From Porphyra umbilicalis (Eukaryota > Rhodophyta > Bangiophyceae > Bangiales > Bangiaceae), in contig KV918766.1 in assembly GCA_002049455.2 (NCBI GenBank), forward strand, positions 372,001 to 436,000: a stretch of DNA of 64,000 nucleotides. The letters are read 5' to 3'. The notes below the pieces were generated by a model, which worked only from the letters and a program-made list of their open reading frames with translations, was not told the origin of the DNA and searched no databases. Every line of letters begins with the position of its first letter. Within the stretch, counting starts at the first letter, position 1. Below, piece by piece: positions 1 through 64,000 of this stretch. A program made the translations under genes and the position numbers.

Positions 1-1024
1 TTTCTTCTTTTTGCTTTGTTGATGTGGTATGGCGATCCACTCCTGCCCCGATGCAGTCTGTATGCGCCGCCGCATCGGCCGCGGGCGCCCCCGGGAACGT
101 GCCACGGTCAAGATTATGTACGTTCCGCGGGTAATCGAGCTCCCGGTCGCCTCTTGGTGGCGGACGCGTGCAACTGTGGACCCCTGTCACCGTTTCAGCG
201 CGCCGACACGCAAGCCGTCCACCCGCTCCGCTGCCAGTTCGTGGAACCAACCTCAATGGTGGGGCGCGGCCAAGCCCTCCCCGCCTTGCCGGCGTCGGCC
301 GAAACTCCCTTGCGCCCGACGCCCTGCCAGAGGCGTGCGGCTGCTACAGCAAGTAGAGCGCGTGGCCGGTCGACGTGCGTCTGCGGTGCCGTGTCGCGAC
401 GCCGCATCGTCACGGCGTGCACACGTCGACAGCCATCCCGCCCCGCTGCACCGCGCGCACCGATCAACCCTTTAAACGTGCCGGCCGTCGCTCCACCCGT
501 CGGCGCACCAGACCCCCCCTTGTCGGCCGTCGCGGCCGCCTGCACGTCCCCCCGCCGAGCCGACATCGCCCAAACCATCCCTCCCCGCACCCCCCGGGAA
601 GGGGACCCCGCCCGCGGCCCGTGATCTCACCGCCGGCTCCGCCGCCGCCGCGCGCCCGCCCCCGCCCACCGCACGCACGGGCACCGCGTCGGCCGCCGGC
701 ACGGCCACCACCGCCGCCGCCGCGGCGGGGCGCCACCCCACCGCCCCACGGCGGCACGCGTCGGCCGACGGCGTGGCCGCCCGCCGAGGCGGCGCGCCGC
801 CCACGCGCGGGACGCGCCGCAGCGCACGGCGCGGCGGCGGCGGCGACGGCACCACGGCGGTACCACGACGCACCGGCGCCGAGCGCCGCCCCCGCACCGC
901 CCGCCGTCGCAGCACCGCGCGCCGTCGCGGTCGCCACGGCCACGGCCGCCAGCACGCGTCGACACCCCCCTCGCCGCCCCCAGTCGGGGCGTCCCCCCCC
1001 CGCCCCCGCCCTCGCGTCGCGCCC
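1..1024. other. GC-rich left edge, no supported gene
   Basis: From about 460 onward this stretch is extremely C/G-rich and open in several frames on both strands, which is expected from base composition alone. I see no conserved motif in any frame. Bases 1-460 also hold nothing I recognise. It may contain the 3' flank of the PSMG4-like gene. Confidence 0.4.
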
Positions 1025-1541
1025 TCACACCGCCGCCGTGGCCGGTCCACCGTTGGCGCCCCCCCCTGGCCCACCCCCCCCCACGCCCCCCCCCCCCCCT
1101 CCATCCCCTCCAAAATCGCCGCCACGAGCGTGGCCTCCATCACGGCGGCGACGCTCCCCCCCCCCTCCCCCCCCACACCCCCACCCCCCCCCCATCCCCC
1201 CCCCACCCCCCCCGTCCCCCACATGCACGCTCGCGTACACGCCCAAGCCCGTGCGCGCGGCGAGGCGGCGCGCAACGCCCGCGGCGACCCCCCCCCCCCC
1301 CCCACCAACGCAGACGAGGACGCCCCGAGCGTCACGTCAAGGCCGCCGAGCGGCGACGCGGCGGCGGGCGTTGACGCGGCGGCCCACACCCACACGGCGC
1401 CGCGGAGGAAGAGGATTTGGTAGCGGATGATGCCGGGGGGGGTCGGGTGCGGGCGTGTAAAGGCGACGAGGCGGAGGGGGGGCGTGGGGGGGGGGGGGGG
1501 GACCCATTGGCCACGGCTGGGGGGGGGGTGGCGTTGGCCAT
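1025..1541 (-). CDS. PSMG4/PAC4-like proteasome assembly chaperone
   Basis: Likely a small chaperone that helps build the alpha ring of the 20S proteasome. Reading the minus strand, the ATG at 1541 opens with MANATPPPAVANGS. Then come IRYQILFLRGAVWVW (the PSMG4 N-terminal strand with its aromatic 'VWVW' end), a GGLDVTLGAS segment, RLAARTGLGVYASVHVGD (matching the family pattern of a basic helix, KTG and a beta strand), and VMEATLVAAILEGM (C-terminal helix). The expected order is complete in about 170 residues, but the pieces lie in three frames. Each switch falls on a C/G tract, near 1085-1100, 1288-1303 and 1486-1501. A stop at 1025 suits the last frame. I infer a real gene with homopolymer-length errors or instability, but a decayed copy is possible. 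It lies about 4.3 kb from the proteasome lid gene RPN8. Family assignment rests on motif recall only. Confidence 0.55.
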
Positions 1542-2056
1542 GGCCGACGGCGGGTGGGGGGGAGGGGGGGGCAGATGGTGTGCGCGCGTCAGCAGCGAGC
1601 AACTCAAGGAAGCGTGTGGTACGGCAGCCAAGAGGAAGGAACAAAGGGGGGGGGGGGGACGGGGGGAGAGGAGAGAGACAATCCGGCGGTGTCGCGCAGG
1701 TGGCAGTGTGCCCGTGGCGGTGGCGCGTGACGGCGTGGCGGGCGATGATGGGGGGCGGGCGGCGGGATCACGAGGGGGACAGCACGCCGCGCGATCGCTG
1801 TCACCGTCGGATCCAGTCGCCGCGACCACCGCGCCACGGCGGTGGTCTCACGCGTGAGGCGCTGCCCGTGCCGCGCCGCCGCCGTGGCGAGCGCACGGGG
1901 CGGTCCCAGGAGTGCCACTGGCCGTCGCACTGCAGTCCCTGTCGGCCACGCAAGAGAGAACATGATGGTCGATATCATAAATTAACCCAAGAGCCCCCCA
2001 AGGCGGCAGGCTGCGCCTGATCCGAAAAAGCGACGGTTGTCCTCTACCCCCCCGCT
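1542..2056. other. Intergenic, nothing recognised
   Basis: About 515 bases between the start of the PSMG4-like gene and the 3' end of the kinase gene. G-tracts dominate up to about 1660; the rest is mixed. It would hold the 5' region of the chaperone gene and the 3' UTR of the kinase. I see no conserved ORF. Confidence 0.4.
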
Positions 2057-4940
2057 TCATCCCCCACACGCGTCCAAGGTGGTGAGGATGCGCCCAAAGT
2101 CCGGGCGCTCCGCCGGCGCCTCGGCCCAACAGGCGCGGCACAGCGCGGCCACGCGGGGCGGGATGGGGGGGAGGAGGGGCAGGCGCTCCCCCTCCACCCC
2201 AACCGCGTACATGATTTGCACGGGCCGCATGCCCGCCCACGGCTCCCGCCGCGTGTGCAGCTCCCAGAGGAGGACGCCAAAGGAAAAGGCGTCGGCGGCG
2301 GGGGTGTACGGGTCCCCCTCCATCACCTCGGGGGCCATCGTGCAGGGCGTGCCAATGGGCGCGGCCGGCACGCCGCCGCCGCCGCCGCCGCCGCCGGCCC
2401 CGTCGCCGTCGTCGCCATCGCCGCCACCGCCCGGCCCGCGAAGCGTCGTCGCCAACCCAAAATCCGCAATAACCGTCTGCCCGCCCCGCACGAGCACGTT
2501 TTGGCTCTTGAGGTCCCCGTGCGTGAGCCCGCGGGTGTGGAGGTAGAGGAGCCCCCGCGCGATATCCCGCGCAAACGTCAGCGGCCGCACGTCGCCGTCG
2601 GCCGCGCGGCCGCTGCCGTCGAGCACCGACCCGTGGAGATAGGTGTGGAGGGAGCCACCGGGGAAGAGCTCCGACACGATGCACAGGGGGCGGTGGGGTC
2701 GGACGGCGCAGCCCATGTACAGGAGGAGGTTGGGGTGGCGCAGCTGCGAGAGCACCGCCACTTCGCCGAGGCACGCGGCGAGCGTCGGGAGGGACCACCC
2801 GTGGCTGCCCCCGTGGATGGTGCCGGCGTGGGGGGGAAGGGGGGGCGCGGACGCGACGGGGGAGCGGGGGAGGGCGTGCCCCTGCTCGGGCGAGCCATCG
2901 CCGGCAGCGCCGCCGCCGTCGTTGGTGTGGTCGTCCGCGCCGCTGTCATGGTCGCTACCGTCGCTGCTGCCGCCAGCGTCACTCTCTGGGCGCTCGTAAA
3001 ACACCTTTATGGCAACCGGCATCATGAGCCACCGGCCGCGCCACACCTGCGCGTGGGCGCCCTCCCCAATGGTGCTGTCAAAGGACAGCGCGTCGTGGTC
3101 GATGCGAAAGGGGCTGTTGCCGAGCGCCGCCGCGTCAGCGTCGCCGAGCGAGGCGCCCACCGACCCGTCGGGGAGGGGAGACACTGCCCGCCCACCCGAC
3201 GGGCGGGTCGTCCCCGGCGAGGTGCCACCGACTGTGTCGCCGCCGCCGCCATCGGCCCCGTCGGCGTCATTGCCGTCGTCGTCATCCTCCTCGTCATCGC
3301 TGTACACTTCCGCGGCGAGGGCGGCGGCGGCAGCGGCTGCGGCCGCCGCGGCCGCCGCCGTGGCCGCTGCTCGCGCGGCCGCCGTGGATCGTTGGCGCCC
3401 CGTCGACGGGCGCGCCGCAACCGCCGCGGGCGCCTCGGTCGTGGCTGACACCTGCGTGGGCACCGCCTCGGCCTTCCTCCCCCCCCCCCCTAGGGGCGGC
3501 CCGTCGGCCACCGCCACGCACCCGTCAAACGCCGCATTGACGTGGAAGCCGATGCGCGACAGCTCGAGAGAGAGGAGCTCCCGCTCCTTTTGCCCCCGCA
3601 GCGACGCAATCTCCTCCCCGCACGCCTCCGACAGGCCGCCAAGGCAGGAGCGGATGTCGTCCTGCGTGAGCGCCCACGTGGAAAATTCGTCAAACGAGAT
3701 GGCGCCGTCCCCGTCAACGTCCATGTCCGCAAACGCCGCCTCGGCTTCGACGGTCGCGGCGGCCAAGTCGGCCACGTGCTGCCGCTGAGCGGCTGCCTCC
3801 GAAGCGTCGTCAGCGGTGGGGTCAGCGGCGTCGTTGCCGTCGGCGGCGGCAGCGGCGGCGGCGGCGGCGGCGGCAGAGTCTTTGAAGGCAGGGGCGGCAG
3901 CGCGATTGACGAGGCGGCGCAGTTTGCGGAGCATGACAAAGACGTAGGGCAGCTCATCGAGGGAGAGGGTGCCAGACGCGTCAATGTCGTACGTCCCAAA
4001 CAGATAGAGCAGCCGATCCTGTGAGGGGGCGGAGATGGGGGCATAAAAGCACAGGCCAGAGCAAGCCGGTACCAGTGCACGTCGGGCCGGGCAACAGGTA
4101 GGTGGGAGGAAGCAAAAGCATGAACGAGGCAACGAGGCAAGGCTTGGAGCATTGTCAGTAGGACGAAACACCACGTCCGCGTACTGCACCGTCAGCAGGG
4201 TGCGCGGGGCACACAAACGGCGGCAGAGCTTCGAAGGGACTACCCCGCCAAAAGCGTGCACTGCCCACAGGGCAGCGCATGCCTGCCCCCGGCACCGCCG
4301 CCGTCGCCCACCCGCGGACGCCCGCAAGTAGGCACCACGCGCACGCTCCACACCCGGTGGACCCCCCCCCCCCCCCCCCCAAACGTACGCGCACGCTCCC
4401 CCGAGACAGCACGGCAAAGCCGAGGAGGAACTCACGGAGGCTCACCAACCCGCTCCCATTCGTGTCGATCATGCGGAAGAGGAAGTCCGCGTCGACCGCC
4501 GGCGGCAGAGCCATGCCCGCCACCAGCGACCGGAAGCCGTCCAAGGGCATCTCCCCGCCATACGGGTCCCCGCCGTCGCCCTCACCGCCACCGTCGCTAC
4601 CGCCGCCGGTGCCACCACCGGCGGCCGCCGCGGCGGCGGCCGCCCGCTGGTGCCGCACAAAAGCGCCGTGTAGGGCGGAAATTTCAAGCGCCGCCACCGC
4701 CTGCAGCGCGTCGCCGGCGGCGGCGCCGCCGCCGCCCGTCACGGCCGTCGCGGCGCCGTCGCGGGGGCGGGACGGCAGGGGGAGTGGCGTGCCGCCGTGG
4801 CGCCCGCCGCTGCCGGGTGCCGTGGCGCCCGCCCCTGGCGGCGGGGGGGGGGGGCCGTCGGCCGACGGTGGGGGCGGCGGTGGCGCCAACGACGGCGACG
4901 GCGGCGGCGGCGGCGGCGTGGCGGACCACGTCGCTCCCAT
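2057..4940 (-). CDS. EF-hand plus TKL-type protein kinase
   Basis: Predicted calcium-responsive protein kinase of about 837 residues in two exons. Exon 1 runs 4940-4389 and exon 2 runs 4018-2057; the intron 4388-4019 has donor GTACGT and acceptor CAG, phase 0. The start gives MGATWS, an N-myristoylation-type motif, so membrane attachment is likely. EF-hand loops are visible at about residues 156-168 (DTNGSGLVSLREF), 197-208 (DIDASGTLSLDE) and 282-293 (DVDGDGAISFDEF). The intron joins VLSRGSVR to DRLLYLFGTYDID, the usual spacing inside paired EF-hands. After an Ala/Gly and acidic linker, the kinase domain fills about residues 490-835: GEGAHAQV loop, VAIKVF lysine, LTHGDLKSQNVLV catalytic loop, DFG, and APE in CTMAPEV. 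The sequence style is TKL/Raf-like. The HRD arginine is replaced by glycine (HGD). EF-hands precede the kinase, the reverse of plant CDPKs. Frame is intact throughout. Confidence 0.88.
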
Positions 4941-5806
4941 GGCGGGCGTGGTCACGGGCGCAAGTGAGGGGGGCGGGGGGGCGGGTGGGGGGAGGGGGGG
5001 GGGGAGTGGGAGGCGGGAAACGGGGATGGGAGGGGGGGGGGGGGAGCGGCACGGGCGGATTCGGGGCGCGGGAGCGGCGCACGGATCGGCGGCCGCCGGC
5101 TGGGGGTGGCGGCCCCACGCGACGGCGCGCGGAGAGTGGACGGGCGATCCGCGCGCGGCGCGCACGGGGCTGGCAGCGGCGGCGCTGCCGCCCGATGCGC
5201 ACGGCGCGGGCGCCACGAGGGGCGTCCACGACGGTCGTGCCGCACCGGGAGAGCACCCGCAGCCGTCTCCGTCCAGACGAGGGCGGGCGCGCGGCTCGGC
5301 GCCTTTTCATCTCGGATCAGAAACAGGTTTGGCACCCTCGTCGGCCGACCTCAACAAGGTGGGCGAATGCACATGGGCCCAGCGGCCATGAGCTCTGGTG
5401 CCGCACCGTAGCGTTGACGCTTCCTGGACTACAGCACGCACGTGACAGCTGCTGGGGTTGACGATCTTCCTGAATCATGAGGCATCAACTCAGTGCGCAT
5501 CAGTCGACTACAATTGGAACAAATTGAAATATCTAAGTTTCGTACTTGATCCACTCTGGTCGATGACAAACTCCTTGGCTGGTGTGCTGCTGACATGCTG
5601 GCGTACTCGCTCGCGCTCCAGCCCCCCATCTCCCCACTCTCTTCATCGCCGCAGCTGGCAAGACCCCTGTCACATCGCTGTCGCCCCTCCGTTGCTAAGA
5701 CCGACGTGTTCCCGACGGTGCGGTGCCCTGGTGGACTCGCCAGCCTTCCTTTCCTGCCATTTGTTTTTGCTTCTCTGGTGTGCCTCCTTCCCTGCCGCCG
5801 GCCGCC
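4941..5806. other. Divergent intergenic region between kinase and RPN8
   Basis: This 866-base gap separates the starts of the minus-strand kinase and the plus-strand RPN8. The left part (to about 5310) is G/C-rich; the right part is pyrimidine-rich and of ordinary composition. It should hold both promoters, but I see no convincing TATA box or conserved element. Confidence 0.4.
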
Positions 5807-7024
5807 ATGGCGCCATCGGTACCAACCTCCGTGGCCGTCCACCCCATCGTGCTGCTGGGCGTGGTGGACCACTACAACCGTGTCTGCAAGGGCTCCGGGC
5901 GGTATGTTTGTTGTTTTGTCCCTCTTTGAACTGCTGCAGTCTGCCGTCCGTTGGTATGGGGCGTCGCCCGCGAGCTCGTTGAGGGGGTAGGCGTCACGGC
6001 CCACTGCGTCGATTTGCATTGCATCGCTGTTGTACGCTTTGTGGGCTCTAGCTGCTAACGGTGTTTTTGTTTTGTAGTGCCTCCTGGCTCGCTTCTGTTC
6101 CTTCATGGATACCTCGTCGCGTGGCTTTGGTTCCCACTTGGCGATTCCACCCACTCCGTCCGTCGCCACTTCTGCCTTTCCCTTCCAACCGCGATCTGTA
6201 GCCGCGCGGTTGGCGTTCTTCTGGGGCAGATCGTCAAAGGCAAAGTGAGCTGCACCAACTCGTATGCGGTGCCCTTTGAGGAGGACGAGCGGGACCCGAC
6301 GGTGTGGTTTCTCGACCACAACTTTCTCGAGTCCATGTCCTCCATGTTCCGCAAGGTCAACGCGCGGGAGACGGTCGTCGGCTGGTACTCGACGGGCCCG
6401 ACCATCCGGGGCGGGGACTTGGACATTACGGAGCTGATGCGCACGTACACGCCCAACCCCGTGCTGGTGCTCGTCGACGTGACGCCCAAGGAGCTCGGCC
6501 TCCCCACCGAGGCCTACCTGTCGGTGGAGCAGCCGCAGGAGGACGCCACCCTGTCACGCACGTTTGCGCATCTGCCGTCTGAGATCAACGCTGCCGACGC
6601 GGAGGAGGTGGGCGTCGGCCACCTGCTGCGCGACATTAAGGACTCGTCCGTCAGCACCTTGGCCGGGGAGGTTGCCGGCAAGGTCGGGGCGCTCAAGAGC
6701 CTGCGCGCGCGGCTCGGAGAGCTCAAGACTTACCTGGACAGTGTCGCTGCCGGTGAGCTGCCGGTCAACCATGACATCCTGTACAACATGCAGGACATCT
6801 TTAACCTGCTGCCTGCCCTTTCGGGTAAGGAGCTCGTGCGGTCGTTTGCGGTCAAGACCAACGACGCAATGCTGGTGCTGTACGTGAGCGCCGTCATCCG
6901 CGCTGTGTGCGCGCTCGACGATTTGATTGAGAACAAGGCGGGGCTGATGCGGGAGACAGAACGGCGGGCGGCGCAGAAGGCCGCGCCGGCGGCCGTTGCG
7001 CCGGCGGGGGGCAAGGCTGCATAA
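5807..7024 (+). CDS. RPN8: 26S proteasome regulatory lid subunit RPN8 (PSMD7)
   Basis: Structural lid subunit of the 26S proteasome that pairs with the deubiquitinase Rpn11. The start at 5807 sits in a strong context (GCCGCCATGG). Exon 1 (5807-5901) encodes MAPSVPTSVAVHPIVLLGVV and DHYNRVCKGSGR. The intron 5902-6201 has donor GTATGT and acceptor TAG, phase 2. Exon 2 (6202-7024) continues RAVGVLLGQ. The product is about 305 residues (human PSMD7 324). The MPN domain covers about residues 8-140, with YAVPFEEDE, VWFLDHNFLESM and GWYSTGP. The JAMM metal ligands are absent, as expected for this inactive MPN subunit. The C-terminal half carries LPTEAYLSVE, EEVGVGHLLRDIKD and LPVNHDILYNMQDIFNLLP, all diagnostic of RPN8 rather than eIF3f/h. 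Exon phases match exactly and the frame is intact. Confidence 0.95.
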
Positions 7025-9327
7025 GCGGCGGGCTCGTCTGATCCGTTTGCGCGACGTCTATGCACCTGATCAAGCGTTGGCCTGGATGAACAGTAAATCA
7101 CACCAGAAAAGCTCGCAATGGGCCCACGAGATAGGGCATGGTCTAGCTCGCACGTACACCGGTCTCGCCCGGGGCGCTCTCCTCTGAGGAATGCACCCCG
7201 ACCATTTTCTCGGTTCGTGATAGCCAATGTTGCGGTCCTTTGTGAAGCGCAGGCACAGTGCCGCGACATGACGAGTGCCCAGAACGGCAGGCTCACGCCC
7301 GCGAGCGAGTAGTAGAGATGACGGACACTTGCTTGGGGTGCCTTGTCGTCCGCCAGCCAGGCCCTTCATCTCGACCCCCCCGCTACACGTCCCACACGCG
7401 TCGCCCGCGCAACGCGAAGGCTTTGGCCTCGGTACTGTCATTCTCCGTTCCTGTAGGTTCCTTTTTTATCCAGGGGTGGATAGCAACGGACCCAGGTCGA
7501 CCGACAATCGCAGTCCACGTCGGCGATCGTCCCACGTCGCTCGGATTAACGAATTGGAACGACTTAGAATCTCGCAACAAGTCGTTCTGACAGTCTTTTT
7601 ATGACCAAGGAAGTGTGTCGACAAAGCATGTCGGATGGATTTCGAGCTACGGCGATCGTCATCGTTTCCGGCCCATTAGAGAGAGGTCGGACCCCTTGAT
7701 TGGTCTGTAGGGCAACAGCTGTGGCTGCTGACAAGAAAAAAGGCGCGCTCGTCAACTTGAGTTGATCCAATCAGGGCGTGGATCTGTTCCACAAAACGAC
7801 CCTCCGGAGACGTTGGACCAATCATGTATCAGATTGAGGGGGGGTCTGATCCATCTCTGTTGCCCGCCCAAGCGATCCTGGGGACTCGAGGACTCCTCGA
7901 CAAAGCGAACCTCCTTGGCCGAGCGCATCACCCTGGGCTTTTCGTCCTGAAGACCCCATCGCCACCGGTCTGCCCCCTCCCTGTACGCCCGTCTCAGTGC
8001 ATTGCACTCTGTCACTACTGCCACCCTCGCGGGTCCTCCCCTCTCTCCGTGTACGCCCCCACCGGTCCCCCAACCCACCTCCCCCCCCCCCGCCCACCCA
8101 CTCCGCCGACGACTTCGCCGTCTTTGCTTTTCTTCCCCCGATTTCGGCCCCACTTTCCGCACCTTGCCCTGCATCTTCCTTTTTCCCTCCCTTCCCCCCT
8201 CCACGGCACCGTCTCTGTTTCTATCGTTCCTCCTGCTCGTTGTGGGCAGCGGCCACGTTTTGGTGCCCGTCGCCCAATGGTCGGCGACCCCCCCCCAGCA
8301 ACCTCCTCCCCACCGCCGCCACTGCCGTTTTGGTGACCTGTGCACACCGGCCACTCCCAATGCATTCTAGTCAGAGGAGGGTAGGGGGGGGGCGGTGGCA
8401 GCCAGCTACATGGGGGGAGGAGGATTGGCAGCAGCGGCGGCCGGGTAGCAAGTGCAAGGAGAGCGGCGGCGGTGGTAGCAGGCGGCTGTGATGGGTGCAA
8501 GCAGAAGCAGGGGAGGGGGAGGTAGTGGGGTGTGGATGGCGTGGTGAAGTGCCGGGGGGGGGCGGCACGACTCTGCTCCAGAAGTTGAATGCGCAATAGG
8601 TAGGATAATCAATACATGGGTGTTTGCCGTCACTGGAAGGTATGAAGTTCGACAACTCCATCAAGAGACGCCTGGCCAGAGAACGGACATGTGACACATG
8701 GGGGCGGTACTGTAGTGCAGCTCGGTGTTCCCATTGGTGGAATAGCAACCCCGCCCAGACCCCCCAAAATCGATGAAATTCGTGCAAGGCCCAGCCAGTC
8801 AGGCCCCGTTTGGACTGAAAAACGGACAGTTCGCTGGGACTGTATTCTATCCAACAGGCTTCGTCGGTTCGCTTCCTTCATGCTTTTTATGGGAGCACCC
8901 ACCGTCGTCGCACCCGTCGTCGTCGCCGCCACAGCCACCGTCGTCGTCGCGCTTACCGATTCCGTCAAAATGATCGGCTCTGGTGCCATGTTGGTCACAA
9001 CGGTGCACCCAACACCCCGATTCCTCACCCCCCCGCAAACACCCCCCCCCCCCAAGCCGCCCACCCCCCCCCTGCCACGCGGCAGCCAACACGAGCACCC
9101 CACCACGTCTGGCTACGCCGCAAGATACTGCTTCTGCTACAATTGAGGCTGCTATTGAGAGGGCTGTACCAGATTTTACGCATGAGTGGCCCCATGCTGT
9201 CCGGGAAGAACCTCAAGCGCCGGCGGCGACATGTCAAGGACTACTGGCGGCCGGTGCGCCGACGCGGGGGGCAGCAGAAATGCGAGCTTATGAGGCCGAG
9301 GCGGCCAATGGCGCACACCCGGCCACA
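7025..9327. other. Intergenic, no supported gene
   Basis: About 2.3 kb after RPN8. Open frames here are short and lack conserved motifs. There are C-rich patches around 8040-8100 and 9020-9070. The right part probably includes the 5' region of the Tigger-type element that follows, but I could not find matching terminal repeats. Confidence 0.4.
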
Positions 9328-10782
9328 ATGACCGCTGGGCGGCGTCGGCGCAGACCTCGCCAAGACAAATCAATTGGGGTCAAGAAGCAGATCGTCCTTC
9401 TGCGCGACGCCGGCATCTCCTTGTCTGTGGTTTTGAGGCAGCTGCCCATTCCCATCACTAAGGACACCGGGCGGCGGATTATGCAGTCTGCCGCCCAGTA
9501 TCGCGTCATGGCAAACGCTCCACACACGTTGGTACGGATGAACTGCCGGGAGGGCAAGTCGCCGGAGCTCGATGCGTTGCTGTACAAGTTGTACCTTGCC
9601 GTGTACTCGCTCGGTCACCGCCGCATCCCGATCACAACTGCCCTCCGTGAGGAAGCGGCGTGCATGAAGGCGGGCCGGCTGTCTATCGTGGGTTTTGCAG
9701 CCAGCAACGGCTACGTGCGCGGCTTTGTAAAGCGCTACGGCATTTGCAACGTGGCGATGCATGGGCAGGCCGGCGCCACCAACCTGGCGGCAGCAGCTGC
9801 CGCTGTGGAGCACATCCGGCGGCAGCTGGAAGCGTACCCCCCGGATCGTATTTACAACAACAACCCAACGTGCTTCCGTGGGGCGAGCAATGCTGGCCCT
9901 CTTCCGTATTTCAACCAAACACGGGCATGGATGGACAAGTACGTGTACGAGCGGTGGTGGAATACTGTCTTCCTCCCGGCTGTGCGCGAGCGGCACAGGG
10001 GTTTCAAGTGTGCCCTAATCATGGACAATGCTTCAACCCAGAACGTGAACCTGAGCGCTGAGGATGTGCATATCTTTTTCCTTCCCCACCAACAGGACAG
10101 CGGTGTACCAGCCAATGGACGCGGGAGTTATTGCGTCTCTCAAGCGGCGCTACAAGCGGCGCCTTTTGGCCATACTTGTTTGGTCTTTGCCTGTTCCCCT
10201 GGTTCCCCCTTTCCCCCCCCCCCACCAGCCTCCCTGCCTGCTCGACCACCAGAGCCGCCACCGGTGTCCCCTCCGACGCCGCCACACCCCGCGCCCACGA
10301 CCCCCCCTATGGCCCCGCATCGCTTTCGTGATGGGAACGAAGAGCTTTGGCAGGCGCCAGCGGTCAACGTGCTGCAGGTATGCGGTGCGTCCCGGTCGGC
10401 CACGCTGGAGGCGCCGGACGACGCGGCGGATGCGGCAGCCCATCAAGGTCTTCCCGCCGCTCTGATGGACGCGGCAACGTTGGTTGCGAAGGAGTGGGAA
10501 AAGGTGACGCCGAACTCTGTCTTGCATTGCTGGTTAAAGTCTAATTTCCTCCCTTTGGCCATGTCTGCTTCTCTTACTGCGTCTGAGGGTGAGTACCGTC
10601 AGATGTTTGCCAGTGTTGAGATCGATTTGGACGAGGTGCGTGCTTGGATGCGGGGTACCTCCCTCGAGAGAGAGGTGATTGGGGGTGAGAGTGAAGGGAA
10701 TCCACGCGAGGGTATGCGTGCGTGGTTTGGCGCTGAGGACGAAGAAAATGCAATTGTGTACACGGAAGACATGATCATCTGA
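9328..10782 (+). pseudogene. Damaged pogo/Tigger-family transposase
   Basis: DDE transposase of the Tc1/mariner-pogo (Tigger) group. From the ATG at 9328 there is a basic N-terminus and a psq-type helix-turn-helix (KSIGVKKQIVLLRDAGISLS). A CENP-B-type DNA-binding domain follows (RIPITTALREEA, FAASNGYVRGFVKRYGI). The catalytic part is damaged. RIYNN runs straight into NPTCFRGASNAG, so the stretch that normally holds the first catalytic Asp (IYN.DET...) and about 60-70 further residues is missing. The second Asp is present in CALIMDNASTQ. At about 10083-10095 the frame shifts by one base, apparently one extra C; the third-Asp region AVYQPMDAGVIASLKRRYKR is then read in the next frame. The C-terminal tail (LVAKEWEKVTPNSVLHCWLK) is back in the first frame. 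It is dead as a transposase. Confidence 0.85.
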
Positions 10783-11872
10783 TCATCTGACGACCCTTCC
10801 AATGCTGAAGAATAAAATTTGTCCACAAGACAGTTCGCACAGACGAGGGGGCGCGATGGGAAAGGGGGGCGCGAAGAGACGGCAGAGATGGAGAGAAGAC
10901 AGCGAAAGAACAGAAATGGACATCCAGCGAGAGGTAACCAGTACGGCATGGCCAGGGCATCGCTGGAAAGATAGGTGGGTGCTGACGCCGAAGGCGACGT
11001 GCACCCGCAAGGTCAGCTGGCCTTCCTTGGTGAGAAGACATAAGGGAGGGGCGCGAGCAAGAGGAGCAGCAGTTCTCCCTATACACTGCACCGACACCAA
11101 GTCCAACTCCAGCAACACGCGCACGTATATTAACCCTCTCCGCCTCACTCACACGTCCGCACCTATGGACCGGTGGGTCAGCTGGGTGCTCATGGCCTCT
11201 GTTCAGCACTTGCGAGCCGCCCCGTCGTCCACCAACAAAGAAGGAACAGGTGCTATTCCTTGTCAATCCCCCTCGACAGCGGCACCTAACTGGGGCTCCA
11301 GCAGTCTGTGGTAATGCGCACAGAAAACAACCATGATGGGTGAAAGTGTCTGCATGGTCGAAGTTGCATGAGACTGCAGAGGCAGTCAGGATACGGACGG
11401 GTGGGCAAATGACAGTGCCAGAAAGCAGCGGGGTATACTCGGAGCACCCATTTGAGAAAAGGAATGCATGCCCGCAAGGGAAGTGGGGACCCGCACGATG
11501 CGTGGTCACATGGCGGAAGAGGGAGGTCGGTGGAAATCCAACGCACCGGGATTCCCTCATTCAAACGACGACTGCGACGCACTGGGTCCCCGTGGGGGAG
11601 GGGGCAGCACAGGAGACTCACTTTGGTGCAACTAGGCGTCGTGGTGTGCTCACACTGGAGGTAGCAAGATTAGAGTGGGCGTCTTGCAGCTGTTCCGGGC
11701 TGTGTTGCAGACCGGGCGAAGCCGACCGAAGACCAACCAACGCAGGGGATAGATCAATGGGATGCAATTGGATCAGCCTTAGCAGAGCTGCAGTCACTTA
11801 AATTCCACGTCTGGAAGCATTGGGTCGCCATTAAACTCCTAAGGTCATCGCTTCTTCGCCGGAAAACTGCGC
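10783..11872. other. Intergenic, nothing recognised
   Basis: About 1.1 kb between the Tigger remnant and the MiaB-like gene. A 261-codon open frame exists on the minus strand (10775-11560) but shows no family motif and a composition typical of chance ORFs. Confidence 0.4.
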
Positions 11873-14419
11873 TCAACCGCGCCGCACTCCTTCGATCAAA
11901 CCACGATCACGTGCGGAAAATGACACGATTGGGCAGGATCCATGTCCCAGTGTTCTCAGCACGATCAAAAAAAGGGGTCGAAAGGAGTGGAGAAAGACTG
12001 TAATCCGCACCGACACAATGCGCGCCGCACACTCCGCGGCGTCGTCCTCAAAGTAGACCATCGTGTTTTGCGCGTTGCGGCCGCACCCCTCCCCCTGCAC
12101 GAGCGGGTTTGGGCCCTCCACAAGCACGGCCGAGATGGTGCCGACGCGGCGCTCACTCGCCTTGGGCGCGTCCCTAGTGACCTGCCGGTTGATGCACGTG
12201 AGGCGGTCCTCCTTGACCGCCTCGGCCAGTTGGTCCTCCCACACCCCCGCGGGTGTGTTGGGGCGCGCCGAGTAGGCCGCCGTGTGCACCGTGTCCAACG
12301 TCAGACGCTGCATCAACGCAAGCGTCTTTTCAAACTGTTCCTCCTTCCCGCCCGGGAAGGCCACAATGGGGACGGCGGTTACGAAGGCGTCTGGCATACC
12401 CTGTCGGATGAGCCGCACGATCCGCTCGTACCGTTCGAAGGTGTAATCATGGCTGATGCGGCGGAGGACGGTGTTGTCGCCCGCTGGGAAGGGCAGGTGG
12501 AAGTGGTTGGCAAACGTCGGCAGCGCCGCGACGTTGCGGATGAGGCACTCGGTCTTGTAGCGCGGGTGGGAGATGGTGAAGCGGTAGCGGAGTATGCCGG
12601 GCACGTCCAAAATGGCCTCAAAGAGCGCCGTTAAGTTGGTCCGGGGAAGTAAGTTGCGCCCGTACGCGTCAACGTTTTGGCAGAGGAGCACCATCTGCAC
12701 AATACACTGTGCTGAAAGCGCCTAAATCTCCTCGCGGATGGCGGCAATGGGGCGGGACTACTTCAGGCCGCGCACATTGGGAACAACGCCTGCGTAAGAA
12801 AGAAGCCAGCAAGCAACAAGGAGAAGCAACAAGCGGACAGTCAGGCAAGCGCGAAAAGCGCAAGAAGTGGTCAATTCAGCTGCTAGGGAAGCGAAACACA
12901 AGAGCAGCTACCCTACCTCCATGGGCTGAGTGAATCCAACAAAAATCCCGAGGCTCGCAGAATTGCTCCACCCCGTACGGACGCGAGCATGGTGTCCCAC
13001 AGGATCACGGCAAAAACATACAATATGTACAACTATGCAAACACAATGAAAGGGCAGGACATGACAAGCAAAGAAAGAAGAACAAGAGCAGCCAGTGTGT
13101 CTTGAGACAATGCACGTCAGAAAACGTCCCGCAATTCCGACATTCCTCGCGCACTCACCACAGTACCACCAACAAGCATCGGTGGGTTCATCCAGTAGGT
13201 GAGTTATCCCACCACCGGGCCTCCCCACGCACCGCTCCAAGCACCCGTAAATGACATTGACCCAGGCGGTCGTGCCGCTCCCCCGACGGGGCTTGGTCAG
13301 GTCCTCTCTCACATGCACCGGCTCAGTCGCAACCACCTGCACGCCGTTGGTGCGCACGTCTTCGAGCAGCTCGCCCAGCCGGTTGGCGTACTGCGGCCCG
13401 AGGATGAGGTCGAATTTGGGGACGCGGCGGAGGAATTTGCTGCCCTCCTGCTGCGCAACGCAGCCGGCCACGACGAGCGTCCTGTCGCTCATCGCCGCTC
13501 ACCGGCGCGCGGCGTGGCGGCCAAGCGCCGAGTAGACCTTTTGCTCCGCATGGTCCCGAATGCTAGACGTGTTCCACACCACCACCGCCGCCTTCTGTAC
13601 GTCGTCGACGGGCGCGTAGCCGGCCGACTCCAATTCTGCGGCCATCCGCTCGGAGTTCGCCTCATTCATCGCACAGCCGAGGGTGGTGATGTGGTAGCCC
13701 AAGGGCGTCGTAGGGGGGATGCCAGCCCCGGCGCCCGTGCCGTTGCGGACGCCCGCCTTGGCGCCGGCCTTGTGGCGGAACGCATCGGCCGCCCGGGGGG
13801 GGTGCTTCAGCGTCGGCCTCAGCGCGTAGCGCGCGTCTTCAACAACAAAAACGTGCCAGCCGGAGAAGTTCTCCAAGAGCTGCAGGGTGTTGGGGTGCAC
13901 GTGGGTGGCTTCCGCCAGAAGTGCCGCCGGCGGTGACCGGAGGAAGGGGGAGGGTGCCGCCCCCGCCCCCACCAACGCCGCCGCCGCCGCCACGTCCAGC
14001 AGCCCGCAGGCAGGGTCCGCCGCCACCCCCTTGTGTGGGTCCCACCAGCCGAGGTCCCCTCCCGCCGCCCGCGAAGTTGCGTCCGTGGACAAGGAGGCGG
14101 AGAGCTCCGCGAGCAACTTGTCGCCAGATTCAACGAGGCCAAACACCACCCGCGCGAGCGCCTCAGTCTCGACTTGCGCGTGGCGCAGGTGGACGGCGGC
14201 GACGGCGTCCGCCACAAAGTCATAAAAGCGCGGAGGGGCAAACGTGTCGGCCTTGCGGGCCGCCGTCGTCGTCGCTGCGCGGGGCATGGGCGTCACAGGA
14301 GATGAAGGACCACGTCGGGGGAGTGACATACGCGGGATAGGGGCGACCGCCCGCGCGGCAGCTACGCCGTGGACCGGAGGCGCCCATGTGCCGGGTGGGG
14401 TCGGCGCGAACGCGGCCAT
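11873..14419 (-). pseudogene. MiaB/CDK5RAP1-like tRNA methylthiotransferase, decayed or fragmented
   Basis: Homologue of the radical-SAM enzyme that adds a methylthio group to N6-isopentenyl-A37 of tRNAs; the style is cyanobacterial/plastid. From the ATG at 14419 there is a leader-like N-terminus and about 200 residues I do not recognise. Then the UPF0004 part: [70 protein letters not shown]. The radical-SAM cysteine motif starts [12 protein letters not shown] (13230-13210) and resumes only at 12791 with VVPNVRGLK. The rest follows: LLCQNVDAYGRN, NHFHLPFPAGDN, VTAVPIVAFPGGKEEQFEKT, TAAYSARPNTPAGVWEDQL. Three in-frame stops interrupt it: TGA at 13501-13499, and two TAG in GLK*SR and REEI*ALSA (12747-12712). 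The third cysteine codon is split or lost. Some core residues are altered (LGQN to LCQN). I judge it a pseudogene. An unusual splice pattern, including a possible 21-nt GTGAGC...CAG intron over the TGA, cannot be excluded. Confidence 0.72.
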
Positions 14420-14872
14420 GGTGGGCACGTCAACCAGGCAACAAAAGGACTGCAGCAGGAACGAGAAGGAATGAGGAATGTGAAGGTCGGGTACCAGCGG
14501 CTGGTACGCGGGCCGAACGGGAGCAGTGGCGGCAAGGAACATGAACGACGTCGGGCAATGCTCGGGCACAAAACCGTCCGAGCTCCAAGCGACGGGGACG
14601 ATGGTGGCGTTGCCGACGTCGAACCTCGTGCAGTATCGGTCCTTGCACGAGATGTCCCACGAAACCGACACGTAGTCCTCCCTTCTCGGATGGTACAGAT
14701 TCTTTTCTCGTGGATGGGATCCTTGCCACAAAGACCTTCAGTCAGTATCCGCTTACATGACAACCTTGCGCACTTGGTCAACTGTCCAGGTTACTGGATT
14801 GTTGCTGACTGCGTCGCCACATCTCCAAGATCTGACCAATGAGATGCCCTTGGGCGACTGGGATTCTGCGAT
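14420..14872. other. Upstream of the MiaB-like gene, nothing recognised
   Basis: About 450 bases holding the presumed 5' flank of the MiaB-like gene up to the left end of the pogo-like element. No conserved ORF or clear regulatory motif was seen. Confidence 0.35.
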
Positions 14873-17440
14873 ACAGTGCGTTCTCGTTATAAGAGATTCC
14901 AGGCACATGCGAGCAATACGCTGGCCTCTCGGGCGGTGACGCGCTCGGCGACGTATCGACACCGGGCACGCCAGGCACCTGCCGGGCCCTGTGACCCTAG
15001 CGGCAGCAAAATCCTTCTCAGCCACGTAACTCTAGTCGCTTTTAGCTTCATCACGACCCTTCCAACGCTGTCACGTCCTCAGATACCTGAGGACACGATT
15101 GCAGCCTGCCACCCCTCAAACGGAGAGCAAGTCCCTTGATCTAAGTATATGTGTTCCCTGGCATTTGAGAAATGGTGCTTTTCGGTATCTGAGAGCGTGT
15201 CAGCGTTCGAAGGGTCGCGATGACGCTAGAACCGAATGAAGTTAAGTGGCTGACAAGGACCGTCCTACACAGGGGTCACAGAGCCCGGACGGCGCCTGCT
15301 CCTCTGCCCCCCCCCACCGCCCCGAGTTGCGCCCGGTGACCGCGTGCAGCGACTTCCGGGTTTCGACCAGGGGTTGGTGAGGTTAAATCCTTCGAGGATA
15401 TATCCGCACAGGATACTCGTATCCATCTGGGATAAGGGCTGAGGCTGGAAGCTCGTAATGTACTCAACTCGGAGGGAAAAGAGTAGAGCCGTCCTTGTCG
15501 GAGCCCATGTGCCAGAATAGACAGTACTCAGATCGGACTTGGGACACTCCGCTTTATCCGGTAAGAGTATCGGTGAAAACGAGAGCGGCAGTGGCGCCTA
15601 GAGATTCATATGCAAGCGTGCAATCGAATCGTCAAACAAGCCACCTGTCCCATTCGTGCTAGCACAGATAGTGCAGTCTCCTGAACTTTGGCCGATCCCG
15701 ATGAGAAGAACTGTGCTGAACAGATGTACAGCAGTCATGCATCGGGCCGGAAGCGAGTTCTCGGCAAATCAGCAGTTGTGCGGACTGCAGGTTGCTCTTG
15801 CTCCCATGGTCCAGAATTGATAAGATTGCAAAACGTATCTCGACTGCTGATGCGACGCTCTGGAATGGGGCCAGCGAGAACTGGTTCCAGCCTCCAGCAC
15901 ACGCGTTTCTGACAGTCCTGCCAAGGGCTCCAGAGGGCGACAGAATCAGGGCAGTCGCCTCTCCGGCCGATCTTTCTTTGTTTCCCATTCCGCTCGCGAT
16001 GCCAGGAGAGTTGCGATCTTACGGTGCGTGTCCCAAAAAATGAGACATCGCGGATTTTCCTTTTTCTCTCGGCCCACTGGCCTTCTGCAGCGGTCCGATG
16101 ATGAAATTTGACCCACTCGGACCCTCTGCGTTGCCAGAACGGCCCCTGACACTGTAAGCAGAGGCGGCACATCCTCACGTGTCATGAGGGGAAGTATCAT
16201 TCATTGCAGCTTCGACAGGTGACGATCACGCCACCCAATCAAATGCACGGATACTAGGGAAGACATGTGCTGACAGTTTGTGCACGAAGAAATGGGCACC
16301 GCCTTAACAATAAAAACGAGAAAAAGACCGCCATGTAGCCCCCTGTGAAGAAAACTGGAATTGGGACACCTCTCATCGAAGCTCCAGTTAGCACATGAGC
16401 TTAGGCGTTGCAAACCTGTAACCCTAAGAACCTGAAAAAGACTGGCTCCAAGATCAGAGTTAGCTGAGAGGTCCACAGAACAGGGCCCACAGGCAGGTAC
16501 TAAGAAGTTGTCGGGAAAGAACCGTCTCGGGAGAGGCTCTTTCCATGGTGGCCAGTTGAAAATTTTTTCGTACCCCACCCCGCCTGCCACCGTGCAGTGA
16601 TGTGTCAGTCTTCCAGAAAACGCGCATGTATCATTTTCGGGACACGCACCATATCGAATGTCGCAATCGGAATTTTTCCTAGATAGATGCAAGTGTTCCA
16701 TCCGATGTGACTCGTGATCTCCTCCAGAAATTCTGATCTATTCCGTACTTGAGTTCTCGCTATTGTCATGAGCCCGGTATGCAATCATTATGTATCTCCA
16801 TGGATTGTATCGGAGTACTGACGAAATTTTCAGATTCCACCAATCCCTGGTTACGACGCGCCCACGATGACCAGCGGGTGATCGTGCCTGCGCGCGGGCT
16901 CTTGTTGCGACTGCTCGATGGCGGCTTCTGACGCCATCGAGTGGCACGGTTAGAGGCGGCCCGTCGGGCGGCGATCGGTCGCACCCGCCTCCCCGTGCGC
17001 CGCGTCGACCGCCCCGTCCGCCATGCGCAGTTGCGCTGCGCGGCGAAGTGACGGCCCCTCCCGTGGGCTCTGCGCGAAGCCGGAGGGCCGCCGCTGCTGC
17101 AGCGTCGGAAGCGGCACCCGTTTCCCCTCCTCACGCGCCCCCCGCTACGGCAACGTGGCCGTACGTGCCCCCGTGCGCGCTCGTGTCTACGGAGCCGGCC
17201 GGCTTACCCGGTGTCGATGCGTCGCCGAGCGCGCTACCGCCCTGAAGGCCAGGGTACTGCATGCATGTTCCTGGATTGCATCACGACACTTTGAGAGCAC
17301 CCAGTCCTGACGGTCAGGAAAATCATTTAGAAGAGAATATGGGTCGCGAGTTCTCGAATTCTCGAATGCAGTCAGTCAGGGCCAGATTTGTTCATATTGA
17401 ACCGAATCAGCTGTGTCTTACAACGAGAACGCTGGGGCTG
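14873..17440. mobile_element. Pogo/Tigger-like DNA transposon remnant with long subterminal inverted repeats
   Basis: The left end reads TA then CAGTGCGTTCTCGTTATAAG at 14874. The right end, read on the other strand from about 17434-17440, reads CAGCGTTCTCGTTGTAAGA. Inside, 14900-14990 and 17190-17285 are inverted copies of one GC-rich block containing CTCGGCGACG and TCGACACCGGG. The right arm also matches the 130-bp MITE at 37494-37623 over about 110 bases (CAGCTGATTC, AATATGAACA, CTCGCGAC, CATATTCTCTT). The left arm lacks that 110-140-bp part, so it carries a deletion. No transposase ORF is visible inside. A separate 630-bp MITE is nested at 16022-16651. I call it a non-autonomous, partly deleted pogo-group element. 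The exact right end is uncertain by a few bases. Confidence 0.6.
16022..16651. mobile_element. 630-bp TIR element, family copy C (MITE)
   Basis: Both ends carry the same inverted repeat: GGTGCGTGTCCCAAAAAATG at 16023 and its complement ending at 16650. The flanks read TA on both sides (16020-16021 and 16652-16653), a Tc1/mariner-type target duplication. It is a diverged copy of the elements at 35205-35829 and 36424-37010. A frame on the minus strand (16701-16201) stays open and parallels the frame in the other copies, with ACGPCS, SSCANWSFD and SSCTNCQ shared. It is nested inside the pogo-like element. Confidence 0.75.
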
Positions 17441-18601
17441 TTATATCGGACATTAGAGATCTTTGGCATGTCAAACGTGGATATCGACGACGTGGGTCGG
17501 GGACAAGTTTCACGCCACGTTAAGCCTTGGACTCACATTATCATCCCATATATCGCTGAGGAGGCCCTTCGACCCACGTCAAAAACCGGTACCGACCGAG
17601 GTGACCGCAGCCACGTAGCAGTTCATAAGTAGCTTACGTGGCTGCTTCCACCAATCGCTGGCATCCGTTGACATTCGATGCGCGGTCTTGCGAGTTGCGA
17701 AGGAGAGTCGACCGATCGCTCTTCTCGCCGGCAGTGCATCCGCGATCGCAGGCGTACGCACAAGGCGCCGTTACGGGGGCCGTCGGCAGTCCACCCGAGC
17801 TCGCAGGCGTTGGAACACAGCGCCGTCACCGGCGCCGTCAGCAGTCTCTACCCCGTCACACTGTAAGCGAATCCGCAAGGAGTGTGGCAGACTGCCGACC
17901 CACACTTGATACATGCCCAAGCTCCGACGGGTGGAAGTGGCTTCCTTATAGAACCAGTCGGGCGACCCAAAAATTACCCACATCCGATGCCGACGTCGCA
18001 GTTGCCTAAGGTCTCTATTACGGTCAGAAAAAGACTGTTGAAAATGTCTCTATGACCTCACGGCTGTCCATTTCCCATTCGGACAATTATGGACTGTCCG
18101 TAACGCTGAAACAGTAGACCCCCTGGAGGTGGTAACGTGACCCTTAAAGCCGCGCGAGATACAACTACGATTCGTCCGCGACACGGCCCTTGCGGGTGTG
18201 CAGGGGACGGATGCCCAACACTCGACGCACGCGGCAACGCGATGCACCGTACGCTTCCGCTTCGTCCACTGATAACATCACACACGTCCTACACGACGTT
18301 GCACGACACGGCACCTTACTACACGACGATTCATTGGCGGTAACGTTTTTCTACCCTCTCCCTGGCGCCAGTTTCCCTTCTTCCCCTATCCGTTCCACGC
18401 CTAGGTATCTTGAGCCCCCCCCCCATAGGCCCGGGGGGTCCGGAAAACCAGGTCATCATCCGCCGCCGGCCTGGCCGTCGGCCTGGCGCTGCCTGACAAT
18501 TCATTGTGCTGTCGGGGGCTCCCGGGCGCCAGGTGATGGTGTGCACGGCGGTGGGCTGTACTTGAGCGAGAGCCTACCATGCAAGCCGCAATGAGGACCA
18601 C
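17441..18601. other. Intergenic, nothing recognised
   Basis: About 1.2 kb. A short imperfect tandem duplication lies at about 17765-17850 (gccgtcggcag.. / gccgtcagcag.. with 'gcagtccacccgagctcgcag' in between). No conserved ORF. It may include the 5' part of the following hAT remnant. Confidence 0.35.
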
Positions 18602-20110
18602 TTGGTCGATTGCGCGCTTGCAAAGGCTGAGTTTTCAACAATGAACCGTGATCTTGGCCGTGCCCCCGACGGCGACCCGCTGGTGCCAGGAGTATCACTC
18701 GACTGGCTGCCTTATACCCAGCTTGCGTTTGCGGAGGCCATGTTGCGCTCCGCTATGCCCTTTGGTGCGTTTGATTCCCCTTTGTGGCGCTCGGTCTTCA
18801 CGCGGGTTAGCCACGGGCTCGTTGAAGGGCCAGACCCTCGCTAAGCTGTTGGTGGGTGGATGCTGGACAGAGTGGCAGCCAAGTACTTTGCTGTGCTGGT
18901 GGCCCACATCGTGGGAGCTACGTCCCACACGCTCTCTATCGATGAATAAACAGATTGGAGGAGCAGGGAGCTGTGAAATTTCATGATTTGGGGCCCTTTG
19001 TCTGTCTTTGTTTCCACTTTCTCTCTCGGGGCGAAGGTGGCATCAGCTGAGGCGCTGCTCAAGCGGCTCCCAGCCGAGATTCATTCCCTAGACACCCTCT
19101 TCGCAGATGCTCAGGTGGCGAACTGGCCAGCCGCAGTTGGTGGGGCGCCCGACGAGGCGTGGCTGGGCGAGGCAGTGGTTGCGTACCCACGGCTGATGGA
19201 GCTGGCCACGCAACCGGCCTGGGGGCTCGTCACTGACTCGCCCAACGTAATGGTGCGTGTGCGCCGATTGGCTCGTGCTGCGGGCGTCGCCACCGTCCCC
19301 ATCGGGTGTGCCTACCACGCCATTAATTTGCTTAGCAAAGACTGCGCCAACGTGGATCCATTTGCCGAGTCCCGGCGTGACGTAACCCGCGTGGCTGTGT
19401 TCTTCAAGCGATGTGGAAGCGGCCGCGCCGCCTTGTCGGGCGCCCTGGAGGATTTTCATGCCCTCGGGCGAGGGGTCGCCGACCTCGCGACCTTCAGCGA
19501 GTCGCGGTGGTGCGGCATCTACCTTACCGTTGAGTAGGTGCGTCGCTGCCTGCCCGCTCTGCAGGCTGTGATAAATACCAATCAGATGGCCGCGTCTTCG
19601 TTTGCCGTGCCACCCGCGGTGGAGGCATGCATCCTCGACCCGTCATTTGGGAAAGGCCTGACGGCAGCCAGCCCGTTTTTGGCCCACCTGTTCGATTGCA
19701 CAAGATTCTTGGAGGCCGACGCGGCGCCCCTATTCTCATTTGTATCAGCGTTCGTGTTCCTTTGGCTCCTATTGGACTGTGTGCGGGTGCCCGGCCTCGC
19801 CGTTGCGTCGAGCGACTACCTACGCGACCGCTTTTCAGCTCGCTTCAAGCGGACAGTTGACGCCCATGTGGCGCTGGCGTTCCACTTGGACCCATTTTGG
19901 TCACCGATGTGGGCCCGCCCGGACTCAGCGGCGCTGGGTCGCAAGACTATGATACAGTGGCGGGACCAGTCACTGAACGGGATGGCTGGGACGGACGGCG
20001 CTCTTCGCACGGAGCTGTCAAGGGAGTCGCAGAGCTTCTTGCCGGCGCCCCAAAATTGGGAAGACAGCAATAATACGGTGCAAGATGGGCATCCTAGAAC
20101 CGAGACCTGA
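18602..20110 (+). pseudogene. hAT-like transposase remnant (DUF659-like core)
   Basis: A decayed transposase-like protein read along the plus strand. Segments in order: LAFAEAMLRSAMPFGAFDSP (18720s); LLDRVAAKYFAVLV and HTLSIDE (about 18858-18945); SVFVSTFSLGAKVASAEALL (about 19000); GLVTDSPNVMVRVRRLA (the second-Asp region of hAT/DUF659 proteins); CAYHAINLLSKD; SRWCGIYLTVE then VRRCLPALQAV; and ACILDPSFG. In-frame stops follow HTLSIDE (TAA at 18946), GSCEIS/REL (TGA near 18971) and LTVE (TAG at 19535). A frame change lies near 18841-18860. The C-terminal hAT dimerisation motif is not visible. Near the 3' end, AATTGGGAAGACAGCAA (20054-20070) also forms the arms of the foldback at 34660-34749. 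Clearly non-functional. Confidence 0.6.
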
Positions 20111-21335
20111 TGCGGCCAATTCGTATTCATCAAACAACATATTGCTGATCCCTCAATTCTGTCCTCATCGTCCCGGAACAGTAGTGGACCGGCTATGAAT
20201 GAAGATCTCTGATTAGTCGAGCAGTCGAACAGCAGTGCATGTCCGGCTCGATCTGTACAGAATGTGCCGGTACGGCCCCCATTCGAACAATCGACGAATG
20301 CGTTTTTCTGCACTTGTCTGCGTATATCCCACAAACTCTCGATATCGCAGCGATTGCTGGCCGGTTGCTCGCTTGACGCGGAAGGGATCGGAAGAAAAAC
20401 GCAAGAAGAAGAAGAAGCATGGTTCTGCACGGAACAGGCGGTCAGAGAGCCAAACGAATGTCTCAGATTCGTGCTTAGCACCTGTGTGCAGCTACTTCTT
20501 ACCAATAGATGGCCAGTCCTACAAGAACCGCACGGCCAGGAACCGCTCGTGGTCGATGAGGACAGAATTGGGAGATCAGCAATATTGAAGGAGTCAGGCG
20601 TGAAACGTTTGCGTCAGTTCGTGCGTCGCGAAGGGTTCTAGCACTCCTGCTGGCCACTTGTCCGCCTCGCTCGCTATCTGCCACCACAGCGCTTGCTTCA
20701 GCTCCTGGGGCTTCTGTGTTGACGCCCCGCTCGCTTCAGCACACCGACCAGACCGCACCGTTCGCGCCGAGCCCCCCCCCCCACACCCCCAAGACTCGTG
20801 CTGCGCCACGCCAGTGGTATCAGTGCTGTGGCCGGCGCCGTCGCTCTTCGCTGGGCGCCTGTGTCGCGCGTCCCGCCCGCCCTCCGTTGACCAGCGAGCT
20901 GCCAACCACTGTGCCGCGCAACCGGCGTCGGTGCCGTTGCTCGTCGCTGGGCGCCAGTGCCGTCTGTTCCCCCCCGCCGGCTCCAGCGACTGTCGTAGGC
21001 AGCGATAGATGCAAAAGAGATACTACGTTGTTCATGAAGCCTCACCACACACCCTAACACGGCCTAGAACAGGCACCAGCACACTATCGACTACGAATGG
21101 GCGCCGCACTAAAAATAAACATCAAGCACACAACGTGCACGGAGACACAAGCTGCAGGTCCAGCGCAAAGCATCAAACACAGATTCAGGCACAGAGCGAA
21201 GCATCACACGAAGCTGCGTGTCCATAGCAAAGCTAAGTACAAAGCTACGGGCACGACACGGAGCAAGAGCAGCACATTAAGGAACAAAGAACTGCGCGGC
21301 TACGGGACAGGCAACGGGACAAAGTCAGGCAGCGT
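20111..21335. other. Intergenic, nothing recognised
   Basis: About 1.2 kb. Short ORFs on both strands lack motifs. The segment 20800-20990 has repeated 'cgtcgctgggcgcc'-type phrases (two degenerate copies about 110 bases apart), which suggests a small direct duplication. Confidence 0.35.
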
Positions 21336-23132
21336 CTACTCGGACAGCTCCGTGATATCGAGGAACGAGCGCTTAGGCGACGATCCGCCAACGAGGCGCA
21401 GATTTTCGTGCGGCGCGCCGCCCTTGGGTAGGTGCTCATCGAGGAACCGCACCTCGTTCACCCACATGGAGAAGGACCCGTCCCCGCCGACCGTCACCGA
21501 AGGGCGCTCGCCCGCCAGACGCCCGATCATGTTACGCACCTTCATGGCCACGAACGCGTTGTGGCCGCGGGTGATCTCAGATACGAGCGGGTCGCCCGCC
21601 ACCGCCGGCTCCTTGATGCGGCCGCACGCACCGACCGCCGTGCACAGCTTGGACGCGGCCGAGATGCATTTCATTTTACCAAGCGTCGCGAGCACATAGC
21701 AGCGGTAAAGGTACAGTTTCTTGGCAATCTCGACCGTCACCTCCTTGCCGACCGGCATCATCGCCGCGACAAAGGCCGCCCAGATCAGCTCGCCACACCA
21801 TTCTCAGAGGTGCAAATTCACGCGCAGTAACGGCACCAACTGGCGCATGCGCACGTACACTGACGGGTCCTTGCGAGAGGGCTGGTGCACCGTAGACCGC
21901 AGGATGACCTCGGCGCCATTAGGGCCCGACTTAATGGCCGCAGACGTGGCCTTGACGGCCTCGTCCCATTTTGCGTTGCTGCTCGGGTAGAATTCGGCCG
22001 TCACGTCCGTCAACGCCCAGCCCTCCTCGAAGTCGTCCCGGAGGAGCTTGCGAATCAGGTCGATAGTCTTTTCCGGCGCGTGGTCCGCGGCCGCGGTGCT
22101 GTTGCCCAAAACGATAGAGCGCACCTTGTAAAAGTCGTCCTTAAGCTCCTTCCACAGCTTTTCGCCCATGAGGGCGATGTGCATCAGCGTCTGCTGAATA
22201 AGGTTGACGGCGGCGTCCATTTTTTCTACGAGAAGAATCGAGCTCTTCGTCATCTCGTCAAGGCCCGTCTCAACGTCGCTGATGTGCGTCAGAAACAACT
22301 CCAGCGTAGTGTTGATGTCCTTTCCCAGCGCCTCGGCACCAGCGGCGGCCGCGGCCGGGAACTTCGGCGCGCCGTCGCCCGCCCCCGCAGCCAAATCGGT
22401 CTGCGAGCCCTGCGTCGCACTCGCCGTATGCTTTGCTGGCGAGCAGCCATTTTCCGCCGCGGGTGACAGCGAGCGAGTGAGGGTGCGCTTGCAGGTGGCG
22501 CGCAACCTTTCCATCAGCAAGTTGGTCGGCTCGAGCAACGCTGTGGTGGTAGAGGCTGAGCTGGGCCGGGGGGTGTCGGGGGCACCTTCGTCGTCCAAAT
22601 TGAGCCTCGCGCGCGAAAGACGAGCGAGGAGGGGTCACAGGCGGTGGCGGTCGCGTTATCGGCAATGTTCTTGGACAGAAGGAATGGTGTCGGCACATCG
22701 TCCCCGACTACCCACACGCTACTCGTCGCCGACGCCGTCAGTTAAGGAAGTCACGGGCGCGACCACCCCGCCCCGCGCCCATTACCGCGGAGGTGCTCGC
22801 GCCTCAAGTCCCACCAGGCATGCAGGACTTATGGAACTCCAGCATGGCCAAATGAGTTTCACCCAGGCGCAGGGAGACCGCCGCACAACGGCGGGGCGTC
22901 CCTGCACGACGGACGGCAGGTTTCCGCTGGCGACGCGCATTTCGTCCTTAGTCGTGCGCCCGAGCGGCCCGACCGATGGCAGCCCCGCTGCCGGCATCTT
23001 GGACGGCGCCGCGGTTGGCTCAACGGTCTGCGCCAAGGTCGTCCACGCGGTTGGCGACGCGGTCGGCGACGCGGTCGGCGCAGCCGACATCTCGGCCGAC
23101 AGGTCAGCTGCCGTCGCCGCCGTCATTACCAT
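21336..23132 (-). CDS. Unrecognised gene, two exons, one internal TGA
   Basis: I do not recognise this family. Exon 1 (23132-22786) starts ATG GTA ATG with an Ala/Thr/Pro-rich region. The intron 22785-22606 (180 nt) begins GTAATG and ends AG; its phase 2 is consistent on both sides (APPR|LNLDDEG). Exon 2 (22605-21336) contains the helical-looking stretches LGKDINTTLELFLTHISDVE, EKMDAAVNLIQQTLMHIALM and PEKTIDLIRKLLRDDFEEGW. It is then interrupted by one TGA at 21806-21804 (NLHL*EWCGELIWAAFVAAMM). The same frame continues for about 155 more codons (VEIAKKLYLYRCYVLATLG, TRGHNAFVAMKVRNMIGRLA) to a TGA at 21336. Without the internal stop the protein would be about 538 residues; with it, about 383. 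CTC CGA GAA to CTC TGA GAA would be a single C-to-T change. It could be a recent pseudogene or a lineage-specific or transposon-borne gene. Confidence 0.5.
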
Positions 23133-24045
23133 TGGCTACAGTCGGGGCGTCACCGACTCAGACGCAGACAACCCAGACAGCTTGGTGGTGACCAGGCGCG
23201 CGACCTTCTCGCTGCGCGCCATGCTGCACAGCAGGCCGCCAGCGAGAGGGTCGTGTTGGGGGCGCACGCGAGCGTGGCCGGGTAAAGGTCAGAGCCGCAG
23301 TGAAGAGTGGGGCACACGAGGGGATGCAAAAGTGGAAAGAGCGGACGTGGGTGCAAAACTATGGGGGCGTCGTTAGAAGCTCAGAGAGCACGCCTTTAGT
23401 AGTGCTTCTCCCCTCCTTCGGGCCGCCGCCATCCCCTTTTCCGCCTCCTCCTCACCCCCCTCCCGCCCTCCTCACCACCCATTGCCTTCCAAGCGATGCA
23501 CACTCACGCCACGAAGGCAAAAGTCGCGGCGCACCTCAAATCGAGTGTCAGAAGCCCAGTGGGCGCCGGCTGACGGGATGGTCGCGTGTGTTCCAACATG
23601 GTTAGCAAATTTCAGCAGCATCATGATCAAGGCTTGAGAATAAAGAATTGAACTGTGCACTCCGATATATTCCAAGTAATCTCACATGCATTCCGGATCG
23701 AGTTTGTGTCCATGTGAAGTATCACAATTTAGATAACTGTAGGCCGAATGAAATAATTCTGGGATGTTATTCGAAGCTCATGCTCAACAGAATTCGGATG
23801 AGTTCGGATTATGATATTCGATGACATCCGAACGTGAGCGATGGCCGCCAAATAAAAGATCGCCATGACAGGGGCGGTTCCAGCTGCGACACCTGACTCA
23901 TCAACTGGGGCGGCACGGGAGAAGTTTGCGGGGATTGCCCCATGCGCGCTGTGGGCCCATATTCCCGCCCGGTGACGACACCGTTCCGTGGCGCCTGTGG
24001 TGCCGCCGGAGGGGCCAACTATCCGAAGCGACACCGTGTGGCTGA
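23133..24045. other. Intergenic, nothing recognised
   Basis: About 0.9 kb upstream of the unknown minus-strand gene, turning AT-richer after about 23620. It should contain that gene's promoter. A small run of near-palindromic 'catccgaa/ttcggat' phrases occurs at 23690-23840. No ORF of note. Confidence 0.35.
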
Positions 24046-24866
24046 CCGTCACGAGCCAGTTCGTAACAAATGTGCCAGTTCGTGACAAATTGGGATTGTG
24101 TGGAAAATCAACAGTGTTTATTCAGAAGATCGGGTTCGGCAATGTCAGAATAGGGGGTGTAACGCCGATGTTCCAGCTTTTCTGAAAAAAACAAAAAGAG
24201 GCAGGCAAACATGATGCACACCATTGAACGCGCCAACTCGTCAGCTCGCCTTCGGTGTGAAGCGCGCCCAAAAGACAGCAAGTAGAACCGAGCAGCACGC
24301 CGAGAGAGAAAAAAGGGCGCACTCTCGGAAATCATTTTGATGCGTAAGTACATGGTCTGATGACACCGTGGGCGCACATTCTGGTGACTCTGCTGCATGT
24401 CCTCTTGCAGATGCCCGCGTCTTCTTCCCCCCGACCGTCCCCATCCGGTTTGGTACCTCTCGGAGCCATGTGCCCCACACTGAGCGCACTTGCCACCCTT
24501 TCACAGACTGAGAACACCACTGCCCCCACCCCCCCCCTCTGAGTGTCGCGCAATGGCGCCACGGCGGCCGCCTGCCACAGCGGCTGGTGATGCTGCCAGT
24601 CACCAGGCCAGGCTTACGGGCCTGCGTCTCGTGCGCAGCGGGGAGCTGACTACCAAGTCCTTTGGCGAGCGCTTTGGACTCTCCTATGCCCAGACGCGCC
24701 GCTTCGTTATTCGTGGAGGCGCCCTGCGCAGGCCCGGCCCGTCATCCTTCTTCTCCTCGGACGAGGAGGACCTCTTGGCCAAGTATCTTGTCGTCAATGC
24801 GACGATCGGTCGTGGGCTGTCCCAAGACGCGCTCTCTCGAGTGTGTGCCTCCTACCTCGCAGAGCT
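24046..24866 (+). repeat. Left arm of the long terminal inverted repeat
   Basis: This arm contains the presumed promoter/5' leader and about the first 105 codons of the transposase (24553-24866). Similarity to the right arm stops at ...GCAGAGCT (24866). Confidence 0.85.
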
Positions 24867-26016
24867 CTCGTCGGAGCGGCAGGCCGCTGCACGGGCCCAG
24901 TCGAACGGTTCGCTGTCGCCTGGGCGTAGCTGGGTGACTGGCTTTTGGAGCCGCCTCCACGGGCTGAGGCGGTACCCGGTCGGCACGCTGGAGGAGGGTC
25001 GCGCCCGCAACTCGAGACCCAATGTGGTGTCGCGCTGGTACGCCCTTCTGACGCTGCTGTACCGAGATCACGCCATCACCTCCGCCCGTCAAGTCTGGAA
25101 CATGGACGAGACTCACGTGCACGCCCGGACGTCTGCGGTGGAGGGTCGTGGCCGAATTATTGGCTGTGTCGGTCTACGAAAACCCGATGTTGTCCTGCCG
25201 TCGTTTGCTTCGGGAGCGGGCGCGTGCACGGCGGCGTTTTGCGTGTCGGCGGCGGGTGTTGTGGGGCCTCACTTTGTGGTTGTCGACGGGCAGGCGAGCG
25301 GTCACGCATTTGTGACCACGACTGACAGGGACGGCGGGAAGCAGGAAAAGGCTCTTGCCGCCTTCCTCAACGACGGCGCGATTGTGCGGCGCCGGTCTCC
25401 TCCAGGCTACAATAAAGAGGTTTTTGACGTTTGGGCTCAGCAGTTTGCCTCCTTTGCCCTCTCCTACTACCCAGGCGAGGCCAAGATTTTTTCGCTCGAC
25501 GGAGCCAATGTGCACCTGTCCTCCGCGGTTCTGCGGACCCTGCTGCGCGCCAACGTGCACGTGATCGCAGAGCCGTCCAAGATATCCCATATCTTGCAGG
25601 CGCTGGATGGTTCGAGCGCGTTTGGCCGATACCAGCCCAAGGTGCGGTCGCGTGTCTGTGAGGCCGCTTTCGAGTGCAGGGACGCCGGGCGGCAGTTAAA
25701 CACACCAGAACTAATGCGCTGTATCTCGGCGACGGCGACTGACGACCTGACGGAGGAGTCGCTGCGGACCGCCTTCCGACGCGTGGGGATGTGGCCCCTG
25801 GACCCTACGGTGGTGTCGGATGAGGAACTAAGCAAGGGCGCGGACGCTCCAGTCGCGGGTACCGACCTCAAGATGCTGACGCGGCGCCTGATTCCTGTCG
25901 TGCGAAACGACATGTCGTGTACACGGGTGGTCGCTGCGGCGACAGCTCTGCGAGGTAGGAGGCACACACTCGAGAGAGCGCGTCTTGGGACAGCCCACGA
26001 CCGATCGTCGCATTGA
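24553..26016 (+). CDS. Pogo/Tigger-like DDE transposase
   Basis: About 487 residues from the ATG at 24553 (CGCAATGG). The N-terminus carries a helix-turn-helix-like stretch (TTKSFGERFGLSYAQTRRFV) and a CENP-B-type segment (FFSSDEEDLLAKYLVVNATI, SWVTGFWSRLHGLRR). The DDE_1 catalytic core shows VWNMDETHVH (first Asp), FSLDGANVHL (second Asp) and ILQALDGSSAFGRYQPK (third Asp), with spacing typical of the family. The C-terminal YPVG and LRTAFRRVGMWPLDP parts match the family's tail (usual form: CW.K.GF.P). The frame is open throughout, so activity is plausible. The last about 25 codons run into the right inverted arm and are antisense to the gene's own 5' part; the original C-terminus was probably replaced when the arm formed. 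An upstream in-frame ATG at 24490 is less likely because it precedes the variable C tract. Confidence 0.85.
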   Translation: MAPRRPPATAAGDAASHQARLTGLRLVRSGELTTKSFGERFGLSYAQTRRFVIRGGALRRPGPSSFFSSDEEDLLAKYLVVNATIGRGLSQDALSRVCASYLAELSSERQAAARAQSNGSLSPGRSWVTGFWSRLHGLRRYPVGTLEEGRARNSRPNVVSRWYALLTLLYRDHAITSARQVWNMDETHVHARTSAVEGRGRIIGCVGLRKPDVVLPSFASGAGACTAAFCVSAAGVVGPHFVVVDGQASGHAFVTTTDRDGGKQEKALAAFLNDGAIVRRRSPPGYNKEVFDVWAQQFASFALSYYPGEAKIFSLDGANVHLSSAVLRTLLRANVHVIAEPSKISHILQALDGSSAFGRYQPKVRSRVCEAAFECRDAGRQLNTPELMRCISATATDDLTEESLRTAFRRVGMWPLDPTVVSDEELSKGADAPVAGTDLKMLTRRLIPVVRNDMSCTRVVAAATALRGRRHTLERARLGTAHDRSSH

Positions 26017-26763
26017 CGACAAGATACTTGGCCAAGAGGTCCTCCTCGTCCGAGGAGAAGAAGGATGACGGGCCGGGCCTGCGCAGGGCGCCTCCACGAA
26101 TAACGAAGCGGCGCGTCTGGGCATAGGAGAGTCCAAAGCGCTCGCCAAAGGACTTGGTAGTCAGCTCCCCGCTGCGCACGAGACGCAGGCCCGTAAGCCT
26201 GGCCTGGTGACTGGCAGCATCACCAGCCGCTGTGGCAGGCGGCCGCCGTGGCGCCATTGCGCGACACTCAGAGGGGGGGGTGGGGGCAGTGGTGTTCTCA
26301 GTCTGTGAAAGGGTGGCAAGTGCGCTCAGTGTGGGGCACATGGCTCCGAGAGGTACCAAACCGGATGGGGACGGTCGGGGGGAAGAAGACGCGGGCATCT
26401 GCAAGAGGACATGCAGCAGAGTCACCAGAATGTGCGCCCACGGTGTCATCAGACCATGTACTTACGCATCAAAATGATTTCCGAGAGTGCGCCCTTTTTT
26501 CTCTCTCGGCGTGCTGCTCGGTTCTACTTGCTGTCTTTTGGGCGCGCTTCACACCGAAGGCGAGCTGACGAGTTGGCGCGTTCAATGGTGTGCATCATGT
26601 TTGCCTGCCTCTTTTTGTTTTTTTCAGAAAAGCTGGAACATCGGCGTTACACCCCCTATTCTGACATTGCCGAACCCGATCTTCTGAATAAACACTGTTG
26701 ATTTTCCACACAATCCCAATTTGTCACGAACTGGCACATTTGTCACGAACTGGCACATGACGG
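25944..26763 (-). repeat. Right arm of the long terminal inverted repeat
   Basis: Inverted copy of 24046-24866. It includes an antisense copy of the transposase N-terminal coding part, and the transposase stop codon (26014-26016) lies inside it. Read on the minus strand from 26181 it again begins MAPRRPPATAAGDAASHQAR. Confidence 0.85.
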
Positions 26764-26986
26764 ATACAGATGTTCTTACACGGTCGTCATTTGGAAGCGC
26801 CGTCGCGCCCCAGGGTCCGATTTTCCAACAGCGTCACACCCACGGTGCGTCCGAAAGCCGTGTGGACGCGTGCCCGTCCGTGCACACAGGTGCCCGTGCG
26901 AACACTTGCCCATTTGGCCATGTACCCACAGCACTCGCCGGCACACAGCGCACGACCAGCACGGCCCACGCCCCGTACGGTGCATG

Positions 26987-27112
26987 CGCCACACCGCCGG
27001 CGCTTCACACCACCGGCGCTTCACACCGCCGGCGCCCCACACCGCCGGCGCCCCACACCGCCGGCGCCCCACACCGCCGGCGCGCCACACCGCCGGCACG
27101 CCACACCGCCCA
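26987..27112. repeat. 16-bp GC-rich minisatellite, about 8 units
   Basis: Tandem units of the type CGCCCCACACCGCCGG repeated about eight times. The first two units carry TT in place of CC, and the last units are degenerate (cgcgccac, cacgccac). A longer frame across it (26721-27281) is only a translation of the repeat. Confidence 0.85.
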
Positions 27113-28229
27113 CGGGTATGCACGCCCGCGCTGCCTCCGGTGCGTCTATCTACGCGTGTGCACTGTGTTTTTCGCCACCTGTGCGCCCATGCGCCGGTTT
27201 ACGTCACACCGGCAAGCCCTTTCTGGGGCGCGTCCAAGGCGCACTGAGCCCGCACCTCCCCTTGGGTGCGGTTTCCTTTGATGCGACCGTCGTGCTCCCG
27301 TTGTGCTGCTTCTTTTGGTTGCCGTGCCACGAAACTGCCGTTGCTCCTTGATTTCGTGTTTTGTTCTGCGACTCAGCGTCTGTTCCCAAGCAGTTGCCTC
27401 CTTTGTCCAGCCTCATGAGGTCGTAGCACCAGCCTGCTGCGCCTGCATTCACAACTGTCTTCTGCATGCGGTGCTGCACGTCCACGCGTTTTGTTTGCGG
27501 TCATTTCTGCTATGCACCATTGATGAAAGAGACACGGGTGTTGTGGCTGTTTTCCTTTCGGATGTCTGTCGTCTCAACACCCGGCCTGTCGTGCTCTTCC
27601 GTAAACATGCGTCTGTTTCATGTCTCACCCTTTCTTGGTCCTCCTTGCACCACATATGACCCACTTCGCCAACCACCCGTCGCGCTCACGGTAGACTGGC
27701 ACCCCCCCCCCCTGTTTGCGATATCATTCTCGTCCCCTCACCGCCATCCGACTCGCCTGCGTGGCACCATGCGACTCGCTCTGTCACCACACGCTGTGCT
27801 CCCGATGGTAAGCCGTGCCGACCGTGACGCGCACTGTTCTCGGCGGTGCGGCAGCGGGGAGTGCGGCTGCCAATTCTTTTCGTTGTGACCTCCATGCCAG
27901 TTGCCGGTTTTTCTTTTTCCTTTTTGTCTTTTTCAGAACTCTGTTGGAAAACGTACAGGCAAGCATGACCAAGAAATAAACGAAGCTGCCCTTGTTAATG
28001 AATGCACCGAGCTTGGGCCACCTGTCGGCGGCGTCAAGGGTTGGCGGCGTGGCATCCATGGTCGGTGCGGCGGGCTGCTGGGGGTATGTGGCGGCGTCGT
28101 CGGCGGCGGCGATGATGTCTGCGTTGCGTCGCGACTCGGCGCGGTGCTGTGGCGTGGGGACTGCACCCCTGTATAGGCAACCTCGGCGGACGTTGGCTGC
28201 TCGAGACAAGCCTGGGTGGGGCAGGGCGG
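27113..28229. other. Intergenic, nothing recognised
   Basis: About 1.1 kb with short ORFs and no family motif. A C tract lies at 27700-27710. The right end merges into the degenerate GC-rich repeats. Confidence 0.35.
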
Positions 28230-29080
28230 GGGTACCTAAGCCGCCCTCTTGGACGCGGTGCTTGTCATCGGCTCTGTTAACGACGCCTGCGCGGGTCTGT
28301 GGGTGGGGCTCCGGGCCACCGCGTCGACGCCGGCGGTGTTCGTCTCCTGTACGGACGACGCCTGCATGGGGCCGGGGGTGATGATCTGGACCGCCGTGTC
28401 GGCGGAAGAGCTGATCACCGTCTATGTGAGCATGGCCTGCGCGGAGCTGGAGGGTGAGGGCTGCGTCGCCCGGTCAGAGGTGGTGCTCGTGGAAGCCTCT
28501 GTGATTGACGCCCGCGGGGGGGTAGACGTCTGCACGGCGCTGAGGGTGAGGGTTTGGGCCGCCGTGTCGTCGGCAGAGCTGGTCGTCGGCTCTGTTCATA
28601 AGACCTGCGTGAAGCTTGGGAGGCTGCGCCGCCATGTGGGCAGTTGTGTGTGTCGTTGGCTGTGCGGGAACAGCCTGTGTGGGGCCTCGGTGTGCGGGTT
28701 TCGTCTCCTTGCCGGCGGCGGTGCTTGTCGTCAGCTGTGCGTCCGACGCCCCAGGCGGCACGGCGTGGAAGCTCAAGGACTGGCCCATGTGTCGACCTTG
28801 TCGGTGGTGTTCGTCTGCGCGCGGGAGGACTGCACGGCGGTGCGGGGTCGGTGTCGGCTGCCATGTCAGCGGTGGTGCTCGTTGACGGCGTCTCGTCAAT
28901 TGAATGCATGTCATTGCGAAGTGGGGAACGGGGCCCCGAGTTGGCGTTGTCGAGGGTCTTTAGCCGGGCCCGCATCGACTGCACGGCGACAATGTGGTGG
29001 TCTAAGCCACTGTGTCAGCGACGTCGGGGTTGTCAGTGTGACGCACAAGGACTGCGTGGCGATGTTAGTGGGTCTTTTTC
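28230..29080. repeat. Degenerate tandem repeats, roughly 70-95 bp units
   Basis: Recurring phrases such as 'gtcgtcggctctgtt', 'gacgcctgc', 'tgggccgccgtgtcg' and 'cggtggtgctcgt' return at irregular 70-95-base spacing, about eight to ten times (for example 28257, 28340, 28411, 28480, 28570, 28715, 28800, 28870). The long open frame on the plus strand (28249-29127) and its minus-strand shadow follow from this composition. Origin unknown; it could be subterminal repeats of a larger element. Confidence 0.55.
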
Positions 29081-30316
29081 TCCCTCGTCATCAGTGTCTT
29101 GGCCTGCCGTATGCGTTCATGCCTTAGACTTTGTGAAGGCAAAGGGGTTATACGTGGCTGTTGTGCCAAACACGTCCTGTGGTGTGGGCGTCGCGCACAA
29201 GATGTCCAGACCGGTGCGTGGGGACATTCTAGGTCGCTCCATGCTCGCAAATGCCAACCTATTGTGGCGTCCCCCGGATAGCACGGCCACGGTGGAAAGG
29301 CACGCAGCAGCCCTCTTGGCGGTGGCGGCAGCCGGCGGCGTTTCACCCATGTGCCATGCGGTCATGAGTAGCTAGCAGATGAGCTTTGTGTTGTGTTGAA
29401 GGCAGCAGGTGTCAGAGTCTCGGCGATAAACAGAGCGGCAGTGGCCGAGAGGAACTCGCTCAATAAGGTGATGGCGCCGGCGGTCTGTCGGGCTCGTCCA
29501 AGTGCTGCACGAGTGTCTGGGGGGGTGTAAATCCTAAGGTGCTGCAGCCGAGGCTGCGGCGAGGCCGCCAAGGCCTGTACAGTGGTCAGACCTGGGCGCT
29601 TCGCCGCGTGTTCTTCTACGGCGGTGCACACCAGGGTGGCGCAAATGAGCGGTGAATGTAGGGATGTTCTGTTTCCACGAATTCACAGCCGTGGTGAACG
29701 TCGTTGTCGTGATCCTTTGCTTCCTGTAGATTCGATGCGGGTCGTCCGCCGTCGCCTTCATGACGACAGGCATCGTCTGATGACGACAATGGAGAGAAAT
29801 TCATAGATCCATAGGTTGCTGCTGTCCAGGCGGTGAAGTCTACGGTCGGCATCAAAGCTCAAGATGACAGCTAGTTGGTACGAGAGGAAGGCTCGGCTGC
29901 AGAGTACACACTGCTCGTGTGTCCGCGTGCTCTGGCGGCCGCCACACCAGCTGCATGTCAAGCACAGCCAGGAAAGCGGACTATTTCAGGACGTCTTGCG
30001 GACCGCCTTGCTGATCGATGCGACGACTGTCGCGCTCTGGGGCACGCTCTGCTAGCCCCCGCCGCTGTATATGAAAGACGCTGGTGTTGTCCCTGCGCCG
30101 CGGTTCACATCACGGCCTCTCACACTGAAATGTTTGCGGCGCTGGCAGCGACACCAGCGAAAGGGGGGGCTCCACCTCTCTCAGCTGTAGCAATCGACAG
30201 GTGATCGCTGACGGCCCCGCCTCTGTTCCTCTCGTCGCTTCCCAAACAACAGCAATACAACACAAACTAATAGAAAAGAGGACAATGGACCCAAACCGAC
30301 CCGGCCAAAACGGTTC
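29081..30316. other. Intergenic, nothing recognised
   Basis: About 1.2 kb between the degenerate repeats and the 3' end of the hAT remnant. ORFs are short and motif-free. It likely includes the terminal non-coding part of the hAT element; I could not match its ends. Confidence 0.35.
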
Positions 30317-32670
30317 TCACTCCTCCTCATCGGTGAACACCAAAAAGGTTTCACTGTCGTTCGATATCGAATCACCGGACAACTCCGCACTCAGCGGCAT
30401 GTCAACCAAAATCGGGCGCATGTCGGCTCTTGCGCTAAATCGCGCCGCCTGGGTCAGCACCAGAATGGATGACAGGTCGGAGGGAACAAGGCGCGCGTTG
30501 AAGCGTATCAGGTGATGCATCTTCACATGCGCCGACAGCAGTGTTGAGCGGTCCTTCCGCAACACCATTCCGGCCACGAAAAAGTCCCTTTCCGACGCCG
30601 CCGACGAATCAGACGCCCCAAGCAGCGCGCATGCGACACATCGCACCAGAGGGTATTCATCCCCGCGTAAAGACCAGCAGTTCAGGGCACCGGTGACGTC
30701 CTTGGACACGTGCGTCGACAAAAAGCGCTCGAGTTATTTCAGGACAAGGTCTGCCACCGTGTCCTTTGCGGCACCTCGGCTATCCTCCGTGTCTCAATCA
30801 ACCAAGGTAGTCCGACACTTCTTTTGCTCCTACTCCAGCTCCCCTTCGCGCAAAGGCACGCTCGCGCGCTGGTCCATGAGGTGCACCGCAGTCGCCATGA
30901 CCGCCGCCGGGGCGCGGCTTGTTGGATCGTCTTGACCAACGCGACAGGCCGTCTTGCGCATCATGGCGGCGCCATCCGGCGTGCCTAGAGTGGCCGCCAG
31001 AACAGCGTCGTTGGCCAGCCAGTTCTTGGTGTCGTTGACAGCGCTGAAGAAGCGGCTGTCCAGCTCATCTCGGATAATGGCGATCAAGGAGGCGGCTCCA
31101 TCGCGCAGACCTTCGATGCCACGTGGAGACTTGGCCGGTACGTCCTTGTGCTTGTTGAGCCGGTTTTCGAGCTCCATCACGTCCGTCTTGCAGCCGTCTC
31201 GAGCAAGAAACTCGAGGATAGCGCCCCGCCCCACAGCTTCAGGTTTGTCGTACGCCCGTGGGCTCGGGAATTGCTACAGCCGCATGGTGCGGCGCAGCTT
31301 GCAGACCAGCTCGAAAGCGTCAGCTACGGTGGAGGATGAGCTCTGGACGGCGATGCAAGCCTCGTAGGCAGGCTGCAGCACGCTAATGAGATGCCGCACC
31401 TGCACCACATCGTCTCGTCCCAGCTATTGCCGCTGCTGCCCAGGTGTGAAGTCAGGCAGCTCCCCAAGCTCAATGAGCCGCGGCATAAGCGTGAAAAGTC
31501 GAACCAGCGCCAGATGAGTTGAGCCCCACCCTCGCAGTGACTCGGTGAGAAGTTTGCGTGGTTCTTCGTCACAGGGAAACGGTACAGAGTTCAGCACGCC
31601 GACGCTGGCCGTCGACTTGTGCAAGTGATTGGCAATCTTGCGTCCTCGAGTGAGCAGGTCCGTAGCAGCCGGATTTCTGCTTGGAGCCCGTGCCGCCGAT
31701 GAGGAAGATGGCCCGTTCCTGCGCGCTGCCGTCACCGCGGCCGTCTCGCCTCTTGCCCCGAGCGATGCCTTGACTGCCAGGTGCATTGTGTGCGCCGCGT
31801 ATGGTATCCACCGCGGCCACAGCTCTTAGAGCGCCTTCTTCACGTTCGACCCCGAGCCCGACGTCGAGTAGCAGATGTCGCTGTCCCGCACGCCGAAGCG
31901 ATTTAAGAACCGCTGCGTCCACGCCTTGATGTTGATGTGGTCGCGCCGCCCCGAAAACGGGGCCACGTTGAGGTGGAACTCGGTCATGGAAAAGTCGTCG
32001 AGGTCGACACACCGCAGCACCAGGGATCCGTAGGAGCCAGTGCCATGGCGTTCCGTCAATAATTCAGTGACGAGGTGGAAGAAAGGAAGGTCACGGTAAC
32101 ATCGTTGCAAGCGACTAACCTCTGCCCGCAGTCCACCGGTGAGGTAGACACAGAGATCCAGCAGCACGTCGCGGACGGTGATGCCGGATGGTGGATCATG
32201 CGGCACGCCAAGACCGCGCACGAATTCAATCAAGTATTCGTTTCCCGCCAGATCAAAGGGCGACAGCGTCTTCACCATGAGCAGGACGAAGCACAAGTGG
32301 TGTGGACGCGCTTGCACGGGCGACATCACGCGCGTTCGCCCCGACCGCAGGTACCCATCGATGGGCTCGTTCTCTCTGCTAGCGATCGCCTTGTTTGGAT
32401 GAGCCGTCTGGCTCCGGTAGACCACGACGGCGGCATGTCGACGCCGCTGCAGGTCTCCTGCCTGCGCCGAGGTGGCAAAGTTATCAAAGTGACGCCAGGA
32501 GTTGCTAGACTTTTCGCCTCGGAGAACGTAGGTTGCAGAGTGGCTGGAGAGAGCGCACACGCGGCACCGGACAGTAAAGTGACCCCTCTGGTCTTGCTCG
32601 TCGCCTTAGAAGGTATCGAAAATGTCTGCGTCGCGGTCTTGCGAGTTCCAGCTCTTTTCTCCGGCCTTGA
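30317..32670 (-). pseudogene. hAT-superfamily transposase killed by in-frame stops
   Basis: A full-length-looking hAT transposase on the minus strand, all in one reading frame. N-terminus: a BED-type zinc-finger region (FTVRCRVCALSSHSATY then SNSWRHFDNFATS). Then IASRENEPIDGYL, GVPHDPPSGITVRDVLLDL, DLDDFSMTEFHLN, ICYSTSGSGSNVKKAL (second catalytic region), YAAHTMHLAVKASLG, and KIANHLHKSTASVG. The C-terminal dimerisation domain is present: NCWSLRGDEYPLVRCVACA, SAASERDFFVAGMVL, HVKMHHLIRFNARLVP. About seven stops interrupt it (TAA near 32610, TAA at 31828, TAG at 31426, TAG near 31273, TAG at 30832, TGA near 30805, TAA near 30738) with no frameshift. Every stop could come from CAA, CAG or CGA by one C-to-T change. 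It is a plain DNA transposon, now dead. Confidence 0.85.
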
Positions 32671-33483
32671 GGACGTGCTACGCTTACCCGCCATGGTTGA
32701 TGCTTTCCGGGCAGTTCAGGTGCGGCCTGGGCGCGTAAGTGCCGACGACGCTCGCAAGGAAGTCGGCTGAGGCCCGTGATCGCAACAAAGGGGGGTCGTC
32801 GACATCTTGCGATGCTGGTGGCGTCAGCTGCTGCTGGACGAGCACTCCAGCAGGATGAAGAGGAGCAACAGCGTCCTCAGACGCCAACGAGACGCTGGCA
32901 CGGCCACCACCAGCGCTCATGACGCAAGGCTGCCGGACTCTACGGCGGGTGTTGGAGGTACAATAGAGGAGGCGAGGTGAAAGAGACGCTCACGGATGGT
33001 GGCCGTCAGGTGTTGGGTGGTTGTGAGTCGAGCCATACCCTCCAGACTCTGGCACCAGTCTTGAACCGAATCGAATCGGCGTCGCTCATCAACGAAACGT
33101 TTCAAGCCCCTGACAGACGTGCCGGTTTCAGCTCTGCAGTCGTGTCCTTCGCTGGCACAGCCCGAGCGTGAGCTTCCATCTGTGGCTCAGAGAGGCACCG
33201 TGAGCCGGATACCGTGGGATACTCTAACTACATTCTGACCAGGATATACTCCGCCAGTAGGGCTCCGATCAGGACCAGTATATTCTTCGGCATGGACAAT
33301 GAGTGTGATAAGAATACACATCTCCCCTTCAGATTCAGGACGAATAAGAGTATACTGCGCGGATAAATCCAACTCAACTTTATCCATGAAAGCCCCGCGC
33401 CCGCCACAAAGGCGAGGAGGGCGCCCGCGCGGCAGCGTCGAGGCCGTCGGCGGTTCCGCCCGCCAGCGTTTATTGATTACTTC

Positions 33484-33536
33484 TTGGCGATTTCGTGGCG
33501 ACACCCACACAGCGTGTGTCGCCACGAAGTCGCCAA
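33484..33536. repeat. Hairpin palindrome, 21-bp arms
   Basis: The arms TTGGCGATTTCGTGGCGACAC (33484-33504) and its complement at 33516-33536 differ at one position and enclose an 11-base loop. Function unknown; it could be an abutting pair of transposon ends. Confidence 0.8.
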
Positions 33537-34659
33537 CGGGGGCTACTGCGAAGATGAGACAAACGCACCAGAGAAACACCTGGCCATGCAAAAACGCAGC
33601 CACGTTGCGCATTTGTTTGCTAACCAAAATTTAATGATCGACTTGAAATTTATTGTTCATCTTATGGGCGGTGCGAAATGCCCGGGGGCCATGCACATAC
33701 ATATTGCCGGGATGAGAGCAATTCTCAGCGCTTCGCTATCTCTGTGAGAAATAACGAAAGGCTGTCGTCGCTCCTGAGAACGCCTCTCAGCCTTCCTAGA
33801 TAACGATAGGATATGCACGTGCCACGTGCAAGCGATGTGAGCCACCAAATATCCACCCGACATCCGGCTTAACGTGGCACATCTCTTTTCGTTGGCGAAC
33901 CTTCTCTGTGAGACGGACACGGAAAGAGCCCCTCCAGCTGTATCAATACGGTCGCTTATTGGTCAATCTGCCTTGATGCAGGTGGGATGTTTTCCGGGTT
34001 CCTGACCGTCCGTTCCTACCTCGGAAGCGACATTTAGTCAATCTATTCATTGAATGGTGGTTGGTGGAGGGTCATGCCTCCCTGAATTCTGCGGGCGTCG
34101 CTCTGTCTTATTGTGTCCGGAATGGAATTACACTGACAACAGGTAGTGTGGCTTCGGCTGTTCTATGAATAGTGTTCGTCTGCAGGCTGTCCCCCCAGCT
34201 CGTGCAAACGAGCCTTCAGTGTGGTCGTCCTTTGCGAGGGCTAAGGCTGGGTGGAGTGTGTTTTTGCGGGTGTACGGGGGGGGTCTGCTGGTAGCGGTCG
34301 GGAAAGGCGGTTGTATCTTCTATGCAATCAAGGCCATGATGACGGCGATGACAGAAAGCGGTCATGTTACGTCTGGTTGGGGGGAGGGGGCGCTGGGGTA
34401 CCGCGGGCGACGATGAGGGGTGAGGAGGTAGTTCGAGCCGGATGGAAAGAGTCCTGGACCAAAGCGGTTTCTCAATCAGAAAGCCAGCAGGAAATGGGGA
34501 GTGGGAGCTGGGGGACTGACGACAAAGGCGTGGGAGGACGTGGGTCGCGCCTGACGGCTGCGACAAGGAAGCGGGTCACTGGCCAACGTAGCGACAAGCA
34601 CAGTGGACGTGCTTAAGAATCATTCAAGCACCTACAGTATCGGCTCACATTGGCATGTA

Positions 34660-34749
34660 TTGCTGTCTTCCCAATTTGGGCCGATCCCGTCGATGTCGAG
34701 AGGGCCTTCCTGACTTCGACCACATCGGCCAGAATTGGGAAGACAGCAA
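34660..34749. repeat. 90-bp foldback element
   Basis: The arms TTGCTGTCTTCCCAATT (34660-34676) and its complement (34733-34749) extend inward with mismatches through GGCCGAT. The same 17-mer occurs once more at 20054-20070 beside the 3' end of the hAT remnant, so it may be a shared terminal sequence. Confidence 0.7.
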
Positions 34750-35204
34750 CAGTTCTCGCGAAAGGCACTTGCACAAGCTTCACTTTCAGGCCCGCCTGCC
34801 ACTGAGGGGGGGCTTCTATTGATACTTTATTGAGCCCACATCCGGTTGCCCCACCTTTCTGCTGCACGGAGTAGCTGGTGCCGCCTCTTTACGATTTGTT
34901 TTCACTATTTTCAAACGGGACTTGCCAGCTTCCTGCCTTTTCGATGACGGAATCCGTCTAAACTCAAGAATGCTCTCACATTTGCGTTGACGCACCTCTC
35001 TCCCCCCGCGACCGTGCTTGATGTCCTCAACCGATCTGTCGGGATCCCTTGCGCTGCAATGAAGACAATCGCGACGTCGCCAGTAATTGCTAAAGCCACA
35101 CCTCGCAAGCACCATTTGGCCGCGACTTCTACCCCTGGACCAGCTCCTCCTCTCAGCCTTCCCTAAAGATAAGGATAGCAGAGCTTTGCGGTCAGCGATC
35201 TTAT

Positions 35205-35829
35205 GGTGCGTGTCCCAAAAATGAGACATAGCGGTTTTTTCTTTATTTCTCGGCCCACTGGCCTTCTGCAACGGTCCGATAATGTAATGTGACCCGCTCG
35301 GTCCCACTGTGATTCCAGAACAGCCCCTGACAGTGTTAGCAGAGGCGGCATATCCTGACGTGTCATGGGGGACAGTGTCATATATTGCAACTTCGACAGG
35401 TGACGATCACGCGGCCCAATCAAATGCACTGATACTAGAGCAGGCACTTGCTGACAATTTGTGCACGAAGAAAAGGGCACCACCTTACCAATAAAATCGT
35501 GAAAAAGACCCCCATGAAGCCCCCTGTGAGAAAAACACGATTTGGGACACCCGTCATCGAAGCTCCAGTTAGCACATGAGCTTTGGCGTTGCAAACCTTT
35601 AACCCCAAGAACCTGAAAAAGACTGGCTCCAAGATCGGGGCTATCTGAGAGGTCCAGAGAACAGGGCCCACAGGCGAGTATTACGGAGTTGTCAGCCAAG
35701 AACGCGTCGGGAGAGGCTCTTTCCACGGAGGCCAGTCGAGAATTTTTTCGTACCCCACGCCGCCTGCCCCCGAGCAGTGACGTGTCAGTCCTTCAGAAAA
35801 CGCGCATGTCTCATTTTTGGGACACGCAC
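35205..35829. mobile_element. 625-bp TIR element, family copy A (MITE)
   Basis: Both ends carry the inverted repeat GGTGCGTGTCCCAAAAATG (about 26 matching bases in all). A minus-strand frame stays open for about 188 codons (35726-35163), nearly identical to that of copy B. It contains ACGPCS, SSCANWSFDDGCP, SSCTNC and LVSVHLIGPRDRHLS. I do not recognise this frame as a protein family. Terminal repeats and size fit a Tc1/mariner-type MITE. Confidence 0.75.
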
Positions 35830-36423
35830 GAGATAGTACTTCTTTTGCCGAGGTCGTTGCAAAATACGCGGAATAGAATGCACAGGATCAGGCTGGATGT
35901 GGTGGATGAAAGTCCGCATGACAGTGTCACGTCAGACCTGGCGTGTGGCCAATGGCGTCTCGCTGCTCGGGTGGACGTTCTCATCTCAGACGCGCGATGA
36001 GTACTGTCCCTGACGCAATTCTGGATCAGCGACGCATAGCTGGATCACCGGAATCGTCGATTCCAGCTCATTTGCCCGTCTTTTTTCTGCTTTTTCTCTC
36101 TCCTTCGACGCTGCTACAAGAATACAACAGCGGAGGGGGAGAAAACATACCAACAGAAAGCCCAGAGAAAGGCGCATTTTTTGCTGTCAAGGGTCCTCGT
36201 ATGCTCGAAAATAAACGGAGACGGTCGGGGTGGCGAGGGTTGAGGCCGTCCTGTTGGCGCCAAGTGCCCGTAAAATTGCAGATCCGGTCGATCGACCGCG
36301 GTCGGGACCACAAACCGTTGATCCGGCTCGGTGATCGGGGGCCCTCCTCCCGGCTGGCACTCATTCACGAGCGCGCGCTTTCTCGCTGTCCCGTCCACTC
36401 GTTGCTACAAGTGCCCTCCGTCA
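35830..36423. other. Spacer between inverted MITE copies
   Basis: About 590 bases separating two inverted copies of the same MITE. No conserved ORF. It includes an AT-rich tract around 36080-36215. Confidence 0.4.
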
Positions 36424-37010
36424 ACTGACACATCACTGCTCGGGGGCAGGCGGCGTGGGGTACGAAAAAATTCTCGACTGGCCTCCGTGGAAAGAGCCTC
36501 TCCCGACGCGTTCTTGGCTGACAACTCCGTAATACTCGCCTGTGGGCCCTGTTCTCTGGACCTCTCAGATAGCCCCGATCTTGGAGCCAGTCTTTTTCAG
36601 GTTCTTGGGGTTAAAGGTTTGCAACGCCAAAGCTCATGTGCTAACTGGAGCTTCGATGACGGGTGTCCCAAATCGTGTTTTTCTCACAGGGGGCTTCATG
36701 GGGGTCTTTTTCACGATTTTATTGGTAAGGTGGTGCCCTTTTCTTCGTGCACAAATTGTCGGCAAGTGCCTGCTCTAGTATCAGTGCATTTGATTGGGCC
36801 GCGTGATCGTCACCTGTCGAGGTTGCAATATATGACACTGTCCCCCATGACACGTCAGGATGTGCCGCCTCTGCTAACACTGTCAGGGGCTGTTCTGGAA
36901 TCACAGTGGGACCGAGTGGGTCACATTACATTATCGGACCGTTCCAGAAGGCCAGTGGGCAGAGAAAAAAAGGAAAAAACCGCTATGTCTCATTTTTGGG
37001 ACACGCACCA
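36424..37010. mobile_element. TIR element, family copy B, one end truncated
   Basis: Inverted relative to copy A and nearly identical to it. Its right end is intact (complement of GGTGCGTGTCCC ending at 37010, followed by TA). On the left, similarity begins at ACTGACAC (36424), so about 40-50 bases including the terminal repeat are missing. The open frame here (36331-37035, plus) matches copy A's residue for residue except at a handful of sites. Confidence 0.75.
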
Positions 37011-37493
37011 TACTGTTTCGACATTAGGAATGTAACCCCCGCATCCTCATCAACATAAGACAGATGTTTCTAACTAGAATCCGAACGCATCAGCCGATGA
37101 AAGACGGTATGAAAAAAAATGAAGACAACAGTGACAAACTCCGTAAGAGCGGTTCACAAATAAGAACGCTATTTATCCATGTTTTCCACAACCCAGCTTA
37201 GTACCAGTTGCCAAAAATTGGAACGTGATCGGCCAGTAGGAAGGGCATGAGAGGAAAAGTTGCTGGCAGACTTACCGGCAGAGATTTACTGTTAAAGTGT
37301 GCAAAAGCTTTTATCCATTTGAATGCTCCAGTGAGGTGCCCAGAGCCCCTATTTCGAATTGTAAAATAATTCGCCATATAGTGAAGTGGCCCCCATCCTT
37401 CTCTCTCAGTCGCATTCAAATGCTGAATAACGCTACGTGCATGAAACATGGGCCTCCTGGCGCGGTCCGAAAGAACTGGAATTCTCCCCTATA
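37011..37493. other. Intergenic, nothing recognised
   Basis: About 480 bases of AT-rich DNA between the truncated MITE and a small pogo-like MITE. No ORF of note. Confidence 0.35.
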
Positions 37494-37623
37494 CAGTGCG
37501 TTCTCGTTACAAGAGACAGCTGATTCAGCTAAATATGAACATATGTTGCGTACACGGACTGGAATGCAAGACTCGCGACTCATATTCTCTTGTAAACGAT
37601 TCTCTTATATCGAGAACGTACTG
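37494..37623. mobile_element. 130-bp pogo-like MITE
   Basis: Flanked by TA on both sides (37492-37493 and 37624-37625). The ends read CAGTGCGTTCTCGTTACAAG and, on the other strand, CAGTACGTTCTCGATATAAG. About 110 bases match the right arm of the pogo-like element at 14873-17440, so it is an internally deleted derivative of that family. Confidence 0.8.
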
Positions 37624-37722
37624 TACTCTGGCGCCCGAACCGCTGGAACACACCGACAAAAGGCCGCTATGGTTTGGAGGGGCCACTCACAATGCGCCAC
37701 AAATCGAGTCGAAAATACTTTA

Positions 37723-37888
37723 CAGTCTTTCTCCTTAGCAACGAACGCGTTCGACCGGCCTCTACCGTACAATCAATGGCGATCGTGGCTCCCGATCATC
37801 GTCTTCTGCACGAAAAATGTGGGCTACTTTCTGGTCGTACAGTACAGTACGATCGCCATAGAGGGTGGACAGCATTGGAGAAAGACTG
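37723..37888. mobile_element. 166-bp TIR MITE
   Basis: Flanked by TA (37721-37722 and 37889-37890), with 12-bp perfect inverted ends CAGTCTTTCTCC. Inside there is a weaker inverted pair (ccgtacaatcaatggcgatc / gtacgatcgcca). The same end sequence GGAGAAAGACTGTA also occurs at 11989-12002, in the 3' part of the MiaB-like gene. Confidence 0.75.
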
Positions 37889-38399
37889 TACTATGGCGTT
37901 GGCGGGCACCGCTGGGCTTGCTCTGAAGGCCATGGTATTGCACGGCCTGGAATCAGTGTGAAAGACATCAAATAGTATGTACCACGTCTTAAACGGATAC
38001 TTGCATGGTCAGGAGCGACCGCCCGTGGCACAATCTGCACCAATCGCTGAAAGCGATGGTTGTCCGACGTCCTCAAGCAGCGATGCTAGCCTATCGCTGT
38101 AATATTCACTTTCAGCGATTGGACAGCAATAAATCTCGCCATCCAGACTCGGGCGCGTGCATGGTAAGGGGGCCGCTGTGCTGTGGCGTGCGCCGCGTGC
38201 CGCTCCACACCCCAGTGGCAACGGCTGCTGACGACGGTCGCCGCCCCCACGCCCCCCATGGCGGCAAGTGCCATGTGCGGTGGCCAAGGGAGTTGCTTGC
38301 CTTCCTCGTCCCCGCCGTCCTTGTGGACACCGGCCCGTCCCGGCCGCTGCGCCTGACGTCTCCGTCGGCCAGCTCGACGCGGCCCCGCGCGTCGCGGCC
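37889..38399. other. Upstream region of the ACT-domain gene
   Basis: About 510 bases changing from AT-rich to GC-rich at about 38130. A short inverted pair (caatcgctgaaag at 38040 and ctttcagcgattg at 38110) flanks about 60 bases. It probably holds the promoter of the following gene. Confidence 0.4.
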
Positions 38400-39785
38400 A
38401 TGGCCTTTCTCGATGGCCCCCCGGCGGCGGCAGCGTCGCTGCGCCGCCGCCCCCTCGCCGCCGCAGCCACCGCCGCCGTCGGTGGCCGCCGCCGCCCGCG
38501 GGCGGGGCGCCCCTCCCCACGGCGCCCCCCCCCCGAGCGGCGGCGCCCTCCCCCCCCCCCGCCCCCGCACCGCCGCGTGGCTCTCCTCTGACCTCTACAT
38601 GGCGCTGGTGCGGCCGGAAGACGCGGTGGGCAGCCGCGTGCGGGTGCCCCGGGACGTGGCCGCCGCCTCCCCCGCCCTCGACGAGACGGCGGCGGCGTTG
38701 CGGGCGGGCGGGCGGCTGGCCTTGCCGGCGCGCCCCGACAACACGACCGTCTTTTTTGTGGCGCCGCCGCCGCCGCCGGGTGGCGACGGCGGCAGCGGAG
38801 GCGGCGGCGGTGCCACCGGGGCGGGGGGCCCCGCCCTCGTTGCGTTTGCCACCGACCGTCACGGCTTGCTGCTCGACGTGGTGGCGGTGCTCGCCGCCAC
38901 GGGCGTAGCGGCCGTCGGCGTGACGCCCGCGCTCGGCGCCGCCGGCGGGTGGCTCCTTCACGGCCGCGCCGAGGCGGACGCGGCGGCCGCCGGCCGGGGC
39001 GTGCGCGGTTCGGGCCTCCGCCCCGAACACGCCACCGTCGTGCGGCTGGGGTGGGGTCGCCCGCCCGCCCCGCCGCCGTCGGGGGGGGTGCTCGACCAGC
39101 TCGTGGCGGTGGTAGGAATGGAGCTCCGCGCGCGGCCGCCGCGGCCGCTGCCGGGGGGGGGGGGGGTGGGTGGTGGGCGCGCCTGCTCGTGTCGCCGCCG
39201 GCGGGGGCGGGCGGCCGGTCGGCCGTGAGGGTGGGGGTCGATGCCGCAACGGCTGGGGTGGGTGGTGGCGGCGATGGCGGCGGCGGCGAGGGGGGGCTGG
39301 CGGCGGCGGTGGCCGCCGCGGCAGCAACCGCCGGCGTGGCCGTCGAGTCGACAACCGTCGCTGCGGGCGTCGGCGGTGCCGGCCGCGTCGAGCTGTCCTT
39401 TGCGGTCGTCGACGTGCGCGGCGGCAGCGGCGGCGGGCGCGGCGCGTTGCGGGTGTCGGCCGTGCGGCGGTTGGCCGCGGGGGTGTTGGTCGCCCTGCGA
39501 CACGCGGCGGCGGCGGCGGCGGCGGCCGACGGCGGCTGGGAGCCGCCGCCCGGCGACTTGTGGGCCCAAACGTGGCACCCCGCCGTCGACGCCCTGCTCG
39601 TTGCCGAAGCCGTGTGGCTCGCCCCGGGGTTGGGGGCGGGGGGGGTCGACGCCGGCGCCTTTGGGCGGTACGCGACACCCAACCTCCGCGGCCGCGCGCC
39701 AGACGTGCCGTACGTGCGGGTCGACGCTGGGGCGGGGGTGGAGTGCTTGGGGGGTGGGACGTGGGACGTGGGGCACATGTCATGA
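38400..39785 (+). CDS. Probable plastid ACT-domain protein
   Basis: The ATG at 38400 gives MAFLDGPPAAAASLRRRPLA, a plastid-type leader resembling the start of the shikimate kinase below. After a C-rich stretch the frame with SSDLYMALVRPEDAVGSRVR runs to TTVFFVAPP. An ACT-like unit follows (ALVAFATDRHGLLLDVVAVL then AATGVAAVGVTPALG: the DRxGLLxDV pattern). After the G tract at 39153-39168 the frame changes and a second, weaker ACT-like unit follows (RSAVRVGVDAAT, GVAVESTTVAAG, RVELSFAVVDVRG). The tail ends WHPAVDALLVAEAVWLAPGL ... GGTWDVGHMS, which I do not recognise. About 460 residues in all. Both frame changes fall on C/G tracts (about 38525-38560 and 39153-39168). ACT domains bind amino acids and regulate metabolism; the exact target is unknown. 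Confidence 0.5.
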
Positions 39786-40136
39786 ACGGGCAGCGCCCGA
39801 GCTCGTCGAGTACTCAACGTCCTTTTGCCGTGTCGTTTCTTTGTTTCTTCCATGTCAGACTCGGGAATGCAAGCGATGCAGACATGCAACAATGCAAGGA
39901 GGACGCGCACCCAAGATACAGATCAAGAGAGCGGGCCGGCGAACCACAACGGGGCTGGGAGAGAGGATGAAGAAAAAAAAAAAGGAAAAAGAACTCCAAA
40001 AAAAACGGAAAGAACCCACAGCCCGGGAGAGAACAAGAAGATAAAAGGAGGAAAGTCCAGAAAAAGGAGAGAAGGAAGGTTAAGGGAGAGACGTGGAAGA
40101 AAGGAGGGAGCAGCCCGGGCTCCCCAGCGCCGACGC
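39786..40136. other. Convergent intergenic region, A-rich
   Basis: About 350 bases between the ends of two convergent genes. The plus strand is very purine-rich (A-runs at 39966-40075), which on the minus strand makes a T-rich 3' UTR for the zinc-finger gene. No ORF of note. Confidence 0.45.
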
Positions 40137-40877
40137 TCACGGGTCGGCGGCCCGCGCATGTTTGCGCTTGTAGTGCCGCTCCAGGAGCGTCACGTCCTTG
40201 AAGGCGCATCCGCACGCGGCGCACACGACGCCCTTGCCGCCGTGCGCGGTGCGGAGGTGCTCGACGAGCTTGGCGCGGTACCCAAAACACATCTTGCGGC
40301 AGATGCCACACCGGTACTGGCGCTTGTGGTGGTGGATGTTCTTCTCGTGCCGCCGCGTGTACTCCATGAGCAGGAAGGTGACGCCACACACCTCGCAGGG
40401 GAAGGAGGCGGATCCGATGCCGACGCCGTGGCGGGTGGTCAGGTGCTTCTCAATGTTGGTTTTCCGTGTGAAGTAGGTGCCGCACAGGTAGCAGCAGCCA
40501 CCGGGGTCTCCGCCGGTGGTCGTGCCGCCGGCCGCCCCGCCAGTGCCCGTGGAGGCAGACGGCGAGCTGCCGGCGGCGGAGCTGCCGGCGGCAGCGGCAG
40601 GGGTGGGAGATGGGGGCGGCGCAAATGATGACAAGGCGACCTTGGTGTGGCCGTGGCCCTGGCCCTGGCCGTGGCAGCCAACACCACGCAAGTGCGCGGA
40701 GCCGGCGGATGCTTGGATGGAGGTGGGTGTTCTAACCCCCTCAGACGACGTTATCGAGCCGTTGTCATAGTTTGAGGCGGGGGCGGGCCGGTTGCCACCA
40801 GATTGGAGCAGGAGCATGCTGGCCGCCGCGTGCGACCGCGGGTCCATATCGGTCGTCAGAAGCGTCGACATGTCCAT
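40137..40877 (-). CDS. Four-finger C2H2 zinc-finger protein
   Basis: About 246 residues from the ATG at 40877 (CACCATGG, MDMSTLLTTDMDPRSHAAAS); an in-frame ATG at 41084 would add 69 residues of doubtful, UTR-like sequence. The N-terminal half is Ser/Ala/Gly-rich and low in complexity. The last about 115 residues hold four C2H2 fingers: CYLCGTYFTRKTNIEKHL..H, CEVCGVTFLLMEYTRRHEKN..H, CGICRKMCFGYRAKLVEHL..H and CAACGCAFKDVTLLERHYKR..H. All Cys and His ligands are present. Linkers are irregular rather than TGEKP-like. Probably a nuclear DNA- or RNA-binding protein; target unknown. Frame intact. Confidence 0.85.
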   Translation of the reverse strand: MDMSTLLTTDMDPRSHAAASMLLLQSGGNRPAPASNYDNGSITSSEGVRTPTSIQASAGSAHLRGVGCHGQGQGHGHTKVALSSFAPPPSPTPAAAAGSSAAGSSPSASTGTGGAAGGTTTGGDPGGCCYLCGTYFTRKTNIEKHLTTRHGVGIGSASFPCEVCGVTFLLMEYTRRHEKNIHHHKRQYRCGICRKMCFGYRAKLVEHLRTAHGGKGVVCAACGCAFKDVTLLERHYKRKHARAADP

Positions 40878-43800
40878 GGTGACACCAAAAAGCAGGGGTG
40901 GGCAGGCGGGGGGGACCCTCGACGCGGCGTAGAGTTGTTGGAAGGCGGGATGGAGTCGATGTTTGCCGGTCACCTCGTCGATAAGGAATAAAAAAAAAGA
41001 GAAAGTGTAGGTGAGCAAGCTGGAGTGGAGGTGGGGGAAGAGTTGCTGGGGGAGCCGGAGGGCGCTCACGGCGGACAGGAGCAACAGCCGTTGACGCTAT
41101 CGCTGCTCCGACCGAACACTTCCGGTCACACGAGTGCGAGCGGTCATGACAGCGTCACTGTGCCCAGGACCCGAAGGCGTCTCATATAGACTCAAGGCAC
41201 CCTCCTGGGCGAGGGCAGCGCTCCGCCCAACCTCCAGCGAGCCCTCCACAGGACCCCCTCAGATATCCAAATGCGCCCCAGGGCGCTGTGGCCCGCCTCC
41301 CTGCCGAGCCTCAACCAGCATGCGCGCACAGGCGCGCAGCCCACGGCACCAACAAGTGCCCCACCCGCCCCCGCCCCCACGGCGCTGGCCAATCCAAGCG
41401 CCACCTGCGCCACGGACCGTGCCACGGCTGACGGCGCGGCGGCCCGCTCCCCCAAGCGGACCCCAAAAAACCCTGCCTGCTACCGATGGTGGATGAGCGG
41501 CGGTCCCCCGCGGGGGTCGGTGTGGCTCGCGTCTGTTTGGCGGCAAGGGAACGGGGCGCGCGCGCGCGGCGGCAGAGAGTCGGCCATGAGTCGGGGCGGG
41601 CCCATTGTGCGTTGCTGGCCCTGGACGGGCCCCAGCCGCACGGATCCCCGGCGGAGGAGGGCACACGCGACTGGCTGCCGAGGGCATTTGCCTGGGGGTT
41701 GCTGCCCTCGGGCGGCTGGACGGGGATCCTGCCTGTCACACGCGCCCTACTGTGACCGATCTGCAGCGCCGGTGCGCTGCAAGCCCCCCCCCCCTCAAAC
41801 CCCACCCACTGCACGCGTCGGCCGCGTGGCAGGGGCGCCGCACCGCCGCTCAATCCAGACAGGTCCCAGACGGGCGACCGCCTCGAGGCGCGCCTCCAGC
41901 CCGACACCGCCAGCCCGCCACCGACGCAGCCCAGAAAATCGTTGGGGACTGAATGGGGTGGTCGCAGATGCCCTGGGTCTTGCTTTTGGCCCGCCCCCCC
42001 GCCTGCCGTCTGTCGCCCGCGACACGTCCGACAGCGGCAGGCTGCGGTGGCTGTGGGCAGGGGACCAGGCACGCCTCATGGCCTACCGACCACAGCCAGC
42101 GGCAACCTTCAGCCTCCGCACGCGCTGGCGGGCCCCCGCGCCAGCCCTTCCTCTCACACGGCCGGCTGGGGGGGGGGCGGACTGTTGACTGAACAGCCGA
42201 CCGCCGCCGCAGGCAAATGCCCTCCGCCGCGTGTGACGGTGGCAGGGGCTTTTGGTGCAACGTGCGGCGGTGCGGGTGCCTCTCTCGGTTGGGCCGTCGG
42301 GAGGCGAGCGGAAGGTGTGGCGGGGGACGCGTGTGCCTGGCGGCGGCCCCGAGGAGCGGAAATGCGAAACGCAGCGCCGCTGCGGGCTGGTCGGAAAATG
42401 GGAAGAGCCGCGGCACTGTGGGGTGTGCGTGCACCCTCGGAGCGCCCACCCACTGCACCCGCTGGAACAGCGGCCGGAACGGAAGCGGGGAGCAAACAAG
42501 CCTTTTCGCACGCGGAAGGATGTTGCGTGGTCCGCCTGGCCATGACCCCCTTTCTCCTGACCCTCTTGTGGTGGCTTTTCTGAGCCACTGTTGTGCCGCC
42601 GCAGTACGGGAGAAAACATGGTATCACCAGGTCAACAGAGAGGACTCGACACACGGAACGAGACGGCCGACAACCCCAGGGTGCGCCGAGGCGTGGACAC
42701 CACGACGCGACGCACGAAGATGCCCTCGAACAAGGGCCGCCACCCCTATCTTGGCCCAGCCGTGGCCAAGCGGCCGAGGGCTGACCCAACAGCGCCACTG
42801 CTTCCAGCGGGCCACTCTGCAGCGACGGCTGAGTTGGTCGCAGCCGTCTGCCACCGCCACGGCGGCAGCCGTGAACGTGGGCCTAGGTCGACCACGAGCC
42901 GTGAAACCCCGCCGTCCACAGGCACTTCGACGGGTGACTCGGCCGCGGCCACCACCAGCTGCAGGCCGCTGCGGTCACGTTGACAAGCAGGAGGCGTGGC
43001 GGCTTCTCGTCCACTCACCCGGCAGGCGGCCTTGCAGCTACGACTGTTGCTTTGGCTATGGCTGCCATGCTGGTCGTTCCTCCAGTTCACCGACGGTTTG
43101 GTTTCAATTGTCCAGGCCGGCTGTCGGCGGGCTCGCGTTGACGGGCCAACAGCGACACTGCCACAACCTGAATGCAACGGAGCCAGGACGGATGATGGGG
43201 AGACTGCTCTAGGGCACGGTACCGCCCAATGATCGGCGACCTGCGCCACTGTTGAGACTTCATGTCCACCGAGGTGCGGCCGTGGAGGGCAGACCGCCGC
43301 CGTCTTCAAAGTCTGCGGGCACTGCCGCCTTCGTGAACGGGCTTGTCACATGCCCTGGCTGCGGCAGCACCGACCCCCAGCAGGGCATTCTGGTCACTGA
43401 CTTCGTTCGGCGCAGGCGGAGGCGGGTCCAGTGCGCCACTGGGGGCCCTCCCCCGAGGTTCGGAGCTGCGCGACACGGGGTCAGCGTGCCAGCCCAGCAT
43501 CAAGCTGCGCGGTCGCTCCTGTGTCTTGGCACAAGGCTGCGCGCTCAGGCTCTCTAAAGCGAGGACCGCCGGACATCAGTGTGGCTCTGTTGGTCTGTAG
43601 AAGTCATTAACCCACACCACCCAGTGGCCAGTCCGTGTGGCTGTGGCACACGCACGAGCTCGACTCGCATCCGATTGGTGCTTGCAGCACCCCTGACGCC
43701 CGCTCAGGCTATTTGCCCTTTCTCCGCTCCCAGCCGCGGTGTCTCACTCGCACCACGGTGGTGCGAGGGCGGTGGCGGCAGCATCGTGGGCCCGTCAGAC

Positions 43801-44373
43801 CCTTCAATCTGGGAGCCTCTGACGTCACCTGTTGAGGTGCAACTAGGGTGCGCCTGCAATGGGTGCACGGGAGGGGCCGGCGCGGCGAGGCAGCACGGGC
43901 CCCCAAAACGCCCGCCACCGGGGAGCGCACGCAACTCGGAGCGCCTCCCCACCACTCGCGACAGCGGAGTCCAGTCGACCGCACTGGCAGACTGTGCTGC
44001 GGGTGCAGTCTGGGTACACCCCCAGGCAGCTGATCGACAGGTGACGGTGACGTCGCCTGTCGCCGCGCCCGTTGCGGGCACCAAACCGCCGCCACACGTG
44101 CAGCGTCCGGCTGGCGGGGACGCGCTGTTCCCGGCGCGAAGCGCGGGCCGGGACGGTGCGTCGGGGGCTTGCAAGCGCGCGCCACGCACCAAGCGCGGGC
44201 GTGAATCACGTGCGTTCTCCGAGCGCTGGTGGTCGCGCGCGGCTGGGGAGCACGACGACCGACCGGTCGTCGCCGCCGGAGGCGGATGGATACGTAGCTT
44301 GAGCTGGCGGTTCGCGGATGGGGGCGGCGGGAGGATGCCAGCGGCCACACGCCACGCGGCAACCTCTGAGGCG
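40878..44373. other. GC-rich repeat debris, no supported gene
   Basis: About 3.5 kb. The first part (to about 41130) is the 5' region of the zinc-finger gene. From 41250 to 44370 many overlapping frames are open on both strands. A few Cys-rich phrases recur (CETQRRCGLVGKWEEPRHCG at 42357-42416; LVTCPGCGSTDPQQGILVTD near 43343; VCGHCRLRERACHMPWL near 43308), resembling zinc ribbons of decayed transposases, and 'ccacccactgcac' and 'ggcaaatgcc' phrases repeat. No frame is coherent enough to call a gene. Confidence 0.35.
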
Positions 44374-46115
44374 GATCGTCATCAGCTTTGACTAAGTTTC
44401 CCAACGGAGCCCAACGGTTCTTCAACGGACGGCCCGTTGAAGACAACCTCCAACTAAACGCGAAACCGTTGGACTCCGTTAAAGCTCAACGGAGCTCAAC
44501 GGAGCCCCAACGAACGCCATTTCCGTTAATCGTTTCCAGCCCATGGGGGGGGGTGGGCTCGCGATGGTCACATGTCGCAAAAGATAGACTCGCGATGGTC
44601 ACATGTCGAACACCACAGAGACGCGGTAAGGCCGCGATAAGGACCGGATTGGAGCATTCAAGTAGATCTGTCGGGGGCTAAGGACTCCAGGCGATTGCAA
44701 TGAGAGAACGTGGCAATGGTATGTGGCGAGCGCAAGCCCACCCGAAGACACAGTGGGAAGCGTAACAGCTGGCCCAATAGCCCCTCGCACGGCTCTCTGA
44801 TGAGCCATGTGTCCAAGCTGCGAGGGGGGAGCTCGTGTGTGCCGAGCAATCCACCAGACTTCGGGCCACTAGTCGCTGCAGTACGACACTGGGGTATGCT
44901 GACGAGGACAGATGGTGCTCGGAGTATCCTACGTGGCGCACTTGAGCTGCCAAGAAGAGTGGAAGGGACTGCGAACACAGAAAGAGTGTTGCTCCACTGG
45001 GTCAAAGGAGCACAGTGTCTACAGTTTAGCAATAGCAATAGAGCAAGAGACCGACGAAATCAAACGTCCCATGGATAAAAGACGTTCAAAAAATAATGCA
45101 TTGCTAGACTCTCAGCGAGCTGGCTGTCCAGCGCGGAAGGGGAAGCCCCAAGGTCCTTGCGCTCCGTCAGCTCTGCGAGTTCGGGCACGACATGGATCAC
45201 CCGCCGGACGCGGGCTAACGGCACCACCCGCAGTGCGCAGTCCGTCTGGACGTCGTGCTTGTGCTGGCAGCGGTCGCAATGTTGGCGTCGATGGCAACCA
45301 AGCCAATTAGAGGCCTGTACACACGGTCGGCGAGGCGGGTGAAAAGAGCGCCGCTGGTGCCGGCGCCGCCGAGGCAGCGACGGTGGCAAGCGCGTCGGCT
45401 GTGGACGCCTGCATTGACGGGGATGCGGCGGTCGCAGCGGCTGCCTTCTTGTCCCCTTCCCATACAGAAGACCTTTCCTCTATAGCAGTCGCACGCATCT
45501 TTTCGTTCGCTACTTTCGACATCTTCTGCTTCCACGTCAGGCGTGGTTGAAAAGTTCATGACACACATAAAGCGTCGTTGTACATATCAGCATGTCCACC
45601 AGCCGGTACCGGTTCAGGCCAGCCTCTAAAAACGCAGCATCACGGCCTGTAGCGCGGGTCAGCACGAAGCGGCGTAGCTGCAGACAACACGCACAGAACC
45701 ACGGTGTGCGTCCAACCCCCGAGCCCGCGCGCCCTGTGCACTCAGGACGGGCTTGTTGAGTGGTTGGCTGCCAAAATAAATATCCAGAAAGTGCGACCGA
45801 TACTCCACATATCTGCAGAACTACAATCCATGACATGAGCTTAAGTCGGGTAGTTAGAGACGTGCTTCCCGTCGATGGCGTCTGTGTGGCCAGGAAGCTC
45901 TGTCCTTGCACACGATCGCGTCAGACTCACGCGCTCGGATCCGTTGGGGCATTGCCCAACGGTTCCCCAACGCTCTTCAACGAACGAAAGGGCTTCAACG
46001 AACGCCCCACAGCGCCCAAAAACGCACAACTAAAAGCAGACGCGTGGAGCCCCAACCTCCAACGGTTCCCCAACGGAAAGGGCATCCGCTGGGCAGCTTA
46101 GTCAAATTTGACGAT
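44374..46115 (-). mobile_element. Possible PIF/Harbinger-like remnant with CAACG-rich ends
   Basis: The ends are inverted: ATCGTCA..TTTGACTAAG at 44375-44396, and the complement of ATCGTCAAATTTGACTAAG at 46097-46115. Both are followed inward by clusters of CCCAACGG/TCAACGG phrases (44400-44530 and 45945-46090). On the minus strand near 45870 the phrase AIDGKHV occurs, typical of the first catalytic Asp region of Harbinger transposases. The rest of a transposase is not coherent. A 20-bp direct repeat (ctcgcgatggtcacatgtcg) occurs at 44558 and 44589. I infer a decayed or non-autonomous element. The Harbinger label rests on one motif. Confidence 0.4.
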
Positions 46116-47129
46116 GGCTCACTCCCGCGCTTACGGCGAGGTGCGAGAGCTTCTCGGGGTTGGGGCCGGGTCGGGAGATGCTCGTCCGTCAGCCATCTTG
46201 GTTGCCATTCAACAGTGTCGAGAGATCGAGGGGCTGGTGCCGTGTAGGCGGGTCTGAGCTGTGGTCTCGCTGCAGAACAGCTGTGGTGGGTGCTCGCGAG
46301 CACATCTGCGAGCGGCGGTGTGGCAGCTGCGTCGTGTGGAGCCTAGCGAAATTCAGACGATCTGTCTCAGTCGCGGGGAGTGGGACAGTAGGTTGATTGC
46401 ACAGTACGCTGCTGCCAAGGCAGACTACTTTCTGACGTTCTACTACTTTCTAGCCAGAGCGGCAGCTTCGAATTTTTGGCTGCGCTTGTCGTTGACTCGT
46501 TCGCCACCAATTGGTGGCGCACGAGTCAACCACAAGCGCGGCGCAAGCGGGGCGGCCCCCACCCACGTCATTGAAGTAAATAGGGGTGTTCCCGGACCCG
46601 TGCCAAGCTGGTGTGGTGCCGCCAGCCGCCCTAACGGGCCTCGCGTTGTAGGTCGAATCCAACCGTCATCCATTTTGCCTGCAGCCGCACCCTGTGTGTG
46701 CCATGACGCCGCTGATGGCCGCCTTGCCGTGTGTGAACGCGGGGCAGGCGCGGCCGCTTGCTACCGTTCCATGCAATTCCCGCAGTCTGCTGGCGTTTTT
46801 GGTCCATGGACGACTGGGAGCGTCGTCAAGCCCCCTCGACATGAGCTGTGGATGAGCCCCGCAGCCGACGACCGTCGCTGCCGCCTGGCACCATTGGGGC
46901 CTGTCGCCACCCCTGTCTCCTCCCTTTTGGCCTGCTCGCTCTCGCCGCGCGTGCAGCCACCATGTCGCTGCCGATACCAATGATGCCTCGCAGTCCTACC
47001 TGCTGCTGCGACGCGCTGCGTACCATGCGGGACCGTCTTCCCCCCCTTTCCATCTGGGCGTATGTTGCACACTGGCGGCGGCGTCGTCGGCCGCCCCCCC
47101 TAGCCGCCTGTCCGCGCAACGTCGCCACG
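46116..47129. other. Intergenic, nothing recognised
   Basis: About 1 kb upstream of the beta-propeller gene. It contains the 58-bp palindrome at 46482-46539. A 240-codon frame (46261-46983) is open across it but has no recognisable motif. Confidence 0.4.
46482..46539. repeat. 58-bp near-perfect palindrome
   Basis: The left arm 46482-46510 and right arm 46511-46539 are complementary at 27 of 29 positions with no loop, centred on ccaccaaTTGGTGG. It could be two abutting transposon ends or a cruciform-forming site. Confidence 0.8.
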
Positions 47130-49350
47130 ATGGTGAGGTGGCTGACAACCGTGCTCGTAGCCGTCGCCGCCGCCGGCGCCACCACCACCCCCACCGTCGT
47201 GGCGGCCACGCCCGACGCCGCCGCCGCCGCTTCAGCCGGCGTCGCCGCTGCGGTCCCGGCGGCGGCGACGCCCCCCCCCCCCCCACAGACGCCGCGTCTG
47301 CCGGCGCGCCGCTCTGCGACGAGGCGGACCCCCCCCCATCGCGGCGGCCTTTAAAGGCCACCTCTTTGGCTCCTCGTCGGCGCACGACGAGGCCGCTTCC
47401 ATGGGCCTCGACGCCGCCGGCAACCTGTACCTCGCCGGCACGACGACGCCGCGCGACGCGGGCGGCGGCGGCGGCGGCGGCTGGGGCTCCCTCCTCCCCG
47501 GCCACACGGGGGGTGGGGCCGACTTGTGGGTGGCCAAACTCTCCCCAACGACGCGGCTGCTGTGGGTGCGGCGCGCGGGGTCGGCCGCGCCAGAGGAGGC
47601 GTCGGCGCTCGCCGTCGGCCGCACAGGCGTCGTTGTTTGTGGCACGACGGGGGGGGACATGCGCGCGGGGCGCACCGGCGGCCGCGTCGTTGGCGCCGCC
47701 GACGGGGGGGGGGGCGCCGCCGACAATGGCGCCGGCGGCGGACGCATCGTCGGCGCCGAGGAGCGGGGCCCCGGCGCCGTCTCTGCCGCAGAGGAGCACG
47801 GCGGCGGCGGCAACAGCGGCGGCGGCGGCGGCGGCGGCGTCCGCGGCGGCGCCGACGACGGCACCGCCGCGTCGTCGGCGTCCCGTGGCTGGGGCCCGCT
47901 TGGCGGCGGCAGCGGCGGCACTCTGCCGACGCACCCCCAGCTCCTCGCCGCCGCCGTCGACGGCTCTGCCGGTGGCGGCACGGACGCGGTGCTCGTCAAG
48001 CTCCTCCCCGACGGCACCGAAGCATGGTCGACGCCGCTGCAGTTTGGGGGCGCCGGCGTCGACACGTGTGCCGGCGTCGCCATGGACGCCGACGCCGGGT
48101 GGGTGTGGGCGGCGGGCGCCACCGCGTCGGCGCTGTTTGGCCGCACCGCGGGGGCGGCGGCGTTTGGCGCGCCCCAGCCGCCGGTCGGCCGGTCGGATTA
48201 TTGGGTGGCGAAAGCGGCGGGGCCGGGGCTCCTGCCGGAACTCGTCGCGGGCGTGCAGCGTGGGGCGGAGCGGTCCAACAGCGCCGACGCCGTCGCGCTC
48301 GCGGGCAACCACCTGTACGTGGTGGTGAATACGTACGACGGGGCACGGGGGGCGGGGGGGGGGGTCGCCATGCTCCACACCTACGCGGCCGACTCGCTCG
48401 CGCTGCTCGCGTCGACGGCGGCGCCGGCGCCGCGGGGGGGGTTGGGCGTCGCCGCCGCCGACGCGCCGGGCCTCTACCTATCGGCACTCATCGTCGACGG
48501 CGGCGGCAACCCGATTGTTGGCGGCTTTGCCGGCGACGCGCAAGCCGGCGTCGGCCGCTTTGTCGTTGCCAAGTACCACGCGGCCGCCGCGGGGTGGGCG
48601 TGGTCCCGCCCCCACGGCCGCTACTCGCGCGTGGAGCCGACCGTGTCCCTCGCCGTCGACCCCCACTCGGGCGCCGTCTACGTTGGGGGGCTCACCGACG
48701 GCTTTTACACCGACGCGGCGTCGGCGGCGGCGGGCGGCGGCGGCGGTGCCGACGGCGTGCGCGGGCGTGGCGCGCCCCGCGGCCGCATCGTCGTGCCGCT
48801 GGTGCAGGTCAACGCGTCGACGGGCCTGCCGACGCGCCGGTGGCACAAGACGACGGCCGTGCCCGGCGGCGGGGAGCGCACCCGCGCCATTGGCGTGGAC
48901 GCGGCGGGGGCGGTGGTGACGGCGGGCTCCCGCCTGTCGGGCGGCTCGCCGGCGTTGCGCAAGGCGCACCTCGGCGCGTTTGGCTCGTCGGCGTACGCAA
49001 CGCGGGTGGCGGGGGGCTTTGCGTCGGCCGGCGACGGCGACGGGGTGGCGGTGGACTCGTCCACGGGGTCGGCCGACGCGCCGCCGGCGACGATGCCACT
49101 GCGGGCGGTGATGGGCATGGTCGCGGGCGTCATTGGGGGGGCCATCGTGCTCGTCGGCGCCATGATTGCGGGCGTGCAGCGGCGGTCTGGGGCGGGTCGG
49201 GCCGCCGCCTCGGAGCGGGGGGGGGAGGGGGGGACCCAGAGGAGGGGGGGGGGGGGGGGACGCGGGGCGCGTGTCGGCGGCAGCGTCGATGGAGGCGGCG
49301 TGGGCGTACCCGGGGGGGGCGACCGCGGGGGGTCTGCGGGGCCCGTGTGA
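47130..49350 (+). CDS. Secreted/membrane beta-propeller (SBBP-like) protein
   Basis: The ATG at 47130 (CACGATGG) begins with a signal peptide, MVRWLTTVLVAVAAAGATTT. After C tracts (about 47270-47283 and 47327-47338), where the frame must shift, the main frame reads FGSSSAHDEAASMGLDAAGN then LYLAGTTT. This is the seven-bladed beta-propeller repeat pattern (D..GN.Y..G.T). Related blades recur: LWVAKLSPTTRLLWVRRAG, AVLVKLLPDGTEAWSTPLQF, DADAGWVWAAGATAS, YWVAKAAGPG, ALIVDGGGNPIVGGFAGDA, AVDPHSGAVYVGGLTDGF and GVDAAGAVVTAGSRLSGG. A Gly/Ala-rich insert separates the second and third blades. Near the end a single membrane helix (MGMVAGVIGGAIVLVGAMIA) is followed by a basic GVQRR stop-transfer and a Gly-rich cytosolic tail. 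Probably a type I surface protein of about 740 residues. Ligand unknown. An AATAAA-like signal lies at about 49496. Confidence 0.7.
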
Positions 49351-49589
49351 GACGGCGGGCGTGGGGAGGGGGTGGGGTGGGGGTGGGACCGCCGCCGCGG
49401 CGGTCGGCGCGGGTGCCAACCAAGACGGGCCGCTGCCTTTATCCATGTACAACGCAATGCCAAAGCCATCGACCGTCCGCCACCGCTGTTGCAGAAAAAA
49501 TAAAAAAAAAGAACAGCCTCGCCATCATGGCATGCACCAAGGCCGGAGGGGCACCCCCCCTCCCCCCCCCCCCCCCTTCCCCTCCCCCC

Positions 49590-51566
49590 TCACTTTTCGG
49601 CGTCCATCGCCTCAACGACGTCCGCGAGCACCTCGGCAAACCGCCGCACGTCCGCAAACGAGTTGTACAGCGGCACGGGCGCGACGCGCATGACATCCGG
49701 CTCGCGGGTGTCGACGACCACCCCCCGCGCCCCGAGGCGCCGCCGCACCTCCCCGACGCGCCCGCCCGCCAGGCGCACCGACAGTTGGCACCCCCGCCGC
49801 CCCCGCCCCGACGGCGTTAGCACGGCGACGCGGCCCGCCAGCCGCGGCGCCGACAGCAGCAGCGCCTCGGCATAGGCGGTGAGGCGGGCGGCCTTGGCGG
49901 CAATGACGGGCATGCCGCCCGCCTCGTGCACGACGCGGAGGGCGGTGGCGACGGGGGCGAGCGCCAACACGGGCGGGTTGGAGAGTTGAAAGCCGGGCGC
50001 GCCGACCTGGGGGGTAAAGGTCGGGCCCATGGCAAAGCGGCTCGACCGCTCGTGGCCCCACCAGCCGCCGAGGCGGGGGAGCGTCGGTCGGGGTGGGGGG
50101 GGGAGTCACCGCCGCCGCCGCCGTCACCGCCGCCGCCCCCGCACGGCAGCGACGCACCCGGCACGCCCGCGTGGCGGTCGTGCAAAAAGAGCCCCGCAAC
50201 GGCGCCCGGCCCCCCATTGAGGTACTTGTACGTGCACCAGACGGCCCAGTCGACGCCCCACGCGTGGAGGGCCAGCGGCACATTCCCCACCGCGTGCGCC
50301 AAGTCCAACCCGAGGGGCACCCCCGCCGCCCGCGCCGCCGCCGCCACCGCCGCCATGGGCAACACCTGCCCCGTATAGTATTGCACGCCCGGCAAGAGCA
50401 CGAGCGCGAGCGTCGGCCCGTGCGTCGCAATGGCGTCCACAACGTCGCCGTCGCGGAGCGCCGCCTCCCCCACCCGCGGCCGCAGCCGCACAATGGCCGT
50501 CGCCGGGTCGTACCCGGCGAGCGCCACCTGCGACGCCACCGCGTAGGCGTCAGACGGGAACGCGTGGTCCTCAATGAGGATGGTGTGCCGCCCCGCCGTC
50601 GGGCGGTAAAAGGCGGCCATCATCAGGTGGAGGTTGACGGTGAGGGAGTTCATGTAGACGACTTCGTGCGCGTGCGCGGCGCCGACAATGGCGAGCGACG
50701 CGGGCGTGACGCACGTGTCTTCAATGGTCGCCCAGGGGGTGCCCCCGACAAAGTGGCCGTCGACGCCGCGCGTCGCCCACGAGGTGAGGTGCGCATTGAC
50801 GGCGGCCGCCGTCGCTTTGGGCATCAAGCCGAGGGAGTTGCCGCATAGGTAGGTGACGGGGCGGGGGGCGGCGGCGGCGGCGGCGGCCGCCACGGCCGAC
50901 GCACCCCCCACTGGTGCCGCCACGCCGTCGGCGGCGCCGCCGACGGCGTCGCCGCTGCCGTCCCCATTGCCCGCCGCTGCCGCGTGGGCGGCGGCCGCCT
51001 CGGCGACGGGGGCGCTGCCGTCGCCGCCGCCGTGTTGGCCCCACGGCGCGTCGCCGCCGCCGCCGCCGCTCGGGTCCCCCGCCGCCGCGCCGTCGCCGGC
51101 GCCATTGCCCGCCGCCGCCGGGGGAGCGGCGGCGGCCGCCTCGGCGACGGGGGCGCTACCGTCGCCGCCGCCGTGTTCGCCCCACGGCGAGACGCCGTCA
51201 CCGCCGCTCGGTGCGCCCGCCGGCGTGTCACAGTCGCCACTGGCGGCGGCGGCGTCGGCGGCGGCGGCGGCGGCGCGCACCCCCGCACCGCGTCGGTCGG
51301 CCGCCGCCACCGCCGCTGCCGGCACGTAGGTGGGGATGTGGAAGCGGTCGCGGAAGCACCCGAGCGTGTCTGCATCGTCGAGGCGGGCGGCCAAGGCGGC
51401 CGCGTCGATGGGCAACCGCATGGACGCGGCGAGGGCGGTGAGGGCGGCGCGGTCGGGGTCCACCCCGCCCCCGTCGTCGCCGCCGTCGCCGTCGCCGCCG
51501 CCGGCAGCGGCAACGGCGGCGGCGGCAGTCGGTAGAGGGGCAGGGGGGGGGGGTCCCCGGCGCCAT
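49590..51566 (-). CDS. KYNU: Kynureninase
   Basis: PLP enzyme that cleaves kynurenine or 3-hydroxykynurenine to anthranilate or 3-hydroxyanthranilate plus alanine (tryptophan catabolism/NAD route). A likely start is the ATG at 51566 (MAPGTP), in frame with the rest only after a one-base change in the C tract at 51543-51553; the first unambiguous coding is DRAALTALAASMRLPIDAAA (51463 on). Diagnostic motifs: RDRFHIPTYVP, YLCGNSLGLMPKA, MNSLTVNLHLMMAAFY, DHAFPSDAYAVASQ, LDLAHAVGNVPLALHAWGVD, WAVWCTYKYLNGGPGAVAG (PLP lysine in YKYLN), RLGGWWGHERSSRFAMGP, GFQLSNPPVLALAPV, RGCQLSV and RVAPVPLYNSFADV. The frame breaks once more at the run 50095-50103 (9 C on the coding strand); 8 C would join LHDRHAGVPGA... 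to PRPTLPRLGGWWGH. About 150 extra Gly/Ala-rich residues sit between the N-terminal helix and LCGNSLG. Confidence 0.93.
50990..51187. repeat. Direct repeat coding part of the kynureninase insert
   Basis: Two near-identical 57-58-bp copies (about 50990-51047 and 51130-51187, period about 140) encode PWG(E/Q)HGGGDGSAPVAEAAAA twice inside the low-complexity insert of kynureninase. Confidence 0.8.
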
Positions 51567-52045
51567 TGGCGTCGGCGGCGGCGGCGGCCGCCGCGGCGGC
51601 GGCGGCGGGGGGGGAGGGGGGGCCATGACGAGGCGCCCGCCAGCGGGCGGCGGCGCAGCGGCAGACGACGGGGTTGGCGACTCGAGCTCGACGGCGTGTG
51701 CCCCGAGTGGAAACGGGATCACGGGAACCAAAGGATGAACGGCGTCCACGCGCGCGTGGTGGTGCTGTTGGGTGGAATGGCAGGCATGGGGACTACTTGA
51801 TAGGCTTTGACCACCAGATCAGATCTCTCGCGGATCAACGCGGTCGTCGCCTCGCCCATCATGGCCGATGATCGTGGTGTTTCCCCCCCGCCCGACGGCT
51901 GCCGCTGGCCCGCTGCTCCCTGCGGCCGCCCCTTCTGCCACCCGTCGCTCTGCTCCGCCGCCCCCCTGTTTTTCATTCCCAGCGACTCTATCTACCCTTG
52001 CCGCCGCTGGTCGTGGTGGCCGCGCCGTGCCTCTCCGCCCGCACC
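51567..52045. promoter_or_regulatory. Divergent intergenic region of kynureninase and shikimate kinase
   Basis: About 480 bases between two head-to-head starts, so it should contain both promoters. The left 100 bases are GGC-rich; the rest is mixed. An in-frame ATG for the shikimate kinase frame at 51861 and an alternative kynureninase leader (51749) also lie here, so the true transcription starts are uncertain. No TATA box is evident. Confidence 0.5.
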
Positions 52046-52883
52046 ATGGCCTTTGTCAGCGGCCCCGCGGCGGCCTGGACGCCCGCCGCCCGCCGCCCGT
52101 GGGGCGGCTGCGCGCCGCGCACGGCGGGCCCCCCCCCCCCACCCCCACCGTCGGCCGCCGCCGCACGCGCGCCGCGGTGGGGGCGACCGCCCCCCGCGCG
52201 TGCGCAGCGGACGCGACCCCCCCCCCCCCCCCCCCCGCGCGGTCGTCCCCCCCCCCGTCGACCCCGTCTTTGGCATCCTCCGCGCGCGCCTGCGCAAAAC
52301 CAACGTCTACCTCATTGGCATGACGGGCTGCGGCAAGTCGACGGTCGCCCGCGCCCTCGCGTCGGCCCTGCGGTACCGCCTCCTCGACGTGGACGAGCTC
52401 ATTGCGGCGGTCGCGGGGGCGCCCATCCCCGCCATCTTTGCGGCCGACGGGGAGGCGGGCTTCCGCGCCCTCGAGGCCGAGGTGCTGAGCGAAGTCGCCG
52501 CCTTTGTCAAGTGCGTCGTCGCGACGGGCGGGGGGGTGGTCGTGCGGCGTGAAAATTGGGGCGCCCTCCACACGGGCGTCGTCGTGTGGCTCGACGTGCC
52601 CCTGGATGTCCTTGCCGACCGCGTCGGCGGCGACGCGGGGCGGCCGCTGGTGGCGGCGGCGGCCGACACGCCGGGGGGGGTCCCCGCCGTGTTGGGCGAA
52701 ATGCTCGCCGCGCGGCGCCCCGCGTACGCGCAAGCCGACGTGCGCGTGTCGGCGGGGGCGGGGCAGACGGCAGAGGCGGTGGCGCTGGCGGTGGCAGAGG
52801 GGGTCGTCAAGTTTATCGCGGAGAATCCACCCCGGTTTGGGGGGAAGGACGGGGAGGAGCCGTCGCCCGCGGCGGGGGGGTGA
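52046..52883 (+). CDS. Plastid shikimate kinase
   Basis: Phosphorylates shikimate to shikimate-3-phosphate in the plastid pathway to chorismate and aromatic amino acids. The preferred start is the ATG at 52046 (CACCATGG), giving MAFVSGPAAAWTPAARRPWG, a plastid transit-type leader. The leader and the mature frame are joined across C tracts (about 52129-52140, 52209-52228 and 52240-52252), where the frame must shift. The mature enzyme starts around PVFGILRARLRKTNVYLIGM. It shows the Walker A loop GMTGCGKST, the shikimate-binding DVDELI, ATGGGVVVRREN (Walker B-like GGG), RPLV in the lid, and the typical C-terminal helix, ending GGKDGEEPSPAAGG. About 185 catalytic residues is normal for aroK/SK. 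Alternative: translation from 51861 in the same frame as the catalytic part. Functional assignment is secure; the exact start is not. Confidence 0.92.
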
Positions 52884-53255
52884 CGCCCCGGGCGTACGGG
52901 GGGGCGGGGGGGTGTGGGATGACCGTGGGGTTGGCGGGCGTGGCCGCAGCGTGCGCGAGGGTGCGCGCACCGCGCCGACCGCGCGGGGACCGTGGGGGGG
53001 CGCAAGACGACAAGACTGGGCCGGTCCTCCCGAGATCCGACCACGCCACGTCGGCGGTCGCACCGCGGCCGGCCGCCGACGTTTGCACCAGAGCAGGTCC
53101 GCGGCGCCAGCCCACACGCCGCACACCACCGGCGGGGCCGACGCACAAAGACGCAGCGCGCTGTACATGGCCAAAAAAAAAAAGAGGAGAAAAAAGAGAG
53201 ACAAACACACACGCACGCTTCACAGCCACCACGAACCCCCCCCCCCCCCCCCCGC
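52884..53255. other. Convergent 3' region of shikimate kinase and UBC9
   Basis: About 370 bases between two stop codons on opposite strands. An A-rich patch lies at 53167-53205 and a C tract at 53237-53253. Nothing else recognised. Confidence 0.4.
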
Positions 53256-54135
53256 TCACTCGGCCGCATCCTGCGCGCTCTTGGCCGCAATCTGGCGGAT
53301 CTTGTCCGTGTAGGCGGCCTTGGAGCGCGTAAACAGCGCGTACGCGTCGCCGTTTGCTGGGTCCGACGCGTTGGGGCTGTCGAGCAGCGACTGCACGCCG
53401 AGGAGGATCTGCTTGACGGTGATGGAGGGGCGCCAGCCCTTGTCCGCGTCGAGGATGGAGAGGCACACGGTGCCCGACGGGTAGACGTTGGGGTGGAAGA
53501 GGGGCGGGTCAAAGCGGCACCGGGGGGGGCGCGACGGGTAGTCTTCCGAAAACTCCATCACGAGCTTGTACACGCCGCCGGCCCAGGGGGTCTGCGCGCG
53601 CGCACACAACCGGTGGGGGGCGGGAGGGGGGGGGGGGGTGGGAGGGGGGGGATGCCAAATGCCATGCCACACGGAGCGCAAAGCAGGCAACAAGAGCGCA
53701 CGTCACGACCGCCGCACGCGCAGCCCAACGCAAGGGGGCAACACGCGACCACGAGCAGGGCCAAAAAAAAGAAAAAAAAGGTCAACCACGTCAGCAACAA
53801 CGCAGACGCCGGGGTCCACACCCGCACCACACACCCCAGCGTACCAGACGCCGTCGCACGCCGCATCGCCACCCGCCCCACCCGCGCACACGCAACGCAC
53901 ACCCCCCCCTGGGGGCGCGGGCGGGGACCCCCCCCCGCACGGGCGACGACGCGCCCACGCCCCCCCCCACCGCGCGCCGACCACGTACGTTTGGCACGCC
54001 CGGGATGCCACACTGCCACACGAGCAGGTTGGTCTGCCCCCCCGTGTTGGCCGGCCGCGCGTGGAAGCCGTAGGGGTGCTCCTTGCGCCAATTGCGGCGC
54101 TCCTCCTGCAGCCGCCCACGCGCAATGCCGCTCAT
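53256..54135 (-). CDS. UBC9: SUMO-conjugating E2 enzyme UBC9
   Basis: E2 that takes SUMO from the E1 and transfers it to target lysines, mainly in the nucleus. Exon 1 (54135-53989, 49 codons) encodes [20 protein letters not shown] then [14 protein letters not shown]. The intron 53988-53592 (397 nt) has donor GTACGT, acceptor GCAG, phase 0. Exon 2 (53591-53256) encodes [20 protein letters not shown]. It continues with the E2 signature [20 protein letters not shown] (HPN motif, catalytic Cys at about residue 92), then [20 protein letters not shown]. Total about 160 residues versus 158 in human UBE2I. The basic N-terminal helix that binds SUMO/E1 is present, which separates UBC9 from ubiquitin E2s. 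The frame is intact despite C-rich introns. Confidence 0.96.
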
Positions 54136-54930
54136 GGTGCCAGAAGTGCCGGGGGGGGGGAAGGCGTCAAACAACAAAAAAAAAAAGGAGGGGGGCGCCG
54201 ACGGACGAGGGAGGCGGGCAGAGGAACCGGCAACGCCGGTAGCAGGAACAAGAACGGGCGTCTGGTGCGGGAAAACGGGGCAGACGCGTCGACGGGGAAA
54301 GGCGGCACAGCACCACCGGCGGGGCGGGCGGGAGCGCTCGACGCGGCGGGCGCGGGGGGGGGGGCGGATTATGCATGCGCGTACGCGTCGCGGCCGCGGC
54401 CGCGGCCGGCCCCGCGCGCCCCGTGCGTTTTTGAAAAAAGAAGTCGTCGAGGTTGGAGCCAGCCACGTGTCGCCCCGCCGTTGGGTGCATCCGACGGTCA
54501 TCGTTGTTGTCGGCGATTTTCGAGACGGGACGCCACGCCGACCTTCCCGCCAAAACTCACACTCTGGCGACGGGCGTACCGGCCAATTCCACACGCGCGG
54601 CCTACTTGTCCGTGATTACCAAGGGGGGCGCACGGGCGGCGCCCCGTTGGACGGCACCGCGCGCGCGCGCCGCCGGTGTCCCGCCCACCCCCCGCGCGGG
54701 CGCCCGTCCCGGCCGCCGCCCCTCAGGCGGCACGAGCTGCGCGGCTTGCCCCCCCCTCGAGGGGCCTCCTCCCCTGCGCCCCCGCGCGGTCGTCACGGCG
54801 CGCAGTGGCGCCAGCGCCACTGCCGCGCCGTCGCGGTGGGTGGCGGCCCCCCCCCCCGCCCCCCGTCCTTCACCGCCGCCCCGCCCCCCGCCGCCGCTGC
54901 TGCTACCGGCGGCGCGCGCGGGGCGGCGCC
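54136..54930. other. Divergent region between UBC9 and the SUZ12-like gene
   Basis: About 800 bases. An A-run (54174-54186) and mixed sequence near 54420-54600 are followed by rising GC. It should hold the promoters of both genes. Open frames here are compositional. Confidence 0.4.
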
Positions 54931-55099
54931 ATGACCCCCCCCATCCCCCCCCCTCCCCCCCCCCCCCTCCCCTTTGAGGCGCGCGCGTCGCCGCTCTACC
55001 GGCGGGGCACCCACCGGGCCACCCCACCGGCGGCGACCCCCCCCCCCGGCGTGCCGCCGTTGATCCTCGCCCTCACCGTCACGCTCCTCGGCTGGCCGC

Positions 55100-55159
<60 letters not shown>

Positions 55160-55463
55160 ATGGCCACGGCAGCGGCCATGGCAACGGCACCTATGGCGGC
55201 GGCGGCGGTGGCAGTCGCGACGGCAGCCGCTCGAGCCACCACCGGGCGGGGACCCCCCCGTCGACGGGGGCGACCGCGCGACCGGCCGCGCCGCCTACGT
55301 GGCGCTCGTCGCCGAGACGCCCGCGGCGGGGGGCCCCGTCACGACGCTCCTCAGCGTCGCCGTTGCGGGCGTCAAGGACACGGTCACGCTGGACGTGCGG
55401 CCGGGGGTGGTGGCGCTCCTCTCCCACGCGGCGGCGCTTGCGGCGCGGCCGCCGGCGGCGGCG

Positions 55464-55496
<33 letters not shown>

Positions 55497-55616
55497 GCAG
55501 CCCCGTCGGTGCCGCCCCCGGCGGCGGGCGGCAGCCGCGCCAAGCGGCAGGCAACGGCGGCGGCGGCAGCGTCTTCAACGGCAGCAGCAGCCGCAGCGGC
55601 GGCAGCGGCGACCGCC

Positions 55617-55669
<53 letters not shown>

Positions 55670-58404
55670 GGCGGGCCCCCGCCTCCTCGTCCGCGTCGCC
55701 CCCCGGGTTGTCGACGGCGCGGCCGCGTCCGCCGCCGCCCCACCGCCGACCACGTCCTCTACACCGGCGGCCGGTGGGTCGGCGTGCCGCCCGGCGGCGG
55801 GGCGCCCGTGTCGACCGGCGCCCGCGGCGGCGGCTGGCGGCTGCACGTGGCGTGGCTCGGCGGCCGCCCGCCGCTCGACGGCCTCGCCACGTACGCGCTG
55901 TTTTTGGGGCGCCCGCCGGTGGGGGGGGGGGGGGGGGCGCCGCCGCCGCCGCTGCCGCGGCGGCCGCGGCGGCCGCCGAGGCGGCCGCCGCCGCCGCCGC
56001 CACGGTCGTGGCGCCACGCGGCGGCGGCGGCGGCGGCGGCGGCGGGGGCCGCCCCCCAAACGGCACGGCCCGCGCCGTCAAGGGGCGCGCGGCGGCGCCG
56101 TCAGCGTCCCCCCCCCCGCGCCCGTCAAAGCCCCCCCAGTGTCGGCCGACGCGGCCGCCGCCGCGGCGGCGGCGGTGGCCGTCACGGCCGCCACCGCCGC
56201 GTCGGCGGCGGCGGCGGCCGCCGCGGCGGCGCGCCCGCCCCCCCCCCGCTCGACATTACCTACACGGTCGCCGCGCCGCGCGGCGGCGGCGGCGGCAGCG
56301 GCGGCGGGGCGGCCGCTCCCCCCCCCCCCCACACCCACACCCGCACCGACGCGCGGTGTCCGCTGTGCCACGTCGACGGGCGCACCGTTGCGGGGCTGCT
56401 GCGGCACGCGGACGCGGAGCACGTGGGCGTCGCGCTCACCTTTTTCCAAGCCGTCACCGCCGCGGGCGTGAGTGGGGGGGGGGCGGGGGGGGTGCCGCCC
56501 CGGCCGCCGCCCCCGCCCTGGGGGGGGGGGGCGTCGACGCGGGGGGGGGGCGGGGGGGGGGGCGCCCCCCTCCGCCCCCGTGGGCGTGGGGGGGGACCTC
56601 CTCCGCGCCGACCGCTACGAGGCGCGCATCGAGTGGCTGCCGCGCCCGCCGGCGGTGGCAGAGACGATTCCGGTGGGGGGGGAGGTGCTGTGCGTCGGCC
56701 GCCGCTTTCCGGCCTACGCGCGGTGGGCGGCAGGTACGTTGGGCGCGCGGGGGGGGGGGGGGGGGGGGGGGTCGTGGGGGAGATGGCGGGCGCGCCCGCA
56801 GAGGGGGTCGAGCCGTCGAGGCGGCACGCGCGGGTGGGCCCGCGGTGCGGGTGCGCCGACCGCGCGCCGGTCGGGCGACCGCCCCGGCCGTGGCGGCAGC
56901 CGACCAACTAACCGTGACGCGTCGCCCTCGGCGGTTGTGTGTGTGTGTGTGTCGCCTCGGTCGCGGTGGGCTTGCTCCCCCCCCCCCCTCCTCCCGACCA
57001 CCTAGCCGCGGCGGCGGCCACGCCCACGGCCCGCCGCGGCGCCGCCCGGCGGCGCCCCCCGCCCCTGCCCCCGGTCGGCGGCGGCGTGGCGACGCGCAGC
57101 GGCGGCGCGTCGGCGGCGGGCCCGCCGCTGCCGGCCGGCAGTCGCGCGCGGCGCGGCAGCATTGCCGACCTCCACGCCGAGGTCGCCTCCCTGTACGTGT
57201 GCTGGCGGGGGTGCGTGGGTGTGTGTGGCGCGCGGGCGTGGGGGGGGGGGGTGCCGCCCGGCGGCGCGCGCGAGTGCAGGGCAGCAACTAACCGCCCCGT
57301 GGCCGGTCGCGCGTCGGGCGCCCTTGCGCTTGTGTGTGTGCTGTCCAACGTGCTGCCGGCGTGCTGTGTTTGTCTCTGGGTGCTCGACGCCCCACAGGCG
57401 GCTCGCCACCGCGTCCGCGTCGGGTCGACCGCCGCCCGCCCCCGCTGCCGACCCCGCCCTCCCCCCCGCACGGGCCGGCGCGCGACGCGCCCACCCGCGC
57501 ACGCGCCGTCCATCCCGCTCCCCCCACCATCCGACTGGGGGGGCAGCCCCCCCCCCCCCTCCCCCCCCCCCCCTCCTCCCCCCCCCCCCCCCCACCCCCT
57601 CGCCGCCGGCGCGTCGCGGCGGCGCCCCCCCCTGGCCCCCCCGCCCCCCACCACCCCCCCCCCCCCCCCCCCCCCCCGCCGCCACCGCCTTCCGCCGCGG
57701 CGCCTACTTTCACACCAACACGCTCGAGCGGCTGGCCTTCCCCCCCCCCCCCACCCCCGATGTCGGCCCCGACTCGGAGGACGAGTTGGAGGAGGCGTGG
57801 ATGACCTCCATGGACGCGGCGCGCCTCCGCGCGCTCCCCGTGCCGCCCCGCGACGTGCTGTTTATGGGGCTCTGGACGGCGTACGTGGACGCGGCGCCGC
57901 CGTGGGCGGACCGCTCCACGGCGGCGCTCGTGGCGGGCTTTGTCGCGGCCCGCCGGGGGGCGCTCGCCGCCGCGGGGCTGACCGGCCAAGCGGCCGCGCA
58001 CGTGGGCCTCCTGTGGTCGTATGGGCTCCTCGACGCGGCGGCGGCCGCCGAGGTTGTCGGCGCGCTGTTTGAGGGGGGGGGGGAGGGGGGGGGGGGGAGG
58101 AGGGGGGGGGGGTGGGGCGTGGGGGGTGGCCACCACGCCCGCCGCTGCCGCCACTGTCTCGGCCGCCGCCGCCGCCACCGCCCCGCCGCCGGCACCGGCG
58201 GCGGCGGTCGTGCTGGGCGGCCGCGCCCGCGCGGCGATTGATCCCGCCGAGGCGGTTGCGGCGGCGGCGGCGGCGGCGGCCGAGGCGGCGGCGGATTCGG
58301 CGGCCGAGGCGGCGCGCGGCGCGCGGCGCGCGCGGCGGGAGGGCGGCCGCCGCGACGCCGCCGCCGCCCGCCGCACGTCGGTGCGCAAGCGCGCGCGGCG
58401 GTGA
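54931..58404 (+). CDS. SUZ12/EMF2-like Polycomb (PRC2) subunit
   Basis: Candidate PRC2 core subunit for H3K27 methylation. From the ATG at 54931 the protein is heavily padded with Ala, Gly and Pro runs. A folded part shows ALVAETPAAGGPVTTLLSVA and VKDTVTLDVRPGVVALL (55300-55430), DHVLYTGGRWVGVPPG and WRLHVAWLGGRPPLDGLATY (55745-55900). A single C2H2 finger follows, CPLCHVDGRTVAGLLRHADA then EH (about 56360-56425), as in SUZ12/EMF2/VRN2. After further exons (for example LLRADRYEARIEWLPRPPAV, 56590-56730, ending at a GTACGT donor; and GSIADLHAEVASLYVCW, 57150-57205) comes the VEFS-box: GAYFHTNTLERL, PDSEDELEEAWMTSMD, FMGLWTAYVDAAPPWADR and GLLWSYGLLD (57690-58045). The C-terminus is Ala-rich with a basic, NLS-like end (RTSVRKRARR, stop 58402). 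The frame changes at many C/G tracts, and exon limits are uncertain. The order finger then VEFS with its 'YFH...DSEDE' core is the main evidence. Confidence 0.72.
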
Positions 58405-59828
58405 GGGGGGCGGGGGGGGGGGGTAGGACGTGCCGGTGGGGTGCCTCGGTGGGTGGCCGGGGGGGGTAGACCCCTGGGGACCCGTTGTCGGCGGGGGGGG
58501 GGGGGCGGCCGTGGGATAAAGCGCGCCCGACGCGGCGCCGGGTGCTTTGACAAACCGGGTCCACGGGGCGCGGGCGCCGCGCGCGGGCGCGCCCCGCGGC
58601 GGCACGTGCCATTCCTCCTCTGGCACGCCCAACGCGGCGTGCGGCAGTCGCGGCGTGCGGGCACGCTCCCCCCGCCCTCGTCGCGGGGAGGGGCCACGTC
58701 CCTGCCCCTTTCCCCCCCCGTCCCGCCCGCCCGCGCCGGCGCGGCGGCGGCGGCGGGTGGCGCGCCCGCCCCCCCGCGGTGGGGCGCCGCGCGCCGCGCG
58801 GCGGTGGGGCGCCGCGGTCCGCGGCGGCCGCCCCAAAGACGGCGGCGGTGGCGACCGCGGCGGGGGAGACGCGCCCCGCCCGCCGCCCCGTCTGAGGGTG
58901 CGGGCCGGGGAGGGGGGGCGCCGACGTGCCGCCCGGCCCGACCGCCGTCGCGGGCGGTCGGGGTGGACGGCGACGGCGGGGGCGCGGCGGTGCGCGGCGC
59001 GCGCGCGGGACGACGACGGCGGCGGCGGGGCGGCGGTGGTGGGGGTCGACAGTGGCGCCGTCGGGGTCACACCCGGCCGCCGCCCCAGACCGCCGCGCCC
59101 GCCGCCGACGCGAGCGTGTCCCCGCGTCTGCCGGGACCGCCCGGCGTCGCACCCGCCGCGCAGACCGACGCGGCGGGGCGGCCGACGGGCGGGCGACGCG
59201 GCGCTCTGGGGGCGGCGTCGGCTCCACACGGGCGGCGTCAGCGGCGACCGCGGGGCGGCCGTTGGACGTGCGCGTGGCGCCCGCGTGGCGCCCGCGCGCG
59301 CGGGGGTGCCCGCCGCTTCCGTTTTTTTTTTTTTTGTCTTGTGCAACGTCCCCCGCGGTCGACCGCCAACCGGTCGGCGTGGACGCGGCGGACGGGCCCC
59401 ACGTGGCCGCGACGCCGCGGCCGCGGCGGCGACGCGCGCGGCGTGCACGGCGGTGCGCGCGCGTGTGGGCGTGGGCGGCGTGGGGAGGGTTTGGGCAGCG
59501 CGCGCACCACGTCGCGCCCGGCGCCGTCCGTGCCAACCGCCGACCCGCGCTGCGGCTGCCGGCGGCGGTCGCCCCCGACGTGGGCAGGCGTGTGGCGGTT
59601 GGACGTTGCGGCAACGCAGGCTGCCGCGACTCGCAGTCCGCAGCGCTAAGGGCGGGGGATGCGTGGGTGGGGGCCGGCGCGCCATGATGGGGGTGCTCCC
59701 GACGCGCGCGTCTGCCTCCGTGCCCCATCCCCGTGTCGACAGCCGGCGACGGGGGGCGGGCGCGCGTCGATGGCCTCCCCGCCGCGCCGGCTACAGCGGC
59801 CCCGCGACCGACTCGCGGTGGCCACGAC
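58405..59828. other. Very GC-rich region, no supported gene
   Basis: About 1.4 kb open in several frames on both strands. I could not find a conserved domain. One plus-strand frame has a possible Cys-pair (VGRCGNAGCRD, about 59605-59640) just before the hAT-type insertion, so an interrupted gene is conceivable. A T11-12 tract lies at 59320-59335. Confidence 0.35.
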
Positions 59829-62120
59829 CAGGGGTGTCCAATCGGTTATCTGAAAGCGCGTTCGCGAAAACACCCTGGACTTGCAAAACGATAGAACTGT
59901 TTTCACACGACGAAAGATACATAGGCAAGTCGAGCACCGCATCCCGGGTGAGCGTCACCTGCACGACCGGCGCCGCTTGGGAGCGCACGTACGAGCCGGA
60001 GATCAGAAAAAAGGAGACGAGGAAGGCGGCCATGGCGGCGGTGGTGGCAGTCGCCGACGTGACCACCGCTTGCTGGCGTAGGGGGCGCTCCGCCCACCGC
60101 CGCCGCGGCGTCCACCGCGGCCAGCACGAGCGGCAGCTGCTGCCGTCGCGGGGGTACCCGCCCACTGGTGGGTAGCGGCCGCCCGCACGCTCCTCGACGA
60201 CCGGCGCTTTGTCTTCGTCCGAGGGGGGCTAGGTGATCGCCGCGAGGGGCTCCTGCCGCACCCACCGGAGGGTCAGCAGCGGCCGCCACCGCCGTGGCGG
60301 GCGGCGGCTGCCACCGAGGCACGGCCGCCACCATCCGAGCAACCACCGGCCGACGCTGGCTGGGCATTCGTCGCTTGCCGCAGCGCAGACTCGAGGCCGA
60401 GCTGCGCGATGCGCACGTGCGCGGCGGCGACGCGGTGGATGGGGAGGGGGGGGTATGTGGGGCCACAAAGGGGGAAGGGGGGGGAAGAAGCCGTCGATGG
60501 CACGGGGGGGCGGGCGGCGGGGTGGAGCGAGAAAATAGCAGGGGCGCCACGCCGCCGCCGCCGCCGCCGCCGGCACCGCCGCGGCCGCGGGCGCCACTCG
60601 CTGCCGTGTGCGGGCGCGCGTCGTGCGCACGGTCGTCCACTGCTCACCGCCGCGTCGGCGGCAGGCGCGGCGGCAACACCGCCAGCGGCGGTGGCCGCCG
60701 CCCCCACCCGCCGCGCGCGGGTGTTGCGGGAAGGGACGCGACCACGCAGGCCGCAGCGCATTCAGCGCCGACACGACCCCCTGTTTGAAAAATCAAAACC
60801 GACGTCTCCCACAGGGCCCGCAGAGCCCGATTCTGGCCAACTACCGCGGAATTGTGACATCATGGCCGTTCGTGGCCGCGTCCACCTGCCCCCACGACCC
60901 CGTAAACGCCGCACCTGCCCTCACGCACCTTTTTAACCACGATTCTGCTTCCGCGGACCATACGGGCGATGAAGACGTCGCCACCTCTAGCAACTTCACA
61001 GAAAGATGCGGGCAGCCCCGGCGCATGTTCCCATAGTCAAGAAAGCGCCGGGGGACGTCCTCCAACGGCGTAGGGAGCCAAACGGACCGCCAAAAACGTT
61101 TTTTAAGTACTCCCGCAACGTGTACTAGAAAAAAGGACTTTTTTTTCGACGTGTGGGTGTGAAAAAGCACCCTAGACTAAAGTCCAGGGAATTGTAATCG
61201 GTTGAAATTGATTAAACCGGGACGAAAACAGAGTCTGATCACGAACTAGTTCAGAGGCAAATAAAACGGGTCATCCGATTTGATCGAGCTCCCGGAAATT
61301 TCCCAGCTTATGCGCGTCTTTGGAAAGGTGAGAATACACCTTCAGTATTAAAAAATCCTTGACCATGTTCATCCAAAGATCCACCGAGGAATGCTCCTGG
61401 GTCAACAGTGCTGAGGTCGATGGCATGTGAAGGGCCCTGGACTAATGCAGCAACAACCGAGCTCGTACAGAGCCCGGCCCGTTACTCTCACGTCCTCCGT
61501 CTACCTCTACGGGTGAAGTCAGAGCAACCAGATAAGGAGAGCATCAGAAAGGGACTTCCGGAGTGGAGAAAACGGTCGCTCCATTTGGCAAGAGAAGAAG
61601 TAGAATGTGGCTAATGCTTCGGCTTCGCGATGGTCCTTACGAAGATAGCCCTCTCTCACGAAGACACCGAGCAGTACGCAGTTCTCCATCATTCACAGAA
61701 GGCCTTGGTAGGCCAGATGGATACTGTACCAAGCAGTACCTAAACTTGTTCTGTACCTGCGAGCAGGGACTTAATCGACGAGTACCTGCCTCCAGGGCCT
61801 GGGCAATACCTACTGGAGATGTCTCGATGGCTCATGAGACATTGTGGCACTGGAGTCTTCCCTCTGCTTCTGCAGCGCCAGCTCGCCCTCTCTGTGGCGC
61901 AGTCCGCAAAGTGCTATTGCGAAGTGCGCGAAGAGCGCTAGGTGAGATGTGTGTTCATTGAATACTGCGCAAATTTCGAATTGATCTATTATACAAAGCA
62001 GTCATTGAGAACTTGTCGAGTTTCTTTTACCGGTAATTGTGAGTCGGTTTAGAATCGAAAATGGGCTATAACGAGAACTAGTTAACCGGTTTGGCATCGC
62101 AACCCTATTGGACACCCCTA
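59829..62120. mobile_element. hAT-type DNA element with GC-rich cargo
   Basis: The ends are CAGGGGTGTCCAAT (59829) and, inverted, TAGGGGTGTCCAAT (62120). They are flanked by an 8-bp target duplication, GCCACGAC on the left (59821-59828) and GCCACGCC on the right (62121-62128), 7 of 8 identical. Terminal sequence and duplication length are characteristic of hAT elements. No transposase motif is visible in the 2.3 kb, so it is non-autonomous. The interior is mosaic: about 59990-60780 is as GC-rich as host genes, the rest is AT-rich. In the GC-rich part a minus-strand frame reads ATTAAMAAFLVSFFLISGSY then VRSQAAPVVQVTLTRDAVLD, LPMYLSSCENSSIVLQVQGV, a membrane-helix-like segment that runs out through the left end. 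This may be captured host sequence. Confidence 0.75.
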
Positions 62121-63603
62121 GCCACGCCTCGCCTTGTCGCACGCCGAGTTCATGCACTGTGGATCGGCTCTTAGAGCTCTTCTAGCCCTCCATTGGCAGA
62201 GGCCGTCAAATTGGATCATCCATTGGCTACCACATGTTATGTCAGATTGATGCACCACACAAAAGGCTTTCTGGGCTAGAAGTGCCATCGAAAACAACGT
62301 AGCTGCTCTAAAGCGCGCTCTTTCTGTGTTTCGGCCGATTCTCGGCGGCAAGATGCGCACAGCAATGGCTCGGCCTGACCACAGGGCTGTCGTGATGGCG
62401 GTCGCCCGCATCATCAGACACCTGTGCCCACCGGTCAGACCGTCCGTCAATATTCTTGACGGGCGGTTGGCGCTTCTAGCCTCAGGCTGCGTTCGGCACT
62501 GCACAAAAATACTGCGCCTTCTGAAGTAAAGCGCCACTGATGTTACCGACCAACGCACTCCAGCGGTCCAATCAGCTGTGCCAGAGCCTAGTTGAACAAG
62601 AAAAGCTCTTCCCCTAAGCTTGAAGGCGACTGTTTCAAAACTTGCAAGGGTAAGAATCAGACTGATGCTGCTTCGGTTCTCTCGGTCTGTCTTGGCACTC
62701 AGCTCCTTCGGCCGCGACCGACGAGTCTCCACCGCGCCACCACGACCGCGATGTCTCCACGACACCACCACGACCGCCGGGACTCCACCAAACCACTGTG
62801 ACCACCAAGTGACCGCACTTCGGCCACGACCTCTTCTTCGTCTGACAAGTGGCGGTCGGCAAGAAATCCCTGACCTGCTTCGTCTTGCTCGGCCTGGCCG
62901 ACACCACTCCACTTCCTCACTTCTCCACTGGGGCCAACCTCGCTGAGGATGGCCGAACCGTCACGGGCTGCACTGCGTCGGCCGCTGCCCCCTCTTGCGC
63001 GGTCACAACAATGGCCTACTGGCCGCCTCTGACCGAAAGTGCCTATTCCAGCACTTTGCCTCGTCCTCATGTCTCTGTTTGGTGGACTCGACGCTGGCAG
63101 GCAGCATCACTTGACTCAAAAACTTCCCCCCTTTCTTAGTCGTCGAGGAATGTGCTTGCTGCTCGTGCTCTCACGTGGCTAGCTCGTGCTCCCGGGCTCT
63201 GATGTCGCGGTTTGGGCCACGCGCCATTCGTACCGCGGTTTAACTACGACAGTGACGGGCAGGTGGCGCGCCAGAACCATCGGGATCCAAGCAGCATGTC
63301 ATCTGCGAAGAAGGTCGTGACGCCGGAGCGGCCGGGGTTGACGCGTGTAACGTCGCGCGGCGTGCGTGGCGCCCCTACTCTGGGTGGGACTTCAGTAGCT
63401 GCGCAAACGACGGGCACGAAGAGAAAAATGCACCCTCTGAAGGTGGTCCGGTCGGTGCTCGAAATTGAATCGCAAGTCGCCCACGTGAGCGCCGCCTGGT
63501 TGGTCTCGACTGCCCTCCCATCCACGTCGGTGGCCCCGGCGTTGTCCACTGCAACTGCCGACCACTTCCGTTAGCTGTTCACGGCCACGCCAAACGTCGC
63601 CGT
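62121..63603. other. Intergenic, nothing recognised
   Basis: About 1.5 kb of mixed composition. A 264-codon minus-strand frame (62118-62912) has no family motif. Short GC-rich tandem units lie at 62712-62796. Confidence 0.35.
62712..62796. repeat. Short tandem repeat, about 28-bp units
   Basis: Three imperfect units built on 'ccacgaccgc..gtctccac' (62712, 62740, 62768). Confidence 0.6.
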
Positions 63604-63873
63604 ATGTGGTCTCCGATGTATATGCGGCGTCCCACAGAGTCCCTGACGGACCTATCAGTGGAGTTGCTGGAGCTCGTGGTTAGCCGCTTATGCATGGCTG
63701 ACTGGCTGGCACTGGGTGCCCCCCCGCCATTTTTGCGGTCGGCATGTGACGAAGACTCTATCTACGCCGCGATCAGATGGGCGGTGCTTGGTGTGAGCGC
63801 GACAGCAGCTGAGCGAAGGGCGATAGAGAGGTGGGACAGCGGCAGAGTGAAAGTAATTATTGGATGGTTCTAG
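63604..63873 (+). CDS. Short F-box-like protein or fragment
   Basis: An 89-residue frame starting MWSPMYMRRPTESLTDLSVE. Residues about 14-55 (LTDLSVELLELVVSRLCMAD, WLALGAPPPFLRSACDEDSI, YAAI) match the F-box pattern: L..LP.E.L..I...L...D...L....R..R....D...W. F-box proteins usually couple this to a substrate-binding domain. Here the frame ends soon after (VKVIIGWF), so it is either a small F-box protein, an exon with a following intron, or a truncated copy. The nearest annotated feature upstream is the hAT-type element. Confidence 0.5.
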   Translation: MWSPMYMRRPTESLTDLSVELLELVVSRLCMADWLALGAPPPFLRSACDEDSIYAAIRWAVLGVSATAAERRAIERWDSGRVKVIIGWF

Positions 63874-64000
63874 CCAGCGCTGGCGGTTGATTACGTGAGA
63901 AGGTGGCGCCGTCACTTCTTCAGAAGCAGAAATGTCGTCTGGACGTGCATGTAGATGAGGGTAAGAGGGGCGTAGGGGCGGCGATAACGCCACTTCTGCA

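Follow-up and report, generated by a model that had tools for sequence, protein, structure and literature searches.

A transposon copy of the red alga Porphyra umbilicalis has had its right end replaced by an inverted copy of its left end, so that it now has nearly identical arms of 828 bp at its two ends. The copy is found in a stretch of 64,000 nucleotides from contig KV918766.1 (positions 372,001 to 436,000), analysed here as a whole and hereafter called the window. We consider it probable (about 0.7) that the copy is a defunct, rearranged relic of a DNA transposon of the pogo/Tc1-mariner type and, with the same confidence, that the best explanation of its arms would include an origin in DNA repair followed by homogenisation through gene conversion. 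The following features were recognised in the window:

24045 to 26764, + strand: rearranged TA-inserting DDD transposon (flanking TA not counted), with both ends of the left type
24043 to 24066, + strand: damaged left tip, with TG instead of TA and with changes at 24045, 24052, 24054 and 24065 relative to C203, C53 and the right arm
24045 to 24873, + strand: left arm, consisting of the left terminus, the 5' non-coding part and the first ~105 codons
24553 to 26016, + strand: C-terminally cut transposase frame, with residues 1-460 homologous to relatives and the last 27 derived from the antisense arm
25105 to 25107, + strand: first catalytic-type Asp, D185 in NMDET (ten-protein alignment)
25498 to 25500, + strand: second catalytic-type Asp, D316 in LDGA (ten-protein alignment)
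25606 to 25608, + strand: third catalytic-type Asp, D352 in LQALD (ten-protein alignment)
25927 to 25943, + strand: inner junction between the transposase gene and the right arm, with ~1 bp shared or ~4 bp of filler
25937 to 26764, - strand: right arm, which repeats the left arm in inverted orientation where the true right end should be
26745 to 26766, - strand: right end carrying a left-type tip without damage, with TA at 26765-26766

The arms were recovered by a repeat finder and by local alignment where the original prediction had placed them. They copy the element's own 5' end, and, as had been proposed, the 5' region and the first ~105 codons recur in the right arm in antisense orientation. 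In the local alignment of the left arm with the reverse-complemented right arm, 826 of 832 aligned columns are identical, leaving 6 mismatches, and the sole gap is a single base in a C tract. At this gap, the repeat finder divides the arm pair into stretches of 491 and 355 nt, both at 99%, a likeness that cannot be due to chance. The core of the arms, from 24066 to 24866, contains no substitution at all, and ~1.06 kb of single-copy transposase sequence is enclosed between the arms.

To place the window copy among its relatives, we searched 83.8 Mb of the genome in 665 contigs, where the window lies on contig C6. The DNA search yielded at least 81 matches (40 of 67 candidates scored), and the best other copies among those scored were C203 (93% over the first 1887 bases), C92 (86%, part of the element) and C53 (84%). 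At least 15 places match the left end alone, over its first ~734 bases, and there are also several shorter fragments. The protein search yielded at least 91 matches (88 of 190 candidates scored), and in many of them the frame is open over ~640 codons; a scan of viral contigs found no relatives. Terminal repeats could be read in 25 copies, a count that includes only copies with a repeat pair found within 1.5 kb and excludes a second pair, of another family, at L024. These repeats are inverted, 26-39 bp long and based on TATCCGT, with single-base variants in a few copies, and TA flanks both sides in 23 of the 25 copies, whereas the window copy has TA on the right and TG on the left. The unrearranged plan is seen in C53 (49644-53012; 3369 bp including both TA), which combines a left end TATCCGTCATGTGCCAG with a distinct right end TATCCGTCGTGCCCCAG.

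No element-borne long arms were present in the other 47 loci (several of them overlapping views of one place, with ~1.5 kb of flank) of a 48-locus inverted-repeat scan, from which three loci of the window's own place had been excluded and in which the window was represented by L022, with 833-nt arms. The 379-bp inverted pair detected at L019 falls outside the element. Moreover, a genome search with the left arm gave at least 43 matches (40 of 41 candidates scored), and among those listed the window pair is the only outward-facing inverted pair within 3 kb; the left ends of the pair on C46, 4.1 kb apart, face one another. The original prediction had allowed that long arms might be the normal state of the whole family, which would have spoken against it. 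We rejected this on the 25 copies with 26-39-bp ends and the 47 other loci without long arms, although a second long-armed copy could exist beyond the candidates scored. Because the copy is clearly homologous to its relatives (C203 is 93% alike over 1887 bases), we read the 828-bp arms, found instead of the short repeats of the relatives, as a probable later rearrangement of the window copy. Foldback (FB) elements have long terminal repeats built from short tandem repeats. We rejected an assignment to this class: the repeat finder detected no direct-repeat family inside the arms at a minimum of 20 nt, and the sole repeat of that sort at the element tip is a two-fold motif of ~20 bp.

The same searches yielded several side observations. 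Seven loci (L013, L014, L016-L019 and L021) hold non-autonomous elements of ~1.44 kb in which ~734 bases from the start of the left end are joined to a right end of their own. Contigs C290 and C278 carry the same matches as each other, as do C266 and C644; C290 and C278 also have the same flanks and seem to be two haplotypes, so that the assembly appears to hold both haplotypes in places. At L019 (contig C325), positions 2257-3677 form a 1,421-bp sequence that is 98% its own reverse complement, with no spacer, and represents a genuine palindrome or, alternatively, a fold-back made in assembly. At L024 (contig C193, 265-3881), a transposase copy of the window element's family is apparently nested in an element with TATGGTGCGTGTCCC ends.

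The transposase frame is open over 508 codons, or 487 counted from the ATG at 24553. In the alignment of the window protein with nine relatives, D316 and D352, with 35 residues between them, are invariant in all 10 proteins and D185 is found in 9 of 10. An open transposase with a DDD core, as originally predicted, is present, in a protein that is itself cut at the C terminus. Identity of the window protein to the nine relatives (L038 included) is 42-66%, and it diverges from them after approximately residue 460, its terminal 27 residues being a reading of the antisense arm; at the DNA level, homology to the relatives' gene ends at ~25932. Read by eye, C203 extends ~140 residues past this point, and the lost C-terminal part includes a NGTLSTAGRGTVL-like stretch that is kept with small changes in the nine aligned relatives. 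The window copy lacks ~1.5 kb of 3' sequence, as measured in C53, including the right terminus and these ~140 residues.

Neither a Pfam search with the window protein (E up to 1), which included helix-turn-helix families, nor a PDB search returned a match, and the family profile gave just four weak, unrelated matches in PDB. Relatives were more informative: among six full-length proteins, L038 matched PF03184 (DDE_1) with 23.4 bits, above the 22-bit cut-off, L027 and L044 matched it below the cut-off, and the other 3 had no match. HTH_23 was matched below the cut-off in L038, L044 and L050, and HTH_7, likewise below the cut-off, in L044 and L050 (six relatives scanned). A DDE_1-type catalytic domain with DDD spacing can be assigned to the element through the relatives only. 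Judging from its sequence and its relatives, the element is most probably a TA-inserting DDD transposon of the pogo/Tc1-mariner type, which agrees with its original description as pogo-like. Its description as intact does not stand: the right arm has taken the place of the original 3' end, the transposase has been shortened, and there is damage at the left tip.

The two tips are in different states. On the left, the window reads TG|ACCGTCACGAGCC, within the tip sequence TGACCGTCACGAGCC, whereas relatives read TA|TCCGTCATGTGCC. For the proposed empty-site comparison we used an element-free paralogous region on C143, 78% alike on the left and 78-82% on the right: the paralogue has TA at the spot of the window's right tip and is roughly 290 bp longer than the window on the left. 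A simple reading is that the window lost its left flank together with the TA, although the extra 290 bp may be an insertion on C143, the paralogue being only ~78-82% alike. We also considered a short palindrome-templated mutation as the source of the left-tip change; a flank deletion would be simpler. At the inner junction, approximately one shared base or four filler bases can be read, as in end joining. To the right of the element, the window contains an array of 16-bp GC-rich repeats (CACACCGCCGGCGCCC type; 26986-27110), with matches also on C143. Further away, at 54001-60000, G+C content reaches 80-82% per 2-kb step, compared with 57-63% at 16-34 kb around the transposon.

The origin of the right arm can be traced through letters private to the window copy. 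Comparison with C203 and C53 revealed 29 such letters among 765 comparable sites in 24071-24866, and all are common to both arms. Thus, the right arm was derived from the window copy itself or from a near twin, and either the copying or a homogenisation of the core would be recent. The substitutions that do separate the arms are at 24052, 24054, 24065, 24867, 24871 and 24874; position 24874 coincides with the junction, a further difference at 24879 lies beyond it, and the alignment has gaps at the left tip (TG-A vs TA-T). Inside the arms, substitutions are confined to 21 bp at the outer tip and 8 bp at the inner junction. Under random placement, a gap this large has a probability of 0.0012 if the differences arose in two independent events and 8e-5 if they arose in three, and with four it was seen in 0 of 200,000 trials. 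This clustering points to later homogenisation of the core rather than simple youth; the original prediction had offered both, the arms being young or kept alike by gene conversion, and the clustered ends favour the latter. Against this reading, the end differences are few and were chosen post hoc. At the first five (24052-24871), furthermore, the right arm has the C203/C53 letter, also at the counterparts of 24867 and 24871, and the left arm has a new one. New letters in the left arm at five of six sites are not particularly predicted by a model in which both arms age, and damage to the left tip and the junction during formation would be an alternative source that also fits.

We propose that the rearrangement began with faulty repair of a double-strand break, most simply after excision. 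One broken end would have annealed to the wrong, left terminal repeat, ~830 bp would have been copied inward from the left end, and the copied end would have been sealed by end joining. Gene conversion within the element could later have homogenised the arms, leaving only the outermost and innermost bases different. Deleted transposons, Ds and others, were reportedly attributed by Rubin and Levy in 1997 to interrupted repair after excision. Derivatives of abortive gap repair are mostly internal deletions that retain both true ends, whereas the window copy has lost one end and carries the other a second time, inverted, in its place.

The same product could, however, have come from two insertions close together in opposite orientation and a subsequent deletion. 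A second copy would have inserted alongside the first, the inner parts would have been deleted, and gene conversion would have followed, which also accounts for arms with differing ends and an identical core. We consider this unlikely, although it deserves weight, because the 29 private letters in both arms demand a near twin or full conversion and no near twin was found among the DNA matches scored, the best other copy being 93% alike. A pair of this general kind does occur in the window: at 35202-37012, two TA-flanked elements of ~630 bp with TATGGTGCGTGTCCC ends, the second lacking its last ~45 bp, are inverted relative to each other and 98% alike over 589 bp, with 18 letters in common that are absent from at least 5 of 6 other copies. 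Eight of the 9 differences between them, one an indel, are in the outer 251 bp. We rejected this pair as independent proof of gene conversion, because its private letters are in common along the whole length (judged against the six other copies); it supports local copying or conversion but does not distinguish between them. An older single copy of the 630-bp element, with short terminal repeats, lies at 16020-16653 in the window and is 86% alike over 468 nt, and the genome contains at least 44 near-full-length matches, including the window's two (40 of 417 candidates scored).

A different question, compatible with repair and gene conversion as the source of the arms, is whether the copy acts as a natural silencing locus, its hairpin or antisense RNA giving rise to small RNAs that silence relatives in trans. 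The 5' non-coding stretch, the expected site of the transposase promoter, is present in both arms, so that double-stranded RNA could form from transcripts started on either side; a sense transcript could terminate late in the right arm, at the one AATAAA on its + strand (26687). Judged by anatomy, the nearest known system is Mu killer of maize, a MuDR derivative with an internal deletion, in which both ends come from the mudrA side and part of the gene is present as an inverted copy (PMC3440606). In the window copy, too, the transposase-side end is present twice and part of the transposase gene is repeated in inverted orientation. Unlike Mu killer, it belongs to another superfamily and host, retains ~1.06 kb of single-copy gene and has no intact close target in sight. 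The same source reports short antisense transcripts in silencing plants, instead of the long hairpin proposed earlier (PMC3440606).

The genome contains two Argonaute loci, and an 845-residue Argonaute stretch has linker, PAZ, Mid and Piwi domains above the cut-offs and an N domain just below; a 647-residue frame contains two RNase III stretches. Because the genome has both an Argonaute and a double RNase III gene, small RNAs from a hairpin or antisense transcription, as raised in the original prediction, are possible. An RNA-dependent RNA polymerase had no match in the genome search, which is uninformative since the control genomes likewise had none. Exact 21-mers of the arms occur in 13 other places among the sequences compared (C203, 192 of 813; C3, 56; C92, 47; others fewer). 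Those of the middle part occur in C203 (236 of 1033), in L033 (12 of 1033) and in L042, L044, L045, L046 and L047 (2-3 each), the six last-named relatives belonging to other subfamilies. However, the closest copies are already broken: C203 has one stop and no right end within 1.5 kb, C53 has one stop, C92 has several, and C13 is in two pieces. A present-day target for silencing is therefore not evident among these four, and no 21-mer is common to the arms and the compared open-frame relatives of other subfamilies. The sequence comparisons do not indicate a present-day silencing role, and a past one is possible; overall, we regard the copy as a silencing locus with considerable doubt. Slightly more doubtful is the fuller version modelled on Mu killer, in which facing promoters would yield hairpin and convergent double-stranded RNA for silencing by Argonaute and RNase III, perhaps of a subfamily already extinguished, while gene conversion would keep the hairpin perfect.

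An assembly or consensus artefact, with the assembler as the source of the inversion or of the identical arm cores, is very unlikely. The sole difference in the core, one base in a C tract, would suit it, but the flanks differ on the two sides, the window contains no N, both arm ends have distinct bases and the right tip is followed by TA where the element-free paralogue also has TA.

Finally, the open frame might suggest an active element. On the window branch, the frame has accumulated 15 synonymous and 36 non-synonymous changes (relative to C203 and C53), where random changes are expected to be synonymous in 28.6% of cases, and the probability of no stop among 51 changes is 0.24 (transitions weighted 2 to 1 in both calculations). 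These changes look neutral, and the open frame therefore needs no selection; we rejected the equation of an open frame with activity on the same ratio. That the cut transposase has been retained as a repressor or host gene is scarcely credible, its open frame and three catalytic-type Asp residues notwithstanding, given the neutral 15:36 ratio, the 0.24 chance of an open frame without selection and the 27 antisense-derived residues at its tail.

Enlargement of terminal repeats is already known elsewhere, and the window copy is a further case, in another clade and with a cut transposase. In Drosophila willistoni, some copies of Galileo have terminal repeats enlarged by part of the transposase frame (PMC4168063). 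Galileo differs in belonging to the P superfamily, in its target duplication of 7-8 bp and in having taken the final piece of the frame, whereas the window copy took the 5' part (PMC4168063). Closer in superfamily, the LIR variant of the Tc1-mariner element Bari1 in Drosophila rhopaloa has two identical 255-bp repeats where the subfamily norm is 28 bp (PMC4877112). It has a full-length transposase and 7 copies, in contrast to the 828-bp repeats, single copy found and cut transposase described here (PMC4877112). No pogo-clade case with such arms was noticed in a literature search conducted mostly at the level of titles.

The window copy offers a clean example of a short-repeat, TA-inserting transposon that acquired 828-bp arms when one end was overwritten with a copy of the other, in a host genome outside the plants and flies of the compared systems. 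Its identical core, with divergent last bases at both ends, offers a straightforward way to test inverted arms for homogenisation. Should small RNAs prove to arise from it, the copy would represent a trigger of silencing built like Mu killer, in a lineage far from maize.
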